From: a virus
Virus record (IMG/VR): IMGVR_UViG_3300032326_002475
Location: 1-64,000 of that record
Length of the DNA stretch: 64,000 bases
Direction: 5' to 3' (one strand)
Part shown: piece after piece, positions 1-64,000 of the stretch
Layout of the letters: each line of letters opens with the position of its first letter
Numbering within the stretch: position 1 is the first letter of the stretch
Program-made: the position numbers and the translations under genes
Notes under the pieces: generated by a model
Seen by the model: the letters and a program-made list of their open reading frames with translations, nothing else
What the model was told of the DNA's origin: nothing
The model's database searches: none

Positions 1-498
1 AAGCATGTACATATAGTTTGAAACTCTGCCACCAATAGTTCCGCCATTAATTACTAAATTATTCTCTCCGTCTTGATTAGGAAAAATTTGAGTAGATGAA
101 AGTAATTGATGCCAGTAAAGATTGCATTCATTTTCTAATGATTTCATTCCCTCACATACAAGAAATAAATCTTTATCTGGTTTAGAAGCAAAGTAATCAA
201 AAGGATTTTTTTGGATTATAACGTCCCTAGTGTCAATATAAAGAGCGTATTCATAATCTTGAGCATACTCAGCTAAAACTTCAAATACTTTATAGTAAAT
301 ATAATAAAATGGTGCTTCTTTAAAAACAATCTTGTCATATTTCTTTTCAAGTAATTTGATATTTTTGTCTGACACGTTATTTACAACAACTAGCTTGTCA
401 GCATTATCAATTTTTTTTAAGGAATCAAAGTAAATTTCTAAATCTGATGATTCAAAAATTTTGTCCCCAGATAAATAATTTATTAGTAAATTTTTCAT
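1..498 (-). CDS. Glycosyltransferase-like protein (C-terminus cut by window edge)
   Basis: The reading frame starts at the ATG at 498 and runs off the left edge, giving about 166 residues. It contains YALYIDTRDVIIQKNPFDYF, an aspartate-rich DxRDV..Q motif typical of a family of nucleotide-sugar glycosyltransferases that place a DxD-like metal site at the end of a beta strand. Further on is NLVINGGTIGG, which resembles the acceptor/donor pocket of the same enzymes. Its start overlaps the stop of the next gene as ATGA, so it is co-transcribed with the sugar cassette at 495-8535. I infer transfer of a sugar to a glycan; donor and acceptor are unknown. The family call is moderate and the exact function open. 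Confidence 0.55.
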   Translation of the reverse strand, partial: MKNLLINYLSGDKIFESSDLEIYFDSLKKIDNADKLVVVNNVSDKNIKLLEKKYDKIVFKEAPFYYIYYKVFEVLAEYAQDYEYALYIDTRDVIIQKNPFDYFASKPDKDLFLVCEGMKSLENECNLYWHQLLSSTQIFPNQDGENNLVINGGTIGGRVSNYMYML

Positions 499-1310
499 AT
501 TAAACTTTCATAAACTTTTCTAATGCCATACTCTAATCCCAAAAATTTAGCTTGATCAAAAAATATACAATAATTTCCTGTATAGTTATTGCCCCTAGCT
601 CCAGAGTTTATTATAACTGGCACTTTATGATCTGATAATTGATTTATCATATATGCAATTTGACTTAGTGACACTTTTTCTCTATATACACAGTCAATTT
701 CCTTAATAGAACATTTGTCATCTATATAGTATTTCAGTATAGTAATAAAATCGTCAATAAAGAAAAAATCCATAAGTTTGTCTTGATGGATTACGATTGG
801 ATTGTCTTCTATGTAATTTGATATGTTTGATTTGATCATTCTTCTTGCAGCTTCATCTTCTGCAAAAACATTATAAATTCTTAAGTTATAAAAGTTTGGT
901 TCACTATCAAATATTCTAGCAATAATATTTTTACTCAAGCCATAATAATCATGAGGCACTCTGTTGTAAATATTGTTTTCATATCCAAAAATATCTAAAT
1001 TTCTGTCTAGTTCCGCTCCTGATCCAAAATTAATTAGCTTATTAAAACTTGATTTATTTTTTTGTAAGTTTAATGCCATTAGTGTATTTTGATATAAGCA
1101 AGAATAGTCATCAGCCACAAGCCTATTCCCGCCATTTATAGCACAATGAATTACAATATCAAACTTATTATTACTAAAAAATAAATCAGTCTCTTCAGTA
1201 TTGCAAAGATCTAAATCATTTCTTGTAAGTGCTGTAATATCATATTCTTTAAGTTTTTGAAGAATATTACTACCAAGAAATCCATTTGAACCAGTGAGTA
1301 AAATTTTCAT
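495..1310 (-). CDS. NAD(P)-dependent sugar epimerase/dehydratase/reductase (SDR)
   Basis: This 271-residue protein belongs to the extended short-chain dehydrogenase family that acts on nucleotide sugars. The N-terminus has the Rossmann dinucleotide motif TGSNGFLG (residues 6-13). The catalytic pair appears as YGLSK (Tyr123, Lys127), with an upstream FGSG serine near residue 97. It is shorter than most epimerases (about 310-350), as is common for GDP-fucose synthase-like or 4-ketoreductase members. It sits in an operon with a 4,6-dehydratase and an RfbH-type dehydrase, so a role as the final ketoreductase or epimerase of a deoxysugar pathway is likely. The family is certain; the substrate is inferred from context only. 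Confidence 0.8.
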   Translation of the reverse strand: MKILLTGSNGFLGSNILQKLKEYDITALTRNDLDLCNTEETDLFFSNNKFDIVIHCAINGGNRLVADDYSCLYQNTLMALNLQKNKSSFNKLINFGSGAELDRNLDIFGYENNIYNRVPHDYYGLSKNIIARIFDSEPNFYNLRIYNVFAEDEAARRMIKSNISNYIEDNPIVIHQDKLMDFFFIDDFITILKYYIDDKCSIKEIDCVYREKVSLSQIAYMINQLSDHKVPVIINSGARGNNYTGNYCIFFDQAKFLGLEYGIRKVYESLI

Positions 1311-1693
1311 TATTTTAATAAACTTTTAATTTCACTCAAACAATTATCACAATCTTTATTGCTAAACTTGATTGCCTTATCATCAATATAGTAGTCTGCA
1401 ACAACTTTTGGACTTGGACCTGAAAGTTTTTTAGTCCCTTCAACATTTTCATTTATAGAGTCAAATTCTAATCCTTGATTCTTACACCATTCAATAGCTT
1501 CTGTTAAACAAGGGTACTCGTCATTATCTCCACGGCAAGTCCATAGAATTAATTTATGTCCATTTTTCTTGAACTCTATTAACAATTCAAGTAGTTCTTT
1601 ATGGCTATTTTTTTGTTCACCAATATGAGGGAATGCGTATTCACACAGTGTTCCATCAAAATCAACTGCGAGTACTAATTTTTTACTATCCAT
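1310..1693 (-). CDS. Small HAD-superfamily phosphatase
   Basis: A 127-residue HAD hydrolase. Motif I is DFDGTLCEY (nucleophile Asp11, acid/base Asp13), motif II is the threonine in LILWTCRGD, and the acidic motif appears as YYIDDKAI near residue 100. There is no cap domain, so it probably acts on a phosphorylated sugar, protein or nucleotide end. It overlaps the following LdpA-like gene by 8 bases and shares a base with the SDR gene, placing it firmly in the sugar operon. A sugar-phosphate phosphatase is plausible, but similar small HAD proteins in phages are often unassigned. Confidence 0.8.
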   Translation of the reverse strand: MDSKKLVLAVDFDGTLCEYAFPHIGEQKNSHKELLELLIEFKKNGHKLILWTCRGDNDEYPCLTEAIEWCKNQGLEFDSINENVEGTKKLSGPSPKVVADYYIDDKAIKFSNKDCDNCLSEIKSLLK

Positions 1694-2849
1694 GGTAGGC
1701 CTTGTTACTTTCTTTTACTAAATTTTGTGCGATTATAAAAGCTTCTGAAATATCATTATCATTATTGAAAAAATCATTATTATTGATATATTTTTCAATC
1801 AAGTCTCTTGCATATGTGCCTATTGCTACTCCATTTATCCTTACTCCAGATAAATTTGCTAGTTGCTTTGAATGAGAGTTAGTTCCGCCTGAAATAAGAA
1901 TGGGAATATTATCTTCATCGTTAATAGATTTGTAAACTTTTTTAGATGAAATTTTTTCATTACCTAGATTATCAATAATTCTCTTTTTATTGATCTTCAT
2001 GTTAAACTTTTTATTAACCACATCTGCACATGCTACTGCTTGAAGAGTCGTGTTATAATCGTCCTCTCCACCACTCATAGGATAGCCGTCTGCTTGGATA
2101 ATAATTTTATTATTTGAGATAACTGCAGCTTCTGAAATTCTGTGTTCTAGTTTAAGATTTCCCAAATTAAGGCGATCTAAGCACATAGAGTTATAGTTTG
2201 TTTTATTTATTTCACAAACCATTTTCCATTCTTCAAGTGTGACTTCATCCTCGCCAACTGCTGCATGAAGCTCAAATAATTCTGCACCCTCGTCTAGACA
2301 CTTTGGAAGGAGTTCACCTAGTTCTCTGAAGCTGTGCCTATATGAAATAATGTCGTTTTTAGGACATATATTGCTGCATTTTCCACAGCCTATGCATAAG
2401 TCTTTGATTACAATTTCTTTTGAGCTATCAGGGTCATCAAATGATCCACCTAGCATCTTGAATACATCTAAATTTTTGACAAAGTTTTTTGGTATTGCAT
2501 CTGTTGGGCAAACCGGGATACATAGAGTACATCCAATACATTTGTCAGGGTCAATGTATGACTTTCTAACGTGATGATCACCAGGCATTCCTATACTTAC
2601 CATTATATAGGGTCTAATTTGAATACTAGTTCCTAATTTAGAACAATACTCATATGCTAGATTAATTCCATCAACTGCAGCTTTTACAACATTTACATTT
2701 GCCGATACATCTAAAATAACAGCTCCTGCAAGAGTATATATAAATGAAAGCTTTTTAACTTGTTCTGTGTTTTCATTTCCTGCACCACAAATCATCTTAA
2801 AGCATTGTTCTTTTTTTAATATATTTGATAAAGTTTCAAATCTTGTCAT
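1686..2849 (-). CDS. LdpA-like protein with two [4Fe-4S] clusters
   Basis: A 387-residue iron-sulfur protein. Eight cysteines form two ferredoxin-type motifs: Cys104, 107, 110, 114 in CIGCTLCIPVCP, and Cys152, 155, 158, 162 in CIGCGKCSNICP. The flanking parts match what I recall of cyanobacterial LdpA. The N-terminus has KMICGAGNEN followed by YTLAGAVILDVSA, the middle has the HHVRKS and ELHAA segments, and the C-terminus has DGYPMSGGEDDYNT and ISGGTNSHS plus GVAIGTYARD. LdpA is known as a redox-sensing factor that affects the circadian period in Synechococcus. Here the gene lies between a HAD phosphatase and an aldolase in a sugar cassette, so it could instead serve a redox step of sugar synthesis. 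Family confident, role open. Confidence 0.8.
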   Translation of the reverse strand: MTRFETLSNILKKEQCFKMICGAGNENTEQVKKLSFIYTLAGAVILDVSANVNVVKAAVDGINLAYEYCSKLGTSIQIRPYIMVSIGMPGDHHVRKSYIDPDKCIGCTLCIPVCPTDAIPKNFVKNLDVFKMLGGSFDDPDSSKEIVIKDLCIGCGKCSNICPKNDIISYRHSFRELGELLPKCLDEGAELFELHAAVGEDEVTLEEWKMVCEINKTNYNSMCLDRLNLGNLKLEHRISEAAVISNNKIIIQADGYPMSGGEDDYNTTLQAVACADVVNKKFNMKINKKRIIDNLGNEKISSKKVYKSINDEDNIPILISGGTNSHSKQLANLSGVRINGVAIGTYARDLIEKYINNNDFFNNDNDISEAFIIAQNLVKESNKAYHG

Positions 2850-3601
2850 TTTCTATTATCCAAAAGATCCATTCTTTTTTTATAATCTTCGTTGCAAGCA
2901 AGAGATTCTGTATATTTTTTTTGCAGTATTAGTATCTCAAAATCTAAAGCTTTTTTAATTACAGTTTCTACATTTTCAATATTGTTTTCATTTAGGCCAA
3001 TTACAACATTTCTGGTTTCAATTCTGTCTAATAATTTTTTTTCAAACATATTTTTGATAAATTCAGAACTTTTAGTAGAGATATTTCCACCAAGTGTAGT
3101 AATTAAGTTGTATTGTTTTGCTTTTAAAAGTACAGATTCAGTTATTGAATAAATAAACTCACTGTCCGTTTCTTTCTTATCCATCTCGTATGATTTTGTG
3201 AGATCTGATCTTCCAACAACGACTCCTGAAATCTTATTTTCACCAACTAATAAGATTTCATCTATATTTTGGTATGCTGTCTTAGATTCAATTACAATAA
3301 AATTTCTATCTTTTTCTGGACTACAATTTACAAATTTTGACATAGCAAATGGTGTTTCAATCATTGGAGCAATAATTCCATTTATATCAAGCTTTTTACA
3401 ATTGTGTATATCTGTCTTTGCTTCACAACCACCAATTTTTACAAATGATAAAAGGTTACAAACTTCTGTCAATCTTTTGACATAAACAACATCTTCAAGG
3501 AATACTCCTTCATCTTCAAATGATTGCTTTAAGCCTATTACCCCGCAAATATTTGATAGTTCTAGAAGATTTTCTTTTAAATTAGTCATTTTCTTGTCCA
3601 T
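2846..3601 (-). CDS. HpcH/HpaI-family aldolase
   Basis: This 251-residue protein resembles the HpcH/HpaI/citrate-lyase TIM-barrel aldolases that make or break carbon bonds next to pyruvate or acetyl units. Visible landmarks are VKIGGCEAKTD, the metal-binding glutamate in PMIETPFA, and the aspartate in VVVGRSDLT, which match the Mg-binding positions of the family. It overlaps the LdpA-like gene by 4 bases (ATGA). Close by are two halves of a ThDP enzyme, another carbon-bond-forming activity. The protein may add a pyruvate-derived unit to a keto sugar, but that is inference; the actual substrate cannot be read from sequence. Confidence 0.72.
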   Translation of the reverse strand: MDKKMTNLKENLLELSNICGVIGLKQSFEDEGVFLEDVVYVKRLTEVCNLLSFVKIGGCEAKTDIHNCKKLDINGIIAPMIETPFAMSKFVNCSPEKDRNFIVIESKTAYQNIDEILLVGENKISGVVVGRSDLTKSYEMDKKETDSEFIYSITESVLLKAKQYNLITTLGGNISTKSSEFIKNMFEKKLLDRIETRNVVIGLNENNIENVETVIKKALDFEILILQKKYTESLACNEDYKKRMDLLDNRK

Positions 3602-3641
3602 ATTTATTTTAATTTTACCACTGAATTATGTTTATATCAAA

Positions 3642-4379
3642 CTACTCAGATTCCTCAATAAAAGGATACATATCATCAAGTCCAACCTGAATAAATGTTT
3701 CAGATTGCTTGTCAAATTTTAGAGATAGTGAAGGCACTACTTCTTGCCAAAATTTACAATCTACATCATATATGATGCATTCATTGCTATATAGTGTTTT
3801 CTCAAAGATTTCGTTCATGCTATTGATGTTATTTATCTTGTAATAATTAATTTGATAAGCTTCTGCAATTTTTAGCAAATCTGGAAACCACAGTCCAGTG
3901 TCAGAAGATTCTCCATATACATTGTTATTAAAATAATTTTTTTGTGTATTCCTAATGCTTAAATACCCTTTATTGTTAAGAACAACAATTTTTATATTTG
4001 CTTTGTGAGCTTTTATGGTAGCAAGTTCTTGAATATTTGTATTAAAGCTACCGTCACCAATAATTACAATTACATTAGAGCTTGGATTTTGTAAATAAGC
4101 TCCAACACTTGCTGGTAAAGCAAAGCCCATATCTCCTTGAGCACCAGGCATTACTAATTTTTGATTTATATCTAATTTTAAATTTTGACCAACCGCATAC
4201 GTCGCTGTACCTGCATCTGTTACAAAAATATCATTTGAATTTGTATTTTTATTAAGTGCTTCTATCACAGCATAAATGTTAATTCCATCCAAGTCATCTG
4301 AAAAAGAGTCCTGATAAACAGGCCACTTGTTTTTCCATTCTTGGCATTGATTGACCCATGATTGTTTCTCAAAGGACAT
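3642..4379 (-). CDS. ThDP-dependent enzyme, C-terminal (PP) half
   Basis: A 245-residue protein carrying only the pyrophosphate-binding domain of a thiamine-diphosphate enzyme of the acetolactate synthase type. The ThDP/Mg motif is complete: GDGS at residues 108-111 and NN at 135-136. Other family marks are VTDAGTATYA, and GAQGDMGFALPASVGAY, which lines the cofactor site. The N-terminal and middle domains are in the gene immediately upstream (4369-5400), which it overlaps by 11 bases. The two chains add up to 588 residues, the normal length of a single-chain enzyme. They must associate to be active because ThDP binds between the two domains. Function probably decarboxylates pyruvate or a similar 2-keto acid and transfers the fragment. 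Confidence 0.85.
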   Translation of the reverse strand: MSFEKQSWVNQCQEWKNKWPVYQDSFSDDLDGINIYAVIEALNKNTNSNDIFVTDAGTATYAVGQNLKLDINQKLVMPGAQGDMGFALPASVGAYLQNPSSNVIVIIGDGSFNTNIQELATIKAHKANIKIVVLNNKGYLSIRNTQKNYFNNNVYGESSDTGLWFPDLLKIAEAYQINYYKINNINSMNEIFEKTLYSNECIIYDVDCKFWQEVVPSLSLKFDKQSETFIQVGLDDMYPFIEESE

Positions 4380-5400
4380 TATCTAAAAAATCTCCTATAT
4401 CGTTTTTAAAAAAAAGATCTATTTTTACGTTATTTTTCAAGTAGTCATTTTCGTCTATATTTACTAGTATTTTTTCAGAGCTTGGTGAAAAAAGATTTTC
4501 ATCATAACCAATGTGTGACACACCTAATGAAGAACCCAATATCAATAATAAGTCACATTTTTGAATAGCATAATTCCCAGCCCTACTGCCTTTAATGCCT
4601 ATTGTTCCTATATTGAGTGGATGATTGTATTCAATAATATCCTTAGCTAAAAATGTGCTCACAAATGGTATAGAGTGCTTGTCAACATAAGATCTAAATT
4701 TATTTTGAGAGTTGCTTAGATGAATCCCGTAACCTGCTAGAATCAACGGTTTTTGTGATGCTTTAAGTTTATTTTTGAAAAATTCAATGTTATTTATAAT
4801 CTTGTTGTCGCTATCAATTTCAGGAGTGTACTTAGAACATAAATCAAGATCAATTATTTGATTTTGAATATCTGAAGGTATGTCCAACCAGCACGGACCT
4901 TTTCTACCTTCCATGGATAAATGAATCATTTTTTCTAATTCATACGGAACTTGATTTGCTTCAGTAATAAAAGAACTATACTTAGTAGCGCCTTTAACAT
5001 GAGAAATGATGTCATGTTCTTGAATCCCTATTTTTCTAAGATTTATGTTTAATTTTCTATTCAAAAAATTAGTAGTTTGATTTAGCCTGTAGTTTCCTGA
5101 GATAAAAATTAATGGAATACTGTCTTGATAAGCTGATATTAGTGTTGTAATGCAATTAGCTCCACCGCAACCAGTAGTGGGGTTGATGACAGTAATATCA
5201 TTCTTGAGCTTACTCTCAGCTAAAGCTGCATTTGAAGCACCTTGTTCGTGATGAAAGCAAATATAATCAATGTCTGGATTTTTGATAAACCCATCATTTA
5301 AACCTGCTGCTCCACCACCCATTATTCCATAAACACGTCTAATTCCATATTCTGATAATTTATGAGAAATATAGTCGCTAACTCTTAAACGATTTACCAT
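4369..5400 (-). CDS. ThDP-dependent enzyme, N-terminal (PYR and middle) half
   Basis: This 343-residue protein holds the pyrimidine-binding and central domains of an acetolactate synthase-like ThDP enzyme. The activating glutamate lies in CFHHEQGASNAA (Glu52), and GPCWLDIPSDIQ is the typical end of the PYR domain. A middle domain follows from about residue 205 (LILAGYGIH, then LILGSSLG and NIDEN). The chain stops where the PP domain would start; that domain is the next gene (3642-4379). In Yersinia, a related enzyme, YerE, attaches a two-carbon unit to a 4-keto-3,6-dideoxy sugar. The RmlB-type and RfbH-type neighbours make a similar role here attractive but unproven. Confidence 0.85.
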   Translation of the reverse strand: MVNRLRVSDYISHKLSEYGIRRVYGIMGGGAAGLNDGFIKNPDIDYICFHHEQGASNAALAESKLKNDITVINPTTGCGGANCITTLISAYQDSIPLIFISGNYRLNQTTNFLNRKLNINLRKIGIQEHDIISHVKGATKYSSFITEANQVPYELEKMIHLSMEGRKGPCWLDIPSDIQNQIIDLDLCSKYTPEIDSDNKIINNIEFFKNKLKASQKPLILAGYGIHLSNSQNKFRSYVDKHSIPFVSTFLAKDIIEYNHPLNIGTIGIKGSRAGNYAIQKCDLLLILGSSLGVSHIGYDENLFSPSSEKILVNIDENDYLKNNVKIDLFFKNDIGDFLDNVL

Positions 5401-6347
5401 ATAAAATTTTCCTTGTAATATTTAACTATTTCAATAATTTCTGTATCAAAATCACAAGAAGGAGCCCATCCTAAGTTCCTTATTTTTTCATCATTAAGTG
5501 CATATCTAACATCTTGCCCAGGACGTTCAGCACCAAAATCAACAAATCTTTGATAATCTTCTATATCTTGATTGTAGTATGCATTTATAACTTTTCTTAC
5601 TGTCGTAATATTAGATTGCTCAAATCCCCCAGCAACATTATAAATCTCGTTTTTTTGCCCTAGTTCAAGTATCTTTTCAACAGCTCTTGCAGTATCTTTT
5701 GCGTGTAGCCAGTTTCTAATAGGAGTGCCTTGATTATGTAGTGGGATTTTTCTACCTAATCCTAAAAATTTACATGCTTTTGGAATTAGTTTTTCTACAT
5801 ACTGACCAACACCATAATTATTAGTAGGTCTAATAATGTTATAGGGAATATCATAAGTTCTTGCCCATGCTATTATAAGTTGATCTGCAGCAGCTTTTGT
5901 TGCTGAGTATGGATTGCTTGGCTTTAATATATCTGTTTCAATATGTTCTCCGGTAGAAATGTCACCATACACTTCATCTGTGCTAAAGTGAATAAATCTT
6001 GGTACAACATATCCTTCTTTTTTATATATCTTTAGTAACTCTAAAATATTGTGAACACCAATAATATTTGAGTCAAGAAATACCTTGCTATCCCTAATGG
6101 AGTTATCTACATGTGTTTCAGCAGCTGTATTTATAAAATAATCACAATCGACAAGTCTATTTATTTCACAAATGTTTTTTTGTTCAAATAAAAAATTGTC
6201 ATATGTTTGAAAAGCTTTCAATAAGTTCATGTTTGATGCATAAGTGCAGCAATCTATCCCATACACATAGAAGCCTCCACTTAATAGAAGTCTCGTAACA
6301 TGGCTACCTATAAAACCCAAACATCCTGTAACATATGCAATTTTCAT
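5394..6347 (-). CDS. dTDP-glucose 4,6-dehydratase-like protein (RmlB type)
   Basis: A 317-residue extended SDR enzyme predicted to convert an NDP-glucose to its 4-keto-6-deoxy form. The NAD motif TGCLGFIG is at residues 7-14. The 4,6-dehydratase active-site triad is complete: Thr123-Asp124-Glu125 in STDEVYGD, and Tyr147/Lys151 in YSATK. RmlB-type landmarks also include AAETHVDNSIRD and the GQYVEKLIPK and RNWLHAKD segments. These fit dTDP-glucose enzymes better than CDP-glucose enzymes, although the RfbH homologue nearby normally uses a CDP sugar. It overlaps its neighbours on both sides, indicating one operon. Nucleotide preference is therefore uncertain. Confidence 0.9.
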   Translation of the reverse strand: MKIAYVTGCLGFIGSHVTRLLLSGGFYVYGIDCCTYASNMNLLKAFQTYDNFLFEQKNICEINRLVDCDYFINTAAETHVDNSIRDSKVFLDSNIIGVHNILELLKIYKKEGYVVPRFIHFSTDEVYGDISTGEHIETDILKPSNPYSATKAAADQLIIAWARTYDIPYNIIRPTNNYGVGQYVEKLIPKACKFLGLGRKIPLHNQGTPIRNWLHAKDTARAVEKILELGQKNEIYNVAGGFEQSNITTVRKVINAYYNQDIEDYQRFVDFGAERPGQDVRYALNDEKIRNLGWAPSCDFDTEIIEIVKYYKENFIW

Positions 6348-7219
6348 TTAATATCCTTGGTTTTTTTACATGCAAACATAAAAATATTAGAAAAATTCAC
6401 ACAATTTAAAGATTCTTCATTATTAAGAATATTTTCTTTTACAATTGAAAGCCCACAAGACTCAAACAATTTTTGTAAAGATAAATACGTAAAAAAATTA
6501 ATGTGTTCATGCCAATGTTTTTTATCATTATGCAATTGAAAAGAATCAGGATTATCAAAAACTAGTTTTTCACACGGAATTTCAATATATAGAACTGTGT
6601 CGTCGTTCATAAAATTTTTAATATCATTTAGTAAATTTTGAGGATATGAGACGTGTTCTAAAACATGACTACAAACTATTATGTTGTAATCATTATCTTT
6701 AAGTTCACTGTAATTTAATTTTTTACACCTTTCTGATAATTCTTTATCTGAAAGATCATATATGAAAATGTTTTCAGACTTGTGACGGTAAGGTGTATTT
6801 TTGCCTTGATCTGCACCCCAATCTAAAATATTTGTTTTTACTTCTACAAAATCTAAAAAGTTTTCAACTTCACTTACATTGTTCATATTTTCTGGAATAT
6901 AATTATTTTTTATTAAATATCCAGGTTCAAAAAATTCTCTAGTTTCTAAATATTTTTTTTCTCTATAAAAACAATACAAATTTTCTAGCTCTTCATCATC
7001 AAATCTAATATCACTAAATAAAAAACCACACATTTGACACTGAACAGCTTTGCATGGAAAATAAATTTTTGAATTTTCAAAGCCATACAGGTTCCATTCA
7101 TGATTCAAATCATAAACATCATAATCAAAGATCATTTTTGCCATAAAAGGCATCAATATTCCAGGACTTTTTGAAATATTTGTGCTATTGCAACAATAGC
7201 AAATATTAGATGTTTTCAT
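6344..7219 (-). CDS. SAM-dependent methyltransferase with N-terminal zinc motif
   Basis: A 291-residue class I methyltransferase. The N-terminus carries a cysteine cluster (CYCCNST near residue 7, then CQMCGFLFSD around residues 60-69) like the zinc-binding start of sugar C-methyltransferases. The SAM-binding core follows with NILDWGADQGKN as motif I and IIVCSHVLEHVSYPQ as the motif typical of methyltransferase family 13/23. The long C-terminal domain of TylC3-type sugar C-methyltransferases is missing. The gene overlaps both the RmlB-like and RfbH-like genes, so methylation of the deoxysugar or its precursor is the simplest reading. Other acceptors cannot be excluded. Confidence 0.75.
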   Translation of the reverse strand: MKTSNICYCCNSTNISKSPGILMPFMAKMIFDYDVYDLNHEWNLYGFENSKIYFPCKAVQCQMCGFLFSDIRFDDEELENLYCFYREKKYLETREFFEPGYLIKNNYIPENMNNVSEVENFLDFVEVKTNILDWGADQGKNTPYRHKSENIFIYDLSDKELSERCKKLNYSELKDNDYNIIVCSHVLEHVSYPQNLLNDIKNFMNDDTVLYIEIPCEKLVFDNPDSFQLHNDKKHWHEHINFFTYLSLQKLFESCGLSIVKENILNNEESLNCVNFSNIFMFACKKTKDIK

Positions 7220-8535
7220 GATAATTTTTCCTTAAAGAATAGTTCAACAATATCTCCAATGTAAGAAATTTGTTCTTCTGTAATAACAGGTGATGTTCCT
7301 AAAAAGAAAGTGCTGGTTGTAACATAATTTGCAACAGGAAAATCAGATAGCTTAAGATCACCAATTAAATGAGCATAAGCTGGTTGCATTAAGATATTTC
7401 CAGCAAAATACGGCCTAGTTTGAATCTTCTTTGATTCTAAAAATTGACATAAATCACTTCTCTTAAAGGGAGCGTTTTTTTTAACTGTTACAGGAAATGC
7501 AAACCAATTTACATCTGCCTTGGCCTGTGGTCTAGGTAAATGGAAATATTCTTCATATTTTCCAAAGACATTGAATAAAAGCTGGTAGTTTCTTTTTCGT
7601 AAACTTGATATTTCATCAAATTTATCAATTTGAGCCAAAAGCATAGAAGCTTGCACTTCAATTGGTTTGAGATTATAGCCAACTTCTTCATATACATATT
7701 TATGATCAAACACTTCACCTGGCATATTTGGGAGCCATTCTGAAAATCTAGCATTACAAGCTCCACATTCTGTAATGTTTTGCTTTCCAATACAAAAACA
7801 TCCCCTGCCCCAGTCTCTAATTGATCTAATAATTTTCTCAACTTGATCACTGTTACAAGTTACCAATCCACCCTCTCCACAAGTTATATGGTGAGCAGGA
7901 TAAAAAGAACAAGAAGACATCAAGCCAAAGCTACCTAAAGGATTACCATCATAAGTAGAACCTAATGCATCACAGCAATCTTCCAGTAAAATCAAATCAT
8001 TTTCACGCACTAAACTCATAAGCTCATCCATATTAGGTGGATTGCCTAAAACATGAGCAAATGTAATAATTTCAATGTCTGGATTTTCATCTAAAGCCTT
8101 TTTAACACACTCAATATCAAGGTTCAATCCGTCTAAGCTAATGTCAACAAATACAGGCTTAAATCCGCATTGAAATATGGGATTGACAGTTGTGGGAAAT
8201 CCTGCAATAGGTGTAAGTACTTTTGTTCCTTCGGGGAAGTTAGTTAATCTTTTTGATTTAAGTGCAGACATCATTAATAAATTGCTGCTACTTCCTGAGT
8301 TTGTTAGAAGAGCAAACTTTTTATTGAACATTTTGGCTAGTTTTTTCTCAGCTTTGTATGCATCAGCCCCTAATACGAGCCAACCATCAAGTAAAGTGGA
8401 TACAGCTTTTGTTATTTCATTCTGATTAAAGTATGGTCCAGCGTAATGAACATGGTCTTTACCAGCCCGCCATTCTTTTTTTGGTTCATTGATAACAAAG
8501 TTTTCAACTAGTTGCAAAAGTTCTTCTTTAGTCAT
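7216..8535 (-). CDS. rfbH: RfbH-type NDP-4-keto-6-deoxyglucose 3-dehydrase
   Basis: A 439-residue DegT/DnrJ-fold enzyme with the special features of RfbH (also called E1 or AscC), which removes the 3-hydroxyl of a 4-keto-6-deoxy sugar using PMP and a [2Fe-2S] cluster. The usual catalytic lysine is replaced by histidine (FYPAHHITCGEGG, His215). Cluster cysteines appear at Cys188, Cys246, Cys248 and Cys257. The 188-246 gap is exactly the C-X57-C-X-C pattern of E1, though the last spacing is eight rather than the seven residues I recall. It acts after the RmlB-like gene product. A TATAAT box lies 6 bases before the ATG and no Shine-Dalgarno sequence is visible. Confidence 0.9.
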   Translation of the reverse strand: MTKEELLQLVENFVINEPKKEWRAGKDHVHYAGPYFNQNEITKAVSTLLDGWLVLGADAYKAEKKLAKMFNKKFALLTNSGSSSNLLMMSALKSKRLTNFPEGTKVLTPIAGFPTTVNPIFQCGFKPVFVDISLDGLNLDIECVKKALDENPDIEIITFAHVLGNPPNMDELMSLVRENDLILLEDCCDALGSTYDGNPLGSFGLMSSCSFYPAHHITCGEGGLVTCNSDQVEKIIRSIRDWGRGCFCIGKQNITECGACNARFSEWLPNMPGEVFDHKYVYEEVGYNLKPIEVQASMLLAQIDKFDEISSLRKRNYQLLFNVFGKYEEYFHLPRPQAKADVNWFAFPVTVKKNAPFKRSDLCQFLESKKIQTRPYFAGNILMQPAYAHLIGDLKLSDFPVANYVTTSTFFLGTSPVITEEQISYIGDIVELFFKEKLS

Positions 8536-8541
8536 AAGTAT

Positions 8542-8547
8542 ATTATA
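8542..8547 (-). promoter_or_regulatory. TATAAT -10 box, leaderless type, before rfbH
   Basis: TATAAT on the minus strand lies 6 bases before the ATG at 8535 of the RfbH-type gene. No Shine-Dalgarno sequence lies between them, and the -35 region is weak. It may be an internal promoter of the sugar operon. Confidence 0.45.
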
Positions 8548-8556
8548 CCTTTACTT

Positions 8557-9285
8557 CTATTCAATCTCATAAACCCATTTAGTGTAATCATCTAAATTGG
8601 AATAATCTATGGTATCGTGATGCAGATTGATTAATTTACCATCATTACCAACATTGAACACAAGTCCAAACACACTTTCAACATACCATTCAAAGCAAGG
8701 GACATCATATTTCCAGTATTGTAAAAGTTTTATATAATAATTTTTTGGATTTGACAGTATGGCTTCTTTAGTTACAGATATATGTCCATTTCTATAAAAT
8801 CTAGTTGGTAGTTTCCAATCAATTATTTTTTTTGGATCTATAAAATCATCTAAAAATTCTTGCCAAGTGTGTGTAAATTTTATAAAATACTCATGATGTC
8901 TTTGATTCCAATTAACAGGCTGTTGATACATATTGTCTAAAATTTGATATCTGGTTGGAACAGATGCAAATTCTCCTTTAGGTATGTATTTGTAATAATC
9001 AATTAGCTTTTTCAAACCTTCTGGAGTATCTTTGATGCCTTTGCTTACTTCAAAGTCGCCATCCCATGGATTTGCTTCTACTAAAAAAGTTACGTCTGCA
9101 ATATTCTCATAATTCTTTACGAGATGATAAAATAAAGATCCACCGCCCATGCCTACATTGGGTAAATTAATTACTGGATGTTTTGATTTAATTCGGTTAC
9201 CTTTATTATAAATTATAACATTATCAAGATTTTCAACCCATGAAACATCTTCCATATATCTAAATATTACAACCTGAAAGTCCAT
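8557..9285 (-). CDS. DUF3431-like protein, probably glycan-related
   Basis: A 242-residue protein. Its start (VVIFRYMEDVSWVENL, then IIYNKG and INLPNVGMGGGSL) follows the pattern of DUF3431, a family with a glycosyltransferase-like fold reported mainly from fungi and bacteria. A later HISVTKEAI segment and a C-terminal pair of aromatic-rich stretches also fit. Start chosen at the ATG at 9285, preceded by the Shine-Dalgarno sequence AGAAGGA. It is separated from the RfbH gene by only 21 bases and from the upstream methyltransferase by a strong hairpin terminator, so it opens the sugar operon transcript. No catalytic residue can be assigned with confidence. Confidence 0.5.
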   Translation of the reverse strand: MDFQVVIFRYMEDVSWVENLDNVIIYNKGNRIKSKHPVINLPNVGMGGGSLFYHLVKNYENIADVTFLVEANPWDGDFEVSKGIKDTPEGLKKLIDYYKYIPKGEFASVPTRYQILDNMYQQPVNWNQRHHEYFIKFTHTWQEFLDDFIDPKKIIDWKLPTRFYRNGHISVTKEAILSNPKNYYIKLLQYWKYDVPCFEWYVESVFGLVFNVGNDGKLINLHHDTIDYSNLDDYTKWVYEIE

Positions 9286-9329
9286 ATTTTTTCCTTCTAA
9301 AAAATCAATTTATCTGAGTTATATTCTTA

Positions 9330-9371
9330 AACACAAAAAAGACCCTTAACAAGAACGGTCTTTTTTGTGTT
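9330..9371. terminator. Bidirectional hairpin terminator
   Basis: A perfect 15-base inverted repeat (9330-9344 and 9357-9371) with a 12-base loop. The stem ends in A- and T-runs on both strands, so it could stop transcription from either side. It separates the methyltransferase gene ending at 9384 from the sugar operon starting at 9285. Confidence 0.85.
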
Positions 9372-9383
9372 AAATTTCTCTTG

Positions 9384-10079
9384 TCACGTTATTCTTAAGT
9401 CATCATATTCAAAAATAAGCGGATATTGAGCTTCTTGATGGCAACCTACAACTTCTCCCAAATCATAAAATCTATACTGGAAATCATCTTCCCACATAAA
9501 TCCAATTTCAGTAAAATGTCCATCAGGCTTATTTATCTTCCAGCTATTAATATATTCCCAATAATTAGCCTTTTCAAATCCTCTAAAAACATTGTCTTTA
9601 ATTGAGTAAATCCACTTATGATGGAAAAAGCCTCTGTATCCTTGAACCCCATACCAATTTTCAAATCTCAAATATTCAGCATATTTTGATGGGACGGAAA
9701 TAAATCCTCTCTTAGAAATTTTCATCAACATATCGCAAACTAGTTTAGGATTTGTAATATCTTCAAGCGTATGAGTGCAAATAGAATAATCAAATTTGCC
9801 ATGCTCTTCAACATAGTCTAATACTGGTTTCCAATTATGTTCTTGGGTAATATCAAAATCAAAAAAATGTCTGTCGGGATGAGAAGTTAAAAATTCTTCT
9901 TTAGAACCTTCATTAACAAAAATATCTACAACATGAGTCGTATGTTTACACCAAGAGTTAATACCACCACCAACATCAATAACCTTTAATGAATCATCTT
10001 GAGCCTTAAGCTTTTCAATTGCCTCATCAACAAAGTGTCTATGTTCAGTGAATTTTCTTATAACTTTACTTGTAATCAT
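9384..10079 (-). CDS. Class I SAM-dependent methyltransferase
   Basis: A methyltransferase-like protein of 231 residues. Motif I reads KVIDVGGGINSWC and is followed by an acidic strand end (VVDIFVNE). A later DYSICTHTLEDITNP corresponds to the post-II motif seen in many small-molecule and glycan methyltransferases. The C-terminus is rich in aromatic residues. I chose the ATG at 10079 rather than the in-frame ATG at 10094, because a TATAAT box (10086-10091) lies between them, 6 bases before the second ATG; this would give a leaderless message. It stands alone between two terminators, downstream of the capsid gene. Substrate unknown; glycan methylation is suggested only by the neighbourhood. 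Confidence 0.65.
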   Translation of the reverse strand: MITSKVIRKFTEHRHFVDEAIEKLKAQDDSLKVIDVGGGINSWCKHTTHVVDIFVNEGSKEEFLTSHPDRHFFDFDITQEHNWKPVLDYVEEHGKFDYSICTHTLEDITNPKLVCDMLMKISKRGFISVPSKYAEYLRFENWYGVQGYRGFFHHKWIYSIKDNVFRGFEKANYWEYINSWKINKPDGHFTEIGFMWEDDFQYRFYDLGEVVGCHQEAQYPLIFEYDDLRIT

Positions 10080-10085
10080 GAATAT

Positions 10086-10091
10086 ATTATA
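10086..10091 (-). promoter_or_regulatory. TATAAT -10 box, leaderless type
   Basis: TATAAT on the minus strand lies 6 bases before the ATG at 10079. No clear -35 element or Shine-Dalgarno sequence is visible. Confidence 0.45.
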
Positions 10092-10110
10092 CATTCAAGG
10101 TTAAATAAAA

Positions 10111-10136
10111 AAAGAGGAGTATTTCTACTCCTCTTT
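10111..10136 (-). terminator. Hairpin terminator after the major capsid gene
   Basis: A perfect 11-base stem (10111-10121 with 10126-10136) and a 4-base loop, followed on the minus strand by TTTTATTT. It lies 20 bases past the capsid stop codon and should end the abundant capsid message. Confidence 0.85.
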
Positions 10137-10155
10137 CTGTTTGACTTGCTAAAAA

Positions 10156-11010
10156 TTACGCAACGGTAATTCTGGAAACAGCATAGTCGTTGATAAGAGC
10201 AAAACCGAGCTCTTCGTAAACAACCCATCCGAGTCTAAGTCTCTTTGGATCGTCTGCAGGAAGAACGGTGATGTCTTGTCTGATTGGCATTGCACCACAG
10301 AATTGTGCAGGAGCAAGAACGTACACAGAGTTCTTAGGAACCATTGTGGAAACGTGGATGTCTGCAGAATAGATGTGGCCATAAAGACCAGTCATAAGGA
10401 TATCTCTTTGAGTTGCCTCATCAAAGAATTCCTTACCCCAGTTTCTGATATCTTTGTATCTTTGTGGGTGAAGGACAACCTTAGCACCGATGAGCTCATG
10501 CTCTTCGATAAGCGTAAGTGCAAGGTTGATGTTCTCTGGTTGAAGAGTACCGGAAACAGAGATAGCTTGGTCGGTAGGTACACCAGCATTGATGACCTTG
10601 AAGACTTCGGTATCTTCTTGTCTTTGGAGGGAGTCCTTAGCACGGACTTGAGCTCTATCGACGATGTAGAATCTTCTTTGTCTGATCTCATTCAATCTGA
10701 TTTGTGGATGAGCAGCCAACTCGATGGTTGGAACAAGAAGCTCTTCTGCTTCAACTTCAGCTGCAGGAACGGAGCCTCTCTTAGGAATGACGTATGACTT
10801 TACAGCAACGTCTCTCTCATATCTTGCAAGAGCGCCTTGTGGGAGCTCATCAACCATGAGAAGCTTTCTACCGATAGCTTGGTACATAAGGGAGGTCTTG
10901 ATTGGCTCAACCATTGCTTGAGCTAATGCTGTTCTACCCTCTGGAGTCTCAAGAGCCATCGCGATGATGGATTCTCTTTGCTCATTTGTGTTTCTTTTAA
11001 TCATTGACAT
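10156..11010 (-). CDS. Major capsid protein (HK97 fold, probable)
   Basis: A 284-residue protein with the length, composition and position of a compact HK97-fold capsid subunit. Visible features are a helical N-terminal arm, a central segment with VDRAQVRAKDSL (spine helix region), VLHPQRYKDIRNWG and the C-terminal LGWVVYEELGFALINDYAV, which resembles the A-domain end of minimal capsid or encapsulin-like subunits. It sits at the 3' end of the head module, after the decoration-like and protease genes, and has its own strong terminator. A good Shine-Dalgarno sequence (AAGGAG) precedes the ATG at 11010. Codon choice looks more G+C-rich than in its neighbours, as is usual for the most expressed phage gene. 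Confidence 0.85.
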   Translation of the reverse strand: MSMIKRNTNEQRESIIAMALETPEGRTALAQAMVEPIKTSLMYQAIGRKLLMVDELPQGALARYERDVAVKSYVIPKRGSVPAAEVEAEELLVPTIELAAHPQIRLNEIRQRRFYIVDRAQVRAKDSLQRQEDTEVFKVINAGVPTDQAISVSGTLQPENINLALTLIEEHELIGAKVVLHPQRYKDIRNWGKEFFDEATQRDILMTGLYGHIYSADIHVSTMVPKNSVYVLAPAQFCGAMPIRQDITVLPADDPKRLRLGWVVYEELGFALINDYAVSRITVA

Positions 11011-11045
11011 TAGATTTTTTTCTCCTTAAAAAATTACCTTACAGA

Positions 11046-11699
11046 TTAAGCTCCGGTAAGTTGGGTGAAGTAGAGAAGACCAGAAGCGCTATCGAGGGAA
11101 TCAACTCTTCCAACGATAGGACCGTCAGTTCCTCTGTCATCAAGCTTGACTAACTTACCAGCTTGTGCTGATGATCCTGCAACAGTAAGGAGGTCGCCTG
11201 GAAGTAAGGTGTATGCAGCAGCGCCGTCAAAGTTGACGTTAGTAGATGCAATAGCGGCATATCTGTCTGTTACAAATTGTCCACCTGGGGTGTTGAAAAC
11301 GCCAACGCCTCTTCTTGGACCTTCGTATCCTGAGGAACCAGCTGTTGGGTTGGTAACGCCGTTTACGTTCTCTGCAAGGAAGTCACCAATTGCTCTTTTT
11401 GAAACAACGTAGAAACCGTTGTTGTTAGCTTGAAGAACGCCTGATGAATCGGTGTATGAAGATCCGACTGGATCTGCAAGAATCATCGTGTTACCAGTTC
11501 TAGCGGTGTCGTCTGCTGAAAAACCTACAAATCTACCCATTTGTTCAACGAGTGTGCTAAAACCAATAGCGGATCTGAAGGCAGCGGAAACAAAACCAGT
11601 ACTAGGTGCAATGAAAAGAGCGTCACCAGCAAGGAAAGATGCTGAGGCAGCTGTTGGATAGTTAGCAACTATAGCTGAATTTAATGCTTTAATAGCCAT
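11046..11699 (-). CDS. Probable capsid decoration / head protein
   Basis: A 217-residue protein rich in Gly, Ala, Ser and Thr. The run from SFLAGDALFI to GFYVVSKRAIGDFL and the ending GRVDSLDSASGLLYF suggest beta-sheet structure, like small capsid cement proteins. It lies 35 bases upstream of the major capsid gene and shares its relatively G+C-rich codon use, so it is probably made in large amounts. No enzyme motif is visible. The start at 11699 has the Shine-Dalgarno sequence TTAGGAG. A head-tail or fibre role cannot be ruled out, but gene order favours a capsid surface protein. Confidence 0.55.
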   Translation of the reverse strand: MAIKALNSAIVANYPTAASASFLAGDALFIAPSTGFVSAAFRSAIGFSTLVEQMGRFVGFSADDTARTGNTMILADPVGSSYTDSSGVLQANNNGFYVVSKRAIGDFLAENVNGVTNPTAGSSGYEGPRRGVGVFNTPGGQFVTDRYAAIASTNVNFDGAAAYTLLPGDLLTVAGSSAQAGKLVKLDDRGTDGPIVGRVDSLDSASGLLYFTQLTGA

Positions 11700-11734
11700 T
11701 TTTAGTATTCTCCTAATTTATTGTTTTGAGGAAA

Positions 11735-13405
11735 CTAATCCTCAATTTTTGGCATTGTGAAAGCGCCTTTAAGGGCACTTTGTATGTCAAGAGCTGCACC
11801 GTTTGCGGTGTGTCCACCGCTAAATGCAGGAGTCGTCGAGATTCCAGTATTGGAAGCTGTTCTAGTGCTTCTCTCTGCAGCAGCAGCTGCAATTCTTTCA
11901 CTAGAAGATTGTGCTGACTTGAGCAACAACTTTGTTTGTCTGATCATAGAATCAGCCTTGAGACCGTCATTGAGCATTTGCTCTGCATAAGAATCAACTT
12001 CTTCAGTTGTAATAATTCCAGCTAATGCCAACTTAGTTGAGCAGCTATAAGCTGTCTTAAGTCTAGCTGTATCTAAAGAAGCAATTGAGCTATTGAATGT
12101 GTTTGCTGCATCGTTAGCTTTGCCCTTAGCGTTATTCAAATCTGCTTTAGCAGAATTGATACCAGAACTTAAATCAGCAGCATCATTGACTAACTCAGTT
12201 GTGCTTTCTGCACTTCTTTCACCATCTGCATGACCTTCGTCAGATGCATTTGTTGGGCATTCTTTGTTAGCACATCTAGTTGCTGCATTGTTCATTTCAT
12301 CATCAGTCATTGACATTCTTGTACCGCAAGCAGTACATTCAACTTCTGACTTAGCTGCAACGGTAGTCTTGTGAGGCATACCTGGCATTTGAGTAGGAAC
12401 TTTGAAAAGATTCTTGTCTTCAAGACCTTGTGAAGGGTTAGTCAAGCTCTCCCAATCAACTGTAACTTCCAATTCAGAGGTTCCTTCAAGCTTCATAGGC
12501 TTGGTAACATCTGGGAATTGAAGTGAACCAGGATTGTTTGTTGGAATTCTTGACTCATTCCAAGTTGGGTTTTGCTCTTTAAGTGAATTACCGCCATCAT
12601 TTTCCAATGACATTGTTGGGTAATCTACAGAACCTGGCATATTTGCCATGCTTTCGTTATGTTGGAATCCAGCTGACGTTTGCACAGTCTCTTCATCAGA
12701 CGCAAGCTTCATGAGCATTTCTTCTCTCTCAGCTTTTCTGACAAGTGCTTCTCTAAGTGCTTTGCGCTCAGCTAATGTAGTTCTATTCATATCATTAACC
12801 TTTTTGCTTATTTTAGTATTTTCTAAATTTTCATCATCTGATTCATCTTCTGAATCGTCATCATCATCAAAATGAGTAATGTCTTCATCATCATCGTCAT
12901 CAGAATCATCATCTCCGCTTAGAAGATTATCGAGCGCCTCTTGCACAGCTTTCTGTGCTGCATCAACCATTTGGGCGGGAACTTCAATTTCAAATACGGC
13001 GACATCATCACTATTTTCATCTACATTCACATCATCGTCCATGTCGTCCATGTCATCCATGTCATCCATGTCTTCATCATCATCTTCATCATCTTCTGCT
13101 CCCATATTAAGAGCTAAATCGTCATCATCTTCTTCTGATAAATCATTTGTGAAGTCAACAGTCTCTTTACCATCTTCAAGGTCTAAGTTAGAAACTTCTA
13201 AACCGGCTTGTCTAACAACATTTGGAAGATATTTTGATCTAATTGCGTTTGCTACGATAATCGCTTCATCTTTATTCAAAGATGCAGTTTTTTGCATATC
13301 TGACGCACATGCGATCAAATCCTCCTTATCAGTTGCTTTGATTTCTGCTAATTTCATTGCTTCTAATTGGCTTTTAAAGTTGGCATTCTTTGAGTTTTTA
13401 TTCAT
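11735..13405 (-). CDS. Acidic structural protein with zinc motif, possible scaffold
   Basis: A 556-residue protein with a strongly acidic, low-complexity middle (about residues 90-200, with runs of Asp, Glu and Met), including a small tandem repeat. After it come a lysine/arginine-rich helix near residue 205-235 and a cysteine cluster (CTACGTRMSMTDDE, then RCANKECP) that probably binds zinc around residues 355-380. The C-terminal 150 residues are predicted helical and Ala/Ser-rich. Position between the protease gene and the capsid genes suggests an assembly, scaffold or internal head protein. I do not recognise a family. The start at 13405 has GGGAAG upstream. Confidence 0.6.
   Translation of the reverse strand: MNKNSKNANFKSQLEAMKLAEIKATDKEDLIACASDMQKTASLNKDEAIIVANAIRSKYLPNVVRQAGLEVSNLDLEDGKETVDFTNDLSEEDDDDLALNMGAEDDEDDDEDMDDMDDMDDMDDDVNVDENSDDVAVFEIEVPAQMVDAAQKAVQEALDNLLSGDDDSDDDDDEDITHFDDDDDSEDESDDENLENTKISKKVNDMNRTTLAERKALREALVRKAEREEMLMKLASDEETVQTSAGFQHNESMANMPGSVDYPTMSLENDGGNSLKEQNPTWNESRIPTNNPGSLQFPDVTKPMKLEGTSELEVTVDWESLTNPSQGLEDKNLFKVPTQMPGMPHKTTVAAKSEVECTACGTRMSMTDDEMNNAATRCANKECPTNASDEGHADGERSAESTTELVNDAADLSSGINSAKADLNNAKGKANDAANTFNSSIASLDTARLKTAYSCSTKLALAGIITTEEVDSYAEQMLNDGLKADSMIRQTKLLLKSAQSSSERIAAAAAERSTRTASNTGISTTPAFSGGHTANGAALDIQSALKGAFTMPKIED
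13035..13070 (-). repeat. Four-copy 9-base tandem repeat
   Basis: The unit TC[GA]TCCATG repeats four times without gaps inside the acidic head gene and encodes a Met-Asp-Asp repeat on the minus strand. It is a likely spot for slippage and length variation. Confidence 0.9.
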
Positions 13406-13517
13406 TTCTTGCTGCTTCCCTTAATAAAACTTTTTCTTTTATCAAAGCTTAGTTTTAAAACATAGTTATAAACTGTTTTATACATTCTATGTTATTATGT
13501 TTTATACCTTTTTTAAC

Positions 13518-13549
13518 AAAACAGGAGAGATGTTACTCTCTCCTGTTTT
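13518..13549 (-). terminator. Hairpin terminator after the protease gene
   Basis: A 12-base stem (13518-13529 with 13538-13549) and an 8-base loop, with T-rich flanks. It lies just past the stop of the 1378-residue protease/scaffold gene. The roughly 110 AT-rich bases between it and the gene starting at 13405 probably hold that gene's promoter, but no clear box stands out. Confidence 0.8.
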
Positions 13550-13556
13550 TTATACG

Positions 13557-16500
13557 TTAATCTATCCAAGTAATAGAAACATCTAACTTAGTTGGATCTG
13601 TCTTTGAAGCAGCAACTCTTGTTTTTGAATAATTTCCACACTTATAGCAGAATGTATTGTCTTTTACTTTATGTGCATGTCTGTTGCCACATGATGGGCA
13701 AACCATACCAATTGGAAGCATTCTTTCAGCTGTCTTGTCAAATGTAGGAAGCGCAGTCTTTAAGTAAACATCTGAGTCAACAGTAGCAGAAAGTCTGATC
13801 ATAGATTTGTAAGAACTTGCTGCCACAGGAGCAGGAGGAGCTGTTGCAGCACCAAGGCCTGTATCGCCACCAAGTGGAGCTTCTTCTTCAACCATATCGT
13901 CATTCTTCTTGCCCATTCCACCAGTTCCATCAGAAATTAGCTTGAGCATCATTTCAATTTCAAATGCGGAACCACAACTATTACAAGAAGCCTTTGATTC
14001 AGCTACATCTACATCATTACTTCCGCAAACTGGGCAAACACTACCCCAAGGCTTCTTTTCACCTGGTTCAGACATTGCATCTAATTCTGGTGACTGGTTC
14101 ATTTCACCGCCTGTAAAGCCTGAAACTCCAAGATCCCCACCACCTAAATTAGCGCCAGCAGAAAGATCCCCAACTGGTCCAGCAGCAGGAGCGGCAGGAG
14201 CAGCACCAGGTGCCCCAGCAGGAGCGCCCATACCAGGAGCCATAGCATATTTTGAAAGCACTTCATCTCTTCTGGTTTTTCTAGCAAACTTTGCTGAATC
14301 ACTCATAATGACAGGAATTTCTTCATTTTCAGGCTGCATATCTACAGGCTCAGCTGCAGAATCAACATTGAATGTTTTAGTAACATTTGTAGAAACAGAA
14401 GCTGTAATATTGCCGTCAGCATCTACAACAAGATCAGTAAAACTAAATGTAGATGGATCAACAGTGAAGGCATGTTGTTGCAAAACTTCAATAGCTTTTT
14501 GCTTAAATGTCTCTTCAAATGAATCATCGCTTGGATTTACTCCGCCCAAATCTTCTTTGGTGCAAACAAATCTTAAGCATTCCATCTTGCTTTGAGTGAC
14601 ACTCATTGCTGCAGTTCTTTCATTCTTTAATTTGACTGCAATTGCTTTTTCAATAAGCTTTTCTGCAACTTCACCTTGAGCACACAATCTTTTTGCAGCA
14701 GTAGCAATTCTAGTTGAGCTAATTTCAAAATGTAATGAATAATCTGCGAGCCATCCAATTACATTTGATGTGATATCTTTTGAAGAAGCAGTCTTAATTC
14801 CCCAGAACTCTCTTCTTGCTCTTGCTCTTAGTCTTGCTTCTGTTGATGTAACTGTTTTAGCTCTGTTAATTGCAGCAACAAGATCTCTTTGCGGCATATC
14901 TTCTACAGTGCCAGCAACTTCATCAGGAGTAACCTTCATGTCGTCAGCGGATTGTCCCATTGCTGATATCGCTGCTTGAAGTGTAAGCTTGTCTACAAGT
15001 TCACTGTCTGCAGAAACTTTATCAGATAATGCTGCTCTAAGTTCTTCTGCTCTTGAAGGAGTTGCGGAAACATCCATGCCTTCTGCGGATGCTGATTCAT
15101 TCTTAAGCATAACTTCAGCAAGAGACATAACAGCTTCTTTAGTAACAGTCCCTTCTTCAACTGCAACAGCAATTGCTTCAGCTAAATCAATAGGCTTGAT
15201 ATCAGATTGAACTGCAGCTCCAAGTTCCTTGAGGATTGATGATACAGCATCTGGATTTTCTGATTTTTGATTGAAGAAGTCTGCTTTTTCAGCTCTATCA
15301 GCGTCCATATCAACAGTTGAGGAAGCAGCACCAATCATTTCTGGTAAATTTTGCTCTTCAGAAAGCATTTGTGCAACTTTCATTATGTAGCTTGGAGTTT
15401 CTTTTGCTGATACAACGGATCTAGCTAATGCTTTGATTGTGCTAGACATGACTTCGTGTGCACTAGCCTTACCACCAACTCTGCACTCTTCTAATTGTTT
15501 CTCTAATACTTCTGTTGGAACACCCTTGCAGACTTCATCAACGAGTTGTGAAAGAGATTTTGTAATTTCTTCGTGCTTTGATTTATGACCATATAAGCCA
15601 GCATCGGCTAAAAGTTCTTCTCTGACTTTTTCATCAGTTCCCAAATGCTTTGTGGCAACTTCTTCGCCTCTAGTCTTGTCTGAAACACCCTTATGATGTG
15701 CTTTTAATGCATCATAGGTAGACTTTCCATCGTAGCCTTCGCCAGTTCTTACTTCATCAAGTTGTTCTTGTCTTGATCCGTCTCTATCTTTGACATCAAG
15801 AAGAGCTGTTTTGACAAATGTGCCATAATCTTTGAGAAGATCTGCAGCAACTCTAGTGCCATGGCCATTCTCTAATGATGATAATTGACTCTCATTAAGA
15901 ATTGGTTCCCAAGAAGTTCTTTTACCGTTTGTGTAACCTGTAATAGTTCCATCAGTAGAAAGAACAACTCTATTTCCTGCGTTATCTTCGACTTTAAAGT
16001 CGATAGTTACTGCAGCAGCAAGCTTTTTTCTTTGCTCTGATGCAATTTTAGCAAAATGATCCATTTGATTTGTGCTCCTCGCCTCTAAAGGCTTGTTAGT
16101 TTTTATATTTTTATTTCTTTCATTAGCCACTCTCATGACATTTTGAATTGAGTTATTTATGTCTGCTGTACCACTCAAGTTTTCCTTGAGTGACAATAAA
16201 CTTTGCGCTAAATTTAGAAAATGATTTTTACTTTTATTTGAGCTTGCAAAAACTTCTCTTTTGCCGTCTCTAGAAGCCCAAACTAAGTTAATGTTTGAAG
16301 AGGCAAGTGCAACCCCTCCGCCAACTGGATTTTCAGGACTAGAAAAATTTGTAAAGTCCATTATTTTTCCAATATTGTTATTTGAAGGACTGTAATCAGC
16401 CAACCCAACTTGCGCTTGTTGTGGTTGGAGATTTTGAGGTTGAGCTTGTTGTTGTTGTGGTTGGTTTATAGGTTGTGGAGCTTGCCCTGACCCCACATCG

Positions 16501-17693
16501 ATTCCGTCATCAATCATGTCTTGCATTGTGCTTTGAAGATCAGCCATAGATTTAGTAATTTTTCCAACATGACCTAAATCTACATTGTCCTTACGAGCAA
16601 ACATGTTCATGACAGCTACTTCTAGGAAGTTTAATGATAAGTTGATAAGATCTAATACATTTAATCCAGATCTTGGATCAATACCTAAAGCTTGAAGTAC
16701 TGCAGCAACGGTAGAGTTTTGATTAGCACCTTGACCAGCTAAAAGTGGTCCGCCTACTAATGTGCCTGCAACTTGTGCTAATCTTGTAGCTGTACTTGCA
16801 GTTGAATTAGCTACTCTTAAGCAATCTTCATATTGCTTTCTTTCATTTGGTTGAGCTGGGCAGCCTTGATGAGCTAAAACAATTCCAGCAATTACTTCTG
16901 AGGCTCTTTTCTCTAAATCTGTTGCAAGACTTAAAACATCATCAACATCATAAATTTCTTGAATTTCACAAGATTCAAAAGCTCCATCTCCTACACAACT
17001 AAGCTCAATGAATTTAACACCATAGTTTTTTTCATAAGCTCTTTTGCCAGTTTCAGGATAAATTTTGCCTTTGTATTTTCTTAAATGTTCACAATAGTCT
17101 TTTTCAGTATATGCTTTATTGTTACATATAGAACAAACACCCCATTCAACACTTGCACCCATAGAAACATCATGAATTACGCCTGTTCTGATGTTTCTGG
17201 CAATGTCGGGATATGCTTCCTCATCAACAAAGAAAGTACAATATACACAATTTTCTTCATCATTCCATTCTGAATAAACAACCATTCCTTTGGCTTGTTC
17301 AATGTCATCATTTTTATGATTTGTATATATAGGCACTCCCTCAAAAGTTTTATAAACTGGGATTTTTTCGCCTTTGATTTCTACTTCTTTGAGTAATTCT
17401 TCTTTAGAGAATAAGTCACCATTTGCATTTACAACATCTGCATCAATGGCTCTTGCTCTTACCCATAAAAGCTTAGCACCTTTACGTGCTTGCATTTCCT
17501 TGACAATGTCAAAATCTTTATATTTTTCAAGAACATCTTTTGGATCAGCATAAAGAGATTGCAAACCAATTTTTGCTGCTTCTCTCATATTTACAGAAGC
17601 AGTTTTGATGATATAATCTCTTGCTATATTTCGGTCCTTTTCATTAAGGTAACTATTTATTGTAATAGCCCCTCCTTTTGCAACCTTGTACAT
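13557..17693 (-). CDS. Prohead protease fused to a very long scaffold-like region
   Basis: A 1378-residue protein. Residues about 70-250 resemble an HK97-type (S78-like) head maturation protease. His126 lies in YTNHKNDDIEQAKG and Ser177 in IHDVSMGASVEWG, followed directly by a probable zinc site (CSICNNKAYTEKDYCEH). Family members are usually 200-350 residues. The remaining 1100 residues are largely helical, with a Gln/Pro-rich linker near 400-430, an Ala/Pro/Gly linker near 1195-1230, and two C-terminal zinc ribbons (CPVCGSND...CNSCGS and CPSCGNRH...CYKCGN). A fused protease and scaffold, perhaps self-processed, is my inference. The Shine-Dalgarno AAGGAT precedes the start. Confidence 0.75.
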   Translation of the reverse strand: MYKVAKGGAITINSYLNEKDRNIARDYIIKTASVNMREAAKIGLQSLYADPKDVLEKYKDFDIVKEMQARKGAKLLWVRARAIDADVVNANGDLFSKEELLKEVEIKGEKIPVYKTFEGVPIYTNHKNDDIEQAKGMVVYSEWNDEENCVYCTFFVDEEAYPDIARNIRTGVIHDVSMGASVEWGVCSICNNKAYTEKDYCEHLRKYKGKIYPETGKRAYEKNYGVKFIELSCVGDGAFESCEIQEIYDVDDVLSLATDLEKRASEVIAGIVLAHQGCPAQPNERKQYEDCLRVANSTASTATRLAQVAGTLVGGPLLAGQGANQNSTVAAVLQALGIDPRSGLNVLDLINLSLNFLEVAVMNMFARKDNVDLGHVGKITKSMADLQSTMQDMIDDGIDVGSGQAPQPINQPQQQQAQPQNLQPQQAQVGLADYSPSNNNIGKIMDFTNFSSPENPVGGGVALASSNINLVWASRDGKREVFASSNKSKNHFLNLAQSLLSLKENLSGTADINNSIQNVMRVANERNKNIKTNKPLEARSTNQMDHFAKIASEQRKKLAAAVTIDFKVEDNAGNRVVLSTDGTITGYTNGKRTSWEPILNESQLSSLENGHGTRVAADLLKDYGTFVKTALLDVKDRDGSRQEQLDEVRTGEGYDGKSTYDALKAHHKGVSDKTRGEEVATKHLGTDEKVREELLADAGLYGHKSKHEEITKSLSQLVDEVCKGVPTEVLEKQLEECRVGGKASAHEVMSSTIKALARSVVSAKETPSYIMKVAQMLSEEQNLPEMIGAASSTVDMDADRAEKADFFNQKSENPDAVSSILKELGAAVQSDIKPIDLAEAIAVAVEEGTVTKEAVMSLAEVMLKNESASAEGMDVSATPSRAEELRAALSDKVSADSELVDKLTLQAAISAMGQSADDMKVTPDEVAGTVEDMPQRDLVAAINRAKTVTSTEARLRARARREFWGIKTASSKDITSNVIGWLADYSLHFEISSTRIATAAKRLCAQGEVAEKLIEKAIAVKLKNERTAAMSVTQSKMECLRFVCTKEDLGGVNPSDDSFEETFKQKAIEVLQQHAFTVDPSTFSFTDLVVDADGNITASVSTNVTKTFNVDSAAEPVDMQPENEEIPVIMSDSAKFARKTRRDEVLSKYAMAPGMGAPAGAPGAAPAAPAAGPVGDLSAGANLGGGDLGVSGFTGGEMNQSPELDAMSEPGEKKPWGSVCPVCGSNDVDVAESKASCNSCGSAFEIEMMLKLISDGTGGMGKKNDDMVEEEAPLGGDTGLGAATAPPAPVAASSYKSMIRLSATVDSDVYLKTALPTFDKTAERMLPIGMVCPSCGNRHAHKVKDNTFCYKCGNYSKTRVAASKTDPTKLDVSITWID

Positions 17694-17767
17694 GTATTTA
17701 ATCCTTAAAAAATAAAGTTATCAATAGGATTTGTTCTATCTCAAACATATAAAAACCTGTAAAATTT

Positions 17768-17791
17768 AAACCCGTCGGTTTCGACGGGTTT
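17768..17791 (-). terminator. Hairpin terminator after the portal gene
   Basis: A perfect 10-base G+C-rich stem (17768-17777 with 17782-17791) and a 4-base loop, between the portal and protease genes. The following tail on the minus strand is AAATTTTA, so strength is moderate. Confidence 0.75.
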
Positions 17792-17823
17792 ATTGTACGA
17801 GCAAATAATTTCTACAATATATA

Positions 17824-20184
17824 CTACAAATATTCTTCTTCAGAATTTTGAGATCCTGTTCTTCTCTTAATTACTTGCAATAAGACATTTATACAGTCTT
17901 GAGGATGATCATTTAATTCTTTATCGGTAAATCTGACAATAATCCACCCTTTACTTGCTAATTCAGAATCTCTTCTCTTATCTTTAGCAATTTTATCTGG
18001 ATTGTTATGCCAAATTTCTCCATCTGCCTCAACGCCAACCTTTAAGTTTGGAATAGCAGCATCTAATTGATAATCAAATGTTGGACCAGCTGAATACTGT
18101 GCATATAATGAATAGGGCATATTTAAGCTCATAAGCATACCATAAAGCTTTTTCTCTAATGATGTAAACATTTGAGGTTGTGCTCTATCAAGTTTCTTTG
18201 CTAAAACTTGTCTAACACCAGTATCTTCAGACTGTGCAAGAACAGAAAGTTCATAATTTGCTTCATAGTTCAAAGCTACTGAATTCATGCCACCAGCAAT
18301 TGGATCTACCAGGTTCCCATATAACCCATCATATTTCTCAGGTAAAGGACCTAAAGAGCCTCTACCAGTAACAGGTGAAATGGACATCAAGAAGCCTTCA
18401 TGTGCTGCTGACTTAATATTTGAGCTTGCATATCGATTGTTAGATCTTGATAATTTTGCTAATACTCTTTCATTATAGACATCATTAATAATGGTTGAAG
18501 CAATCTTGTAGAATCTATCTTTCTCAGCAGCAGTAGGCATTGGTGGAGGAGCAGCTGGCGCTGGAGGAGCTCCACCTGGTGCAGGAGCACCTCCAAGTGG
18601 AGCTTGAGGCATAGGAGGTTCTACCGGCATCTGACCAGCTCCAGCTCCAAAGCCCTGTCCAGTAACTGGCCCACTTTGTAAGTTTAATGAAAAGGCTGGT
18701 GTTCCAAAGCTTTGATCACTGATAAAGTTTGCACCTTGCTCAAACCTCAGTCTTTCAATTTCTTGATCTGAGTCCAAACCAAAAGCCTCAATTAGTGAGA
18801 CATTTGAAATAACACCATTTTGATTTGCAGTAACAAGCATTTGGAGCTTGCCAGTATCATCCCTTAGTTGAAGATCATCAAACTTAATTTTAGGATAGAC
18901 AAGCTCATCTTGCCCTCTTTCACCTTCAATTACAAATCCATTCCACTCAGCTACAGGCTTGAATACACATTGCTCAACCCAGTGTGCAACCTCTCTTCTA
19001 AAGGTTTCAAGCCTTTGAGCCATAGCAAGCAAACCAACTTGAGCATTTCCATAAGTTGGTCCTTCACCATTAAGTAAAGCTTTGTTGAGCATAACGCCAT
19101 CTAAAATTTCTTGCTCAATTAGTTCAAATTCTCCGGTTAGTGGATGAATCTTACCAGTAGCGCCATACCATTCCATATCAAAGTTATGGTGGGTAACAAG
19201 GGTCAAGTTTGGATCATTAGCAATTGATGCTAACTCGTCTTGAACATTGTCAATATCTTCTTGTGATGCTGGTCTTGTATCACTTCCAATTTTTACAACC
19301 TTAATTGGAATAATCAATCTTTCAGCAATCATGTACTGAGCTTGGCGTAATTTATCTTTATAGGTCAAGATTGGAAATAATGGCCTAATCATAGAAACGC
19401 CATAGTCTTCCCAAGGATTTGATCCATGCTTGAAATGATGAATTGAAATAGGACTTAACTTAATTGGGTCCCCTTTCATAATCATTTTTTTGACATCATC
19501 AGGAATAGAATCATAAATTTCTTTTGGATGTCTTTCATTTATGATTCTGACTTCTTCTGCTGATGGTTTATATGCATAAGATCCAGGTTGGTCAATCATT
19601 CCTGGGGTTTTGATTACACTGTCAGGATTTAGGATTGAAATAGATTTCCAAGTTGCACCATCATGCTTACAAGGCTCGTTTTTATTATTGTCCCAGTTTG
19701 AGCCATTACAGTGCTCGCATTCAATGGACAAAAGTACAAATGAATCACCCAATAAGTGATAAGCTTGTGAAATTTCTGGAAGCCATTTTTGGAAGTTTAA
19801 CTTTTCAACTAATTTTTCAAAATAGTCTTTTACGTAGGAAGATGAGCATTCAAGCTTCCATCCAGAAAAGGGATAGTTTTTATAAAAGTTGATGGCAGCA
19901 GCAACTTTTGGCTCATTGTTTTTCCACCAAGATGCCCAAAGATAAACTTCTCTTCTGGCGTTTGGGATTTGGAAAGATGAAGGCGTTAAGAATGGAGAAT
20001 AAAAGTTTGGAGCAGTGGTGATAGTATTTGTACTAGCTGATCTAGATACAGATGGGCCAAGTCCTAATCCAATTCTACTACTTGCATATCTTTGTTCAGA
20101 TGGTGTGCTTGCAGATGATTTCTCACCAGCAACTTGAGTCGCTGAAGTTCTAATAGCAGCTGCCAAAGATGTTCTGTTTGCCAT
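17824..20184 (-). CDS. Portal protein with C-terminal DUF559/Vsr-like nuclease domain
   Basis: A 786-residue protein. Residues 1-500 look like a portal: a wing with LWASWWKNNEPKVAAAINFY, a stem region with DGVMLNKALLNGEGPTYGNA, and RLETFRREVAHWVEQ, a typical portal helix. A Pro/Gly/Ala linker follows near 520-560. The last 110 residues are unlike any portal I know. They show the pattern of DUF559/very-short-patch-repair-like nucleases: EKKLYGMLMSLNM, then YQLDAAIP, VGVEADGEIWH (Glu719, Asp721, His726), KRRDSELASKGW and IVRFTDKEL. The acidic residues of a PD-(D/E)XK site look intact. A TATAAT box lies 7 bases before the ATG. Portal call is strong; nuclease activity is inferred. Confidence 0.85.
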   Translation of the reverse strand: MANRTSLAAAIRTSATQVAGEKSSASTPSEQRYASSRIGLGLGPSVSRSASTNTITTAPNFYSPFLTPSSFQIPNARREVYLWASWWKNNEPKVAAAINFYKNYPFSGWKLECSSSYVKDYFEKLVEKLNFQKWLPEISQAYHLLGDSFVLLSIECEHCNGSNWDNNKNEPCKHDGATWKSISILNPDSVIKTPGMIDQPGSYAYKPSAEEVRIINERHPKEIYDSIPDDVKKMIMKGDPIKLSPISIHHFKHGSNPWEDYGVSMIRPLFPILTYKDKLRQAQYMIAERLIIPIKVVKIGSDTRPASQEDIDNVQDELASIANDPNLTLVTHHNFDMEWYGATGKIHPLTGEFELIEQEILDGVMLNKALLNGEGPTYGNAQVGLLAMAQRLETFRREVAHWVEQCVFKPVAEWNGFVIEGERGQDELVYPKIKFDDLQLRDDTGKLQMLVTANQNGVISNVSLIEAFGLDSDQEIERLRFEQGANFISDQSFGTPAFSLNLQSGPVTGQGFGAGAGQMPVEPPMPQAPLGGAPAPGGAPPAPAAPPPMPTAAEKDRFYKIASTIINDVYNERVLAKLSRSNNRYASSNIKSAAHEGFLMSISPVTGRGSLGPLPEKYDGLYGNLVDPIAGGMNSVALNYEANYELSVLAQSEDTGVRQVLAKKLDRAQPQMFTSLEKKLYGMLMSLNMPYSLYAQYSAGPTFDYQLDAAIPNLKVGVEADGEIWHNNPDKIAKDKRRDSELASKGWIIVRFTDKELNDHPQDCINVLLQVIKRRTGSQNSEEEYL

Positions 20185-20191
20185 AACTTAA

Positions 20192-20197
20192 ATTATA
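20192..20197 (-). promoter_or_regulatory. TATAAT -10 box, leaderless type, before portal
   Basis: TATAAT on the minus strand lies 7 bases before the portal ATG at 20184. There is no Shine-Dalgarno sequence and no good -35 element, so a phage sigma factor could be involved. Confidence 0.4.
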
Positions 20198-20570
20198 CCC
20201 AAGTTTGAGATGAAGGAGCGCTCTTTTCTGTGAATAAGCCTTTGTTTCTAAGCGCTAAGTATCGTCCTTCACCTTTGAACATGTGAATATCTGAATCAGT
20301 TTGATTTAGTGTGTTTCTAATTGGTGTCTCATTATCAGGAAAATTCATTCTAAGTTGTTCTTCTGTAGTTAAATTTTCTGGGGATAATTGATCTGATTTA
20401 GGTTGAATTTCAGAAATTTCATCATCAATATTAGTGTTGATAATTGATATATTTCCAGGATTCAAAATACTCATGTTTTCTGGAGCTATAACAGAAACAG
20501 TTGAGCCGTCATTGCTTTGCTTTTCCTGTTTAGCAACACCAAAGGCAGCTTTGACGACTCTATACCACAT
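20193..20570 (-). CDS. Unidentified small head-module protein
   Basis: A 125-residue protein of unknown function. It starts MWYRVVKAAFGVAKQ, the same tryptophan-tyrosine-basic opening seen in the plus-strand island at 40060-42438. The rest is polar and probably disordered, with several Asn/Ile/Ser segments and no recognisable domain. It lies directly upstream of the portal gene and one base after the stop of the next gene. An accessory head or injected protein would fit, but nothing proves it. Confidence 0.6.
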   Translation of the reverse strand: MWYRVVKAAFGVAKQEKQSNDGSTVSVIAPENMSILNPGNISIINTNIDDEISEIQPKSDQLSPENLTTEEQLRMNFPDNETPIRNTLNQTDSDIHMFKGEGRYLALRNKGLFTEKSAPSSQTWV

Positions 20571-20571
20571 A

Positions 20572-22122
20572 TTATTCTCTTGAATCTTCTAGTAAACTAT
20601 CTAACCCTAATTCAGATGCAAAATGTTTTAAATCCTCATCTGAAAATTGATGTCCCCAAGAATCATCATCTAATTCAGAAAGAAGTTCTTCAATTGTTTT
20701 GTCAACATCTTTCTCAGGATTTTTTCTACTCTCTTCTAAATGAGAATCAAATGAAAGATCTTCCTTAGCCTTCTTTGCTGTTTTGTTTAGATGTTGAGAA
20801 GCAGACATATCATCTCCGTCTCCTGCTTCATCATTAATCTCAGCGCTAATTTGCTTGGGATCTGATTCATTATCTGATAATTGATGAGCATAAGATTCTT
20901 CCATTTCTCCTCTATGCCCCATCATGCCAGCATCTGAAAGTTGATCTTCTCTAACACTTTCTGTATCTGATTCAATATTGTTGATTTTTCTTAAGAGCTC
21001 TTCTAATGAAAAACTGGTATTACCGTTTGTTCTAGGTAATTGTTGATCAATAACTTTTGAATGATCAGTTTGTGAAGTTCTAGTTTTCTTAGGCTTCTTG
21101 TCTTCAGTATGGCCATATTGACTCTGTTTCATAGATGACAATTGTGATTGAATACTGTCTTCATAGTTTGCTTTATCTCTTAAAGCATTAGCACCTTGAG
21201 TACTCTTTTCAAACATCATTTCATATGTATTGTCAGCATCAGTTACGTCTTTACTTCTTTGCCCTTCACTCAAATTAATATTTTGATCATTGTCAGGACT
21301 TCTATGAACATCTAATCTTGCAAATGTTTCATCATGAGAAATAAAAGCAACTTTGAGCCAATCTTGATAAGCACAAGTTACTGATCCATCTTCTGCAACT
21401 CTGGAATCAATGCAGTTAAATCTACACTTTGAAACTTCCATAGCTACAGGCTTGCCATAAGTATATTTACCTTTAGGGCACATAAGATAAGGTTCATTAT
21501 CTTGTGTTGATAATGTTGTGTAAGCTAATCTTCGAGTCTCTTTAGGAGTAAGAGTTTCGTAACATGCTTTAACATAATCTTTTGCATATAAAAGCTCTTT
21601 CTTATCTCCAGAAAGAACTTTTGATCTTAAGTTAGTTAAAGCTACTCTTTCATTTCTATCTACAAGAGATGCTAATTTATCAAGAGACTCAATAGATTTA
21701 ATTTGCCAATAACCAGCAGATTTATCATCTTGTTTTGATGCAATTCTTTCAAGTTTGGCTGCATCATTATTTTTATCTAAAAAGTTTTGAAGAGCCATAT
21801 AAGAATATCTGTAATTATTTCTAAGCTCAGATGCTAAAATTGTTTTATATTTTTGTAATCTAGACGCTAATGTTGGGAATGCCATATTTCCAGGAAGTGC
21901 TATAATTTTAGTTACTTCTTGAGGTCCACCATCATTTCTGAATTCTTCAGTGACACCATCATGACATAAATCTTCATCATCAATGAGTGAAAAGATATTA
22001 TCAGGAGAAAATTTTCCTGAGTTTTCTTTTAATCCATCAATCATTTTCTGAAGCATCATAACAATACTTACGCCGTTTAAGGAAGGTGAGTTCTTTTCAC
22101 TCTTTTTTGATTTTTCTGCCAT
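20572..22122 (-). CDS. Unidentified head-module protein with DAGxxGH motif
   Basis: About 516 residues. Start set at the ATG at 22122 because GGAAGGA lies 6 bases before it; a GTG at 22137 is the alternative. The N-terminal half is helical and contains LPGNMAFPTLASRLQKYK and a cysteine pair region (CPKGKYTY...CRFNC...CAYQDW) that could bind metal. The C-terminal half is acidic and disordered. It includes REDQLSDAGMMGHRGE, which resembles REELLADAGLYGHKSK in the protease/scaffold protein. Gene order puts it beside the portal, so a structural or assembly role is likely. I do not recognise a family. Confidence 0.6.
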   Translation of the reverse strand: MAEKSKKSEKNSPSLNGVSIVMMLQKMIDGLKENSGKFSPDNIFSLIDDEDLCHDGVTEEFRNDGGPQEVTKIIALPGNMAFPTLASRLQKYKTILASELRNNYRYSYMALQNFLDKNNDAAKLERIASKQDDKSAGYWQIKSIESLDKLASLVDRNERVALTNLRSKVLSGDKKELLYAKDYVKACYETLTPKETRRLAYTTLSTQDNEPYLMCPKGKYTYGKPVAMEVSKCRFNCIDSRVAEDGSVTCAYQDWLKVAFISHDETFARLDVHRSPDNDQNINLSEGQRSKDVTDADNTYEMMFEKSTQGANALRDKANYEDSIQSQLSSMKQSQYGHTEDKKPKKTRTSQTDHSKVIDQQLPRTNGNTSFSLEELLRKINNIESDTESVREDQLSDAGMMGHRGEMEESYAHQLSDNESDPKQISAEINDEAGDGDDMSASQHLNKTAKKAKEDLSFDSHLEESRKNPEKDVDKTIEELLSELDDDSWGHQFSDEDLKHFASELGLDSLLEDSRE

Positions 22123-22137
22123 TTTAGTTCCTTCCAC

Positions 22138-23103
22138 CTAGTCGCCAAGACCTAAATTTTTCAAATCATCTTTGTCAAAATTTCTAGCAATTAGTGCTTG
22201 TTTAATGAACTTAATTTCTTGTTTGATGCCTTTTTTATCATCTGCATCTTTGCCATGACCTTGAGGAGTATTTTTATCATAATCTTGCAAGTCTAATAAA
22301 AAACAAGCTCTCATAATTAATTCAGGAGTTGATCTTTTTGCGTAGTCTGGCTTTTTATCATAATCAAGGGAAGCAGTTGAAGTTCTTTTATCTATTTCTT
22401 CTAGTTCTTTGACAGCATCTGAAAGTTCATCTTTACCTTCAGCTACTTCTTTTGCATCATTAACTAGAGAATCTGTAGAGACACTTTCTCTTACATTTTT
22501 TTCAGAACTTTTATCTTCTTTAGATTTCTTTTTCTTGTTATAGTCTCTAACAATATCTACTGCTCTTTCAATTGTTTCTTTATTCCAAAATTTTAATTTA
22601 GCTAAGTATCTAACAATATCGTTTTTTTCAATTCCATGGTCAAGAAGCTTACCAACTTTACCCATTAAAACTCTAAAAGGATTACCTCTGGTTTTTTTCT
22701 TCTTTTTAGTTACAGCTGCTTCTCTGAAATTGTACACTTTGCTTTTTTCCTTTGATAAATATTCTTTTTCAATTTTATTAGCAATATCTATATATGTTGG
22801 ATCATACTGTCCTGTGTCTGGATCTTTAGTCTTTTTTCTAGGATCGTTTGCCATCATAAGTGCGCTAGATAGTTTATTAAGTCTTGATCTTAGTCTTTTG
22901 TCATTTACTTTGTCTGCAACATCAGATATTCTGTCGCAAACAGCTTGTTTATCAGAATCATGACAAGACTTAACTTCTTCAATAAGTTCTCTTAAGTCTT
23001 TTTTAGTAATTCCCTCACTTTGCTCACCACCCAAAGCAATATTGTTTATGCCATTTGCTGGATTTGATGCCATAGGGGCGTTAAAGTTGGAAATTCTATA
23101 CAT
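22138..23103 (-). CDS. Unidentified lysine-rich head-module protein
   Basis: A 321-residue protein with a strongly basic middle (residues about 120-210, many Lys-Lys and Lys-Ser runs) and a Lys/Asp-rich C-terminus (YDKKPDYAKRSTPELIMRAC). It has no known catalytic motif. The basic region could contact DNA or acidic partner proteins. It begins MYRISNF, loosely like other head-module proteins. It sits between two other unidentified head genes and is spaced by 4 bases from the upstream one, so it belongs to the same transcript. Confidence 0.55.
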   Translation of the reverse strand: MYRISNFNAPMASNPANGINNIALGGEQSEGITKKDLRELIEEVKSCHDSDKQAVCDRISDVADKVNDKRLRSRLNKLSSALMMANDPRKKTKDPDTGQYDPTYIDIANKIEKEYLSKEKSKVYNFREAAVTKKKKKTRGNPFRVLMGKVGKLLDHGIEKNDIVRYLAKLKFWNKETIERAVDIVRDYNKKKKSKEDKSSEKNVRESVSTDSLVNDAKEVAEGKDELSDAVKELEEIDKRTSTASLDYDKKPDYAKRSTPELIMRACFLLDLQDYDKNTPQGHGKDADDKKGIKQEIKFIKQALIARNFDKDDLKNLGLGD

Positions 23104-23107
23104 TAGC

Positions 23108-23923
23108 TTAATCTTCTATATCTAAATCTAAAGAAATACTATTATAAATTTCTGAAATATTTTTAGCTCTATTATTAGCTTTTTCACCAAGTTGGTTTTG
23201 AATATTTTTCTTAATAGCAAGTCTTTGCTCTCTTGATTGATCTTGTAAAGCAATTCTTTTGCTTTCTCTCTCATCAAGAGCAGAAGGATCAACCATGCCA
23301 AATTGAGATGTGTACTCAACATCAGAAGAAGTTCTTAAGATAGAATGAGCTCTTGATGAAACAACATTTTTCTCTCTAATGGAATTTAATTTTCTTTCTT
23401 CCCAACTTGCATGTCTTGAGCTTTGCGCTTCTCTTTTAGCAGTAAGTTCAGCTTTTGATTGCTCAGAAGTTGAATTTTGGCTATTCATAAATTCTTCTGT
23501 AATATTAATCATATCTGGATTAAAAATATTAGCAGATCCTCTTAAGAGACAATCCATGTATTCATCAGCAGAATATGCCTTAAGATTACTTGTAGTAGTT
23601 CTAGCATTTAACCCAGAATCTGTTCCGTAATCAGCTCTCTTAATAGCGCCTAATTCTTGTGATAAAATTCTATCTTCAATCGTATCTGTTCTTAAGTCTT
23701 GATATGTTGAAGCACCAGAAATCTTTTCCCAAGATTTATTCAATGATGTAGCTTCTTTTGTAAAACCAATTTGTTGCTTGGAAATCTTCATTCTATTATC
23801 AGAACTATTTGATTTTAACTCAGCATAAGGATCTTCGTCAATTTCAACTTGTGATCCTACAAATTTTTTCTCAATAAAGCTAGGAATATTGTCAATTTCT
23901 CTTACTTTTCTAAATAAACTCAT
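23108..23923 (-). CDS. Unidentified helical head-module protein
   Basis: A 271-residue, mostly helical and highly charged protein. Glu/Arg/Ser-rich stretches from about residue 150 on (for example AELTAKREAQSSRHASWEER) suggest coiled coil. There are no cysteines or catalytic motifs. The start at 23923 has AGGAT upstream. It lies between the hairpin at 23956-23974 and a further head gene. Scaffold, tail-assembly or internal head functions are all possible. Confidence 0.55.
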   Translation of the reverse strand: MSLFRKVREIDNIPSFIEKKFVGSQVEIDEDPYAELKSNSSDNRMKISKQQIGFTKEATSLNKSWEKISGASTYQDLRTDTIEDRILSQELGAIKRADYGTDSGLNARTTTSNLKAYSADEYMDCLLRGSANIFNPDMINITEEFMNSQNSTSEQSKAELTAKREAQSSRHASWEERKLNSIREKNVVSSRAHSILRTSSDVEYTSQFGMVDPSALDERESKRIALQDQSREQRLAIKKNIQNQLGEKANNRAKNISEIYNSISLDLDIED

Positions 23924-23955
23924 ATTTTTATCCTAGTATGAATTTCAAGAATAGC

Positions 23956-23974
23956 CCCAGGCATAAAGCCTGGG
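23956..23974. terminator. Hairpin, probable terminator
   Basis: A 7-base G+C-rich stem (23956-23962 with 23968-23974) and a 5-base loop. The T-run follows on the plus strand, while all nearby genes are minus, so it may act as a weak terminator or processing site for the gene ending at 23998. Confidence 0.5.
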
Positions 23975-23997
23975 ACCTTTTTTCTTGAGGATTTAAT

Positions 23998-24954
23998 TTA
24001 CTTGTCGTATTCTTGGGTAAAGAGTTCGTCTACCCAATCTTCAGCGTAGCCAAGATCATTTTTCCAATAATCTTTAAGTCTTTTATAGTCATCGCTGGAT
24101 AATGTAGCAAGCTTAGTCATTGAAGAAACTGCAGCAATCTTTACATTATTGTCTAATGAAGATGCCATAACTTTCTTGATGTCTGCTAAGTTATCAACCT
24201 TAGCTGATAAACCTAACATAGCTTCAATATATTCAACTGGAAAACCATTTTCAATAGCTTTTGCTGCAAAAGCTTTTTTTGCTGAATTATTCATAGAAGA
24301 AACCTTTACAAACTCATCGGATTGCTTAGCTTCGGTTTTTGGTTCAGCTACTGGCAAATTATCAATGATATTTTGTCTGTAAGCTTTTCTTTGAGCTAAC
24401 TTGATGTTCTTTTCAGATTGAGCTTGTACTTGTCTTTCGATCTTCTCAGCCAATCTTACTCTTCTCTCATGTCTGACTGCAAGAATGACGTTAGCAAGTT
24501 CTTGATCACCATTTGCTAAAGCTGTTTCAATAGCTTCTGCACTGATTTGTGATGGATGATTGAAAGCATAAGACTTTTTGTCCTCTTTTGACTTAGGGCC
24601 TTTTCTCTTCATAGGACCCTTAGCATCATCTTTGTCATCATCTTCATCGTCTTCGTGATCATGCTCGTCTGATTCTTCTTCTTCAGTTTCATCATCTTCG
24701 TGCATTTTCTTCTTTTTCTTGACATTATCAAGAAATTGTGGTGGAACATCACTAAGATCGTCAGTATCTTCTTCTGATGGTTTCTTTTTGTCGCTTAGAC
24801 CTTTGAGCATTTCTTTGGTTTCATCATCCATTTTCTTAGGCTCTTTGGCTTTGGCAAGTCTTTCATTAAAGTTGTCCCAATCAATTCCTTGAAAAACAAG
24901 GTCAGAATCAAGAGCTTCGTCTTGGATTCTGTTTGGGAAAATTCTATCTGCCAT
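23998..24954 (-). CDS. Unidentified acidic head-module protein
   Basis: A 318-residue protein. Residues about 60-130 form a Glu/Asp/His/Lys-rich disordered segment; residues 130-215 are basic and helical (RHERRVRLAEKIERQVQAQ). The C-terminus DYWKNDLGYAEDWVDELFTQ is a short helical domain that looks like a protein-binding module. A strong GAGGAG precedes the ATG. Composition resembles scaffold or internal head proteins, but I recognise no family. Confidence 0.6.
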   Translation of the reverse strand: MADRIFPNRIQDEALDSDLVFQGIDWDNFNERLAKAKEPKKMDDETKEMLKGLSDKKKPSEEDTDDLSDVPPQFLDNVKKKKKMHEDDETEEEESDEHDHEDDEDDDKDDAKGPMKRKGPKSKEDKKSYAFNHPSQISAEAIETALANGDQELANVILAVRHERRVRLAEKIERQVQAQSEKNIKLAQRKAYRQNIIDNLPVAEPKTEAKQSDEFVKVSSMNNSAKKAFAAKAIENGFPVEYIEAMLGLSAKVDNLADIKKVMASSLDNNVKIAAVSSMTKLATLSSDDYKRLKDYWKNDLGYAEDWVDELFTQEYDK

Positions 24955-25028
24955 AATTATTTTTTCTCCTCAAGAAAGAATACATTAAGTGATTTCTAAA
25001 TATTTTACTCGATTACCTTTAATGTATT

Positions 25029-25036
25029 TATTTATA
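25029..25036 (-). promoter_or_regulatory. TATAAATA box, T4-late-promoter-like
   Basis: The minus strand reads ATATAAATAAAT here, matching the T4-type late promoter core TATAAATA. It is 75 bases before the head gene starting at 24954. The same 12 bases occur upstream of the SSB gene at 53974-53981. An AT-rich 8-mer is expected by chance several times in 64 kb, so confidence is low. Confidence 0.3.
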
Positions 25037-25337
25037 TAGTTTTATCTAAAATTAAATTTTGATCCTTCAAAGTAAAGCTATTACCAATTTTTATACCCAA
25101 ATCATCAAATAATCCTTTATTTGCTTCTACAACAAACTTGACATTGTTTGATTTAGGACAACATGATTGTTCGCTTTGCGCTTTCATATCCTTAATATCT
25201 AATACTTTATAATCTTTGTCTAAAAAAGCTAATGATAAATCAAAATCAACGTTTTTATTCCAAAAACAATAATTATCAGGTGAATCAAAAATAAAAAAAG
25301 CTACTTCATATTTGTCTAAAGGCCTTGCATTCATCAA
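25032..25337 (-). CDS. DUF192 family protein, start unclear
   Basis: A DUF192-type small beta-barrel protein. From the TTG/ATG pair at 25337/25334 it gives 100-101 residues containing NYCFWNKNVDFDLSLAFLD, DIKDMKAQ, VKFVVEANKGLFDDLGIKIGN and TLKDQ, a good DUF192 match. The family's first strand and the GLM motif (IRFIAENDSTRSKGLMNARP) lie further upstream in the same open frame, which reaches to 25421 without any ATG, GTG or TTG. The frame is stopped there only by the TGA of the preceding gene. Either an unusual start codon or readthrough is needed for a full domain. Function of DUF192 is unknown. Confidence 0.65.
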   Translation of the reverse strand: MMNARPLDKYEVAFFIFDSPDNYCFWNKNVDFDLSLAFLDKDYKVLDIKDMKAQSEQSCCPKSNNVKFVVEANKGLFDDLGIKIGNSFTLKDQNLILDKTI

Positions 25338-25421
25338 TCCTTTAGATCTAGTTGAATCGTTTTCTGCTATAAATCTAATTTGTAATTTTCCATCAAAACT
25401 TTGATGTTCATTACTAGTCAG

Positions 25422-25910
25422 TCATTTAGCAACTTTGACAAATTTATTACTAGAAGCTTTTACGCTTCTGGCTTCATCTAAGTCAAATCTATCTTTTGTT
25501 CTGCCTTTTCTGAACTCATTGACAGTTTCTTGGCTTAAGTAATGATCTCTGAGGGCCAACTTAGCCTTTTCTGTTAATTCAACAGATCTGCCATAGCCCT
25601 TGATTAATCCTGCAGTCTTAAGTGCAAATAAATCATTGTCATTAATTCCGCCAGGAACATTACAATATTTAGTTTCAGAATTAACTGCCATTTGGCTTGC
25701 AGCTGTTACAACTTCATCAGTATTTGAATCAATTTCTTTAAGCATATCAATGTACTTGTTGCTTAATTTCATTGCTTCTTTTTTTGGTTGTGAATTTACA
25801 CCGAGTAATTGAATCTGAATATCAGATAATCCTAAACCTTCCATTGAAGGTCCATCAAATAATTCTGCGTGTAAATCTAAGGTATGTACAGGTTTGATTG
25901 GAAGTGGCAT
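25422..25910 (-). CDS. Unidentified protein, possible winged helix
   Basis: A 162-residue protein. The stretch LFALKTAGLIKGYGRSVELTEKAKLALRD (residues about 95-123) looks like the recognition helix and wing of a winged-helix domain. The Shine-Dalgarno AAGGAGA is good. The stop TGA is followed in the same frame by a DUF192 coding sequence (see findings). It lies in the head module; a DNA-binding or structural role is possible, and no family is recognised. Confidence 0.55.
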   Translation of the reverse strand: MPLPIKPVHTLDLHAELFDGPSMEGLGLSDIQIQLLGVNSQPKKEAMKLSNKYIDMLKEIDSNTDEVVTAASQMAVNSETKYCNVPGGINDNDLFALKTAGLIKGYGRSVELTEKAKLALRDHYLSQETVNEFRKGRTKDRFDLDEARSVKASSNKFVKVAK

Positions 25911-25915
25911 AATTT

Positions 25916-26374
25916 TTATCTCCTTGGTAATCTATTTAGATGGGCGTTTCCATCGTCAACATTTTGTTCGTTTGTTTCTTCGTATGTGTAATCATTTAGT
26001 GATGCATTTCCATAAGCTAATCCTTGAGATGGACTACTAGAATTTGATGTTGGATCAACTGCTGCTGGACCTGGTGTGGCATCATCTACGTTATTGATTG
26101 AAAAAATACTTACTTTCTTTTCTTCGTCAGTATTTCCTTGAAGTGCAAAATAATCTTTATTTAGTTTATTGGGCTTTTCAACTTGATTGAATTTGTCATC
26201 TCTTTTGATTTCTTCTTCAATTTCGTCAAAATCTACTTTTCTTTCTTCAGTGTAATCGCTTGTACTTGGATAATAGTAAGATAATTTGATAAATAAATTA
26301 TCAGATTCTTTGTATTCTCCTAATTCATCAAGTTTTTTGCAAATTCTAATTAATGATTGAATATTTGTTTTCAT
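25916..26374 (-). CDS. Unidentified head-module protein
   Basis: A 152-residue protein. Its N-terminus IRICKKLDELGEYKESDNLFIKL resembles the start of the protein at 35583-36185 (LRLASFLDQVGKYKLADKITKIA), a helical hairpin-like motif. The remainder is acidic and then Ser/Pro/Asn-rich. Its start overlaps the stop of the upstream gene as TAATG. No known domain. Confidence 0.5.
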   Translation of the reverse strand: MKTNIQSLIRICKKLDELGEYKESDNLFIKLSYYYPSTSDYTEERKVDFDEIEEEIKRDDKFNQVEKPNKLNKDYFALQGNTDEEKKVSIFSINNVDDATPGPAAVDPTSNSSSPSQGLAYGNASLNDYTYEETNEQNVDDGNAHLNRLPRR

Positions 26375-27375
26375 TAGAAACTATTTCCATGAATTCCAAT
26401 ACCAAAAGTATTGTATTCTTTTTCTAAATTAGATTTTTGCTCTTTAAATGATGCATTGTTATGATCTTGCAAAGTATAAGGAATCTGATTTCTATTTAAG
26501 TTTGCTTCTAGTGATATATTTTCATCAATCAATAATGGTGTTTTGGATATCTCAGAGCTTGGATACACATTTGCATTGGTATCAGGATTTATTCCATCGT
26601 TAATTGTAGGTTCATTGTAACCTGAAGAGCCTCTATGGTCCTGGTTAGCTTGATTTGCTGTATCTAGGTATTTATTTAATCCTGGAAATCCATCGTCACC
26701 TGATAGTAAAGGATAATTACCTTCTTGATATTGTTTAAATCTTTTATCATCTATTGGATTTCTATTTTCTAAATCTTCAGGATGCTCTTTTGTAATTTTT
26801 CCACGAGATCCTATTGTGTCAGAAATCCTTAAGTTATTTGTATTTGAATAATGAATTCTTTCAGGAGCTTTAGGTACGGGAAGTTCATTCTCAAAGTCAA
26901 ATATTTGATTAGGTTTATATTTATGTTTTTTTGACGCTTCTAAACTTTGCTCAATAGTTCTATAATGCACAGGATTTTTTTTAGTATTCTTGTTTATGAA
27001 ATCTACACTATTTTCTTCAATACTTTTAGCTTCTTCTTGTAATGATAGTGTGTAATCGTGTAATTGTTTTCTGTGCTTTGCCTTGAGTCTAGCAATTGGA
27101 TCGTCTAATAGATAAGGTAAATTTTCTTGCTCAACATCATTCTTGTGAAATTTAAGTAAGTGAGCTTCAATAGATAATTCTGACTGATCCTCGTCTTGAC
27201 GTACTTTCTCAAGAATTTTATTAAAAGGATCCTCATTCTCATAAATATTAACACCACTACCGCCTCTGCTTTTGCCACTTAAGCCAAAAGGAGCATTCCC
27301 AGGAGAAAAAGGTGACGGTTGATATCCTCCGCCTACTCCTCCAAATCCAGAAGCTGTTTTAATATTCTTAGACAT
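26374..27375 (-). CDS. Unidentified head-module protein
   Basis: A 333-residue protein next to the large terminase gene. It has a Gly-rich N-terminus (GFGGVGGGYQPSPFSPG) and a long, Asn- and Lys-rich, probably disordered body with only one likely helix (LKAKHRKQLHDYTLSLQEEAKS, about residues 93-114). No cysteines or catalytic motifs are seen. It overlaps the next gene by one base. Likely a structural or packaging accessory protein, by position only. Confidence 0.5.
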   Translation of the reverse strand: MSKNIKTASGFGGVGGGYQPSPFSPGNAPFGLSGKSRGGSGVNIYENEDPFNKILEKVRQDEDQSELSIEAHLLKFHKNDVEQENLPYLLDDPIARLKAKHRKQLHDYTLSLQEEAKSIEENSVDFINKNTKKNPVHYRTIEQSLEASKKHKYKPNQIFDFENELPVPKAPERIHYSNTNNLRISDTIGSRGKITKEHPEDLENRNPIDDKRFKQYQEGNYPLLSGDDGFPGLNKYLDTANQANQDHRGSSGYNEPTINDGINPDTNANVYPSSEISKTPLLIDENISLEANLNRNQIPYTLQDHNNASFKEQKSNLEKEYNTFGIGIHGNSF

Positions 27376-27398
27376 AGCTATTATTTTCTTATATAAAA

Positions 27399-29522
27399 TT
27401 ATCTAAACCTTCCACTGAGATTTACTAATTTTGAGCTTGGAAGTCTAGACATAATCTTTGATGTTGTGCACTCATATGAAACTGCTGCTACTGCATCACA
27501 AATGTCATCTTTATAACCTTTGAGCGCTTCAATATAGAATCTTTTGCCTTTCCATATTTTTTGAAGATATTGAAATTGAATTTTTGCTTCTTGAACTTCA
27601 TTGAGATCTATTTTTTTGCCTGACGCATCTTCGTTAAATCCAGAAGAAAGATCGTACACATCAATTCTGTCTTCTCTAATCAATTGTGAAAGTTCAGAAT
27701 AAATCTTTTCTTTATATTCTTTATTAAATTGTCTCTCTACAATAGGTACCCCACGAGCTTGCAGTTTGATAACAGATGTTTGTGAATTCCACTGGTCAAT
27801 ACTAACTTGCTTAAATCTAAATTTAGCATGTAAACTAATGACATACTCTTCAACTTCTCTTTCAGATACGGGTTGATTTTTAGACATAGGATTCCAGAAA
27901 TGGATATGGTCAATAACAACCCTTTTTAATGGTTTAAAGTCTGGGCCAATGCTGTTATATATACTTTCTGCATGAGCTACTACTAAAGCATAATAATCAG
28001 ATGTTCTTGCTGGATCTAAGTGACAATAATATTCATAAAGGCCATCAGACTTTTCTTTTCTAGGAACCATTGACATAGAACTGAACATTCTTTGAATATC
28101 ATCTGGAGAAAACATTGGATCTGAAGAAGCAGCTCCAAATTCAGCTCCATATTGCATTTGAAATTCAACTGGGTTCTTCTTTTTCTCGCCTTCAAGATAT
28201 TCTTTATCAATGTTAGGATTTGATAGCCAAGTAGGCATTCTCATGATTAATGTTGATGGATCATCTAATCTATTTTCATGCAAATCATAAAGTAATCCAA
28301 GTGGGCCTTTTGGGTTTGAAAGCATCATAATTTTGCCGTCTCTACCAAATGTAGCTAACGATGGCTTCAAATCATTATAAAGGGCATAATCAACGCCAGA
28401 ATCAGGGCTATCGCCAGCCATAGCAGCAATCTCGTCCATAATGATGCACCAACAAGTAAGACCAACAAGGCCTGATGCACTACTAGAACCACATTTAAGA
28501 ACAAGAGAGCCTGAAAATGGATTCATACCTTGATTTATTCTGCGATCATTTTCTCTTCTATCATTTTCAGTATAGAATCTCATTTCAAGCTCATTATCTT
28601 TACCGATATATGGCTGAAAGAATGGAGAAGACAAAACAGTATTCTTTATTTTTGCAAAGATAGCATTTTTAGCCTGTTCTTCATTTTTAGCTACATTGAG
28701 AAGTGTGATCTGATCAAATTCCATCAAACCATATCTTGCTTGAGGATGACCCATTGCAATTAGTCTATATAGCTCATACAGGGCAATAGCTGAAACAAGG
28801 AACGATTTTCCTGAACGTCTTCCAAGAACTAGAACAAGCTCTTGAAATTTAAATCTTTTTTCACATTTATCAAGAATTTGCTTTCTTACTTTTTGATCTA
28901 ACTCTTCTGCAAAAAATAAGTCTCTCTCACATTGATAATTTTCAATAATTGGTCTTTGGGAGAGTTCGTTGATTATTCTCTCTGCATCAGGGTTAGTTGC
29001 TTCTTCTTTAGCAACTCTGTATCTTTCTTGTTTAACATCATCTGGTAATTTATTACATATAAGACATGGAGAATTTTCAACTGTAAAAAGAGGCTTTATA
29101 AATTTGCCTTCTTTTCTTTTCTTCATCACATCTATTTCATTTTTGCTTATATGTTCCCAAACACAACCTTTACAAGAAGTTCTTTCTTCTTGCGGTACAT
29201 CATTAAAAAATATATTTGTATTGCCTTCTTGCCCCATATAGAAACATTTTAATATAAGTCTCTGCCAGGGGTGGGGTTTAAGATTACAAAAGAATGGATG
29301 CTCAATAAAAGTTACAATGTCTACAATTTGATCTGGATTAAATCTAGTTTTTTCAGGAGTAACTGGAGGAGATACTTCTGTTCTTGTTTGAGGAATGATT
29401 TCATCTTCAAAATCAGCAGCATATTCTGAATCTTTAAAAAGCTCAGTAACATTATTAGCTTGCTGCAAAAGTTGTGTCTTATAGTCTATATGATTTTGTT
29501 TTGCAGTATTTATTTTTCTCAT
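27399..29522 (-). CDS. terL: Large terminase subunit
   Basis: A 707-residue packaging motor. The ATPase domain shows a Walker A LVLGRRSGKSFL and a Walker B with CIIMDEIAAM, followed by a coupling motif around IMMLSNPKG. The nuclease domain has an early acidic residue in YYCHLDPARTSD and a distal one in GYKDDICDAVAA, with ERQFNKEYKEKI between. The N-terminus carries a possible zinc site (CKGCVWE and CLICNKLP) that is not usual in T4 gp17. It is immediately followed upstream by a methyltransferase and the probable small subunit. Function is ATP-driven DNA translocation into the prohead and cutting. Confidence 0.93.
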   Translation of the reverse strand: MRKINTAKQNHIDYKTQLLQQANNVTELFKDSEYAADFEDEIIPQTRTEVSPPVTPEKTRFNPDQIVDIVTFIEHPFFCNLKPHPWQRLILKCFYMGQEGNTNIFFNDVPQEERTSCKGCVWEHISKNEIDVMKKRKEGKFIKPLFTVENSPCLICNKLPDDVKQERYRVAKEEATNPDAERIINELSQRPIIENYQCERDLFFAEELDQKVRKQILDKCEKRFKFQELVLVLGRRSGKSFLVSAIALYELYRLIAMGHPQARYGLMEFDQITLLNVAKNEEQAKNAIFAKIKNTVLSSPFFQPYIGKDNELEMRFYTENDRRENDRRINQGMNPFSGSLVLKCGSSSASGLVGLTCWCIIMDEIAAMAGDSPDSGVDYALYNDLKPSLATFGRDGKIMMLSNPKGPLGLLYDLHENRLDDPSTLIMRMPTWLSNPNIDKEYLEGEKKKNPVEFQMQYGAEFGAASSDPMFSPDDIQRMFSSMSMVPRKEKSDGLYEYYCHLDPARTSDYYALVVAHAESIYNSIGPDFKPLKRVVIDHIHFWNPMSKNQPVSEREVEEYVISLHAKFRFKQVSIDQWNSQTSVIKLQARGVPIVERQFNKEYKEKIYSELSQLIREDRIDVYDLSSGFNEDASGKKIDLNEVQEAKIQFQYLQKIWKGKRFYIEALKGYKDDICDAVAAVSYECTTSKIMSRLPSSKLVNLSGRFR

Positions 29523-30283
29523 TATTTATAACAAGTCAAGTAGATCCAATATTTATGAATATACTCTTCATAAGAATTTTGTATTGAATAATCTACTTTC
29601 TTAAATCCTATCTTAAAAAGATCATCAAATAGGTTATTAGGATCTGTCACCCTAACATCATATTCCCCATGAGAGCCAGAAGCATTGTAAACATTGTCAT
29701 AATAACCTGCTACAGGAAGCTGACTAGGAAATATTCCAACTTGGCTCTTCATTCTTACAAACCAGTGATTTGGAAATGCTCTTTCTTTCAAGTTCTCTCC
29801 AAAGCCCATTTGAAAAGTGAAAACACCATCTGTTTTCATTACTCTATAAATTTCTTTAAGTAACTCTAACCTAAATTTATGAATTGGAATGTGTTGAAAT
29901 ACTAGAGTAGATATTACAAAGTCAAAAGATTCATCATTAAACTTTTTAAGATTTCTGCCTGAGGTTTTATGAAAGTGATATTTAGAGTCTTGAAAATTTT
30001 TGATATTTTCATCAATATTTTTTTTACTTAAATCAACACCATGTAGTTCTTTCCAGTTTGCTAGACCATCAAGATTCTTTAGATTTCTTCCTCTAGATGT
30101 GCCAAAATCAAGGGCAGATTTATCTTCCCATTTTTCAGGTTCAGAAGAAATAGGCTTTAATAAAATATCCCAATACAAGGGATTTAAGTCGTGTCTGTCA
30201 TAATCTGAAGTGCCAAATGATGTTTCTTCATATAACATTTCTAAATATTGACTCAATTCATCGTTATCAAGGCTAAAAAACAT
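29522..30283 (-). CDS. SAM-dependent methyltransferase (family 11-like)
   Basis: A 253-residue class I methyltransferase inserted between the two terminase genes. Motif I is SALDFGTSRGRN, the acidic strand end LHGVDLSKKN, and the post-motif FDFVISTLVFQHIPIHK is typical of family 11. Overlaps with both neighbours (TAATG and a shared base) place it in the packaging operon, where it looks like a moron gene. Substrate unknown; no DNA-target recognition domain is visible, so DNA methylation is less likely than modification of a small molecule, glycan or protein. Confidence 0.75.
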   Translation of the reverse strand: MFFSLDNDELSQYLEMLYEETSFGTSDYDRHDLNPLYWDILLKPISSEPEKWEDKSALDFGTSRGRNLKNLDGLANWKELHGVDLSKKNIDENIKNFQDSKYHFHKTSGRNLKKFNDESFDFVISTLVFQHIPIHKFRLELLKEIYRVMKTDGVFTFQMGFGENLKERAFPNHWFVRMKSQVGIFPSQLPVAGYYDNVYNASGSHGEYDVRVTDPNNLFDDLFKIGFKKVDYSIQNSYEEYIHKYWIYLTCYK

Positions 30284-30957
30284 TAGTTATCCTGTTGAAT
30301 TTTTTGGCGTAAGAATTGGATTTCATCTCTAATTCTTTTTTTATCAGCTTCTGTTTCCATATCATTATGAAGTTTAGAAAGAATTTCAAAAATGTTGATA
30401 GCATAAATTCCAGCATTATCTCTAGTTTCCTTAAGATAAAGAATCTTTGAAATTAATTTTTCAACCATAGCAGCACGTCTTAATTTAAGATCATTGTTTT
30501 TACTACAGTCCATTCCTCTAACATCATCTAATTCTACAAGTAAAGCAGTTAGTGCAAGTTGTTGCTCTCTGAAAATCCAAGGTGTAATTAATTCTTCTCT
30601 TTGCTCATAGTTTTTAAGACCAGACGTTGAAATTTTCTTGAAATCACAATGCTGCTCCATATGAGTGTTAACTTGCATCCAGTTCAGTTTAGCATCAAAA
30701 TGTTTAGCAAAAAAAGTAATTACTGATTGAACTTTTCTGCCATTGTCTAAAAAAACATGCTCAGCTAAATCTCTAAATGGGGATGTGCAAATGGTACATC
30801 TAGGTTCAAGAAATTGAGGATATGAAATATCACTCATATTATCTTGTGGCAAAGGAATTAGGGGAAGCTCTCCTTCTTTTAAGTGAGCAAACATCCGAGA
30901 AGGCTTCTTTGGATCGTTTACTATGAGAGAATCAACTTTACTTTTGTTATCTTCCAT
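30283..30957 (-). CDS. Probable small terminase subunit
   Basis: A 224-residue protein directly upstream of the large terminase region. Residues about 55-110 contain a zinc/HTH-like pattern: CTICTSPFRDLAEHVFLDNG, then ITFFAKHF and NTHMEQHCDF, with two Cys and His residues placed as in a C..C...H..H unit. The latter half is helical and charged (LRRAAMVEKLISKILYLKE), suited to oligomerisation. That plan, DNA-binding start plus oligomerising helix, fits a small terminase that recognises packaging DNA. No direct family match was made. A TATAAC box lies 7 bases before the ATG. Confidence 0.5.
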   Translation of the reverse strand: MEDNKSKVDSLIVNDPKKPSRMFAHLKEGELPLIPLPQDNMSDISYPQFLEPRCTICTSPFRDLAEHVFLDNGRKVQSVITFFAKHFDAKLNWMQVNTHMEQHCDFKKISTSGLKNYEQREELITPWIFREQQLALTALLVELDDVRGMDCSKNNDLKLRRAAMVEKLISKILYLKETRDNAGIYAINIFEILSKLHNDMETEADKKRIRDEIQFLRQKIQQDN

Positions 30958-30964
30958 TTAATGT

Positions 30965-30970
30965 GTTATA
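30965..30970 (-). promoter_or_regulatory. TATAAC -10-like box, leaderless type
   Basis: TATAAC on the minus strand lies 7 bases before the ATG at 30957 and directly past a terminator hairpin, so it is a fresh start of transcription for the packaging genes. No Shine-Dalgarno sequence is visible. Confidence 0.4.
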
Positions 30971-30977
30971 CAAGCAA

Positions 30978-31002
30978 AACAAGCCGCAAAATGCGGCTTG
31001 TT
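30978..31002 (-). terminator. Hairpin terminator
   Basis: A perfect 11-base stem (30978-30988 with 30992-31002) and a 3-base loop, followed on the minus strand by TTGCTTG. It closes the transcript of the gene ending at 31023. Confidence 0.8.
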
Positions 31003-31022
31003 CAATTGTCCAGTTTTATAGA

Positions 31023-31778
31023 TTAGTCTCTTAAGGCTCTCTTAAGTCTAGCATAGGGGGAGATGCTATCAGCTGCAGAAACCATGTATTCATCTGCCAA
31101 GCCAAAATAAGCATAGTTGCCTTCAATAAACTTTTGGCTTGATGAAGTTGCATTATTAAGATCAACTTCTGCAGTTCCTTTTCTCATAGAAACTACTACT
31201 TTTGAATTACTCTTAGCTTCTACTACAGCATTTTCTGTTTGGGATTTAAGTACAGAATTTAATAAAGCCTCTTCTACCCATGGCTTCAATTCTTTGTGTA
31301 AAGCAGTTCTCATGGATTCATTATCTTTAGCCATTTGAACAAGCTTAAGCCAGCTTTCAACACCCTTGCTGTCAGTTTTTACAATTGAGTGCTCACCAAG
31401 TGTAAGCTTCTTGACAAATTCCTTTGCAGAAAATTTTTCGAGTGTCTTCTCAATGATTGGAGAACAATCTGAATATTTAGTTGGGACAACTGCAACTTCA
31501 ATTGCTTGTTTTGCAATTGTGCCTTCATTGTTATCAAAAAGCTTAGATGCAACTCTATTAGCAACTTCTAAATCATAGTTATCTGCTGCTAAAAGTTCAA
31601 CTACTTCTGATTTATCAAAACCTTGATTTTTATATTTTTGAGCTTGTGAACTGGCTACTACAAAAACGCCATCACTATGTGAGCGTAATTCATTTCTCCA
31701 GTTATAAATCATGTCATCGGATAAGTTATTTTCAGCCACTGTGACAATCCCCTTTAAAGAAATAAAACCCCTAGACAT
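31023..31778 (-). CDS. Unidentified head-module protein
   Basis: A 251-residue protein flanked by a terminator and by the sigma factor gene. It is mostly helical and polar, with no cysteines in a metal pattern and no catalytic motif. The C-terminus (YAYFGLADEYMVSAADSISPYARLKRALRD) is better ordered, as in several structural proteins of this module. Its codon use is more G+C-rich than that of the sigma gene. I cannot assign a function. Confidence 0.5.
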   Translation of the reverse strand: MSRGFISLKGIVTVAENNLSDDMIYNWRNELRSHSDGVFVVASSQAQKYKNQGFDKSEVVELLAADNYDLEVANRVASKLFDNNEGTIAKQAIEVAVVPTKYSDCSPIIEKTLEKFSAKEFVKKLTLGEHSIVKTDSKGVESWLKLVQMAKDNESMRTALHKELKPWVEEALLNSVLKSQTENAVVEAKSNSKVVVSMRKGTAEVDLNNATSSSQKFIEGNYAYFGLADEYMVSAADSISPYARLKRALRD

Positions 31779-31862
31779 AGTTTTAGCGTCTTAGAGGTTT
31801 TTGTGGAACATAATAACATAATACAAAAATTTTAAAAATATATTCCAACAACTTTGATATTA

Positions 31863-32426
31863 CTAATCAAATAAGAAGTCTTCACCTAAAATTGATTTTA
31901 ATTGCTCAAGTGCCTTTGACAATCTTTTAGAAAAAGCTCCTTGAGTAATTCCAAGTATTTCAGCTGCTTCTGTTTGACTATACTGTTCAAAAAAGTAAAG
32001 CTGAATTATGTCTGATTCATTCTCGTTAAGTAGTTTCATAGCGTTCTGCAATGAAATGATTGTGTCTATTTTATTGAAAGGGTCATAGGAAACTTCTTCT
32101 GAAAAGTGATTCTGTATCCTATCTTCTTCTTTTATGTATTTTTCAGTAACATGTCTAAATAAGTTTATATCAATTCTAGTAGATATAAAATAGGAAAAAT
32201 ATGTGAGTTCTGGATCATATTGTTTGACAATTTTTTGAAGAACAAATAGTGATTCTTCAAACATATCTTCTCTGTGAACGGATAATCTTGGCTCTTTGAT
32301 GATACATCTCTTGATAGATGCGTAAAGCAAAGGTTTATAAAATCCAAAAAGTTCAAAGAGTGCATCTGTATCACCTGACTTAGTCTTTATAACTAAGTCA
32401 TTTATTTGTCCATATTTATCATCCAT
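31863..32426 (-). CDS. Sigma-70 family RNA polymerase sigma factor
   Basis: A 187-residue sigma factor of ECF-like size. Region 2 is recognisable around FEESLFVLQKIVKQYDPELTYFSYFIS (residues about 55-82), and region 4 is a clear HTH at ESDIIQLYFFEQYSQTEAAEILGITQGAFSKRL (about 135-168). It would redirect host RNA polymerase to phage promoters, perhaps the late head genes immediately downstream. The next upstream gene is clamp-loader-like. A TATAAA box lies 6 bases before the ATG. The family call is firm; the promoter set is unknown. Confidence 0.85.
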   Translation of the reverse strand: MDDKYGQINDLVIKTKSGDTDALFELFGFYKPLLYASIKRCIIKEPRLSVHREDMFEESLFVLQKIVKQYDPELTYFSYFISTRIDINLFRHVTEKYIKEEDRIQNHFSEEVSYDPFNKIDTIISLQNAMKLLNENESDIIQLYFFEQYSQTEAAEILGITQGAFSKRLSKALEQLKSILGEDFLFD

Positions 32427-32432
32427 AACTTA

Positions 32433-32438
32433 TTTATA
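32433..32438 (-). promoter_or_regulatory. TATAAA -10 box, leaderless type, before sigma gene
   Basis: TATAAA on the minus strand lies 6 bases before the ATG at 32426. A TTGCAA element with an 18-base spacer could be the -35. No Shine-Dalgarno sequence is present. Confidence 0.45.
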
Positions 32439-33429
32439 CATTTGCCAATTTATTAATTGCAATCATATTAGCTACATCTGACTCGCCATATAGTCTTGCC
32501 TCTCCTATATGATCTGTAACTAAAGATATCATTTCACTTAGTTGTTTAGTTGATAAATTGTTTTCATTTAGAGCAATCTTTATTCTTATGGGATTGTGAT
32601 TTTTAGGTTGAAAATTAGTTACTTCATAATTTTCTGACAGATATTTACCACCTAAATCTCTAAGCTCTAATATTTCTTGAACTTTGTCAGGGGAATATAT
32701 CCTATTTTTTTGACACTCTGAAATGACAAGTAAAAAATAAAGCTGTTGAAGTAATATCAGAAAAAATCCTTGAGTTGTAAATTCTTCAAGCACCTTTTGT
32801 AAATTAGAATTGATATATGAAACATCACGATTAAATAACTTTTTGAAATATTCAAAAATATCATGCTCAACGTTAAACTTTGAATTACTAAAATGTTCAA
32901 CAGTAATATTTGAGCTTATAATGCTGACTTTGTCTATTTCCTTAAAAAGTAAATCAATATCATAATACAAAACTTCTTTCTTAGATGTTTTGTTTTTGAC
33001 TTTTATAATCGGACAATTAAGTAGCACCCAATCAATGCATTTACTATCAAAATTTACTTTGAACTTTTCAGCATACTTATAAAGAAGGTTTCTAAGTACA
33101 TTAAAATCTCCAAACACAGGATATAGAGCAGAATATATGTTATTGCTCTTCTTTATCTTTTGTATTAATGAAGATCTGCCATCATATCCATCATCATCAA
33201 AAAGCAATATGTGCTTATCGATTTTCTTGTCTATAAAATAAGAAATCTTCTTGATAGTTTCTGTATTTGGGTTGTCGTAAAGATATATATTATTAAGATC
33301 AAAAAATGGAGAGTAGCTTGCTAATTGTTTGTCTATATTATCTACAAAGATAAAATTAGCATCTGGAAATGACTCTTTAATTTGAGACATGTAAAGATAT
33401 CTTGATCCATAATAAATTCTAGGTAACAT
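32434..33429 (-). CDS. DNA polymerase III delta-like clamp-loader subunit
   Basis: A 331-residue protein between the sigma factor and beta-clamp genes. The N-terminal two thirds have the look of HolA: no Walker A, a strand-turn HILLFDDDGYDGRSSLIQKI, and a central region of alternating helices. The C-terminal stretch with a leucine-rich helix (FFLILLQQLYFLLVIS) and RYGES-like acid patches matches the collar domain. Delta opens the clamp ring and contacts DnaX. Sequence similarity is weak, so the call leans on the neighbours: beta clamp adjacent, DnaX 2.5 kb away. GGAG precedes the start at 33429. Confidence 0.55.
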   Translation of the reverse strand: MLPRIYYGSRYLYMSQIKESFPDANFIFVDNIDKQLASYSPFFDLNNIYLYDNPNTETIKKISYFIDKKIDKHILLFDDDGYDGRSSLIQKIKKSNNIYSALYPVFGDFNVLRNLLYKYAEKFKVNFDSKCIDWVLLNCPIIKVKNKTSKKEVLYYDIDLLFKEIDKVSIISSNITVEHFSNSKFNVEHDIFEYFKKLFNRDVSYINSNLQKVLEEFTTQGFFLILLQQLYFLLVISECQKNRIYSPDKVQEILELRDLGGKYLSENYEVTNFQPKNHNPIRIKIALNENNLSTKQLSEMISLVTDHIGEARLYGESDVANMIAINKLANV

Positions 33430-33430
33430 A

Positions 33431-34552
33431 TTACTCCATAGGAAACATAATATGATTGAAATTCATATCATGTAATACACAAATAGTGTATCCATTGTAG
33501 TCATTGAAGGCAAGAGTAATTTGCTCAAGATTTACTATTTCAAGAGCCTTGATAAAGTGATTTATTAGATATGAAACATCAATAGAATCAACAGCTTCAT
33601 CTAACAAGATCTTGTCAGCAACAGCACCCTTATCGTCTCTTGAACTTGAGATTATTAATTCATTCCCATTTGTTCTTAAGTTAAACGTATGTGAGCTTGT
33701 AATGTTTGATATAAATCTCAAGGACTTTATGACTTGATTTTTATCAATCGTAAAAGAAGTGACATGCTTAGACTCATCAAAAAACTTATTAAATGAATTG
33801 TATACGCTTTGATAAGAATTGTTTTCTAAGCTAGTGACAAAGATATTATTTTGCCACTTAATTATCAATTTATTCTTGAAAATGCAATAAGTATAAGCTT
33901 CATCTTTATTTAAGAAGTTAAGCAGTAATTCAGCTTGGTTTTTAGCAATCAAATATGACTGTTCATTAGAGAATCTAGAGCCAAATATTGAAATCCTATG
34001 TTTGTCTGATGATTGAGAATTAAACTCTCCGTCTTTAAGAAAAAACATAATAGATGAATAAGGATGTTCATCAAAATCTGGCGCACATGAAAAGGCAGAA
34101 AATTTAATCAGATTAATTAAGTTTTCAACGTCTAGTTTCTTAAACTTTATATCTTCACTTAAGAAAAATATGCTATTGAGTATTTCATCAAAATTATTAG
34201 CTTGCAAAGTACTAAGGGCAACTCTAGTCTTCTTATTTCCAAATACGAGTTGATTTTCTTCATTTGCAAAAACAAATTGAATTTCATCAGCTGGGAAATT
34301 AGAAAAAGCGTTATTAAATAAATTTGATTCAACTCCAAAATTATAGAATTCATCTTGAAAGTCACACAAATATAGCATTGATGAACTTATGGAATTTGAA
34401 GAATATACATAAATTTTATTTTGAAGGCAATAAAATACTAATGAATCACTTGCAATAGCTTTGTTTTCATTGAGAGTAATTTTATTCTTAGATATCTTGT
34501 TAAGTAATTGTACTTTTGAAAGATGCTCAGTTTTGTTCAGCTTAAATTTCAA
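33431..34552 (-). CDS. dnaN: DNA polymerase III beta sliding clamp
   Basis: A 373-residue beta-clamp protein. The order of three similar domains and the landmark FSAFSCAPDFDEHPYSSIMFF, followed by SSDKHRISIFG, corresponds to the 'S.D..RP.L.GI' and 'TDGHRL' segments of bacterial beta. The C-terminus HIMFPME matches the end 'YVIMPMR' that contacts partner proteins. It would tether the phage DnaE to the template. It overlaps the PurA/PurZ-like gene by 4 bases (ATGA). Confidence 0.85.
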   Translation of the reverse strand: MKFKLNKTEHLSKVQLLNKISKNKITLNENKAIASDSLVFYCLQNKIYVYSSNSISSSMLYLCDFQDEFYNFGVESNLFNNAFSNFPADEIQFVFANEENQLVFGNKKTRVALSTLQANNFDEILNSIFFLSEDIKFKKLDVENLINLIKFSAFSCAPDFDEHPYSSIMFFLKDGEFNSQSSDKHRISIFGSRFSNEQSYLIAKNQAELLLNFLNKDEAYTYCIFKNKLIIKWQNNIFVTSLENNSYQSVYNSFNKFFDESKHVTSFTIDKNQVIKSLRFISNITSSHTFNLRTNGNELIISSSRDDKGAVADKILLDEAVDSIDVSYLINHFIKALEIVNLEQITLAFNDYNGYTICVLHDMNFNHIMFPME

Positions 34553-35544
34553 TGCAGTTGTCCTTGGAATTCTACTTCAACACCTGGATTGTATCGTGTA
34601 ATGTGATTGATAATCTTAAGCATAAAAGTGCCTTCATCAGAGCATACATTTAATATGTCATCCTGATAAAAATTCCATCCATCATTGACCTGATCAAGAA
34701 CATCCATTTTATTGACAATAAGCTTAGTTATGCCGTTCATTTGACAAGCTGTAGTTACTTCATCAATATTCAGCCAATCTATTTGTCTTGGTCGCCCTGT
34801 AGTGGCTCCGTATTCTTGACCAATCTCACGCAGTTGTTCAAATCTATTGTCGTCTTTTTGGTATCCTTTAGCTCCAACATAGGTAGAATAACACTTGATA
34901 ACCCCGACAACATCCCGTACTTGCTTATAATTGAAACCATTGTTTAGAACTGCTCCTACTCCAGTATTTGAAGAAGTTACGTAAGGATAATCACCAAAGT
35001 CAATGTCAAGCCAATATCCTTGAGCACCTTCAGCTAAAAACTTCTTTGGTGATGAGTGAATAAGACTGTGCATGTCAACAAGATAATTTTGTAGCTCATC
35101 GATATCTTCTGCACGTAAGCCTGCACGAGCCACTTTGTCTCTGTAACAAGGGCCATTTCCAGTGCGTGTTGTTCCAATCTTTGTATCTTTGGAATCTTCT
35201 ACTATATGATTTTTTGTTATGATATGTGCATTTTTAGCTATTTTAAGGATTGATGTGTCAAACCCAAATCCTTCAAGATACTCAAGTTCTTCAAATAACT
35301 TTTCCGTATTGATAACACAACCATTACCAATGACACTAGGAATGCCATGCAAAATACCACAAGGAACCATGTGTGTAACAATTTTCTCTCCATTGAGGTA
35401 AATTGTATGACCAGCATTGCCTCCACCATTAAAGCGGACAACGTAGTCATACTCACCAGATGCAGCCATTTGATTGGCTATTTTTCCCTTACCCTCATCG
35501 CCATACTGCATACCGATAACTACATCAACAATTGAAGTTTCCAT
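34549..35544 (-). CDS. Adenylosuccinate synthetase-family protein (PurA/PurZ-like)
   Basis: A 331-residue protein (start at ATG 35544; TTG two codons earlier is the alternative). It shows the family's GTP and IMP-site motifs: IGMQYGDEGKGKI (Asp16, Lys19), NGGGNAGHT (His46), GTTRTGNGPCYRDKVARAG, and EYGATTGRPRQIDW. At about 331 residues it is shorter than bacterial PurA (about 430) and near the length of phage PurZ. PurZ makes the precursor of 2-aminoadenine DNA. The Asp retained in GDEGKGK (Ser in PurZ sequences I recall) points to PurA or a PurZ0-like variant. No DatZ or MazZ gene is seen in this window. Confidence 0.8.
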   Translation of the reverse strand: METSIVDVVIGMQYGDEGKGKIANQMAASGEYDYVVRFNGGGNAGHTIYLNGEKIVTHMVPCGILHGIPSVIGNGCVINTEKLFEELEYLEGFGFDTSILKIAKNAHIITKNHIVEDSKDTKIGTTRTGNGPCYRDKVARAGLRAEDIDELQNYLVDMHSLIHSSPKKFLAEGAQGYWLDIDFGDYPYVTSSNTGVGAVLNNGFNYKQVRDVVGVIKCYSTYVGAKGYQKDDNRFEQLREIGQEYGATTGRPRQIDWLNIDEVTTACQMNGITKLIVNKMDVLDQVNDGWNFYQDDILNVCSDEGTFMLKIINHITRYNPGVEVEFQGQLH

Positions 35545-35550
35545 ATGCAA

Positions 35551-35570
35551 ATCTTACTACATTGTAAGAT
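35551..35570. repeat. Short inverted repeat before the PurA/PurZ-like gene
   Basis: A 7-base inverted repeat (35551-35557 with 35564-35570) with a 6-base loop. It lies 7 bases upstream of the ATG and could act as an operator or fold over the start. Function unknown. Confidence 0.35.
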
Positions 35571-35582
35571 CTTTAGCAAGAG

Positions 35583-36185
35583 TTATGACAAGTCTCTTTC
35601 AGCATCATATAAATTTTCATTCTTGTCAACTTCATAATCACCCGACATTACATCAATAGAAGCATATGGAAATCTTTCTCTTACATATTCTTTTGCTTCT
35701 TCAGCAGTGTAATCTTCAATCGGTAAATTTGTTGAATAAAGAACATCATATGTTATTTTTTCAAGATCTTCTTCACTACTATACAGTTCCTCTAATCCTG
35801 GAACTGAAAGTTGGTCAGTGAGCAATTTGCCTTCTTTATCTGACATTTTTGATAACCCTTGCAATGACAGTGGATCTATGAATGAAAATTTCCAAACACC
35901 ATCTTTTGCAAATATGAAAATTTGTGAATAAATTTCAAAAAATCTTCTATAGTCAGAAAAACCATAATCAGATTCAGCTACATTGTCTGAAGTCATTTGG
36001 TCAATTACGTCTAAAGGATCTTTACCAGTAGATCTTGATCTGTCTAATACGTGATCTGAAAACGTAATAGGTTTTTTTGGTAATTCAAAATCACTTTGAT
36101 CGATAGCAATTTTAGTTATTTTATCTGCTAATTTATATTTTCCAACTTGATCTAAAAATGAAGCTAAGCGTAATATTTTTTTCAT
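35583..36185 (-). CDS. Unidentified protein
   Basis: A 200-residue protein of unknown function. Its N-terminal 27 residues (LRLASFLDQVGKYKLADKITKIA) resemble the start of the head-module protein at 25916-26374, a possible short interaction helix. The remainder is acidic, ending with ERDLS. It sits between the PurA/PurZ-like gene and a sigma factor and is spaced by 3 bases from the latter. No domain recognised. Confidence 0.5.
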   Translation of the reverse strand: MKKILRLASFLDQVGKYKLADKITKIAIDQSDFELPKKPITFSDHVLDRSRSTGKDPLDVIDQMTSDNVAESDYGFSDYRRFFEIYSQIFIFAKDGVWKFSFIDPLSLQGLSKMSDKEGKLLTDQLSVPGLEELYSSEEDLEKITYDVLYSTNLPIEDYTAEEAKEYVRERFPYASIDVMSGDYEVDKNENLYDAERDLS

Positions 36186-36188
36186 ATA

Positions 36189-36872
36189 TTACTTTTTTGG
36201 TAAATTATGTGACGCATCCTGTTTCTCGTCAGTCCTAAATTGCGTATAAACCTCTGTTGCCTTTTTACGTATTCTTGTAAGAGCATTATCAACACATTTT
36301 GCTGGAACATTAAGCGTGTTTGATATATCTTTATATGATGATCGTAAGCAATACTCTACAAATATATCAGCTTCTAAAGGGGTAAGTTTTTCAAGTAGCA
36401 ATGATGAATTCAACTCGAGTTCTTCTCTGACAATTATATCTTCAAGTAAATTTACTGGAGGAGACTCATCATAGGGGTTTTTCTTTTCAGGAATATAGTC
36501 CCCCAAAGTATGAAAATTCCCATCATCATTAAGGATAAAAGGAGCATCTAAAGAAATTGAATCATTCAGCGCTGAATTTTTCATTCTTTTAGCAGAAGCG
36601 ATTGCAGTTGCTAAGTGTCTTTTACATACTAAGTTTACACAAAAGTTTTTAAAAGTGGTATCCTTAGTACAATCGTACGAGTTTACTGCTTTGTAAACAC
36701 CTAGCCTCAATTCTTGCATAACATCTTCTCTGTCGCCACCAACAATAAAAAAGTGTGGAGCAATCTTTTTGAGGTCAGGTTCTACCATTTTTAAAAGTTT
36801 CTTAAATGAAACTTCATCGCCTTTTTTAGCCTTATTGACTATTCTTACAATTCTTGGATCTTCAGATGCCAT
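36189..36872 (-). CDS. Sigma-70 family factor (SigH-like)
   Basis: A 227-residue second sigma factor. Start moved to the ATG at 36872 because CAGGAG lies 6 bases before it; a TTG at 36890 is the longer alternative. Region 2 is visible in GDREDVMQELRLGVYKAVNSYD followed by TTFKNFCVNLVCKRHL, which matches the promoter-melting helix pattern. Region 4 is LEADIFVEYCLRSSYKDISNTLNVPAKCVDNALTRIRKK. It is encoded directly after DnaX and probably serves early or middle promoters, while the factor at 31863-32426 may serve others. Target promoters are unknown. Confidence 0.85.
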   Translation of the reverse strand: MASEDPRIVRIVNKAKKGDEVSFKKLLKMVEPDLKKIAPHFFIVGGDREDVMQELRLGVYKAVNSYDCTKDTTFKNFCVNLVCKRHLATAIASAKRMKNSALNDSISLDAPFILNDDGNFHTLGDYIPEKKNPYDESPPVNLLEDIIVREELELNSSLLLEKLTPLEADIFVEYCLRSSYKDISNTLNVPAKCVDNALTRIRKKATEVYTQFRTDEKQDASHNLPKK

Positions 36873-36909
36873 CAAATCTCCTGAGGGCAAATATCTTTTT
36901 TAATCCTTT

Positions 36910-37977
36910 TTACGCTTCTTTTAAATTAGCGTACTTTTCAATAACTTTGAGAACTCCGGTAATTGCCAAGATATCCTCAGAAACAGTTTGCCTTGTGTTA
37001 TTAGAAATGTTATACAAATCTTCAGCTAGCATTAATAAATGCAAAGTTTTTACAGATTTTGCTATATTTTCTATTTCAGGATCTCTTTCAACCTTTTTTG
37101 TTCTTAATACTACATATTCAAATGCTTTTAAGAAAGTACGAGATGTATCAATAAGAAGTCCAGTCAGACTTCTACCTTCAGATTGAGACGCTTGAATTAT
37201 CCTCATAGAATCTGCATAATTCAAATCAATAATAGAATTAGCAAGATTGAGAGATACATGTTTTGGAGATTTACCTAAAATTTCTCTGACATTTTCTTCA
37301 GATATTTCAGCCACAGTTACTTGCTCTAGGATTGATAAAGCATTTCTAGCACTTCCATCAGATTCTTTAACAATTAGGTTTAATGCATCAATATCATATT
37401 CCAGCTTTTCTTTCTGACAAATATCTTCTAATAATTCAAGGCAGTTTGAGTCAGAAAGCTTCTTAAGATTTAGAGTTTGGCATCTGGTATGAATAGCTCT
37501 CAGAATCTTATGTGGATCTGTAGTGCAAAAAAAGAACTTTACAAACTGAGGAGGTTCTTCAGTAAGTTTGATAAGTGAAGTCTGAGCTTGATTTGTTAGC
37601 ATTTGAGCTTCATCAAGAATAAAAATCTTGTATTTACCAGACACAGGAGAGAGTCTTGAGAATTGGATTACATTCTCTCTAATATGGTCAACACCATTAT
37701 TGACAGCACAATTAATCTCATAAATATCAGGATGAGAATCATTAATTACCATCTGCTTTGTATTATCATCTGAATCATTTGCAGATAGTAACTTCATAGC
37801 AGCAATACGAGCCAAAGTAGTCTTCCCTGTACCTGGAGGGCCTGAAAGGATGTATGCATGAGTTGTTTTATTATTCTTAATTTGTAAATCAAGAATAGAC
37901 GCAGCAATACATCCCTTTAAATCATCAAATTCTGTAGGTCGATATTTATTGTAAAAACTTTGACTAATCATCATCAT
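36910..37977 (-). CDS. dnaX: DNA polymerase III gamma/tau subunit (DnaX)
   Basis: A 355-residue AAA+ clamp-loader ATPase. Walker A is LSGPPGTGKTTL, Walker B and sensor regions include KIFILDEAQML and KFFFCTTDPHKI, and HTRCQTLNL corresponds to the SRC/arginine-finger segment. The zinc-binding cysteines typical of many bacterial DnaX are absent, and no tau C-terminal extension is present, so it is a gamma-type protein. Its start (three ATG codons in a row) overlaps the previous gene by 14 bases. It should load the phage beta clamp with the delta-like protein at 32434-33429. Confidence 0.88.
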   Translation of the reverse strand: MMMISQSFYNKYRPTEFDDLKGCIAASILDLQIKNNKTTHAYILSGPPGTGKTTLARIAAMKLLSANDSDDNTKQMVINDSHPDIYEINCAVNNGVDHIRENVIQFSRLSPVSGKYKIFILDEAQMLTNQAQTSLIKLTEEPPQFVKFFFCTTDPHKILRAIHTRCQTLNLKKLSDSNCLELLEDICQKEKLEYDIDALNLIVKESDGSARNALSILEQVTVAEISEENVREILGKSPKHVSLNLANSIIDLNYADSMRIIQASQSEGRSLTGLLIDTSRTFLKAFEYVVLRTKKVERDPEIENIAKSVKTLHLLMLAEDLYNISNNTRQTVSEDILAITGVLKVIEKYANLKEA

Positions 37978-38440
37978 CCATTGGCACTATAAGAGGGATA
38001 TCGTTATCAAGAAGTGATGGCAAATTATCTTTATCCATCCAATATGGGCCAAACCCACTTCTAACAAAATATTCTACTATAAAGCCATAATCCTGTACAT
38101 CGTAATTTCTAATCTTACCATCTAATGCTGGGCTAATCGAGTAAAGAGACTTGAATATCAACCATTCCTTTTTTGTTTTTTCTGTCTGATCCCAAATTTC
38201 AGACCAAACAGCAAAACAATAAATTTTACTATTACCAGAAGATCGTAATATATCTCTTGCCCATGACTGAGTAAGCCCCGACATGATACATGCCGGGGCG
38301 TTCTTGCTTTTATATCCATCCATTTCAACAAAATGGACTAAGCTCAAGTCAACGTATCCAATAAACATATAGTATTTTTCAATTAACTTTTCAGCTATAT
38401 TGAAACATTCTTGAGATTCTATAAAATCTGGTTCACTCAT
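37964..38440 (-). CDS. Metallopeptidase-like protein with lost active site
   Basis: A 158-residue protein. Its second half resembles a phage 'putative metallopeptidase' domain whose usual form is HELxHI...DGK-R-HDV-DF. Here the corresponding run is IFKSLYSISPALDGKIRNYDVQDYGFIVEYF. The histidines and glutamate of the zinc site are replaced by Lys, Ser, Ser and Tyr. It therefore looks like a non-catalytic relative used for binding. The Asp-rich C-terminus (PMDDDD) overlaps the start of DnaX. The family match is from memory and is moderate. Confidence 0.5.
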   Translation of the reverse strand: MSEPDFIESQECFNIAEKLIEKYYMFIGYVDLSLVHFVEMDGYKSKNAPACIMSGLTQSWARDILRSSGNSKIYCFAVWSEIWDQTEKTKKEWLIFKSLYSISPALDGKIRNYDVQDYGFIVEYFVRSGFGPYWMDKDNLPSLLDNDIPLIVPMDDDD

Positions 38441-38772
38441 AATGACAACTGTGTAACTGCTACAACTTGATTGCTCTGGTCACGAATTGCTGTTGGGCCT
38501 GTATCTACGCAAAAAACATCTTCTCTATTGAATGGCACAAAATCCATTGCAAGTCTGTTTACAATATAGTAGACACCATCTTCAGGCTCAGGAAGATTTA
38601 CAATTTTTTCAAAGTGAGTTTCAGCAATAGGAATTCCAGCCAAGTAAGCAACAATTCTTTGCTTTGTCTCTACACGACAAGGATTATCACATCTTGGTAA
38701 AGTTGCGTGTCCTGAAATTGTAATATCGTGCCCAATCAAGTTCACAAATTTCTTAAATTCTGGATAAATCAT
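38437..38772 (-). CDS. Unidentified conserved phage protein
   Basis: A 111-residue beta-rich protein of a type often seen in phages: an NLIGHDITI start, then CRVETKQRIVAYLAGIPI, an NLPEPEDGVYYIVNRL core and a final DTGPTAIRDQSNQVVAV. No catalytic residue is evident. It overlaps both neighbours (ATGA at each end), in a run of small genes between DnaX and dUTPase. Function unknown. Confidence 0.6.
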   Translation of the reverse strand: MIYPEFKKFVNLIGHDITISGHATLPRCDNPCRVETKQRIVAYLAGIPIAETHFEKIVNLPEPEDGVYYIVNRLAMDFVPFNREDVFCVDTGPTAIRDQSNQVVAVTQLSL

Positions 38773-39146
38773 AATTCAATACCTGCAATTCCTTCATTAC
38801 GTGCTGGCTGATAAACAAAAGCAGATTGGTCTCCATTAGCTCTTAAATCATTAATAAGAACCCTAGATCCACCGCCAATGCCCATCACTAATTGATCATA
38901 AACAATACCAGCAAAAGAAAGCTGCTTGACTGTTACATCTCGCAAGCTTTCTTTACGTCCAGTAGTAAGAATGACTTTGAACCCCTTACTATCCCATTCA
39001 CGAATCTTGTCTACAGTTCCATGAATAATTTTTGGTTGATATCCAGGCTTAGCAATTTCAGTTGGATCACCTTGCTCCCAAAGTGTTCCATCTAAATCAC
39101 AAAAAATAGTGTAATTCTTTGTGGCTTGATCAATGTTGTGTTCCAT
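38769..39146 (-). CDS. HAD-superfamily phosphatase
   Basis: A 125-residue HAD protein. Motif I is FCDLDGTLWEQ with the two aspartates intact; motif II is the threonine in VILTTGRKES; the acidic motif is VLINDLRANGD. No cap is present. It lies between dUTPase and a small conserved gene and shares the TAATG overlap with the dUTPase stop. A nucleotide or polynucleotide 3'-phosphatase role is plausible by context but not proven. Confidence 0.75.
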   Translation of the reverse strand: MEHNIDQATKNYTIFCDLDGTLWEQGDPTEIAKPGYQPKIIHGTVDKIREWDSKGFKVILTTGRKESLRDVTVKQLSFAGIVYDQLVMGIGGGSRVLINDLRANGDQSAFVYQPARNEGIAGIEL

Positions 39147-39667
39147 TACTTACCTGTACTACCTAATCCACCCTTACGAGATGTTTTATCAGTTGCACCA
39201 AATTCTTTTACTTCAACCAATTCATGATTTGCTAACTTTGCTACAACCATTTGAGCAATCCGATCACCATGCTTGATAGAAAATGGAATCTTGTTATGAT
39301 TGATAAGAATGACCTTAAGTTCAAAGTCTTCTCCATCACCACAATAGTCAGAGTCAATAGTACCAGGAGTATTAAGTACAGTAACTCCAAACTTTGCTGC
39401 CAGTCCAGATCGAGGACGAATTTGAATTTCATATCCATTAGGAATATTGACATTCAAGCCTGTAGGAACAATCATAGTTGAATGTGGTGAAATAAGAGTT
39501 TGCTCATCATAAGAATCTTTCAACCATGCACAAAGATCATATCCAGCAGCACTTTCCGTTGCTTTCTTAGGAATTACAGCATCTTCACGAAATGCTTTAA
39601 TTTCAACTGTTGCCTTAACAACATTAGGCATGTTTACTGTAACTTGTCCGCTTCCCGATGTAGCCAT
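39146..39667 (-). CDS. dut: dUTP diphosphatase (dUTPase)
   Basis: A 173-residue trimeric-type dUTPase that removes dUTP and supplies dUMP. The five motifs are visible: AAGYDLCA, IRPRSGLA, NTPGTIDSDYCG (with the catalytic Asp), DRIAQMVVA and RKGGLGSTG. A short insertion, GDGEDFELKV, follows motif III. The N-terminal 15 residues are an extension. The gene belongs to the nucleotide-metabolism block and is preceded by GGAAGG. Confidence 0.93.
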   Translation of the reverse strand: MATSGSGQVTVNMPNVVKATVEIKAFREDAVIPKKATESAAGYDLCAWLKDSYDEQTLISPHSTMIVPTGLNVNIPNGYEIQIRPRSGLAAKFGVTVLNTPGTIDSDYCGDGEDFELKVILINHNKIPFSIKHGDRIAQMVVAKLANHELVEVKEFGATDKTSRKGGLGSTGK

Positions 39668-39985
39668 TTAAATACCTTCCTCATTCTTAATCATATCTGC
39701 AGTAATTTCTTGATCATCAGGGTTAAAAATAAGAGATAATGGATACTCTCGATTCTTAAGTTCAATAGAGAAATTAATTAATTCTCTACCTTCCAAATAT
39801 CTATTCATTTTTGTAATTTCCTTAATATCATCAAGCGAAAGTACAGCAGTATAAATTCTTTCAGTCTTTACATCTTTTAATTGAAGCCAAATGTATTGAA
39901 CAATTGTAGGCTCATCTTCACTGCCTTCATCTTCTTTCAACACAGCATCTAAAATTTTCACTTCTCTGATAGTAGGTTTTCCCAT
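39668..39985 (-). CDS. Unidentified small protein
   Basis: A 105-residue protein with a charged N-terminus (REVKILDAVLKEDEGSEDEP) and a beta-rich middle (IWLQLKDVKTERIYTAVL). No known domain. It is the first gene of the minus-strand run that contains dUTPase, HAD and DnaX. A near-consensus promoter places its transcription start at the A of the ATG, so its message is probably leaderless. Confidence 0.55.
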   Translation of the reverse strand: MGKPTIREVKILDAVLKEDEGSEDEPTIVQYIWLQLKDVKTERIYTAVLSLDDIKEITKMNRYLEGRELINFSIELKNREYPLSLIFNPDDQEITADMIKNEEGI

Positions 39986-39991
39986 AAAATG

Positions 39992-40020
39992 ATTATATCT
40001 TGTAATAACAAAAATGTAAA
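39992..40020 (-). promoter_or_regulatory. Strong sigma-70-like promoter TTTACA-17-TATAAT
   Basis: On the minus strand TTTACA (40015-40020) is followed by a 17-base spacer and TATAAT (39992-39997), then 6 bases to the ATG at 39985. This is the best host-type promoter in the window and predicts a leaderless mRNA for the dUTPase operon. Confidence 0.8.
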
Positions 40021-40030
40021 ATCAAAGGAG

Positions 40031-40057
40031 ATGAATAGTAAAACATTAAAACAATAA
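40031..40057 (+). other. Nine-codon leader ORF
   Basis: An ATG directly after AAAGGAG opens a reading frame of eight residues plus stop, ending 2 bases before the ATG at 40060. The Shine-Dalgarno-to-ATG distance of zero makes real translation doubtful; it may just mark a leader. Confidence 0.2.
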
Positions 40058-40059
40058 GT

Positions 40060-40530
40060 ATGTGGTACAAAACAGCTCTCAAGGGACATAAGACTTACTA
40101 TGATTTTAATGATCTAAGTTATGAATTAAAGCAAGTTAATGACACTGATGATAGTGAATGGAAACCTTCTGGAGCAAGAATGAGAACAATTTCATATGTT
40201 TTAAATGCATATGACTTAGAGCACATGGATAAAGATAAGCCAGTTGGAAAAATGCTATTAGACTTGGATTTCTATACTTCTGGAAAAAAACAAATATATA
40301 TCAATTTAGTGAGAACTGATGATTATCATGAAGGTATGGGAGTAGCAACCAATCTTTATAAATGGCTTAAGTATAATTACGAGAATTTTGATAAACCAGA
40401 ATGGATAGTCAGTAATCCTATCAATCCAGCTGCAGAAAGAATTAGAGAAAAAATATTAGGAAAACCCCAAAGTTTATCTCCTATGCGTGAATATGATTTA
40501 GATTACACTCAAGGAAAATTGGATCTTTAA
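40060..40530 (+). CDS. GNAT-like acetyltransferase, MWYK family start
   Basis: A 156-residue protein opening the only plus-strand block. It begins MWYKTAL. The stretch VRTDDYHEGMGVATNLYKWL (residues about 86-106) matches the acetyl-CoA-binding motif A of GNAT N-acetyltransferases, followed by EWIVSNPINPAAERI as the next strand and helix. The substrate is unknown. It is followed without a gap by another protein with the same opening, MWYR. An inactive or binding-only relative is possible because the R/Q-x-x-G-x-G/A signature is imperfect. Confidence 0.55.
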   Translation: MWYKTALKGHKTYYDFNDLSYELKQVNDTDDSEWKPSGARMRTISYVLNAYDLEHMDKDKPVGKMLLDLDFYTSGKKQIYINLVRTDDYHEGMGVATNLYKWLKYNYENFDKPEWIVSNPINPAAERIREKILGKPQSLSPMREYDLDYTQGKLDL

Positions 40531-41166
40531 ATGTGGTATAGATTAGCTATAAAACCAAATATACCTGATAATGTTTTTGAACAACATGTAAAAGAAAAAA
40601 CTCCTAAACCTATTCCTGTCTCAGATATATGGACAGGTTCAGGAAGTGAGCATTTGATTCTTTCTGGTGATGAAAACGTACATCAAGCAGTAAGTCACAG
40701 TAACTTTCTTGACAGAGTTTTAGAAAGCGCAAGGGAAAGTGTAAGCCAAAATCCTGAAATTAGAGAGAAATATAATATATCTGCATTTCCAGAATATGCA
40801 TTTGGGCCTGAAGATTTAGTACAAAGAAGAAGAGAGAAATTAGGGCCAAGATACAATTCAGAAGATGCCGTAACAGAGATTCTTCATAAATACTTTGACA
40901 GAGGCATTAGAATTAGTAAAATGGGAAGCACTATGACAATAAATGCCTTTGCACCTCCTTCAGATCAGCAAAATGCCAAAATTTTTGAAATCATACATAA
41001 GTTACAGCCTCAAGATGTAGTTTTTATAATCAATTCTGATAAGGGCAAATTTGAAAAAGTTTATGATATTGATAGAGTGCATGATTATAATGAAGATTTG
41101 AAAAGCTTCATGGTTACTGGTCCACCGAAATATGTCTCAGATATATCCCGTTGGAGAAATTTATAG
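40531..41166 (+). CDS. Unidentified protein, MWYR start
   Basis: A 211-residue protein that starts MWYRLAI right after the stop of the previous gene. A basic helix (DLVQRRREKLGPRYNSE, about residues 94-110) and a final beta-alpha-beta section (DVVFIINSDKGKFEKVYDI) are visible. No family recognised. Its stop shares a base with the GTG start of the next gene. Confidence 0.5.
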   Translation: MWYRLAIKPNIPDNVFEQHVKEKTPKPIPVSDIWTGSGSEHLILSGDENVHQAVSHSNFLDRVLESARESVSQNPEIREKYNISAFPEYAFGPEDLVQRRREKLGPRYNSEDAVTEILHKYFDRGIRISKMGSTMTINAFAPPSDQQNAKIFEIIHKLQPQDVVFIINSDKGKFEKVYDIDRVHDYNEDLKSFMVTGPPKYVSDISRWRNL

Positions 41167-41645
41167 TGTGGTATAAATTAGCTCAAGAAGAAAACCTTGA
41201 AATTCACCCTAAAGATGAACAAGCTAGAAAATATTATGGAATTACTTTTAATCCAAATAAAGCTGGTTATATCTTAAGGGATGGAAAACTTCTAGATTAT
41301 TCTGAAGGTCAATATGAAAGAACACTAGACCATAGAGATATTCAAAATATTATGGACGAACCTGAAGAATCTAAAGGTGATAGATATTCTGATTATGTTG
41401 AGCCTTTTCTCAATCTAACTGGTGCTATTAGAGCTTCTTATATGAATAATGAATGGAGTATTGATATACATACTTCACCCACTGAAGAACAAAAAAAAAT
41501 TATAGTGAATTTTCATAAACCAGGAAGATCATTTTATTATGATGTTGATAAATTCAGAATACAAAGTTCCATAGAAAACGCATCCAAAGATGATGTTGAG
41601 AAAAAAATTGAAGAAATACAAGGTATGTTTTCCAATGTGGTATAA
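41166..41645 (+). CDS. Unidentified protein, VWYK (GTG) start
   Basis: Start chosen at GTG 41166, overlapping the previous stop by one base, because it gives the MWYKLAQ opening shared with the neighbours; a TTG at 41151 would add five residues. The 159-residue product is charged, with no cysteine cluster and no catalytic motif recognised. Its last bases overlap the next gene by 11. Confidence 0.5.
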   Translation: MWYKLAQEENLEIHPKDEQARKYYGITFNPNKAGYILRDGKLLDYSEGQYERTLDHRDIQNIMDEPEESKGDRYSDYVEPFLNLTGAIRASYMNNEWSIDIHTSPTEEQKKIIVNFHKPGRSFYYDVDKFRIQSSIENASKDDVEKKIEEIQGMFSNVV

Positions 41646-42438
41646 ATTTGCACAGTCTCAAGATGACATACAAAAACTAGTTGATTTCTTTTTGGAAAAA
41701 TATCCTGGTTTAGTCTTAAGAATCAATGAATATGAAAACAAAATCAAATTAGATAAAATCTCTGTACCAGTAGCATTGAGAAATCAAGGTATAGGCACAG
41801 AGATAATTAATGTTCTTAAGGAATATAGTCAAAGAGTGGGCAAACCTATTGTTCTTAACCCTGAACCTGAAAAAGGTAAAAAGGGAGCACTACAAAGATT
41901 TTATGAAAGAAATGAATTTGTAGATAATGCTGGAAGAAAAAAAGATTACGATTTGACAGATACATTTTCTAGAACTATGTATTATAAACCAAAAAAAACT
42001 ATAGCTTCAAACAATTTTTTTGAAGACAGTTTGAAAAGTCTTACTTCAGAATTTGTTGACGTTGCACAACAAATTTATGATGCTTGGGATGAGAATCCTG
42101 ATGTGTATGGTGGTGGAGGAATTTGTCATCTTATTGCAGATTCTTTTGTTGAAATAATAAACAAAAACTATCCAAACTATACTACAACAACATTTACAAG
42201 AGATGATATACAACACGTTGAGACCATAGTATATAACATTGATCCAGATATCTTATATGATGAAGATGATGAGAGTAATGAATTAGTTGAATTAGTCATT
42301 GTAGGTTTGAGCCCTTTTATTTATGAAAGAGGCGGAGGATTTTCATGGACAAAAATTCCAGATGTAGAATTCTCAAATAATGACATAACATTTTACAAAA
42401 CTACAATAAATAGACAAAACATAGATACAGATTACTAA
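41635..42438 (+). CDS. GNAT domain plus papain-like domain, MWYK start
   Basis: Start set at ATG 41635 (MWYKFAQ), 11 bases inside the previous gene, by analogy with its neighbours. About 267 residues. The first half carries a GNAT motif (VPVALRNQGIGTEIINVLKEY, residues about 40-60) and an ERNEF strand. The second half has GGGGICHLIADSF with a Cys-His pair, a later HVETIVYNI histidine, and YERGGGFSWTKIPDVEF. That combination resembles a papain-fold cysteine protease or transglutaminase-like family found in mobile elements. Fused acetyltransferase and protease-like modules suggest a host-modifying protein, by inference. Confidence 0.55.
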   Translation: MWYKFAQSQDDIQKLVDFFLEKYPGLVLRINEYENKIKLDKISVPVALRNQGIGTEIINVLKEYSQRVGKPIVLNPEPEKGKKGALQRFYERNEFVDNAGRKKDYDLTDTFSRTMYYKPKKTIASNNFFEDSLKSLTSEFVDVAQQIYDAWDENPDVYGGGGICHLIADSFVEIINKNYPNYTTTTFTRDDIQHVETIVYNIDPDILYDEDDESNELVELVIVGLSPFIYERGGGFSWTKIPDVEFSNNDITFYKTTINRQNIDTDY

Positions 42439-42468
42439 AAAAAGAGGGGATTTCTCCCCTCTTTTTTT
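42437..42468. terminator. Bidirectional terminator between convergent genes
   Basis: A 14-base stem (42437-42450 with 42455-42468), 4-base loop and T-runs on both strands. It closes the plus-strand island ending at 42438 and the minus-strand HNH gene ending at 42468. Confidence 0.9.
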
Positions 42469-43652
42469 TAGTGTAATCCTTTTGATTGAAGAAACTTAAT
42501 AAATTCTTCTTTATCATATTTGTCATTTTTGCTTAAATTATCAAAAGCATCTAAGGGTTGTAAATTTTCCAAAGAGTTAATTATTTTGATGTGTTCTATT
42601 TCACATAATCCAAAGTCTATAAATGCCTGTATTGGAAAAATATGATCAATTTGCATGTTGTTGTTTTTAATCGCATTTTGGTAATTAGGATGGTTAGTTA
42701 CATGGAATCCAAGATCATAATGACTGTAGCCTAAATTTTCATATGATTTATTTTCTTTTTTTAGATTAAATTTTTGATAACATCTTCTAAGCATAGAATA
42801 AATTTTCTTTGCATATTGTTTTCTAAATTCTACTTTAGTTCTATCTTCAATCCAAAAAGGATGATTTTTACCAGTCAGTTTTTCCGTTTTTATTTTTTTT
42901 GAACATTCTTCACAAGCATTATTAGCTCCTCTAAATTTTAAATAATTCCAAGCTCTTTCGTATTCTATGCCACATTCACATCTTAATAATAATTTGCCTT
43001 TATCAGACTTTTCAAATGTATGAAAACTGATCAAATGTAAATTGTTTTCTATAATAAATTTACTTACTTGTTCTTTATTTATTGTGTACTTTTTTCTTCC
43101 GCAATCCCAGCAATTTTTACATTTTTTGAATGTATGATATGTTGTAATAGCTTTTTTTCCACATTTGCATATAAATTCAAGTTTTTGTTCATCTCCGGTG
43201 TATTCAGAAAGTAATTTACAGCCATTATTTGTGAATAAATTTTCTACGTGTTCTTGACTATGTCTTCTACTGTTTGCACTTTTCTTTAAACCACATTCTA
43301 CACATCTTTCCCCAGCTATAAATTTATGAATAATTTTGTAGTCGATTTTTCCACAATCGCAAATATATTCAAGTTTTTTTCCTGGAATATACTTCGTACT
43401 TATTAGTTTATTGCCTCTAGATTTGAAAATATTTTTGACTTCCTCATAACTTTTAGTTCTACCATTGTTTTTATAAGCACAAAGTCTACATTTTGGATTC
43501 TTTTTAAATGTAGCTAAATTCTTAATATCTTCTTTTCCACAATAACATATAAAATTTAATGGTTGTGTATTATCAATATAAGTTTCAGCTAACAGAATAC
43601 AATTATTTTCTAAAAAAAAATTTTTAATGTCTTCTAATGTAAATTTCTTCAT
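42468..43652 (-). CDS. HNH endonuclease with four zinc-ribbon modules
   Basis: A 394-residue protein. Four similar modules of about 60 residues fill residues 1-250; each has a CxCG pair, then a Cys-x2-Cys pair (CYCGKEDIK/CRLC, CDCGKIDYK/CVECG, CKCGKKAIT/CWDCG, CECGIEYER/CEEC), a plan typical of DNA-reading modules in phage and giant-virus endonucleases. The C-terminus has the HNH core QIDHIFPIQAF and NSLENLQPLDAFDNLSKNDK. It lies between the plus island and ribonucleotide reductase genes, as free-standing homing endonucleases often do. It probably nicks or cuts DNA near its insertion site. Confidence 0.82.
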   Translation of the reverse strand: MKKFTLEDIKNFFLENNCILLAETYIDNTQPLNFICYCGKEDIKNLATFKKNPKCRLCAYKNNGRTKSYEEVKNIFKSRGNKLISTKYIPGKKLEYICDCGKIDYKIIHKFIAGERCVECGLKKSANSRRHSQEHVENLFTNNGCKLLSEYTGDEQKLEFICKCGKKAITTYHTFKKCKNCWDCGRKKYTINKEQVSKFIIENNLHLISFHTFEKSDKGKLLLRCECGIEYERAWNYLKFRGANNACEECSKKIKTEKLTGKNHPFWIEDRTKVEFRKQYAKKIYSMLRRCYQKFNLKKENKSYENLGYSHYDLGFHVTNHPNYQNAIKNNNMQIDHIFPIQAFIDFGLCEIEHIKIINSLENLQPLDAFDNLSKNDKYDKEEFIKFLQSKGLH

Positions 43653-43658
43653 AATGTT

Positions 43659-43705
43659 AAATCCAAAAAGGGATATATAAATAATATATACCCCTTTTTG
43701 GATTT
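43659..43705 (-). terminator. Hairpin terminator after nrdA
   Basis: An interrupted stem: 43659-43672 pairs with 43692-43705, and the AT-rich middle can pair further. It lies 11 bases past the NrdA stop codon and overlaps the leader of the HNH gene. Confidence 0.8.
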
Positions 43706-43715
43706 AATTGTAAAT

Positions 43716-46160
43716 TTATGCTCCGCAGCTCTCGCAGTCTGGATCACCCAACGAACATACTTTAGCAGCAAATTCTTCAGCATCAAATTCCTTCATTTGC
43801 TCTACTTCTTTTGGCTTCTCCACTTCTTGGATTGATGCACTAGAGAGATCAATTCCAAGACCCTTTAATGCTTGGGCTTTAGGCTTGACACGGAGATAAT
43901 ACATTCCAGTCTTCAATCCTAATTTCCATCCAAACATATGAGCAGAAGAAAGCTTAGATGCAGTAGGTTCAGCCATAAACATATTTAACGACTGGCTTTG
44001 ATCAATAAAGTAAGAACGATCACGAGCCATTTCAAGAATAGACTTACCCTTCATCTCCCAAACTGTCTTGTATATTTCCTTAATATCAGTTGGAATTTCA
44101 GGGATGTTTTGGACTGAACCATTCTCATTAAATAATTTCAGTCTAACATTGTCACTCCAGATACCAAGATTGACAAGATCTTCCACTAAATGCTTGTTGA
44201 TTACAGCATATTCACCACTCAAAGTATTACGCTTATAGAGATTGGTAGTGAAAGGCTCAAAACACTCATTATTCCCAAGAATTTGAGCTGTTGAAGCTGT
44301 AGGCATTGGAGCAACAAGAAGTGAATTTCTCAAACCAAATTGCTTGATTTCTTCTTTGAGCGCTGAAAAATCCCACATACCGGAAAGATCATTTTCAGAA
44401 AGTCCCCAGAGGTCATATTGTAATAAACCTTGAGATGCTGGAGATCCTTCAAAAGACGCATAAGAGCCATGTTGCTTAGCCAAATCCTTAGATGCAGTAA
44501 GAGCAGCAAAGTAAATTGTTTCAAATATATCTTTGTTTAACTTCTTTGCTTCTTCTGATTCAAACGGTAGACCCATCATCACAAAAGTATCAGCTAAACC
44601 CTGAACACCCAAACCAATTGGACGATGCTTGAGATTTGAATTTTTTGTTTCAGGTGTAGGATAAAAATTCACATCAATAACTTGATTCAAGTTAACTGTT
44701 GCTTGATAAACAACGTCATACAAGAATTTGAAATCATACTTACGTAATTTCTTATCCTTCTCACGTACTTTGCCAGATGGAATAATTACATACTTTGGAA
44801 GAGCAACAGAAGCAAGATTACATACAGCAATTTCATTCTTATCTGTATATTCCAAAATTTCTGTACAGAGGTTTGAAGATTTGATTGTTCCAAGATTCTT
44901 CTGATTGCTCTTGTAATTACATGCATCCTTGTAAAGCATATAAGGAGTACCAGTTTCAACTTGTGAATCTAGAATCTTTTCCCACAATTCACGAGCCTTG
45001 ATGGTCTTGAGCGCTTTACCTTCAGACTCATACTTCTCAAAAAGTTCAGTAAAAGATTTCTTGTCCGGAGAGTCATAAGCATCAATCAAGCCTGGAACTT
45101 GGTCAGGAGAGAACAATGACCAATTGCCATCAGCTTCAACACGCTTCATAAACAAGTCAGGAATCCACATAGCTAAGAACAAGTCTCTAGCACGTAATTC
45201 TTCCTTGCCTTGATTCTTACGAAGTTCAAGAAAATCAAAGATATCACCGTGCCAAGGCTCAAGGTAAACAGCAATTGAACCCTTACGCTTTCCACCACCC
45301 TGATCAACATAACGTGCAGTCTCATTGAACACCTTGAGCATTGGGATAATTCCATTAGAATATCCGTTAGTGCCCTTGATGTAACTACCCTTAGCACGAA
45401 TCTTATGAATGTTGATGCCAATTCCACCCGCAGATTGAGAAATCAATGCACAGTCAGAAAGCGTCTTATAAATGCCTGGGATACTATCGTCATCAATGTC
45501 AAGCAAGAAGCAGGATGATAACTGTGGACGATTAGTTGAAGCATTGAAAAGAGTTGGAGTAGCATGTGTAAAAAGACCTTGTGAAAGCATGTCATAAGTC
45601 TTCTGCACCATCTCTAAATTGTCACGCCAAATACCCACAGAAACACGCATATAAAGATGTTGTGGAGTTTCTGCTGGGACATTATCAATTTTGAGTAGAT
45701 ATGATTTACGCAAAGTCATAAATCCAAAGTAGTCAAAGTTGAAATCTCTATCATGAACAATCATTGCATCAAGTTCTTGAGAATACTTTTGTATGACTTC
45801 AAATACTTCATCAGAAATCATTCCAGCACTATCACCAGTCTTTGGATTGATATACTCATAAAGTTTTTTTGCTATTACAGAGAAGTCTTTTTCAACATCT
45901 TTATAAAGAGCTGTAATAGCAATGCGAGCAGCTAACTTACCAAAGTCAGGATGCACAGTGACCATAGAAGCAGCAGTCTCAGCGCTAAGCTGATCAAGCT
46001 CAGTGCTGGAAACACCATCATAAAGTCCAGACACAACTTTAGTGCTTACTATGTCTGGATCAACACGTTCATTCAAACCATATGTAAGCTTCTTGATACG
46101 TGAAGAAATCTTTTCTAATTTTACTGGTTCTCTTGAACCATTACGCTTTAGGATATCCAT
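43716..46160 (-). CDS. nrdA: Class I ribonucleoside-diphosphate reductase, alpha chain
   Basis: An 814-residue NrdA. An ATP-cone domain covers residues 1-90, with the MDILKRNGSREPVKLEKI start. The catalytic barrel holds SSCFLLDIDD and SNLCTEILEYTDKNEIAVCNLAS (substrate-site cysteines and the Glu/Asn pair), PMPTASTAQILGNNECFEPF, and the C-terminal tail CSLGDPDCESCGA with CxxC for thioredoxin or glutaredoxin re-reduction. It makes dNDPs together with NrdB, whose gene is 2 bases away. It feeds the phage replisome. Confidence 0.95.
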   Translation of the reverse strand: MDILKRNGSREPVKLEKISSRIKKLTYGLNERVDPDIVSTKVVSGLYDGVSSTELDQLSAETAASMVTVHPDFGKLAARIAITALYKDVEKDFSVIAKKLYEYINPKTGDSAGMISDEVFEVIQKYSQELDAMIVHDRDFNFDYFGFMTLRKSYLLKIDNVPAETPQHLYMRVSVGIWRDNLEMVQKTYDMLSQGLFTHATPTLFNASTNRPQLSSCFLLDIDDDSIPGIYKTLSDCALISQSAGGIGINIHKIRAKGSYIKGTNGYSNGIIPMLKVFNETARYVDQGGGKRKGSIAVYLEPWHGDIFDFLELRKNQGKEELRARDLFLAMWIPDLFMKRVEADGNWSLFSPDQVPGLIDAYDSPDKKSFTELFEKYESEGKALKTIKARELWEKILDSQVETGTPYMLYKDACNYKSNQKNLGTIKSSNLCTEILEYTDKNEIAVCNLASVALPKYVIIPSGKVREKDKKLRKYDFKFLYDVVYQATVNLNQVIDVNFYPTPETKNSNLKHRPIGLGVQGLADTFVMMGLPFESEEAKKLNKDIFETIYFAALTASKDLAKQHGSYASFEGSPASQGLLQYDLWGLSENDLSGMWDFSALKEEIKQFGLRNSLLVAPMPTASTAQILGNNECFEPFTTNLYKRNTLSGEYAVINKHLVEDLVNLGIWSDNVRLKLFNENGSVQNIPEIPTDIKEIYKTVWEMKGKSILEMARDRSYFIDQSQSLNMFMAEPTASKLSSAHMFGWKLGLKTGMYYLRVKPKAQALKGLGIDLSSASIQEVEKPKEVEQMKEFDAEEFAAKVCSLGDPDCESCGA

Positions 46161-46162
46161 AA

Positions 46163-47119
46163 CTAAAAGTCCTCATCAAATGAAATCTGTTCTTGAACTT
46201 CTCCAACGCCACTCTTCACATAGTCTGCAACACGCTTCTCAAAGAAGTTAGTCTTGTTCTGTAGTGCAATGTTTGCCATGAAGTCAAAAGGATTTTCAGT
46301 ATTATAGACCTTTCCCACTCCCAAGTCCATAAGAAGGCGATCACAGACATACTCAAGATATTGCTTCATAAGTTCTGAATTCATACCAATCAAAGAAACT
46401 GGTAATGCTTCAGTAATAAATTCTTTCTCAATTACAAGAGCAGAATCAATAATCTCAAGGATGCGTTCACGAGAAAGCTTATTTTCAACATGATTCTTAT
46501 ATAGATGAACTGCAAAGTCTGTGTGCAATCCTTCATCACGAGAAATCAGTTCATTAGAGAAAGATAGACCCGGCATCAAACCACGCTTCTTAAGCCAGAA
46601 AATTGAACAGAACGAGCCAGAGAAGAAGATTCCCTCAACTGCAGCAAATGCAATAAGGCGCTCAACAAAAGATTCAGAACCAATCCACTTAAGGGCCCAT
46701 TCAGCTTTCTTTTGAACTGCAGGAACGGTGTCAATTGCGTTGAAAAGATGGTTTTGTTCTTCTTTGTCTTTGATATACGTGTCAATAAGAAGGGAGTATG
46801 TCTCGGAGTGAACGTTCTCCATCATAATCTGGAAACCGTAGAAAAATTTTGCTTCTGTATATTGAACTTCAGCTACAAAATTCTCTGCTAAATTTTCATT
46901 AACAATCCCATCAGATGCAGCAAAGAATGCCAAAACATGCTTTACAAAATGCTGCTCACCTTCACTCAACTTTTCCCAATCTGTGTGGTCTTGTGCTAAA
47001 TCAATTTCTTCTGCAGTCCAAAAAACCTGCTGGGCCTTCTTGTAGTAATCCCAGATATCGTGGTGCTCTATTGGGAACAAAACAAATCTATTTTTGTTCT
47101 CTTGTAAAATTTTTTCCAT
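46163..47119 (-). CDS. nrdB: Class I ribonucleoside-diphosphate reductase, beta chain
   Basis: A 318-residue NrdB of the eukaryote-like R2 type. The radical tyrosine lies in [18 protein letters not shown] (Tyr94), close to iron ligands Asp70 (ASDGIVNEN), Glu101 and His104; further ligands come from EGIFFSGSF and [11 protein letters not shown]. The C-terminus (QISFDEDF) is a typical alpha-binding tail. It generates the tyrosyl radical used by NrdA. A hairpin terminator ends just 14 bases before the ATG, and there is no visible Shine-Dalgarno sequence. Confidence 0.95.
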
Positions 47120-47132
47120 ATTTTTGACAATA

Positions 47133-47166
47133 AAAAATATCTGAAAGAAATCAATCAGATATTTTT
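47133..47166 (-). terminator. Hairpin terminator upstream of nrdB
   Basis: A 12-base stem (47133-47144 with 47155-47166), 10-base loop and T-run on the minus strand. It ends the gene at 47193 and begins only 14 bases before the NrdB ATG, so it may also act as an attenuator. Confidence 0.75.
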
Positions 47167-47192
47167 ATCCCTTCCTTTTGTATTATGAGGTA

Positions 47193-47639
47193 TTAAATGT
47201 TTTTTGGCAACTCGTCCAGATCTAAAAATTGTATCTTTTTAACCAATTCATGAAGTTTTCTTTTATCCCATCTGTTAGCTAAAATGTGATCAACTATTGC
47301 CTCTCTCGCACTTTCAAAATAATCGTAGTCTAAATCAAGTTCTTGCAAAATTTCATTAACTTTTCTTTCAAATGCTATGTCTAGAATAGATTGAAATACT
47401 TTATCTGACAATCTAAAACCACTAACGTCTAAGTCTAGAGATGATTGAATAATTTCTGAATTATAGCCTTTAGCACGATCTATTAATTCTGTCCAAGGAG
47501 TAAATTTTGTTATTGTTTTATTCTGGTTGGTAGTTGGAATTTCCTGAGGCACTTCCTTAATATTTTTATTATTTTTATTTAATAAATGATCAAATAGGAT
47601 TTGTTTTTTTGCTTTGATCCAGCTTTCTTTGTTCATCAT
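47193..47639 (-). CDS. Unidentified helical protein
   Basis: A 148-residue, largely helical acidic protein. The second half (VNEILQELDLDYDYFESAREAIVDHILANRWD) has a helix-turn pattern but no clear DNA-binding motif. It sits between the SpoVS-like gene and ribonucleotide reductase genes, directly abutting the former. No function can be assigned. Confidence 0.5.
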   Translation of the reverse strand: MMNKESWIKAKKQILFDHLLNKNNKNIKEVPQEIPTTNQNKTITKFTPWTELIDRAKGYNSEIIQSSLDLDVSGFRLSDKVFQSILDIAFERKVNEILQELDLDYDYFESAREAIVDHILANRWDKRKLHELVKKIQFLDLDELPKNI

Positions 47640-48023
47640 TTATAATGCAAATTTAATATCGATTGCAAAAATTCTTGTGGAAATGCCTTTAGTTTTTTTG
47701 CCAGCAATTTCAGCATTGTATTCAGATTGTCTTAGAACTAACACAGATCCATTTGTAAGAGATTCTATTTCTCTGGATGCTAATCTATATGCAGTCATAA
47801 CAGAAGACAAGGCTGTTGGTCCTACAGATAAAACTCTAACATATTCATAATCTTTTAGAACATGCAATATGCTTCTTGAAAGTCCAACTGGGTCTGTAGG
47901 TCTTTTTGATGGGTCTGGGTTGTTAAAATCTCCACCACGAGCTCTCAATATTCTTGGATCGTTTGTATTTGACTTCTTTTCATTTGTTAACACAACGGTA
48001 ACGGGTTCTTCAATATTTTCCAT
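47640..48023 (-). CDS. SpoVS/Alba-like protein
   Basis: About 127 residues from the ATG at 48023, chosen because AAGGA lies 8 bases before it and it clears the preceding stop; an in-frame ATG at 48053 would overlap it. The core PVGLSRSILHVLKDYEYVRVLSVGPTALSSVMTAYRLASREIE follows the SpoVS pattern: nested helices around a V-G-A-A loop in the Alba/IF3 superfamily. SpoVS is a small regulator, and Alba-like proteins bind nucleic acids. Confidence in the fold is moderate; the function is unknown. It is followed by a helical gene on the same transcript. Confidence 0.5.
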   Translation of the reverse strand: MENIEEPVTVVLTNEKKSNTNDPRILRARGGDFNNPDPSKRPTDPVGLSRSILHVLKDYEYVRVLSVGPTALSSVMTAYRLASREIESLTNGSVLVLRQSEYNAEIAGKKTKGISTRIFAIDIKFAL

Positions 48024-48025
48024 TA

Positions 48026-49000
48026 TCAATTTCCTTCTATTCCAGCTAAACACATCTTATTTTTAATATTTTCTACAGCAATATTGAACTCTGAGATCGA
48101 GCAGTGGTATAGCTTTGGATCATACTTAATTTTAAGATTACCATTTAAAATGTTATTAATAATTTTTGATTCAACGTCATTCATTTCAAGATTTAAAAAG
48201 TCTTGTATCTTGTTATCATTTTTCAAACTATCGTAATAACAAACATCATCTCCATCATCTTCTTCAGACATATAAACACTTAACGCCCTTGGAGAAACAG
48301 TTTGATAATCTGGATAAAGTTCATTAAACTTCTGAAATAATAAAGATGAATGCTTTGATAAGATGTGTTTTTTAATTACTTCAGTTCTTTTTTGAATGAT
48401 ACAATTTTGACATCCATCTTCACTTTTTGTAGCGCAGTTTTCATCACATTCATAATTTCTTGGCATTTTATGAGATTTACAAAATGGACATCTTTCAATT
48501 TCTTCAAGAACATATCCAGTGTTTTTTAGATGCGTCCATAAGATATCTGCATGACAATGAAGTATGTGAGTTGATAAAGGATTTACCCATTTCTCACATA
48601 CAGGGCATTTTTGAGATGGATTTCTTTTACCAGCATTATCAGCTTTTACTAAATTTATATAGTTGTGTTGAAGAGCGCCAATAAAGTAGTTCTTAAATTC
48701 ACCACTACCGCCATATCTTGATTGTTTTCTTGTAGATCTAGGCTTCCAATTGGACAAAACATTACAAAAAATCTTGATATAGTCTGAAGCAAAATCTTCA
48801 TGAGAATCATACAAATAATGATATTGATTCCACCATTCTTGCATGTGTAGATAAGGTGGATAAATTTTACAAATCTCTTTGTAGCTTTTATCTATAGCCC
48901 ACTTATTGTCAGTTAATAAGGCATCTTGATATTTTAAGATAGCTTTTTCTAAATTCTCTTGAGTCTTTATTTTTAATTGTTTTACAATATCATCAGTCAC
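48026..49000 (-). CDS. Zinc-finger protein with sigma-like regions
   Basis: A 324-residue protein that starts at GTG 49000, eight bases after the Shine-Dalgarno sequence GGGGAG. Residues about 75-120 (SDYIKIFCNVLSNWKPR then GSGEFKNYFIGALQHNYINLVKA) resemble sigma region 2. Two or three zinc fingers follow (CPVCEKWV...HILHCH, CPFCKSHKM...CDENC, CQNC). The C-terminus (ESKIINNILNGNLKIKYDPKLYHCSISEFNIAVENIKNKM) resembles a region-4 helix-turn-helix. It may be a third, zinc-bearing sigma factor or a related DNA-binding protein. Similarity is weak; a good promoter lies directly upstream. Confidence 0.45.
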   Translation of the reverse strand: MTDDIVKQLKIKTQENLEKAILKYQDALLTDNKWAIDKSYKEICKIYPPYLHMQEWWNQYHYLYDSHEDFASDYIKIFCNVLSNWKPRSTRKQSRYGGSGEFKNYFIGALQHNYINLVKADNAGKRNPSQKCPVCEKWVNPLSTHILHCHADILWTHLKNTGYVLEEIERCPFCKSHKMPRNYECDENCATKSEDGCQNCIIQKRTEVIKKHILSKHSSLLFQKFNELYPDYQTVSPRALSVYMSEEDDGDDVCYYDSLKNDNKIQDFLNLEMNDVESKIINNILNGNLKIKYDPKLYHCSISEFNIAVENIKNKMCLAGIEGN

Positions 49001-49026
49001 TATATGTACTCCCCAACGATAATGAC

Positions 49027-49055
49027 ATTATATGTAAAAATTAAAAAATTGTAAA
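49027..49055 (-). promoter_or_regulatory. Sigma-70-like promoter TTTACA-17-TATAAT
   Basis: TTTACA (49050-49055) and TATAAT (49027-49032) on the minus strand are separated by 17 bases. Transcription should start near 49020, leaving a short leader with GGGGAG before the GTG at 49000. Confidence 0.75.
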
Positions 49056-50846
49056 TCAGTTTATTTTTATATCTTGCACAATCATAACAAGTGAATTTGA
49101 TCCAGACCAAGTATCAATGTCTAAACTGTAAACAACATCTACTTTATTGCCTTGCTTTAAGTCTTTGCAAACATCACCTAACCTCCAAGCATTAGCAGTA
49201 ATCCAAGTTTTTTCACCATTGCTAAGTTTGAGTTTTGCATGTTTACCATTAGTCATTAGCTTACAATCTACAACTGTCATGTTCTTTGTCAAAAACACCG
49301 GAGTATGATTGCCAGACCCAAACGGAGAAAGCTTAAGAAGATGGTTGTATGTTTTGATATTCAAATCAACAAATGACATCAGAGAATCAATATCAATAAT
49401 TTTCTCTTGTGAAGGCTCTCCAAGTTTATCTTTTGCAAACTCATTAAGAGCAACACGCATGGCTGGAATGTTATCAATAGACAATTCAAAACCAGCAGCA
49501 AAAGCATGTCCTCCACAAACAGTAGAGCCATCTGATCTCTTCTTAAATAAAGACCAAGCTCTTTCTGACTTTAATGCTTCTAATATATTGAAATCTCTAA
49601 CTGATCTACAAGACCCTTTTGCATATCCATCGTTTTTATAAGAACAAACTAATGTGGGCTTATTAAAAGTTTCTGCTAATTTACCAGCGATAAGCCCAAT
49701 TAAACCTGGATGCCATTCTTCTCTTCCAACAATAAGAATATGCTCATTTTCTAAGTCAAAATTGTCAGATACGTATTGGATTGCTTCTGTAGTTGCTTTC
49801 TCTTGTTGTTCTTGACGCTTTGAGTTAGCATTGTTTAATTGATTAGCCAAAAGATTAGCTGTAATGTCATCTTCTGCTAATAAAAGACTCAAGGCAGTAC
49901 CAGCATCAGCAAGCCTTCCTATAGCATTGATTCTAGGCCCAATTTGAAAGCCAATTGATGTAGTTGATACCTCTTTTACACCAGCAATTCTCAGAAGTTC
50001 CTTAATTCCAGGCTTAGTACTTCTTGAAAGTATTTGACAGCCATAATTTACTATGATTCTATTTTCATCAACCATAGGAGCAACGTCAGCAACTGTTCCT
50101 AATGCTGCAAACTCAATAAGCTCATCTACAAATTCAAATACATTTTCTTTTCTGGAACTAGCAAGGCCTAACATCAGCTTAAAGGCAATTCCACATCCAG
50201 CTAAAAAGTCACACGGATATCTGCCAAAATCATCCGTTTTATAAGATGCAAAATGTTCTCCGGGATAGTTTGGATCATCACGATTTGGGTTAACTACAGC
50301 AATACAATCAGGAATCTTTCCATCGTGAGAAGGATGGTGGTGGTCAGTAATGATCAAATCTAAATTACATTGCTTAGCATATGTAGCTGTTTCAAAAGCA
50401 ACAATTCCACAGTCAACAGACATGAGAAGATCAGCATTGCGTGATAAAGCCTGATCAACAGATTGAACCTTGATGTCATATCCATCTTCCATTCTGTGTG
50501 GAACTTTAAATTCAATATTTGCACCTAGTTTTTTGAGTGCAGTAACTACAATTGCAGTAGAAGTAATTCCGTCTACATCATAGTCACCCCAAACAAATAT
50601 CTTTTCTTGATTATCTATAGCATGGTTAAGTCTATCTATTGCTTTTTTAGCATCTGGCAAAAGAAAAGGATCATGAAGCTTTCCAATCTTAAGGCTAGTG
50701 AAACTCTTTGCCTTTTTAATACTATCAATGCCACGAGTAGCCATGACTCTAGCAACAGGAGTAGGTATTTCTAGCTCATAGGCCAATTCACCACAAACTG
50801 AATTATCACAAGGCCTAATATTCCAAACAGTGTTAATTTTTTGCAT
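49056..50846 (-). CDS. recJ: RecJ single-strand exonuclease
   Basis: A 596-residue 5'-3' single-stranded DNA exonuclease of the DHH family. Start set at ATG 50846, whose first base overlaps the previous TGA; TTG 50849 is an alternative. Catalytic motifs are VWGDYDVDGITST (motif I), DLLMSVDCGI (motif II) and ITDHHHP (motif III); HPGLIGLIAGKL and GGHAFAAGFEL mark DHHA1, and an OB-like domain follows to the end. RecJ processes ends for repair and recombination, here probably with the phage RecA and SSB. Confidence 0.93.
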   Translation of the reverse strand: MQKINTVWNIRPCDNSVCGELAYELEIPTPVARVMATRGIDSIKKAKSFTSLKIGKLHDPFLLPDAKKAIDRLNHAIDNQEKIFVWGDYDVDGITSTAIVVTALKKLGANIEFKVPHRMEDGYDIKVQSVDQALSRNADLLMSVDCGIVAFETATYAKQCNLDLIITDHHHPSHDGKIPDCIAVVNPNRDDPNYPGEHFASYKTDDFGRYPCDFLAGCGIAFKLMLGLASSRKENVFEFVDELIEFAALGTVADVAPMVDENRIIVNYGCQILSRSTKPGIKELLRIAGVKEVSTTSIGFQIGPRINAIGRLADAGTALSLLLAEDDITANLLANQLNNANSKRQEQQEKATTEAIQYVSDNFDLENEHILIVGREEWHPGLIGLIAGKLAETFNKPTLVCSYKNDGYAKGSCRSVRDFNILEALKSERAWSLFKKRSDGSTVCGGHAFAAGFELSIDNIPAMRVALNEFAKDKLGEPSQEKIIDIDSLMSFVDLNIKTYNHLLKLSPFGSGNHTPVFLTKNMTVVDCKLMTNGKHAKLKLSNGEKTWITANAWRLGDVCKDLKQGNKVDVVYSLDIDTWSGSNSLVMIVQDIKIN

Positions 50847-51604
50847 CAAGATACCTTTATCTTAAGAATTCTTCTTTTATTTTCCAACGAGTCTTTAATT
50901 GCAAGATCAAGAGCTTCCAAATCAAATGAAAGTGCAAAATCATCTGGGTCCATTTTGTCAGGTAAGTAAATAATTAGACAATTTATACCAAGTTCATGAA
51001 TCTTCTTATATATTTTCTCACCAGCAATTCTTCCAGGCTCATCACCATCTAATATCAAAACAATATTGTCGCAGTATCTTGAACATAATGCAACTTGATA
51101 GTCAGATATAGAAGTACCACATAAAGCACTTACATTTTCAAAGCCGTTAGAATAAAAACTATACACATCAAAATAGCCTTCTACTAAAACTATATAATTT
51201 TGCTTTCTAGCTGCATCTTTAGCTTGATCTAAAAAGAATAAATTTTTGTTTCTTTGATATGGCTCATTTATCCATTTGCCTTTTTTCCATTTAGAAATTC
51301 TTTCTAAACATTTTGCTGGCTCATTACCATACGTTTCCCAAAAAGAAGCAATTGTATTTTCAGTAAGGTCTGGAACTTGTCTTCCAGCCATAGCAATAAT
51401 ACTTCCATGCACATCTCTTATAGGGACAATCAATCTACCCCTAAGTAATGGAAACTCATAGCTAGAAAAAACTGGGCAATATCCTACTAGGTTTTTTTCA
51501 AGTAGCTTGTTAGATAAATTTCTAGAAGAAAAATACTTTTGGACAGAATTATTTTCTTTAAAGTTTCTTATAAATTGATTGTAATTCTGCTCACGATTAG
51601 ACAT
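50846..51604 (-). CDS. DnaG primase, catalytic (Toprim) half
   Basis: A 252-residue DnaG catalytic core. The N-terminal subdomain has YFSSRNLSNKLLEKNLVGYCP and LRGRLIVPIRDVHGSIIAMAGRQV. The Toprim part has the catalytic glutamate in VEGYFDVY (Glu142) and the metal-binding pair in LILDGDEPGR (Asp186, Asp188). The zinc-binding domain that recognises the template is missing and is encoded separately at 59106-59744. The two proteins probably cooperate as one primase with DnaB. The -10 box lies 7 bases before the ATG. Confidence 0.85.
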   Translation of the reverse strand: MSNREQNYNQFIRNFKENNSVQKYFSSRNLSNKLLEKNLVGYCPVFSSYEFPLLRGRLIVPIRDVHGSIIAMAGRQVPDLTENTIASFWETYGNEPAKCLERISKWKKGKWINEPYQRNKNLFFLDQAKDAARKQNYIVLVEGYFDVYSFYSNGFENVSALCGTSISDYQVALCSRYCDNIVLILDGDEPGRIAGEKIYKKIHELGINCLIIYLPDKMDPDDFALSFDLEALDLAIKDSLENKRRILKIKVS

Positions 51605-51611
51605 AGTTCAT

Positions 51612-51640
51612 ATTTTATCAGTAAATTAGTAAATGGTAAA
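51612..51640 (-). promoter_or_regulatory. Sigma-70-like promoter TTTACC-17-TAAAAT
   Basis: On the minus strand TTTACC (51635-51640) and TAAAAT (51612-51617) are separated by 17 bases; the ATG follows 7 bases after the -10. It drives the primase/RecJ pair, past the RecA terminator, and predicts a leaderless mRNA. Confidence 0.6.
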
Positions 51641-51643
51641 TGA

Positions 51644-51671
51644 AAAAATCCCCTCTTTTGAGGGGATTTTT
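51644..51671 (-). terminator. Hairpin terminator after recA
   Basis: A 12-base stem (51644-51655 with 51660-51671) with a 4-base loop and T-run on the minus strand. The stop of RecA lies 2 bases away. Confidence 0.88.
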
Positions 51672-51672
51672 A

Positions 51673-52881
51673 TTAGTCTAACATCTCTTTTGCTGCTAAA
51701 TCAAAAGAGATACCACCGTCTTCTTCATTATCATCTAAGGTCTCTAATGGACCTTTTTTAATAGCTTCAATGAGGTCGTTAAGTGGTTTACCTACAATCT
51801 TCAAGCGTCCACATATAAATTCAAAAGCAGTAGCAGAATTGTCATTACGTGTTCTTTTGACTGGGGCTGGTTGATTGATTAAGAGATTGCAAAATTCATA
51901 TGCATCTTTTGACTCAACAACTTCACCAGTGTCAGTATTGGTGTAAATAAATTTCTTTCTAATTTCTTTGATATACTCAAATCCTTTAGCTTTTGCTTTA
52001 TATAGAAATTCATCAACTGGATTTGTTGTTTCATCATCAGTAAACATGATTTTGAATTCACCAGTGACACCAGGTTGACCATATCGAGTTTTCATAACAA
52101 GAACTTTACTCTTGCCACCGATAATCACGTCCTTGCCTTCTGCATCTTTTTTGGTTACTTGTCCAGCAGCACCATTGATCTTATTGATCCATAAACGCAT
52201 ATGGGTAAAGTAATTCATTGCATTACCACCTGAAGCTGTTTTAGTCATGGTTCCAGGCATAACACCAGCACCCATATACAGCTGATTGATAAGTACAACA
52301 ATAGTTCCAGATGCAGCAGTTTTAGCAGTAAGATCTTTAGTTAAGCGCTTGACAAAACGTGCATGTAAGCCGATGGTTTGAACCTGCTCAAGTGATTTTT
52401 CTAATTCATCATTAGGAATCATTGCTGATACAGAGTCAACAACAATTATAGAAAAATTTCCACTCTCAACCATAAATTTAAGAAGTTCGCCATACTTTTC
52501 AGCAGATCCAACATTCTCAATAAGAAGTAACTGAGCAGTGTTTACTCCACAAGACAAAGCTCGTAGAGGATAATATGAATTCTCAATGTTGAAGAATGCA
52601 CATTTTTTGCCTTGCTTTTGAGCTTCAGCAATTAACTTATAGCCAAGCCAAGTCTTGCCGGATTGTGATTCTCCACAAAACTCAATTAGCGTACCTGTAG
52701 GAATTCCCATTCCTGCACCAAGTATTGAATCTACTTCAAATACTCCTGTAGGAATAAATTCTACATTATCAACATCGCCTGACTTGATGCACTTCTCATC
52801 AATACCTAAGGCCTTAAGTTTTTGCTTTAGTAAGCGTTCTTGATCTTTGTCGATTAGTTCAGAAAGTTCGTCTTTTTTCAA
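51673..52881 (-). CDS. recA: RecA recombinase
   Basis: A 402-residue RecA/UvsX-type protein, somewhat longer than E. coli RecA (352). Walker A is GESQSGKT (residues 70-77); Walker B is SIIVVDSVSAMIPN. Loop regions with GAGVMPGTMTKTASGGNAM and VLINQLYMG also match. The start codon appears to be TTG at 52881, with AAGGA about 10 bases upstream; no in-frame ATG precedes the conserved core. It catalyses strand exchange for recombination-dependent replication and repair. A hairpin terminator lies on each side. Confidence 0.9.
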   Translation of the reverse strand: MKKDELSELIDKDQERLLKQKLKALGIDEKCIKSGDVDNVEFIPTGVFEVDSILGAGMGIPTGTLIEFCGESQSGKTWLGYKLIAEAQKQGKKCAFFNIENSYYPLRALSCGVNTAQLLLIENVGSAEKYGELLKFMVESGNFSIIVVDSVSAMIPNDELEKSLEQVQTIGLHARFVKRLTKDLTAKTAASGTIVVLINQLYMGAGVMPGTMTKTASGGNAMNYFTHMRLWINKINGAAGQVTKKDAEGKDVIIGGKSKVLVMKTRYGQPGVTGEFKIMFTDDETTNPVDEFLYKAKAKGFEYIKEIRKKFIYTNTDTGEVVESKDAYEFCNLLINQPAPVKRTRNDNSATAFEFICGRLKIVGKPLNDLIEAIKKGPLETLDDNEEDGGISFDLAAKEMLD

Positions 52882-52897
52882 TGTTTTAAAATCCTTA

Positions 52898-52925
52898 TTG
52901 GGGGATAGAATAATCTATCCCCCAA
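52898..52925 (-). terminator. Hairpin terminator after the SSB gene
   Basis: A perfect 12-base stem (52898-52909 with 52914-52925) and a 4-base loop. It lies 4 bases past the SSB stop and 16 bases before the RecA start, so SSB and RecA are separate messages. Confidence 0.85.
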
Positions 52926-52929
52926 CTTA

Positions 52930-53934
52930 TTAGCGATTACCCATCCAAGCTAATGAATTCTCATCATCATCTTCGTCTTCATCATCTTCAATGACTACTG
53001 GCTTCTTGGTAACTGCTTTCTTAGGAGGCTTTACAACATAGCCTTCATCCTCGTCTTCATCCTCTTCTGCAGCAAATGGCTTCAGATTAGTCATGATTGG
53101 AGTAATCTCTTCTTCCTCAACAACAGGCTTGGAAGGGATGGAGACTGTGTCTGACTCGTCAGATGCAACAGGAGTAAACTTGTAAATTTGCTCAATTGCA
53201 TGACCATAAGCAAAGAAATCTTCCCACTCAGGCATAAGAGGATCACTCTTACGGTCCTTCTCATAACGTGTACGCTCACGCACGAGCTTTTCAGTGGATG
53301 GATCTCCAGCCTTGCGTAATTGTTCAATCATATCGTCGTCAATATAAGTTGGCTTGGACTCAAAAAGAATCTTATAGTCAACAGAAAGAGGTGGTTGCTT
53401 ACCAGTAGCCTCTGCAATGATTTTGATACATGGAGCATTACGAGTGCCAAAGTGACGGCCATCACCATCTTCATTTGTCTCGTCAGCATAGCGGAGAGCA
53501 ATTTCTTCAGCAATCTTATGGAAGATAGCCTTGCCCTTCTTTAGGACCTTGACTTTCCAAGTGCCATCATCTTGCTTCTCAAGGCAGTTTTGTGCAAACT
53601 GCATTGTGCAGATGTAGCCCATCTTCTTCCAAGGACATTGGGATTGATCTTCATGGCCAATACGTGTAAAGGACTTCTTGATATGAGCATCAGGAAATTC
53701 TTTCTTGATGGTCTTACCACGCAAAGCTGGATCGTTTGTAGGATTTGGGACGTAAACCTTGTCAGTAAATTCCCAGAACATGTAAGGGTCGCCGATAAGA
53801 CGTAAACGACGAGCAACCTTAGGAGCATTCTTTACAGAAAGATCAACAATATCTTCCCGGAAGTTAAACATCGAGTTTGAAGCCCTTGGCTTCGTTGTTT
53901 CAGTCTTGAGAAGACTGGATGGTGATAATCGCAT
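52930..53934 (-). CDS. Single-stranded DNA binding protein (gp32-like, probable)
   Basis: A 334-residue protein. It has an ordered core of about 235 residues with aromatic and basic residues (YMFWEFTDKVYVPNP, KKSFTRIGH, CPWKKMGYIC, CLEKQ) and a cysteine set that could bind zinc, as in T4 gp32. A long acidic tail (EDEDEDEG, then EDDEDEDDDENSLAWMGNR) matches the protein-interaction tail of SSB proteins. Order next to RecA and DnaE supports the call. AGAGG precedes the ATG. A TATAAATA box and a hairpin lie in its leader. Confidence 0.7.
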   Translation of the reverse strand: MRLSPSSLLKTETTKPRASNSMFNFREDIVDLSVKNAPKVARRLRLIGDPYMFWEFTDKVYVPNPTNDPALRGKTIKKEFPDAHIKKSFTRIGHEDQSQCPWKKMGYICTMQFAQNCLEKQDDGTWKVKVLKKGKAIFHKIAEEIALRYADETNEDGDGRHFGTRNAPCIKIIAEATGKQPPLSVDYKILFESKPTYIDDDMIEQLRKAGDPSTEKLVRERTRYEKDRKSDPLMPEWEDFFAYGHAIEQIYKFTPVASDESDTVSIPSKPVVEEEEITPIMTNLKPFAAEEDEDEDEGYVVKPPKKAVTKKPVVIEDDEDEDDDENSLAWMGNR

Positions 53935-53950
53935 TTGTTTTTACCTCTTA

Positions 53951-53969
53951 AAGGGCACTTAGGGCCCTT
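53951..53969. promoter_or_regulatory. Hairpin in the SSB leader
   Basis: A 6-base G+C-rich stem (53951-53956 with 53964-53969) between the TATAAATA box and the Shine-Dalgarno sequence. It could regulate translation, as the leader of T4 gene 32 does, but this is only a suggestion. Confidence 0.35.
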
Positions 53970-53973
53970 GATT

Positions 53974-53981
53974 TATTTATA
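53974..53981 (-). promoter_or_regulatory. TATAAATA box, T4-late-promoter-like
   Basis: The minus strand reads ATATAAATAAAT, identical over 12 bases to the box at 25029-25036, about 40 bases before the SSB ATG. A T4-type late promoter is possible; chance occurrence in AT-rich DNA is also possible. Confidence 0.4.
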
Positions 53982-54011
53982 TCATTGTAATTTGGCATTG
54001 TCAATGAAAAG

Positions 54012-54758
54012 TTATTCTATTCTAGAATTTCTTGTTCTGATCTTTGCACTAGGTTTATTATACTGAGTAAAAGATGGAGTGTCCCTTGAAAAAGACTGAG
54101 ACATTCCCTCAGAATTGTAAGACTGATTAATTCTAGATAGAGCTTGATGTTCTCTTAGCATTCTATCCATTTGAGAAGCAGCAAAGTCAATATTTCTCAT
54201 TACATGTTCAAGATAAGTTAAAAATCTTTTAGCGTGAGACATTGGAGCAACAAATCTATGAACAGCAAAAGCAGCAGTTGCTTCTTTATCATGCTTAGCT
54301 CCAGATGTTAACTTAATTGCCATTTCTTTGAGATTTTTATGAGCTTGAAAAATCATTTCATGATGAGCGTACACAACAGATATAATTTCTGTAATTCTAT
54401 TTCTGTATTGCACTTGTTTTGAATATGAAACTGCAAAGTTTCCAAAATCAAATTCATTTTTTGATGGAACACTAATATCCCATAAATTAATTTCTCTTCG
54501 GAAATCGACTTCATTATAATGTGGAAGCAAAGAAATATTAAGTCTCCAGCTTTCAACTTCTTTTTGAAAGCTTTCTTCAGTTACTCCCTTAAGCCTAGAC
54601 ACAATTTCAGAAGCAAAGTTTGAATCTTGCCAATCAATATTTTCAGGATTAGGTCCCCAAACAATATCAGCAATTACAAGATTGTTTTCATCATATTCAT
54701 CACTGTCTACATCAACAAAATTACCATCGTCATCTTCTTCATCATCTTCATAATACAT
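54012..54758 (-). CDS. Unidentified acidic-start protein
   Basis: A 248-residue protein. Start moved to ATG 54758, which follows GAGGTG by 5 bases; a TTG at 54770 is the longer alternative. The N-terminus is highly acidic (MYYEDDEEDDDG), the middle has alternating helices (EITLW-like and YRNRITEIISVVYAHHE) and the C-terminus is Ser/Arg-rich. It lies between DnaE and SSB, so a replication accessory function is likely, but no family was recognised. Confidence 0.55.
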   Translation of the reverse strand: MYYEDDEEDDDGNFVDVDSDEYDENNLVIADIVWGPNPENIDWQDSNFASEIVSRLKGVTEESFQKEVESWRLNISLLPHYNEVDFRREINLWDISVPSKNEFDFGNFAVSYSKQVQYRNRITEIISVVYAHHEMIFQAHKNLKEMAIKLTSGAKHDKEATAAFAVHRFVAPMSHAKRFLTYLEHVMRNIDFAASQMDRMLREHQALSRINQSYNSEGMSQSFSRDTPSFTQYNKPSAKIRTRNSRIE

Positions 54759-54766
54759 AGTACACC

Positions 54767-57700
54767 TCAATCAAACAAATCGTCTTGTAAAAGTTGAGAT
54801 AAGCTTTTGCTCTTATCTGATTGTGTTTTATTTTCTGATACTTTATTCTTTATTATATCTTGAAATGATAAAGAATTTTTATCTTTCAGCTTCTTTAGTC
54901 GTAAAGCATTTCTTTCTTCTTTTGTTCTTTCCTCTACAAGTTGATCCCAATACTCCATAAATTCATGAACAAATTCAAAGTTTCTGCTGTCTGGCAAACA
55001 ATCTAATGCCCCTTCTTTAGCAAGAGCAAAAATCATTCCCTTATTTGGTCTTGCTCTAAAACACAAATCTTTAGAATCTTCAAAAGGCTGAAACTTTACA
55101 ATATCTTCTGCTCTTGAACCAACCCCCTTGACAGATGAAAGTGGAAGCATAATTTCATTTTTGTCATTAACCAGGGTTGTCGTTCCAGATTCATTTACAT
55201 TAGGATCTTTTAAGACAATTCTTTCCATATCACATTCTTTTTTAAGCATAGCAACTTTATCTTCATCGTCTTTTGCCAGATGAATACATGTTGCTAGCCA
55301 TTCATGAGGATAATAGAATCTAAGCCAAGCAGTCCAGAATGAAAGGATAGCGTATGAACAAGCATGAGATCTATTAAATGCATATCCTACAAACTTTGAC
55401 ATTAATGATAAGACAGACTCAACTGATGATTCCTTAACACCACGTTGAAGTGACTTTTGTCTAAACAATTCTGTGACTTCAGCAAATAACTTGTCATTCT
55501 TTTTTGAAATAGCTTTTCTCAATTTGTCTACTTCATTATGATCAAATCCAGCCATGTCACGAGCAAGTTGCATTCCTTGCTCCTGATAAACCATGATGTT
55601 ATATGTAACTTCAAGATGTTTTTTGGTAATAGGATCGTCATACTGTACTAGGTCAGGATTCTTCTTTCCCTCAGCATAAGTATCAATATATTCAAGAGGA
55701 CCAGGACGATATAAGGAAACAACTGCGATAAGGTCTTCCATGTTAGATGCATTCACTTTTCGTAGAGCATCTTGCATACCCCTAGATGCAAACTGAAAGA
55801 CAGAGGCAGTTTTTCCTTTAGCATAGATATTTTTATAAATCTTTGGATCTGCTAAATCAATGTCTCTTCTAACATCAATTTCAATACCTTTACGATCATT
55901 AATCATCTTTATGGTATTAGCGATTTGTGTAAACGTATTCAGGCCAAGATAATCGTATTTAACAAGCCCAACTCTCTCGACGTTGAACATATCAAATCCA
56001 GAACATAAATTACCCTTGGAATTTTCAATTGGAGCATGTTCACTTACAGGATCACCACAAATGATAACTCCAGCAGCATGGACAGAGAAGTTAGAAATAG
56101 TGCCAACTAATTTCTTTGCAATATCAATTTCTTCTTTCCAATAACTGTAATGATTTCTAAATTCTGGGCTATTAACCAAGGCATCATCAATTGTAATATC
56201 TGGTACTTTAGGAATTGTTGCAGATACTTGCAATGCAGCTTGATGAACATTGTCACCAAATTTTTGATTAAACTTTTCAGAAGTTTTTAGTGATCCAACA
56301 ACTGCTGCTTTTGCTCCATAAGTACCCCAAGCACCGATTTGAGCTACATGATCAGCCCCAAATCTTCCAATAGCCCAATCAATTACTTCTGAACGTCGAG
56401 AAGCATCAATATCTGTATCAACGTCAGGAAGAGTTGCGACCTTAGATACATGTAACCCACCATCAGGCACTTTTTCACAAATTCCTAATATGTGAGCAGT
56501 CCATAAGTTACTCTCATTTTCTTTGGTTGTAATTTCGTTATTGGCCAAGTCACAAATATAAGAAGATAAACCCTGATTCTCAAGCACCCATATTTCTTTA
56601 AGGATTTCTGGTTCATATTTAGCATATTCTGGGTTTTCACTAAGCCAATTTTTGCAGACTTTTGTAATGGCTTTGGAGTACTTTGTTTGTTCCATTTTGC
56701 CATTTTCTTGCACCCATTGTTTAGCTGGATATTCTGAGATATCAATTTTGTATTGAGTGCCTCTTCCAGGATTTAAGAATCTTTCAAACATAAGATTCCA
56801 TCTGACAGGATCTACAGAAGAAACATCTAAGCAATAATTTACAAGAGAACCAACACCAGACCCACGTATCCCATAATAGATGTTTTGAGACTTCATAAAT
56901 TCAACCATCTCATTTTGAATCAAGAAGTAGTCTGTAACTCCCATGTACCATATTTGAGAAAGTTCTGATCGTAATCTAGCAACATAGCTCTTATTGTTAG
57001 CAAAGCCTAAATTCTGAAGACCTGAAAAAGCTCTGAATGCCAAATAAGCTTCATTAGCATTGTTGTATGGAAGGTTAGTTTTCCAAAATTGAGCAAACTT
57101 TGGATTGTCTGTAGGTATGATTGCTTTAGGAAGATTATGTTCAATGTCTAACTTGAAAAAATCTTCAACCATTTCAGATATGAGTACTGAATTTTTGACA
57201 CATTCAGGAACAGTGCCAAAAACTTTCATCATTTCATCATGTGACTTTAGATAAAATTGATGAGTACCATAAGCTTCTTTTTTGCCATTCTTTTTAGTTA
57301 TGCCAGTCTTTTCATCTCGCATATCTCTCATTTGAATAAGAACATCATGAAGCTTCCAATCAAGTTTGTCCAAATAATGTACGTCATTTGAAGCTACTGT
57401 TGGAATATCAAATTTCTTTGCTATATCTAATAAGTGACCTAGATTGTTTTTTTGTTCTTCAATTCCATGGTATTGAAGCTCCACAAAGTATCTATCCTGA
57501 TAAAGCTCTTTGAATTTATTAGCAGTTGAAAAAGCTTTCTCAATATCCTCTTTCATCAATGCTTGATTAACTTCAGAAGCTAAGCATCCAGAAAGAGCAA
57601 TAACACCTTCAGAATGCTTTTCAAGACATCCCCAATCAACTCTAGGAGAATAATAAAAAGCTTCTGGATCATTGCCTAAAGCAGAAAGAGCAAGCAAGTT

Positions 57701-58030
57701 CTTATAGCCTACTTCATTTTGAGCAAGTAGGGTCAAGTGATTTAGCTTCTGTCTTTTACCATCTTCAGTTTTGCTTTTATCAAATCTGTCTGGGCAAGTA
57801 TAAACTTCTATGCCAATAATAGGTTTTATCTGATTAACATTGTCAACATGGCTTCTACAGTTAGAAACAAATTCCACTGTTCCTGACATTTTTCCATGAT
57901 CAGTTATAGCAGTAGCTCTGAAACCCATTTCTCTAGCCTTCATAGCATATTTTGCCGGAGAAGGTAACGCATCTTGTATGGAAAAATGAGTATGAGCGTG
58001 AAGATGCACAAAATCCTTATTATTACACAT
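54767..58030 (-). CDS. dnaE: DNA polymerase III alpha subunit
   Basis: A 1087-residue DnaE-type polymerase. The PHP domain starts with FVHLHAHTHFSIQDALPS and GFRATAITDHGKMSG, keeping the metal-binding residues. The palm has RGSGVGSLVNYCLD and PDVDTDID (Asp536, Asp538), the catalytic pair. Later motifs include VKYDYLGLNTFTQIAN, VSLYRPGPLEYIDTYAEG and VGYAFNRSHACSYAILSFWTAWLR. About 108 residues are inserted between FLNPGRG and PDVDTDID, with no intein or HNH marks. The C-terminus is shorter than that of E. coli DnaE (1160). It is the phage's likely replicative polymerase. Confidence 0.94.
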   Translation of the reverse strand: MCNNKDFVHLHAHTHFSIQDALPSPAKYAMKAREMGFRATAITDHGKMSGTVEFVSNCRSHVDNVNQIKPIIGIEVYTCPDRFDKSKTEDGKRQKLNHLTLLAQNEVGYKNLLALSALGNDPEAFYYSPRVDWGCLEKHSEGVIALSGCLASEVNQALMKEDIEKAFSTANKFKELYQDRYFVELQYHGIEEQKNNLGHLLDIAKKFDIPTVASNDVHYLDKLDWKLHDVLIQMRDMRDEKTGITKKNGKKEAYGTHQFYLKSHDEMMKVFGTVPECVKNSVLISEMVEDFFKLDIEHNLPKAIIPTDNPKFAQFWKTNLPYNNANEAYLAFRAFSGLQNLGFANNKSYVARLRSELSQIWYMGVTDYFLIQNEMVEFMKSQNIYYGIRGSGVGSLVNYCLDVSSVDPVRWNLMFERFLNPGRGTQYKIDISEYPAKQWVQENGKMEQTKYSKAITKVCKNWLSENPEYAKYEPEILKEIWVLENQGLSSYICDLANNEITTKENESNLWTAHILGICEKVPDGGLHVSKVATLPDVDTDIDASRRSEVIDWAIGRFGADHVAQIGAWGTYGAKAAVVGSLKTSEKFNQKFGDNVHQAALQVSATIPKVPDITIDDALVNSPEFRNHYSYWKEEIDIAKKLVGTISNFSVHAAGVIICGDPVSEHAPIENSKGNLCSGFDMFNVERVGLVKYDYLGLNTFTQIANTIKMINDRKGIEIDVRRDIDLADPKIYKNIYAKGKTASVFQFASRGMQDALRKVNASNMEDLIAVVSLYRPGPLEYIDTYAEGKKNPDLVQYDDPITKKHLEVTYNIMVYQEQGMQLARDMAGFDHNEVDKLRKAISKKNDKLFAEVTELFRQKSLQRGVKESSVESVLSLMSKFVGYAFNRSHACSYAILSFWTAWLRFYYPHEWLATCIHLAKDDEDKVAMLKKECDMERIVLKDPNVNESGTTTLVNDKNEIMLPLSSVKGVGSRAEDIVKFQPFEDSKDLCFRARPNKGMIFALAKEGALDCLPDSRNFEFVHEFMEYWDQLVEERTKEERNALRLKKLKDKNSLSFQDIIKNKVSENKTQSDKSKSLSQLLQDDLFD

Positions 58031-58086
58031 ATTGACCTTTCATGTAAGCGCCATCAAAGACAGTCATTCACTTACTAACACAGTCA

Positions 58087-58911
58087 TTATTGCTCACAAA
58101 CAATTACTTTATTGCCGTTTGCAAAAATATTTTTATCTCTTCTAGAATACAGTTTTTTAGGTAAATTATCAAGTAAAGCTTTGTCGATTTTCTTGAGTTC
58201 TTTTGGTCTATATTCAAAGGGCAAGAAGTTCAAATCCTTTATTTTGTAGGAATTGGAAATTTGCTTAACAAGTAAATATTTGTCATCTTGTTCAATAATT
58301 CTCATTCCCCAAGGATGATCTGAATTAAGGATAATTGATACAAGCAATTCTTTAGTATTGCTTTCTTCTAATATTTCAAAATTAAATATTTTGTCAACTA
58401 AATTGCATTCTTTTATAGCATTTCTTATTGTTGACTCACTTAATCCTAGTATGTTTGATAATGCGATGATGCTTATTGGACTAGGATCTTCAAATCTAGC
58501 AGCAAAGAGAGAAATCAAAATTTGCTTGATAAACTTTGTAGATGAATCCTCAAATAGAAAAAAGGGCAAGGCTATACATTTACTTTTTGAAACTTTAGGA
58601 GAAAGTCTAGTAATAACTTTACCAAAGCCATACAAATAAACTGATTTTTTACCCTTATGAGTACATGTCTTGGACCAATATTTGTCAACGCCTTTATTGA
58701 CTAATTTGTAGACATAAGTTGAATTAAAGTTAAAGACATTTCTAGCTACATCTAAAAGTTGGCTATAACAAACAAATCCTGAACCACTCTTGTCAGCTCT
58801 TTTCATAACAAGCCAAAGTATAAAAACATCTGACTCTTTGTTAGTAAGAACTTGAGGAATTAGTTCAGGATTTATTGTGATGTAGTTATTAGTCTGAGAA
58901 CACGTTGCCAA
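58087..58911 (-). CDS. Unidentified protein, possible replication initiator
   Basis: A 274-residue protein. Start is a TTG at 58911 by frame, with no ATG before residue 36, so the true start is unclear. A winged-helix-like start (YVYKLVNKGVDKYWSK) and a second HTH-like segment ISIIALSNILGLSESTIRNAIKE (about residues 151-173) resemble phage replication initiator or O-like proteins. It sits between DnaE and the primase/helicase genes, which supports that idea. Its start overlaps the preceding small gene by 23 bases. Confidence 0.45.
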   Translation of the reverse strand: MATCSQTNNYITINPELIPQVLTNKESDVFILWLVMKRADKSGSGFVCYSQLLDVARNVFNFNSTYVYKLVNKGVDKYWSKTCTHKGKKSVYLYGFGKVITRLSPKVSKSKCIALPFFLFEDSSTKFIKQILISLFAARFEDPSPISIIALSNILGLSESTIRNAIKECNLVDKIFNFEILEESNTKELLVSIILNSDHPWGMRIIEQDDKYLLVKQISNSYKIKDLNFLPFEYRPKELKKIDKALLDNLPKKLYSRRDKNIFANGNKVIVCEQ

Positions 58912-59128
58912 TTTTTTCTATTTCTTTCTCAACCCCCTGCCTAATTAGAAACTTGATAATTTCATCTTCAGACAAGTTGTAATATTTAGAAAGAAGCGTA
59001 ATTACAAAATGAAGCTTCTTGGCTAGTGTACCATTTACTATAAGATTGACGGGAATTTCATCTGGAGAATTTGAAAGTTCTTTTAGTAAATCTTCATGGT
59101 GGATTTCATTTGGATTCTGTAAGTTCAT
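58889..59128 (-). CDS. Unidentified small protein
   Basis: A 79-residue protein with a good AAGGAG before its ATG. The sequence IPVNLIVNGTLAKKLHFVITLLSKYYNLSEDEIIKFLIRQGVEKE has a ribbon-helix-helix-like strand and two helices, which could bind DNA as a small repressor. It lies inside the replication block and overlaps genes on both sides. Function not assigned. Confidence 0.5.
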   Translation of the reverse strand: MNLQNPNEIHHEDLLKELSNSPDEIPVNLIVNGTLAKKLHFVITLLSKYYNLSEDEIIKFLIRQGVEKEIEKIGNVFSD

Positions 59129-59744
59129 TTAAATGCTCCTTAAAATTTTTATTGTAATTCTTCCAAAAATTGTTTATGCTGATGTAATCTTTTTTATCCA
59201 TTAAGCTATCAAAAGTTTTATATTGCTGATCAATCCAATTAGCAATTTTGGGATCTTGATTATGTTTTGATAAAAGTCTTTTACTTTTTTCTGACATTGC
59301 AAACATAAAGCTAATTTCGTTCAAGCCACCAGGAAATAGTGAAGTGTTTTCTGTTTTAAGGTACTCATGAATTTTGCTTTGAAATTCGTTAACTAAATAT
59401 TTCATATCTAAATTAACAGTTTCAACTTCAATTCCAGCATGAACAGAAAGTTTTTGGACAGCTTCAATAAAATTAAATCCTTCTACAGATTGAATTAACT
59501 TTATTATGTCTCCAGAAGCTCCACATCCAAAACAATTGTAAGAGTTTGTTTCTAAATTGACTCCAAAAGAGGGGCTAGAGTCATCATGATTAGGCATAGG
59601 GCAGTTAGTATTAGCCCATTGCGAGTTTTTTGTGTAAATGAAGTCTGAATCATACTCAAATTCCATAAATTCATCAATTTTTATCATTTTATTAAGCTGA
59701 ATGATAAATTGTCTTGTTATTTTTTCTTTCAACTTAATACCCAA
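59106..59744 (-). CDS. DnaG primase, zinc-binding half
   Basis: A 193-212-residue protein. Its start is unclear: the frame opens at TTG 59744, TTG 59732 overlaps the DnaB stop, and the first ATG is 59687. It contains the CHC2 zinc-ribbon of primases: CPMPNHDDSSPSFGVN and YNCFGCGASGDIIKLIQSVEGFNFIEAVQKL (residues about 48-105). The catalytic RNA polymerase half is absent and is encoded at 50846-51604. The remaining C-terminal helices may bind the helicase. This splits DnaG into two chains. Confidence 0.8.
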   Translation of the reverse strand: MGIKLKEKITRQFIIQLNKMIKIDEFMEFEYDSDFIYTKNSQWANTNCPMPNHDDSSPSFGVNLETNSYNCFGCGASGDIIKLIQSVEGFNFIEAVQKLSVHAGIEVETVNLDMKYLVNEFQSKIHEYLKTENTSLFPGGLNEISFMFAMSEKSKRLLSKHNQDPKIANWIDQQYKTFDSLMDKKDYISINNFWKNYNKNFKEHLNELTESK

Positions 59745-61288
59745 TCAGTAATTTGAATTTCATCATCATCTTCATCAGGGACAATGAACATCTCTTCTTC
59801 CTCATGAGTTTCAGCTTGCTTCTTCATAGGAATTTTTTCTAATTGAGTTTCTGTTGTGGCTGGTTTAGAGATTGTCGTAGCACCATTACTCATTTGATGC
59901 AAGCCCATAATCTGTTCTTGCTCTTCTTTGTCCATCTCTCTGACTTTATTATATTCAGGATCCATAGCTATAGGAAATGGATTAAAGAAGGCATCACGCA
60001 TTTTGACAGGATGCAAAATACAGTATCCTTTTTCACGATTTGGCTCCATAGCAATAGCATAAGTACACAAGTGCATTAAGTTTTGTCCACCAGAGGCAGC
60101 AGCTTGATCATAAGACATAAATTTGTTATTTTCTTTACTTTTTCTGCTATCTTTAATAGTTTCTCTGTTAATCTGTTGTGCCGTAATGATAGGAATATTG
60201 TATCTTTTAGCCATTATGAAAAGCTGTTGAATTGCTTTTGATTGCAATTCCCAGTCTTTGCTTGCTGGTCCAGGATTACGCACTGTCATGTTTCCAATAT
60301 AGTCAACAACAAGTAAATCAGGCTTACCTTTAGTGGCAATCAGGTCTCTAATCTTGCTATCAATATATTCTGGTGTAGGATCTTCCATATTAACATCATA
60401 TTCAAAATACGGTCCATCTTCAGCAGATTTTAATCCATCAATAATCTTCCGCTTCTCATCAGGTGAAAGTGTATTACCCTTGATTTGACTATAAGGAATT
60501 TCATATGACAAAGAAACATGCCTAAGTAAACAAAGCCAAGAGTTCATTTCAAAAGACATGTAAAGAACTTTTTTTCCACATTTTTTATTGGCATGAATAG
60601 CTGAGTTGAGTAACATAACACTTTTTCCACCAGAAGAAGGAGCTAAAAATACTACAATCTGTCCTGGAAGCCAACCAAATGTTTTGTCATCAATATTAGA
60701 TATTCCGCACTCGATGCCTTTATATAACTCAGGATGATTAAGTCTTTTGTCATATTCAGTCTCAAAGAATGTTGAAGACTCAGCAACATCAAAGCTGTGT
60801 TTATCTCCACCAATCTCATTTTTTTGTTCTTGAATTTGATCTAAATTTTTCTGAATAACTTTAAGTGATTCATCTAATCCATTACTGTTTAGTTGCTCAT
60901 ATCCATCACTGAGCATTTTTGATAAAAGTCTTAGACAGTATTTATTCTTTATTTGGCTAGTGATTTCATAAAAATCATTCTCATTAACATCAGTATCTTC
61001 AACTTCTGACCACAGTGTAAGAAGTTTAACTTTTGTCTTTTCTCCAACTTTATATTCTTGGAACTTTGACTCTAATACATAAGAAGTAAAAAGACTACCG
61101 CCACTTTCTATCCAGTAATTATGAATGAGCATGAACAAAGCACGAGTATATGAAGTTTTATCATTTTGGCCTTGATATTCAAAATGATCCCCACTTATGC
61201 CTCTTGTAATTAACTTGTCCATGCACTTTGGAAATTTTATAAGCGCAGAGAGACACATTATTTCTAATTCTTGCTGATCTAATTTCAT
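59729..61288 (-). CDS. dnaB: Replicative DNA helicase (DnaB family)
   Basis: About 519 residues from ATG 61288, which overlaps the loader stop as ATGA; a longer in-frame start exists at 61318. The N-terminal helical domain is followed by the RecA-like motor: Walker A LAPSSGGKSVML, Walker B PDLLVVDYIGNM, and the DnaB H3/H4-like TAQQINRETIK. A C-terminal Gln/Glu/Asp-rich tail ends ITDWVLS. As a hexamer it unwinds the fork ahead of DnaE. A loader gene is immediately upstream. Confidence 0.9.
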   Translation of the reverse strand: MKLDQQELEIMCLSALIKFPKCMDKLITRGISGDHFEYQGQNDKTSYTRALFMLIHNYWIESGGSLFTSYVLESKFQEYKVGEKTKVKLLTLWSEVEDTDVNENDFYEITSQIKNKYCLRLLSKMLSDGYEQLNSNGLDESLKVIQKNLDQIQEQKNEIGGDKHSFDVAESSTFFETEYDKRLNHPELYKGIECGISNIDDKTFGWLPGQIVVFLAPSSGGKSVMLLNSAIHANKKCGKKVLYMSFEMNSWLCLLRHVSLSYEIPYSQIKGNTLSPDEKRKIIDGLKSAEDGPYFEYDVNMEDPTPEYIDSKIRDLIATKGKPDLLVVDYIGNMTVRNPGPASKDWELQSKAIQQLFIMAKRYNIPIITAQQINRETIKDSRKSKENNKFMSYDQAAASGGQNLMHLCTYAIAMEPNREKGYCILHPVKMRDAFFNPFPIAMDPEYNKVREMDKEEQEQIMGLHQMSNGATTISKPATTETQLEKIPMKKQAETHEEEEMFIVPDEDDDEIQITDWVLS

Positions 61289-62076
61289 TTTACGTGAGGC
61301 AACCTTATCGTCAAACAATTTCTGAGAAGACTATTCCAACCTGATCCTACACTAATTTGGTTTGCATTTCCAATACTTAGTAAAACAGAAGGTTTACCAG
61401 AATGAAGTCTAGCTTTAGATAACCTGTCAAGATTTTGAATAAATGATGGATGAGTATTGTTGTAACTTTCTATTCCATCAATAGCAATGAAGTCTAAGTT
61501 CTTAAGCTCTTCAGCAAGATTGTCAGCATCATCTTTTTTGTTAAAGTCAGTGATGATGTCTAAAATTTCAGACCAATCATAATATTTTGCAGTTAGGCCT
61601 TGGCGTATTGCAGACTGGACTAAAACTGCAGCTATGAATGTTTTTCCACTTCCAATGCTTCCTTCAAACATAAGAGAATGAATGTCATTTGTTGCATTTC
61701 CAGCATGTTTGATTCTTGGTAAGTGTCCATTTACAATTTTCTTGATATGCTTGTTGTAAAAATTCAAAAAGATGAATATTTTTTCACTTATTGACTGCTG
61801 AATGCCTAAATCATTTCCTTCTGAATCTGTTCTAGTATTCCAATCGTCAACACTTTTACCAAAAAATGGTTTAGGCACATTAGCTCTAGCAAAAAGATCA
61901 GCAAAGATCTTTTCTTTTTGGCAACTACACATAACAGCCTTACCTTGCATGTTATTTGTATAGCCGGAATAATCACAAAGAACACATCCTTTGCCACTAT
62001 TTCTTCTAGCAAGTCTAGCGCCTTCTTTAAGTTGCTCGACTGAGACTATTCCTAATATTTCATTAAAATTACTCAT
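61285..62076 (-). CDS. DnaC-like helicase-loader ATPase
   Basis: A 263-residue AAA+ protein of the DnaC/DnaI/IstB type. Residues about 30-50 carry a cysteine set (CVLCDYSG and MCSCQKEK) likely to bind zinc or the helicase. Walker A is MFEGSIGSGKTFIAA; the Walker B-like NLDFIAIDGIES and a sensor region follow. It overlaps DnaB by 4 bases, as a loader usually does. It would place DnaB on the origin DNA. Confidence 0.82.
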   Translation of the reverse strand: MSNFNEILGIVSVEQLKEGARLARRNSGKGCVLCDYSGYTNNMQGKAVMCSCQKEKIFADLFARANVPKPFFGKSVDDWNTRTDSEGNDLGIQQSISEKIFIFLNFYNKHIKKIVNGHLPRIKHAGNATNDIHSLMFEGSIGSGKTFIAAVLVQSAIRQGLTAKYYDWSEILDIITDFNKKDDADNLAEELKNLDFIAIDGIESYNNTHPSFIQNLDRLSKARLHSGKPSVLLSIGNANQISVGSGWNSLLRNCLTIRLPHVK

Positions 62077-63671
62077 AAGTCATCACCTTCGTCAAGCAAC
62101 ACTATATCATCATAATTAGAGGCATTTCTAGCCCTATCACTAGCCCAATGCCTTAAGTTTTCGATGTCTTCTTTCATCAATTTTGAAATAGGCACAGAAC
62201 TCTTGATTGCTGTTTCTATGTCTTTGTTTGTAACTTCTCTCTTGTCATCAGAGAAGGCTTCATACAAGGCTGCTTCTATTGATGACTCTATTTCTGCACC
62301 AGTAAAGCTTTCAGTAATCTCTGCTAAATAATTAAGATTGAAATTCTTTGGATTTCTAGCTCTTTTTTGAAGATGTATTTCAAAAATCTTCTTTCTCTCT
62401 AAAAATCTTGGTAAGTCAACAAAGAATATTTCATCAAATCTACCTTTTCTAAGTAACTCTGGAGGCAAATTAGTAACATCATTAGCAGTAGCCACAACAA
62501 AAACTGGAGCTTGTCTATCTTGCATCCATGTAAGCCATGAACCTAAAACTCTTGATGTCGTGCCTCCATCAGTAGAAGAAGATGATCTAGAACCTGACAT
62601 TCCCTTATCAATTTCATCACACCACAAAATACATGGTGCTACTGATTCAGCTACCTTGAATACTTGTCTCATGTTTTGTTCAGAGCTACCAACTAAACCA
62701 GAGAAAACTTTGCCCATGTCAAGTTTAAGTAAGGGAAAATTCCAATAAGATGAGACAGCTTTTGCAAATAAACTTTTTCCAGCTCCTTGAATTCCAACAA
62801 GTAAAATGCCTTTTGGGTTTTGTGGTAATCCATATTCTAGAGCTTCTTTTGAGAATGCATCTTTTCTTTTATCAAGCCAATCTTTAAGGCCATTTAATCC
62901 TCCAACTTTTGACATTGAAATAGTTTCATCTATCCAATCAAGCAGTCCGGATTTTCTTATAATGTCTCTTTTTTGTTGAGAAATTACTTCAGGCAATAAT
63001 GAAGTGTGCTTTATCATGCAGTAAGTACAAACTTGCTCGCATTCTGAAATTGTCAATCCTCTAAATGAATTAACAATAATGTCTAAAATTAATGGATCAT
63101 ATGTGGTCTGGAATTTAGCAGACAGGTCTTTTCTTTTAGCTGCCTTTCCTAACATTTCTAAAATCTTGTATTCGATTTCTTCTTTTGTCGGCAGTGGAAA
63201 ATCAATAACAGGAACAATCTTCTCTAAATCATTCGGAAGTTCTAGCTGAGAAGAAATGATAATAATTGCTTTGTTTTCAGTAGAGAATTGATAGGATAAA
63301 TTTTTGGTATGTCTAAGAATTTTATTTTCAAGTTGTCCACGGTAATTTCCATGTCCAAAGTATTTATGAAAATCTTTAAGAATTAGTAAGCAAAATTTAT
63401 TCTTAGGTACTATTAAGTTTTCAAACCAAGAGAGTACTTCTTCTTGATCTAATTTTTTTTCAGAATCTTTTACTGGCATAAATTCTGGGAAAGAAGAATG
63501 CAAGCCAGAAACTATGTCCCATTTTATAAGATCCCAAGAAGTATCAGCTTTGGAACACATTGATTCCAAAGCTGACATGACGCGATTTTCTTCTTGAGAC
63601 ACTAGATACAAAATTGTTCGTTTTGATCTTATCAGCAACTCAATTTCTTCTACTGTTTCTTGGCTATTCAT
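62073..63671 (-). CDS. Ycf46-type AAA+ ATPase
   Basis: A 532-residue protein. An N-terminal domain of about 250 residues is followed by a single AAA+ module: Walker A LLVGIQGAGKSLFAKAV, Walker B CILWCDEIDKGM, PVFVVATANDV (sensor 1) and LRKGRFDEIFFVDLPRF with an arginine finger. The sequence closely follows the pattern of cyanobacterial and plastid Ycf46 (QG.GKS, SGLVG.SE, DEIDK, RKGRFDEIFFVDLP), including the GAEIE helix and the final LRHWASDRARNAS. Ycf46's exact job is unclear, with links to photosynthesis. It is next to the helicase loader, so here a replication or unfolding role is possible. Confidence 0.8.
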   Translation of the reverse strand: MNSQETVEEIELLIRSKRTILYLVSQEENRVMSALESMCSKADTSWDLIKWDIVSGLHSSFPEFMPVKDSEKKLDQEEVLSWFENLIVPKNKFCLLILKDFHKYFGHGNYRGQLENKILRHTKNLSYQFSTENKAIIIISSQLELPNDLEKIVPVIDFPLPTKEEIEYKILEMLGKAAKRKDLSAKFQTTYDPLILDIIVNSFRGLTISECEQVCTYCMIKHTSLLPEVISQQKRDIIRKSGLLDWIDETISMSKVGGLNGLKDWLDKRKDAFSKEALEYGLPQNPKGILLVGIQGAGKSLFAKAVSSYWNFPLLKLDMGKVFSGLVGSSEQNMRQVFKVAESVAPCILWCDEIDKGMSGSRSSSSTDGGTTSRVLGSWLTWMQDRQAPVFVVATANDVTNLPPELLRKGRFDEIFFVDLPRFLERKKIFEIHLQKRARNPKNFNLNYLAEITESFTGAEIESSIEAALYEAFSDDKREVTNKDIETAIKSSVPISKLMKEDIENLRHWASDRARNASNYDDIVLLDEGDDL

Positions 63672-64000
63672 TTTATAAACTTATCGTATTTAAATCTTGG
63701 ATTGCCTGGATAATCCTGATCCCGCCACCAAGTTTCCTCTTTATATTTTTCAATTACTTCAGAGAATAATATTCTCCAGTCAATAAGCTCAAATCCTGAT
63801 ATATAAGGGGATCTTGATATTGATTTTTGCACTATGTCATATAAGAGCTTTTTCTCATCAGAAGTTCCATTTGAAAGCTTTGTAAGAAATAATCTTGTCC
63901 CATCAACTAAATCACTTAGCGGAACATCCCTAAAGTTTTTATAGTATGTACATGCAACAGGAATTCCATATTTCCCATAAATTTCTTTAGATCTTCCGTT
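63668..64000 (-). CDS. Unidentified protein, N-terminus cut by window edge
   Basis: The C-terminal 110 residues of a gene that begins beyond 64000. It ends with KYDKFIK and a TGA overlapping the ATG of the Ycf46-type gene. The visible sequence includes IYGKYGIPVACTYYKNFRDV and EETWWRDQDYPGNP. No family recognised. It probably belongs to the same replication operon. Confidence 0.6.
   Translation of the reverse strand, partial: NGRSKEIYGKYGIPVACTYYKNFRDVPLSDLVDGTRLFLTKLSNGTSDEKKLLYDIVQKSISRSPYISGFELIDWRILFSEVIEKYKEETWWRDQDYPGNPRFKYDKFIK

Follow-up and report, generated by a model that had tools for sequence, protein, structure and literature searches.

A capsid-adjacent gene cassette, most likely for a branched sugar, in a jumbo phage related to Bacillus phage G

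Gene content of the locus

The analysed window comprises 64,000 nucleotides (positions 1 to 64,000) of the virus record IMGVR_UViG_3300032326_002475, a 70,911-base IMG/VR entry with capsid, portal, terminase and polymerase genes. Ten minus-strand genes (1-8535) are located about 1.6 kb downstream of the major capsid gene of this phage-G-like jumbo phage. Most of them overlap by 1-11 bases; the exceptions are a 40-base gap before the aldolase gene and a 21-base gap upstream of rfbH. The following genes were identified, listed from the capsid gene towards the contig start:

10156-11010 (-), major capsid protein, anchor of the island; phrog_2522, 48% identical to that of Bacillus phage G
9384-10094 (-), methyltransferase-like protein at the island start, conserved in several sister phages (relatives 69-93%); Pfam Methyltransf_23 at threshold
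8557-9285 (-), unknown protein at the island start without Pfam match, family present in a few sister phages
7216-8535 (-), RfbH/E1-type [2Fe-2S] PMP-dependent NDP-4-keto-6-deoxyhexose 3-dehydrase; NF011936, 434 bits
6344-7219 (-), SAM-dependent methyltransferase with an N-terminal Cys pattern (Pfam Methyltransf_23, 2e-15), found only in the window among the viral loci compared
5394-6347 (-), RmlB-like NDP-glucose 4,6-dehydratase with STDEVYG and YSATK motifs
4369-5400 (-), YerE-like ThDP carboligase, subunit with PYR and central domains (Pfam TPP_enzyme_N and _M; catalytic Glu in HHEQ)
3642-4379 (-), YerE-like ThDP carboligase, subunit with the PP domain (Pfam TPP_enzyme_C, 2e-30; ThDP motif GDG...NN)
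2846-3601 (-), divergent HpcH/HpaI-type aldolase, proposed builder of a 2-oxo-acid donor
1686-2849 (-), LdpA-like protein with two [4Fe-4S] motifs
1310-1693 (-), HAD-type phosphatase (BT0820-like); NF046079, 82 bits against a cut-off of 165
495-1310 (-), SDR/epimerase-fold reductase (Pfam Epimerase, 3e-19), proposed to reduce the branch ketone
1-498 (-), GT-A glycosyltransferase, truncated by the contig start

A preliminary description of the region, based on the sequence alone, had reported one overlapping run encoding a 4,6-dehydratase, an RfbH-type enzyme, a ThDP enzyme, an aldolase, an SDR and a methyltransferase, and this observation was confirmed: all named genes are present on one strand. 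The LdpA-like protein, the HAD phosphatase and the glycosyltransferase had not been named there.

Assignment of the encoded enzymes

The RfbH protein exceeds the curated NCBIfam cut-off (434 against 423 bits) and its best PDB match is Yersinia E1 (3bcx, 1e-91). It carries His215, within an AHHIT motif that aligns with E1, where aminotransferases have Lys, and Cys188-X57-Cys246-X-Cys248. The fourth cluster cysteine is Cys260, and all four cysteines are invariant in 78 of 78 sequences compared. The last spacing is X11 in the window's enzyme and X11-12 in viruses, against X7 in Yersinia E1 and in bacteria. C3 deoxygenation itself was not assayed. The dehydratase reached 296 bits with TIGR01181, below the cut-off of 365, and the best of 13 viral relatives scored 305, which is why we call it RmlB-like only. 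However, it reached only 64 bits with the CDP-glucose 4,6-dehydratase model (TIGR02622), and the nearest PDB entries are all dTDP-glucose 4,6-dehydratases.

The ThDP enzyme is split over two genes. The same split occurs in three other viral sequences (loci L002, L085 and L081), so it is not a frameshift error. It had been stated beforehand that a grouping of the ThDP chains with unrelated decarboxylases would speak against a sugar-branching role; the chains instead fall with YerE-like ketone carboligases and away from E. coli IlvB, Gcl and PoxB, whose exclusion has a support of 95, albeit with long branches. In this comparison 5ahk and JanthE fragments stood in for YpYerE and ErwE, whose sequences were not included. 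The closest PDB entry is JanthE (8rph, 6e-48), followed by 5ahk. JanthE itself groups with other phage enzymes, whereas the window's enzyme is a two-subunit relative with a GDG motif in another branch. The use of a ketone acceptor was not measured. The genetic link to a keto-deoxy-sugar pathway is given by rfbH and the RmlB-like gene in the same operon, and bacterial relatives of the carboligase have RfbH within 10 kb in 53 of 80 loci.

The aldolase exceeds the Pfam gathering score for HpcH_HpaI (35 against 25 bits, 1e-8), but is divergent, has no significant PDB match, and its product is unknown. The LdpA-like protein reached 140 bits with NF045992, below the cut-off of 450 for the LdpA circadian proteins, and is called LdpA-like only. 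Only three viral copies were detected, always in the order HpcH-LdpA-HAD. Pattern scans of viral, phage and genome collections returned no relatives, partly because the patterns chosen were poor, and a family search in bacterial genomes holding similar clusters gave one true LdpA, from a cyanobacterium, and weaker hits that were not placed beside the clusters. A structural model was of low confidence (pLDDT 49) with non-significant TIM-barrel hits, and was not used for function. SDR genes often directly follow viral carboligase genes. The truncated glycosyltransferase is 88% identical to L085:18200-19000, whose model (pLDDT 87) matches GT6/GT8 enzymes at E about 1e-8.

Neighboring proposed donor genes and variability of the island

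Comparison of viral carboligase loci showed that the adjoining gene is often a 2-oxo-acid builder from an unrelated family, namely HpcH, PanB, DmpFG or NeuB-like. Families defined in the phages were then tested in bacteria, where 41 of 45 lay within 2.5 kb of a carboligase (Fisher p 5e-13; the bacterial loci are related to each other, so this value is optimistic). For the HpcH-type aldolase, relatives lie within 2.5 kb of bacterial carboligases in 17 loci and elsewhere in one. On the other hand, HpcH-type relatives also occur in four viral loci in which no carboligase was seen, and five viral carboligase loci have no obvious donor gene. DmpF and DmpG, which are absent from the window, exceed their curated cut-offs in the sister-type phage locus L086 (313 against 282 and 327 against 286 bits). 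The rare CDG motif of JanthE is shared by exactly the six phage enzymes beside DmpFG, and by a Burkholderiales-order locus with the arrangement RfbG-RfbH-DmpF-DmpG-carboligase. ErwE, the erwiniose carboligase, uses 4-hydroxy-2-oxo acids, and JanthE accepts 4-hydroxy-2-oxovalerate, the product of DmpFG, in vitro (PMC12247030, PMC12188165); the natural substrates of JanthE are unknown. Functionalized 2-oxo acids as donors would explain the neighboring genes.

Phages with 95-100% identical capsid proteins carry different cassettes directly after the capsid gene, which represents a hypervariable sugar island. In Bacillus phage G (Donellivirus) a decoration gene likewise precedes the capsid gene, but small unnamed genes and no annotated sugar operon are found downstream of it. 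The cassette has a lower GC content (0.29-0.31) than the capsid genes (0.37-0.39).

Proposed pathway and alternatives

We propose with fair confidence that the operon makes an NDP-activated, C4-branched 3,6-dideoxyhexose and probably transfers it. In this view, dTDP-glucose is converted by the RmlB-like enzyme to the 4-keto-6-deoxy sugar, RfbH removes the C3 hydroxyl with electrons from host ferredoxin or flavodoxin, and the two-subunit carboligase decarboxylates a 2-oxo acid and adds the acyl unit to C4. The SDR would then reduce the branch ketone, the methyltransferase may methylate, and the GT-A enzyme would transfer the sugar. The aldolase, LdpA-like and HAD genes would form a module that makes the 2-oxo-acid donor, which sister phages exchange for other 2-oxo-acid builders; a role of the LdpA-like protein in donor synthesis is a guess. 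Gene content, families, catalytic residues, linkage and variability are shown by the sequence data, whereas every reaction, substrate, product and destination is inferred; no activity was measured.

The preliminary interpretation, a yersiniose-like sequence of 4,6-dehydration, C3 deoxygenation and ThDP-dependent branching, was partly supported. Its core idea is retained with three corrections: the branch donor is probably not plain pyruvate, because the aldolase, LdpA-like and HAD genes look like a donor module that sister phages exchange for PanB, DmpFG or NeuB-like genes; the nucleotide, which had been left undecided, is more likely dTDP than CDP; and related cassettes occur in many viral contigs rather than being a one-off.

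The yersiniose A pathway of the Yersinia pseudotuberculosis O-antigen likewise combines a 4,6-dehydratase, an E1-type 3-dehydrase, a YerE-like enzyme and a reductase. The phage operon differs from it by the RmlB-type instead of the CDP-type dehydratase, the lack of E3, the split carboligase and the additional aldolase/LdpA-like/HAD module; it would work like this pathway, but is not a member of it. No CDP-glucose 4,6-dehydratase above cut-off, only RmlB-type enzymes, and no Fer2-type E3 reductase were found in 49 viral records, although these records are fragments. With no dedicated RfbH reductase encoded, host electron carriers must serve. SpnQ of the spinosyn pathway is a precedent for an E1-type [2Fe-2S] enzyme acting on dTDP sugars with general reductases (PMC8987622), although its substrate is a 2,6-dideoxy sugar and no C-branching is involved; its sequence was not compared here. 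Single nucleotide-sugar genes of phages such as rfbH, gmd and ilvB have been listed as auxiliary genes (PMC10653327, PMC8226683), while no report of a linked branched-sugar operon, of donor pairing or of capsid-adjacent variation was found in the open papers examined.

Two destinations of the sugar were considered. Decoration of the phage's own virion (capsid or decoration protein), giving variable glycan coats, is about as likely as not. The island starts directly after the capsid gene and varies while the capsid protein stays nearly constant, the operon ends in a GT-A transferase, no phosphoglycosyl transferase or Wzx flippase was found in the 49 viral records, and virion glycans are known in mycobacteriophages (cited in PMC12619734). 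However, position alone is weak evidence, and in fragmentary records export genes could lie elsewhere. Modification of the host surface polysaccharide, for example to exclude other phages, is possible but somewhat less favored; here the phage would supply the nucleotide sugar and a transferase and the host the rest. All known YerE-like products are cell-surface sugars (PMC12247030) and bacterial relatives sit in surface-polysaccharide-type clusters, but no lipid-carrier transferase or flippase was found in the 49 viral records, and this and the location beside the capsid genes argue against it. The host was not assigned. Glycosylation of phage DNA was also considered, and nothing in this analysis tests it.

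It is less likely that the same chemistry runs on CDP sugars, either because the RmlB-like enzyme has shifted to CDP-glucose or because host RfbF/RfbG supply the intermediate. Bacterial relatives do pair RfbH with CDP-glucose 4,6-dehydratase (24 of 30 loci), and the viral dehydratase scores below the RmlB cut-off. Against this, no CDP-type enzyme above cut-off was found in the 49 records, an RmlB-like enzyme lies within the flank in 47 of 80 viral RfbH loci, one record also has an RmlA-like gene (320 bits against a cut-off of 361), and SpnQ is a dTDP-using precedent. That the LdpA-like protein is the electron donor of RfbH is unlikely: it is a predicted two-cluster redox protein and no Fer2-type E3 is encoded in the viral records searched, but it is present in only three viral loci, always between the aldolase and HAD genes, while RfbH is present in more than 80. 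A true acetolactate synthase boosting host branched-chain amino acid or pantothenate supply is very unlikely; the best NCBIfam hits are acetolactate synthases, a sister phage has PanB and viral 'ilvB' has been listed as an auxiliary gene (PMC8226683), but all such hits are far under their cut-offs, JanthE is the closest PDB entry, RfbH is a frequent neighbor, and PanB is only one of several exchanged donor genes. Misassembly of a bacterial cluster with phage DNA, which the metagenomic origin and the GC difference might suggest, is contradicted by the same junction in contigs from other metagenomes, e.g., L085 with 100% capsid and 96% RmlB identity, and by the distinct Fe-S spacing of viral RfbH.

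A more far-reaching and tentative reading is that phage-G-like jumbo phages, and other phages, run a modular branched-sugar factory beside the capsid gene, in which an RfbH/RmlB-type front end with interchangeable carboligase and donor modules lets close relatives coat their virions with different, rapidly switching branched sugars. The pairing of donor gene and carboligase would then be a general rule that also predicts 4-hydroxy-2-oxovalerate as the natural donor of JanthE-type CDG enzymes.

The proposed pathway would show that viruses of bacteria encode a route to C-branched dideoxy sugars, with capsid-linked variation that resembles antigenic switching. It offers a way to predict the donor of the many uncharacterized YerE-like carboligases from the gene beside them, starting with JanthE. 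It also warns that 'acetolactate synthase' and 'pantothenate' auxiliary genes reported in phages may be sugar-branching enzymes.

Gene content of the capsid-adjacent operon

The window covers bases 1-64,000 of a virus record in IMG/VR with a length of 70,911 bases, which carries phage genes for capsid, portal, terminase, a DnaE-type polymerase, helicase and ribonucleotide reductase. The capsid protein is 48% identical to that of Bacillus phage G, and relatives with similar capsid proteins lie on contigs of up to 479 kb, so that the record probably represents a fragment of a jumbo phage. From the capsid gene to the contig start a single run on the minus strand encodes all the genes named in the preliminary description, whose observation therefore holds, and additionally three which it had not named: an LdpA-like protein with two [4Fe-4S] motifs, a HAD phosphatase and a glycosyltransferase. 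The latter has no Pfam match, but a full-length homolog was modeled well (pLDDT 87) and the model matches GT-A glycosyltransferases of the GT6 and GT8 types. The GC content is 0.29-0.31 in the cassette (window 1-8000) against 0.37-0.39 in the capsid region, which is consistent with a different evolutionary history. Elsewhere in this otherwise minus-strand genome a small group of genes is located on the plus strand (window 40060-42438), one protein of which matches part of a PHROG of unknown function comprising 3,925 positions.

Dehydrase, nucleotide and carboligase

The RfbH protein passes the curated RfbH cut-off and its best match is E1 of Yersinia. The His residue and all four cluster cysteines are conserved in the sequences compared (78 of 78 for the cysteines). 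The last spacing differs consistently, with 11-12 residues in the viral sequences and seven in all 11 bacterial sequences measured and in E1. The viral enzymes are thus a recognizable lineage.

In bacterial clusters with related carboligases, RfbH is located beside a CDP-glucose 4,6-dehydratase: 29 of 38 genomes contain this enzyme over the cut-off, and RfbH flanks it in 24 of 30 loci retrieved. In contrast, none of 49 viral records has this enzyme over the cut-off; they contain RmlB-like enzymes. SpnQ demonstrates that an E1-type enzyme can work on dTDP sugars with general reductases (PMC8987622), and no E3-like Fer2 protein was found in the viral records. With regard to the nucleotide, which the preliminary description had considered unclear, dTDP is therefore the better guess, although it is unproven.

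According to family models both halves of the ThDP enzyme are acetolactate-synthase-like, but they score far under the respective cut-offs. The closest solved structure is JanthE (8rph), followed by 5ahk, which we take to be PpYerE, and then by true synthases. A grouping of these chains with unrelated decarboxylases had been named in advance as one of the outcomes that would speak against a branched-sugar pathway. In a tree of 100 sequences, however, the viral and related bacterial enzymes together with JanthE separate from IlvB, Gcl and PoxB of Escherichia coli with a support of 95, whereby some branches are long and the tree search was a quick one. The division into a subunit with PYR and central domains and a PP subunit recurs in the viral sequences L002, L085 and L081 and looks like a real two-subunit variant. 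YerE-like enzymes are described as the only decarboxylase subclass known to use isolated ketones, and ErwE takes 4-hydroxy-2-oxo acids rather than pyruvate (PMC12247030). Overall, the interpretation given in the preliminary description, a yersiniose-like route to a branched 3,6-dideoxy sugar, is supported in part.

Genes beside the carboligases

Comparison of the genes beside each viral carboligase revealed, in different loci, DmpF together with DmpG, PanB, HpcH aldolases with or without LdpA-like and HAD proteins, a NeuB-like synthase, a DAHP-synthase-like enzyme (named from its sequence, without a profile scan) and what reads as a class I aminotransferase, whereas five loci have none of these. 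All of them are enzymes that can make 2-oxo acids. DmpF, DmpG and PanB exceed curated cut-offs. Since these families had been chosen from viral neighbors, they were subsequently tested on bacterial loci, where 41 of 45 family members lie within 2.5 kb of the carboligase (Fisher p 5e-13). It has to be considered that these loci are related to each other and that some of the members are remote (LeuA-like proteins matched by DmpG). For a further check, genomes of the order Burkholderiales were used which had been found by carboligase similarity alone. Here, NeuB-like genes adjoin the carboligase in seven of 15 loci, and the one enzyme detected with a CDG motif lies in a run RfbG-RfbH-DmpF-DmpG-carboligase. 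CDG is the motif described as unique to JanthE. Among the phage enzymes exactly the six beside DmpFG possess it, and JanthE accepts 4-hydroxy-2-oxovalerate, the product of DmpG (PMC12188165). We take this as good evidence that the neighboring gene builds the acyl donor, while for the module of the window itself (divergent HpcH, LdpA-like and HAD proteins) the exact 2-oxo acid is unknown. NeuB-like synthases beside YerE-like carboligases occur in many bacterial surface-sugar clusters (loci L330-L336, L341, L175, L176 and L225-L227), suggesting large 2-oxo acids as branch donors. There are also HpcH-type aldolases without a YerE-like carboligase (L026:18139-20755, L070, L072 and L010), which are located next to RmlB-like and SDR genes and, in L026, a two-gene transketolase-like enzyme.

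Variability of the island and possible destination of the proposed sugar

In 22 compared contigs with capsid proteins 95-100% identical to that of the window, the region after the capsid gene differs from phage to phage. RfbH is present in 15 of 23 contigs including the window, some of the others being cut short, and five of the 23 carry a carboligase in the stretch compared, each of them with a different partner set. Contig L085 shares the capsid (100%) and RmlB (96%) with the window, yet it contains a carboligase of 52% identity and PanB in place of the aldolase module. Further genes in or facing these islands are:

L011:16406-19987, minus strand, and homologs in L086, L088, L090, L095, L097, L098 and L112: a convergent block facing the island, encoding a PfkB kinase, an RmlC-like epimerase, a second DegT enzyme with His in the Lys position (ColD-like dehydrase) and a two-gene transketolase/E1-like ThDP enzyme
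L092:12641-13816, and L107: a RuBisCO-large-chain-like protein inside the same capsid-adjacent island
L090:10904-12115, and L105: a LAGLIDADG-type homing endonuclease directly after the capsid gene, which may help to move cassettes

The convergent block, which many of the islands face, is possibly a second, unrelated branched-sugar route in the same phages.

Neither a phosphoglycosyl transferase nor a Wzx-type flippase was found in 49 records, which speaks against the assembly of a lipid-linked polymer, though the records are fragments. The location and the terminal transferase favor a glycosylation of the virion, but a modification of the host surface is not excluded.

RfbH and "ilvB" have been listed singly as viral auxiliary genes (PMC10653327, PMC8226683), whereas no report of a viral branched-sugar operon or of the donor pairing was found in a search limited to open papers. 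We regard the operon as a modified version of a known pathway which occurs in an unexpected setting.
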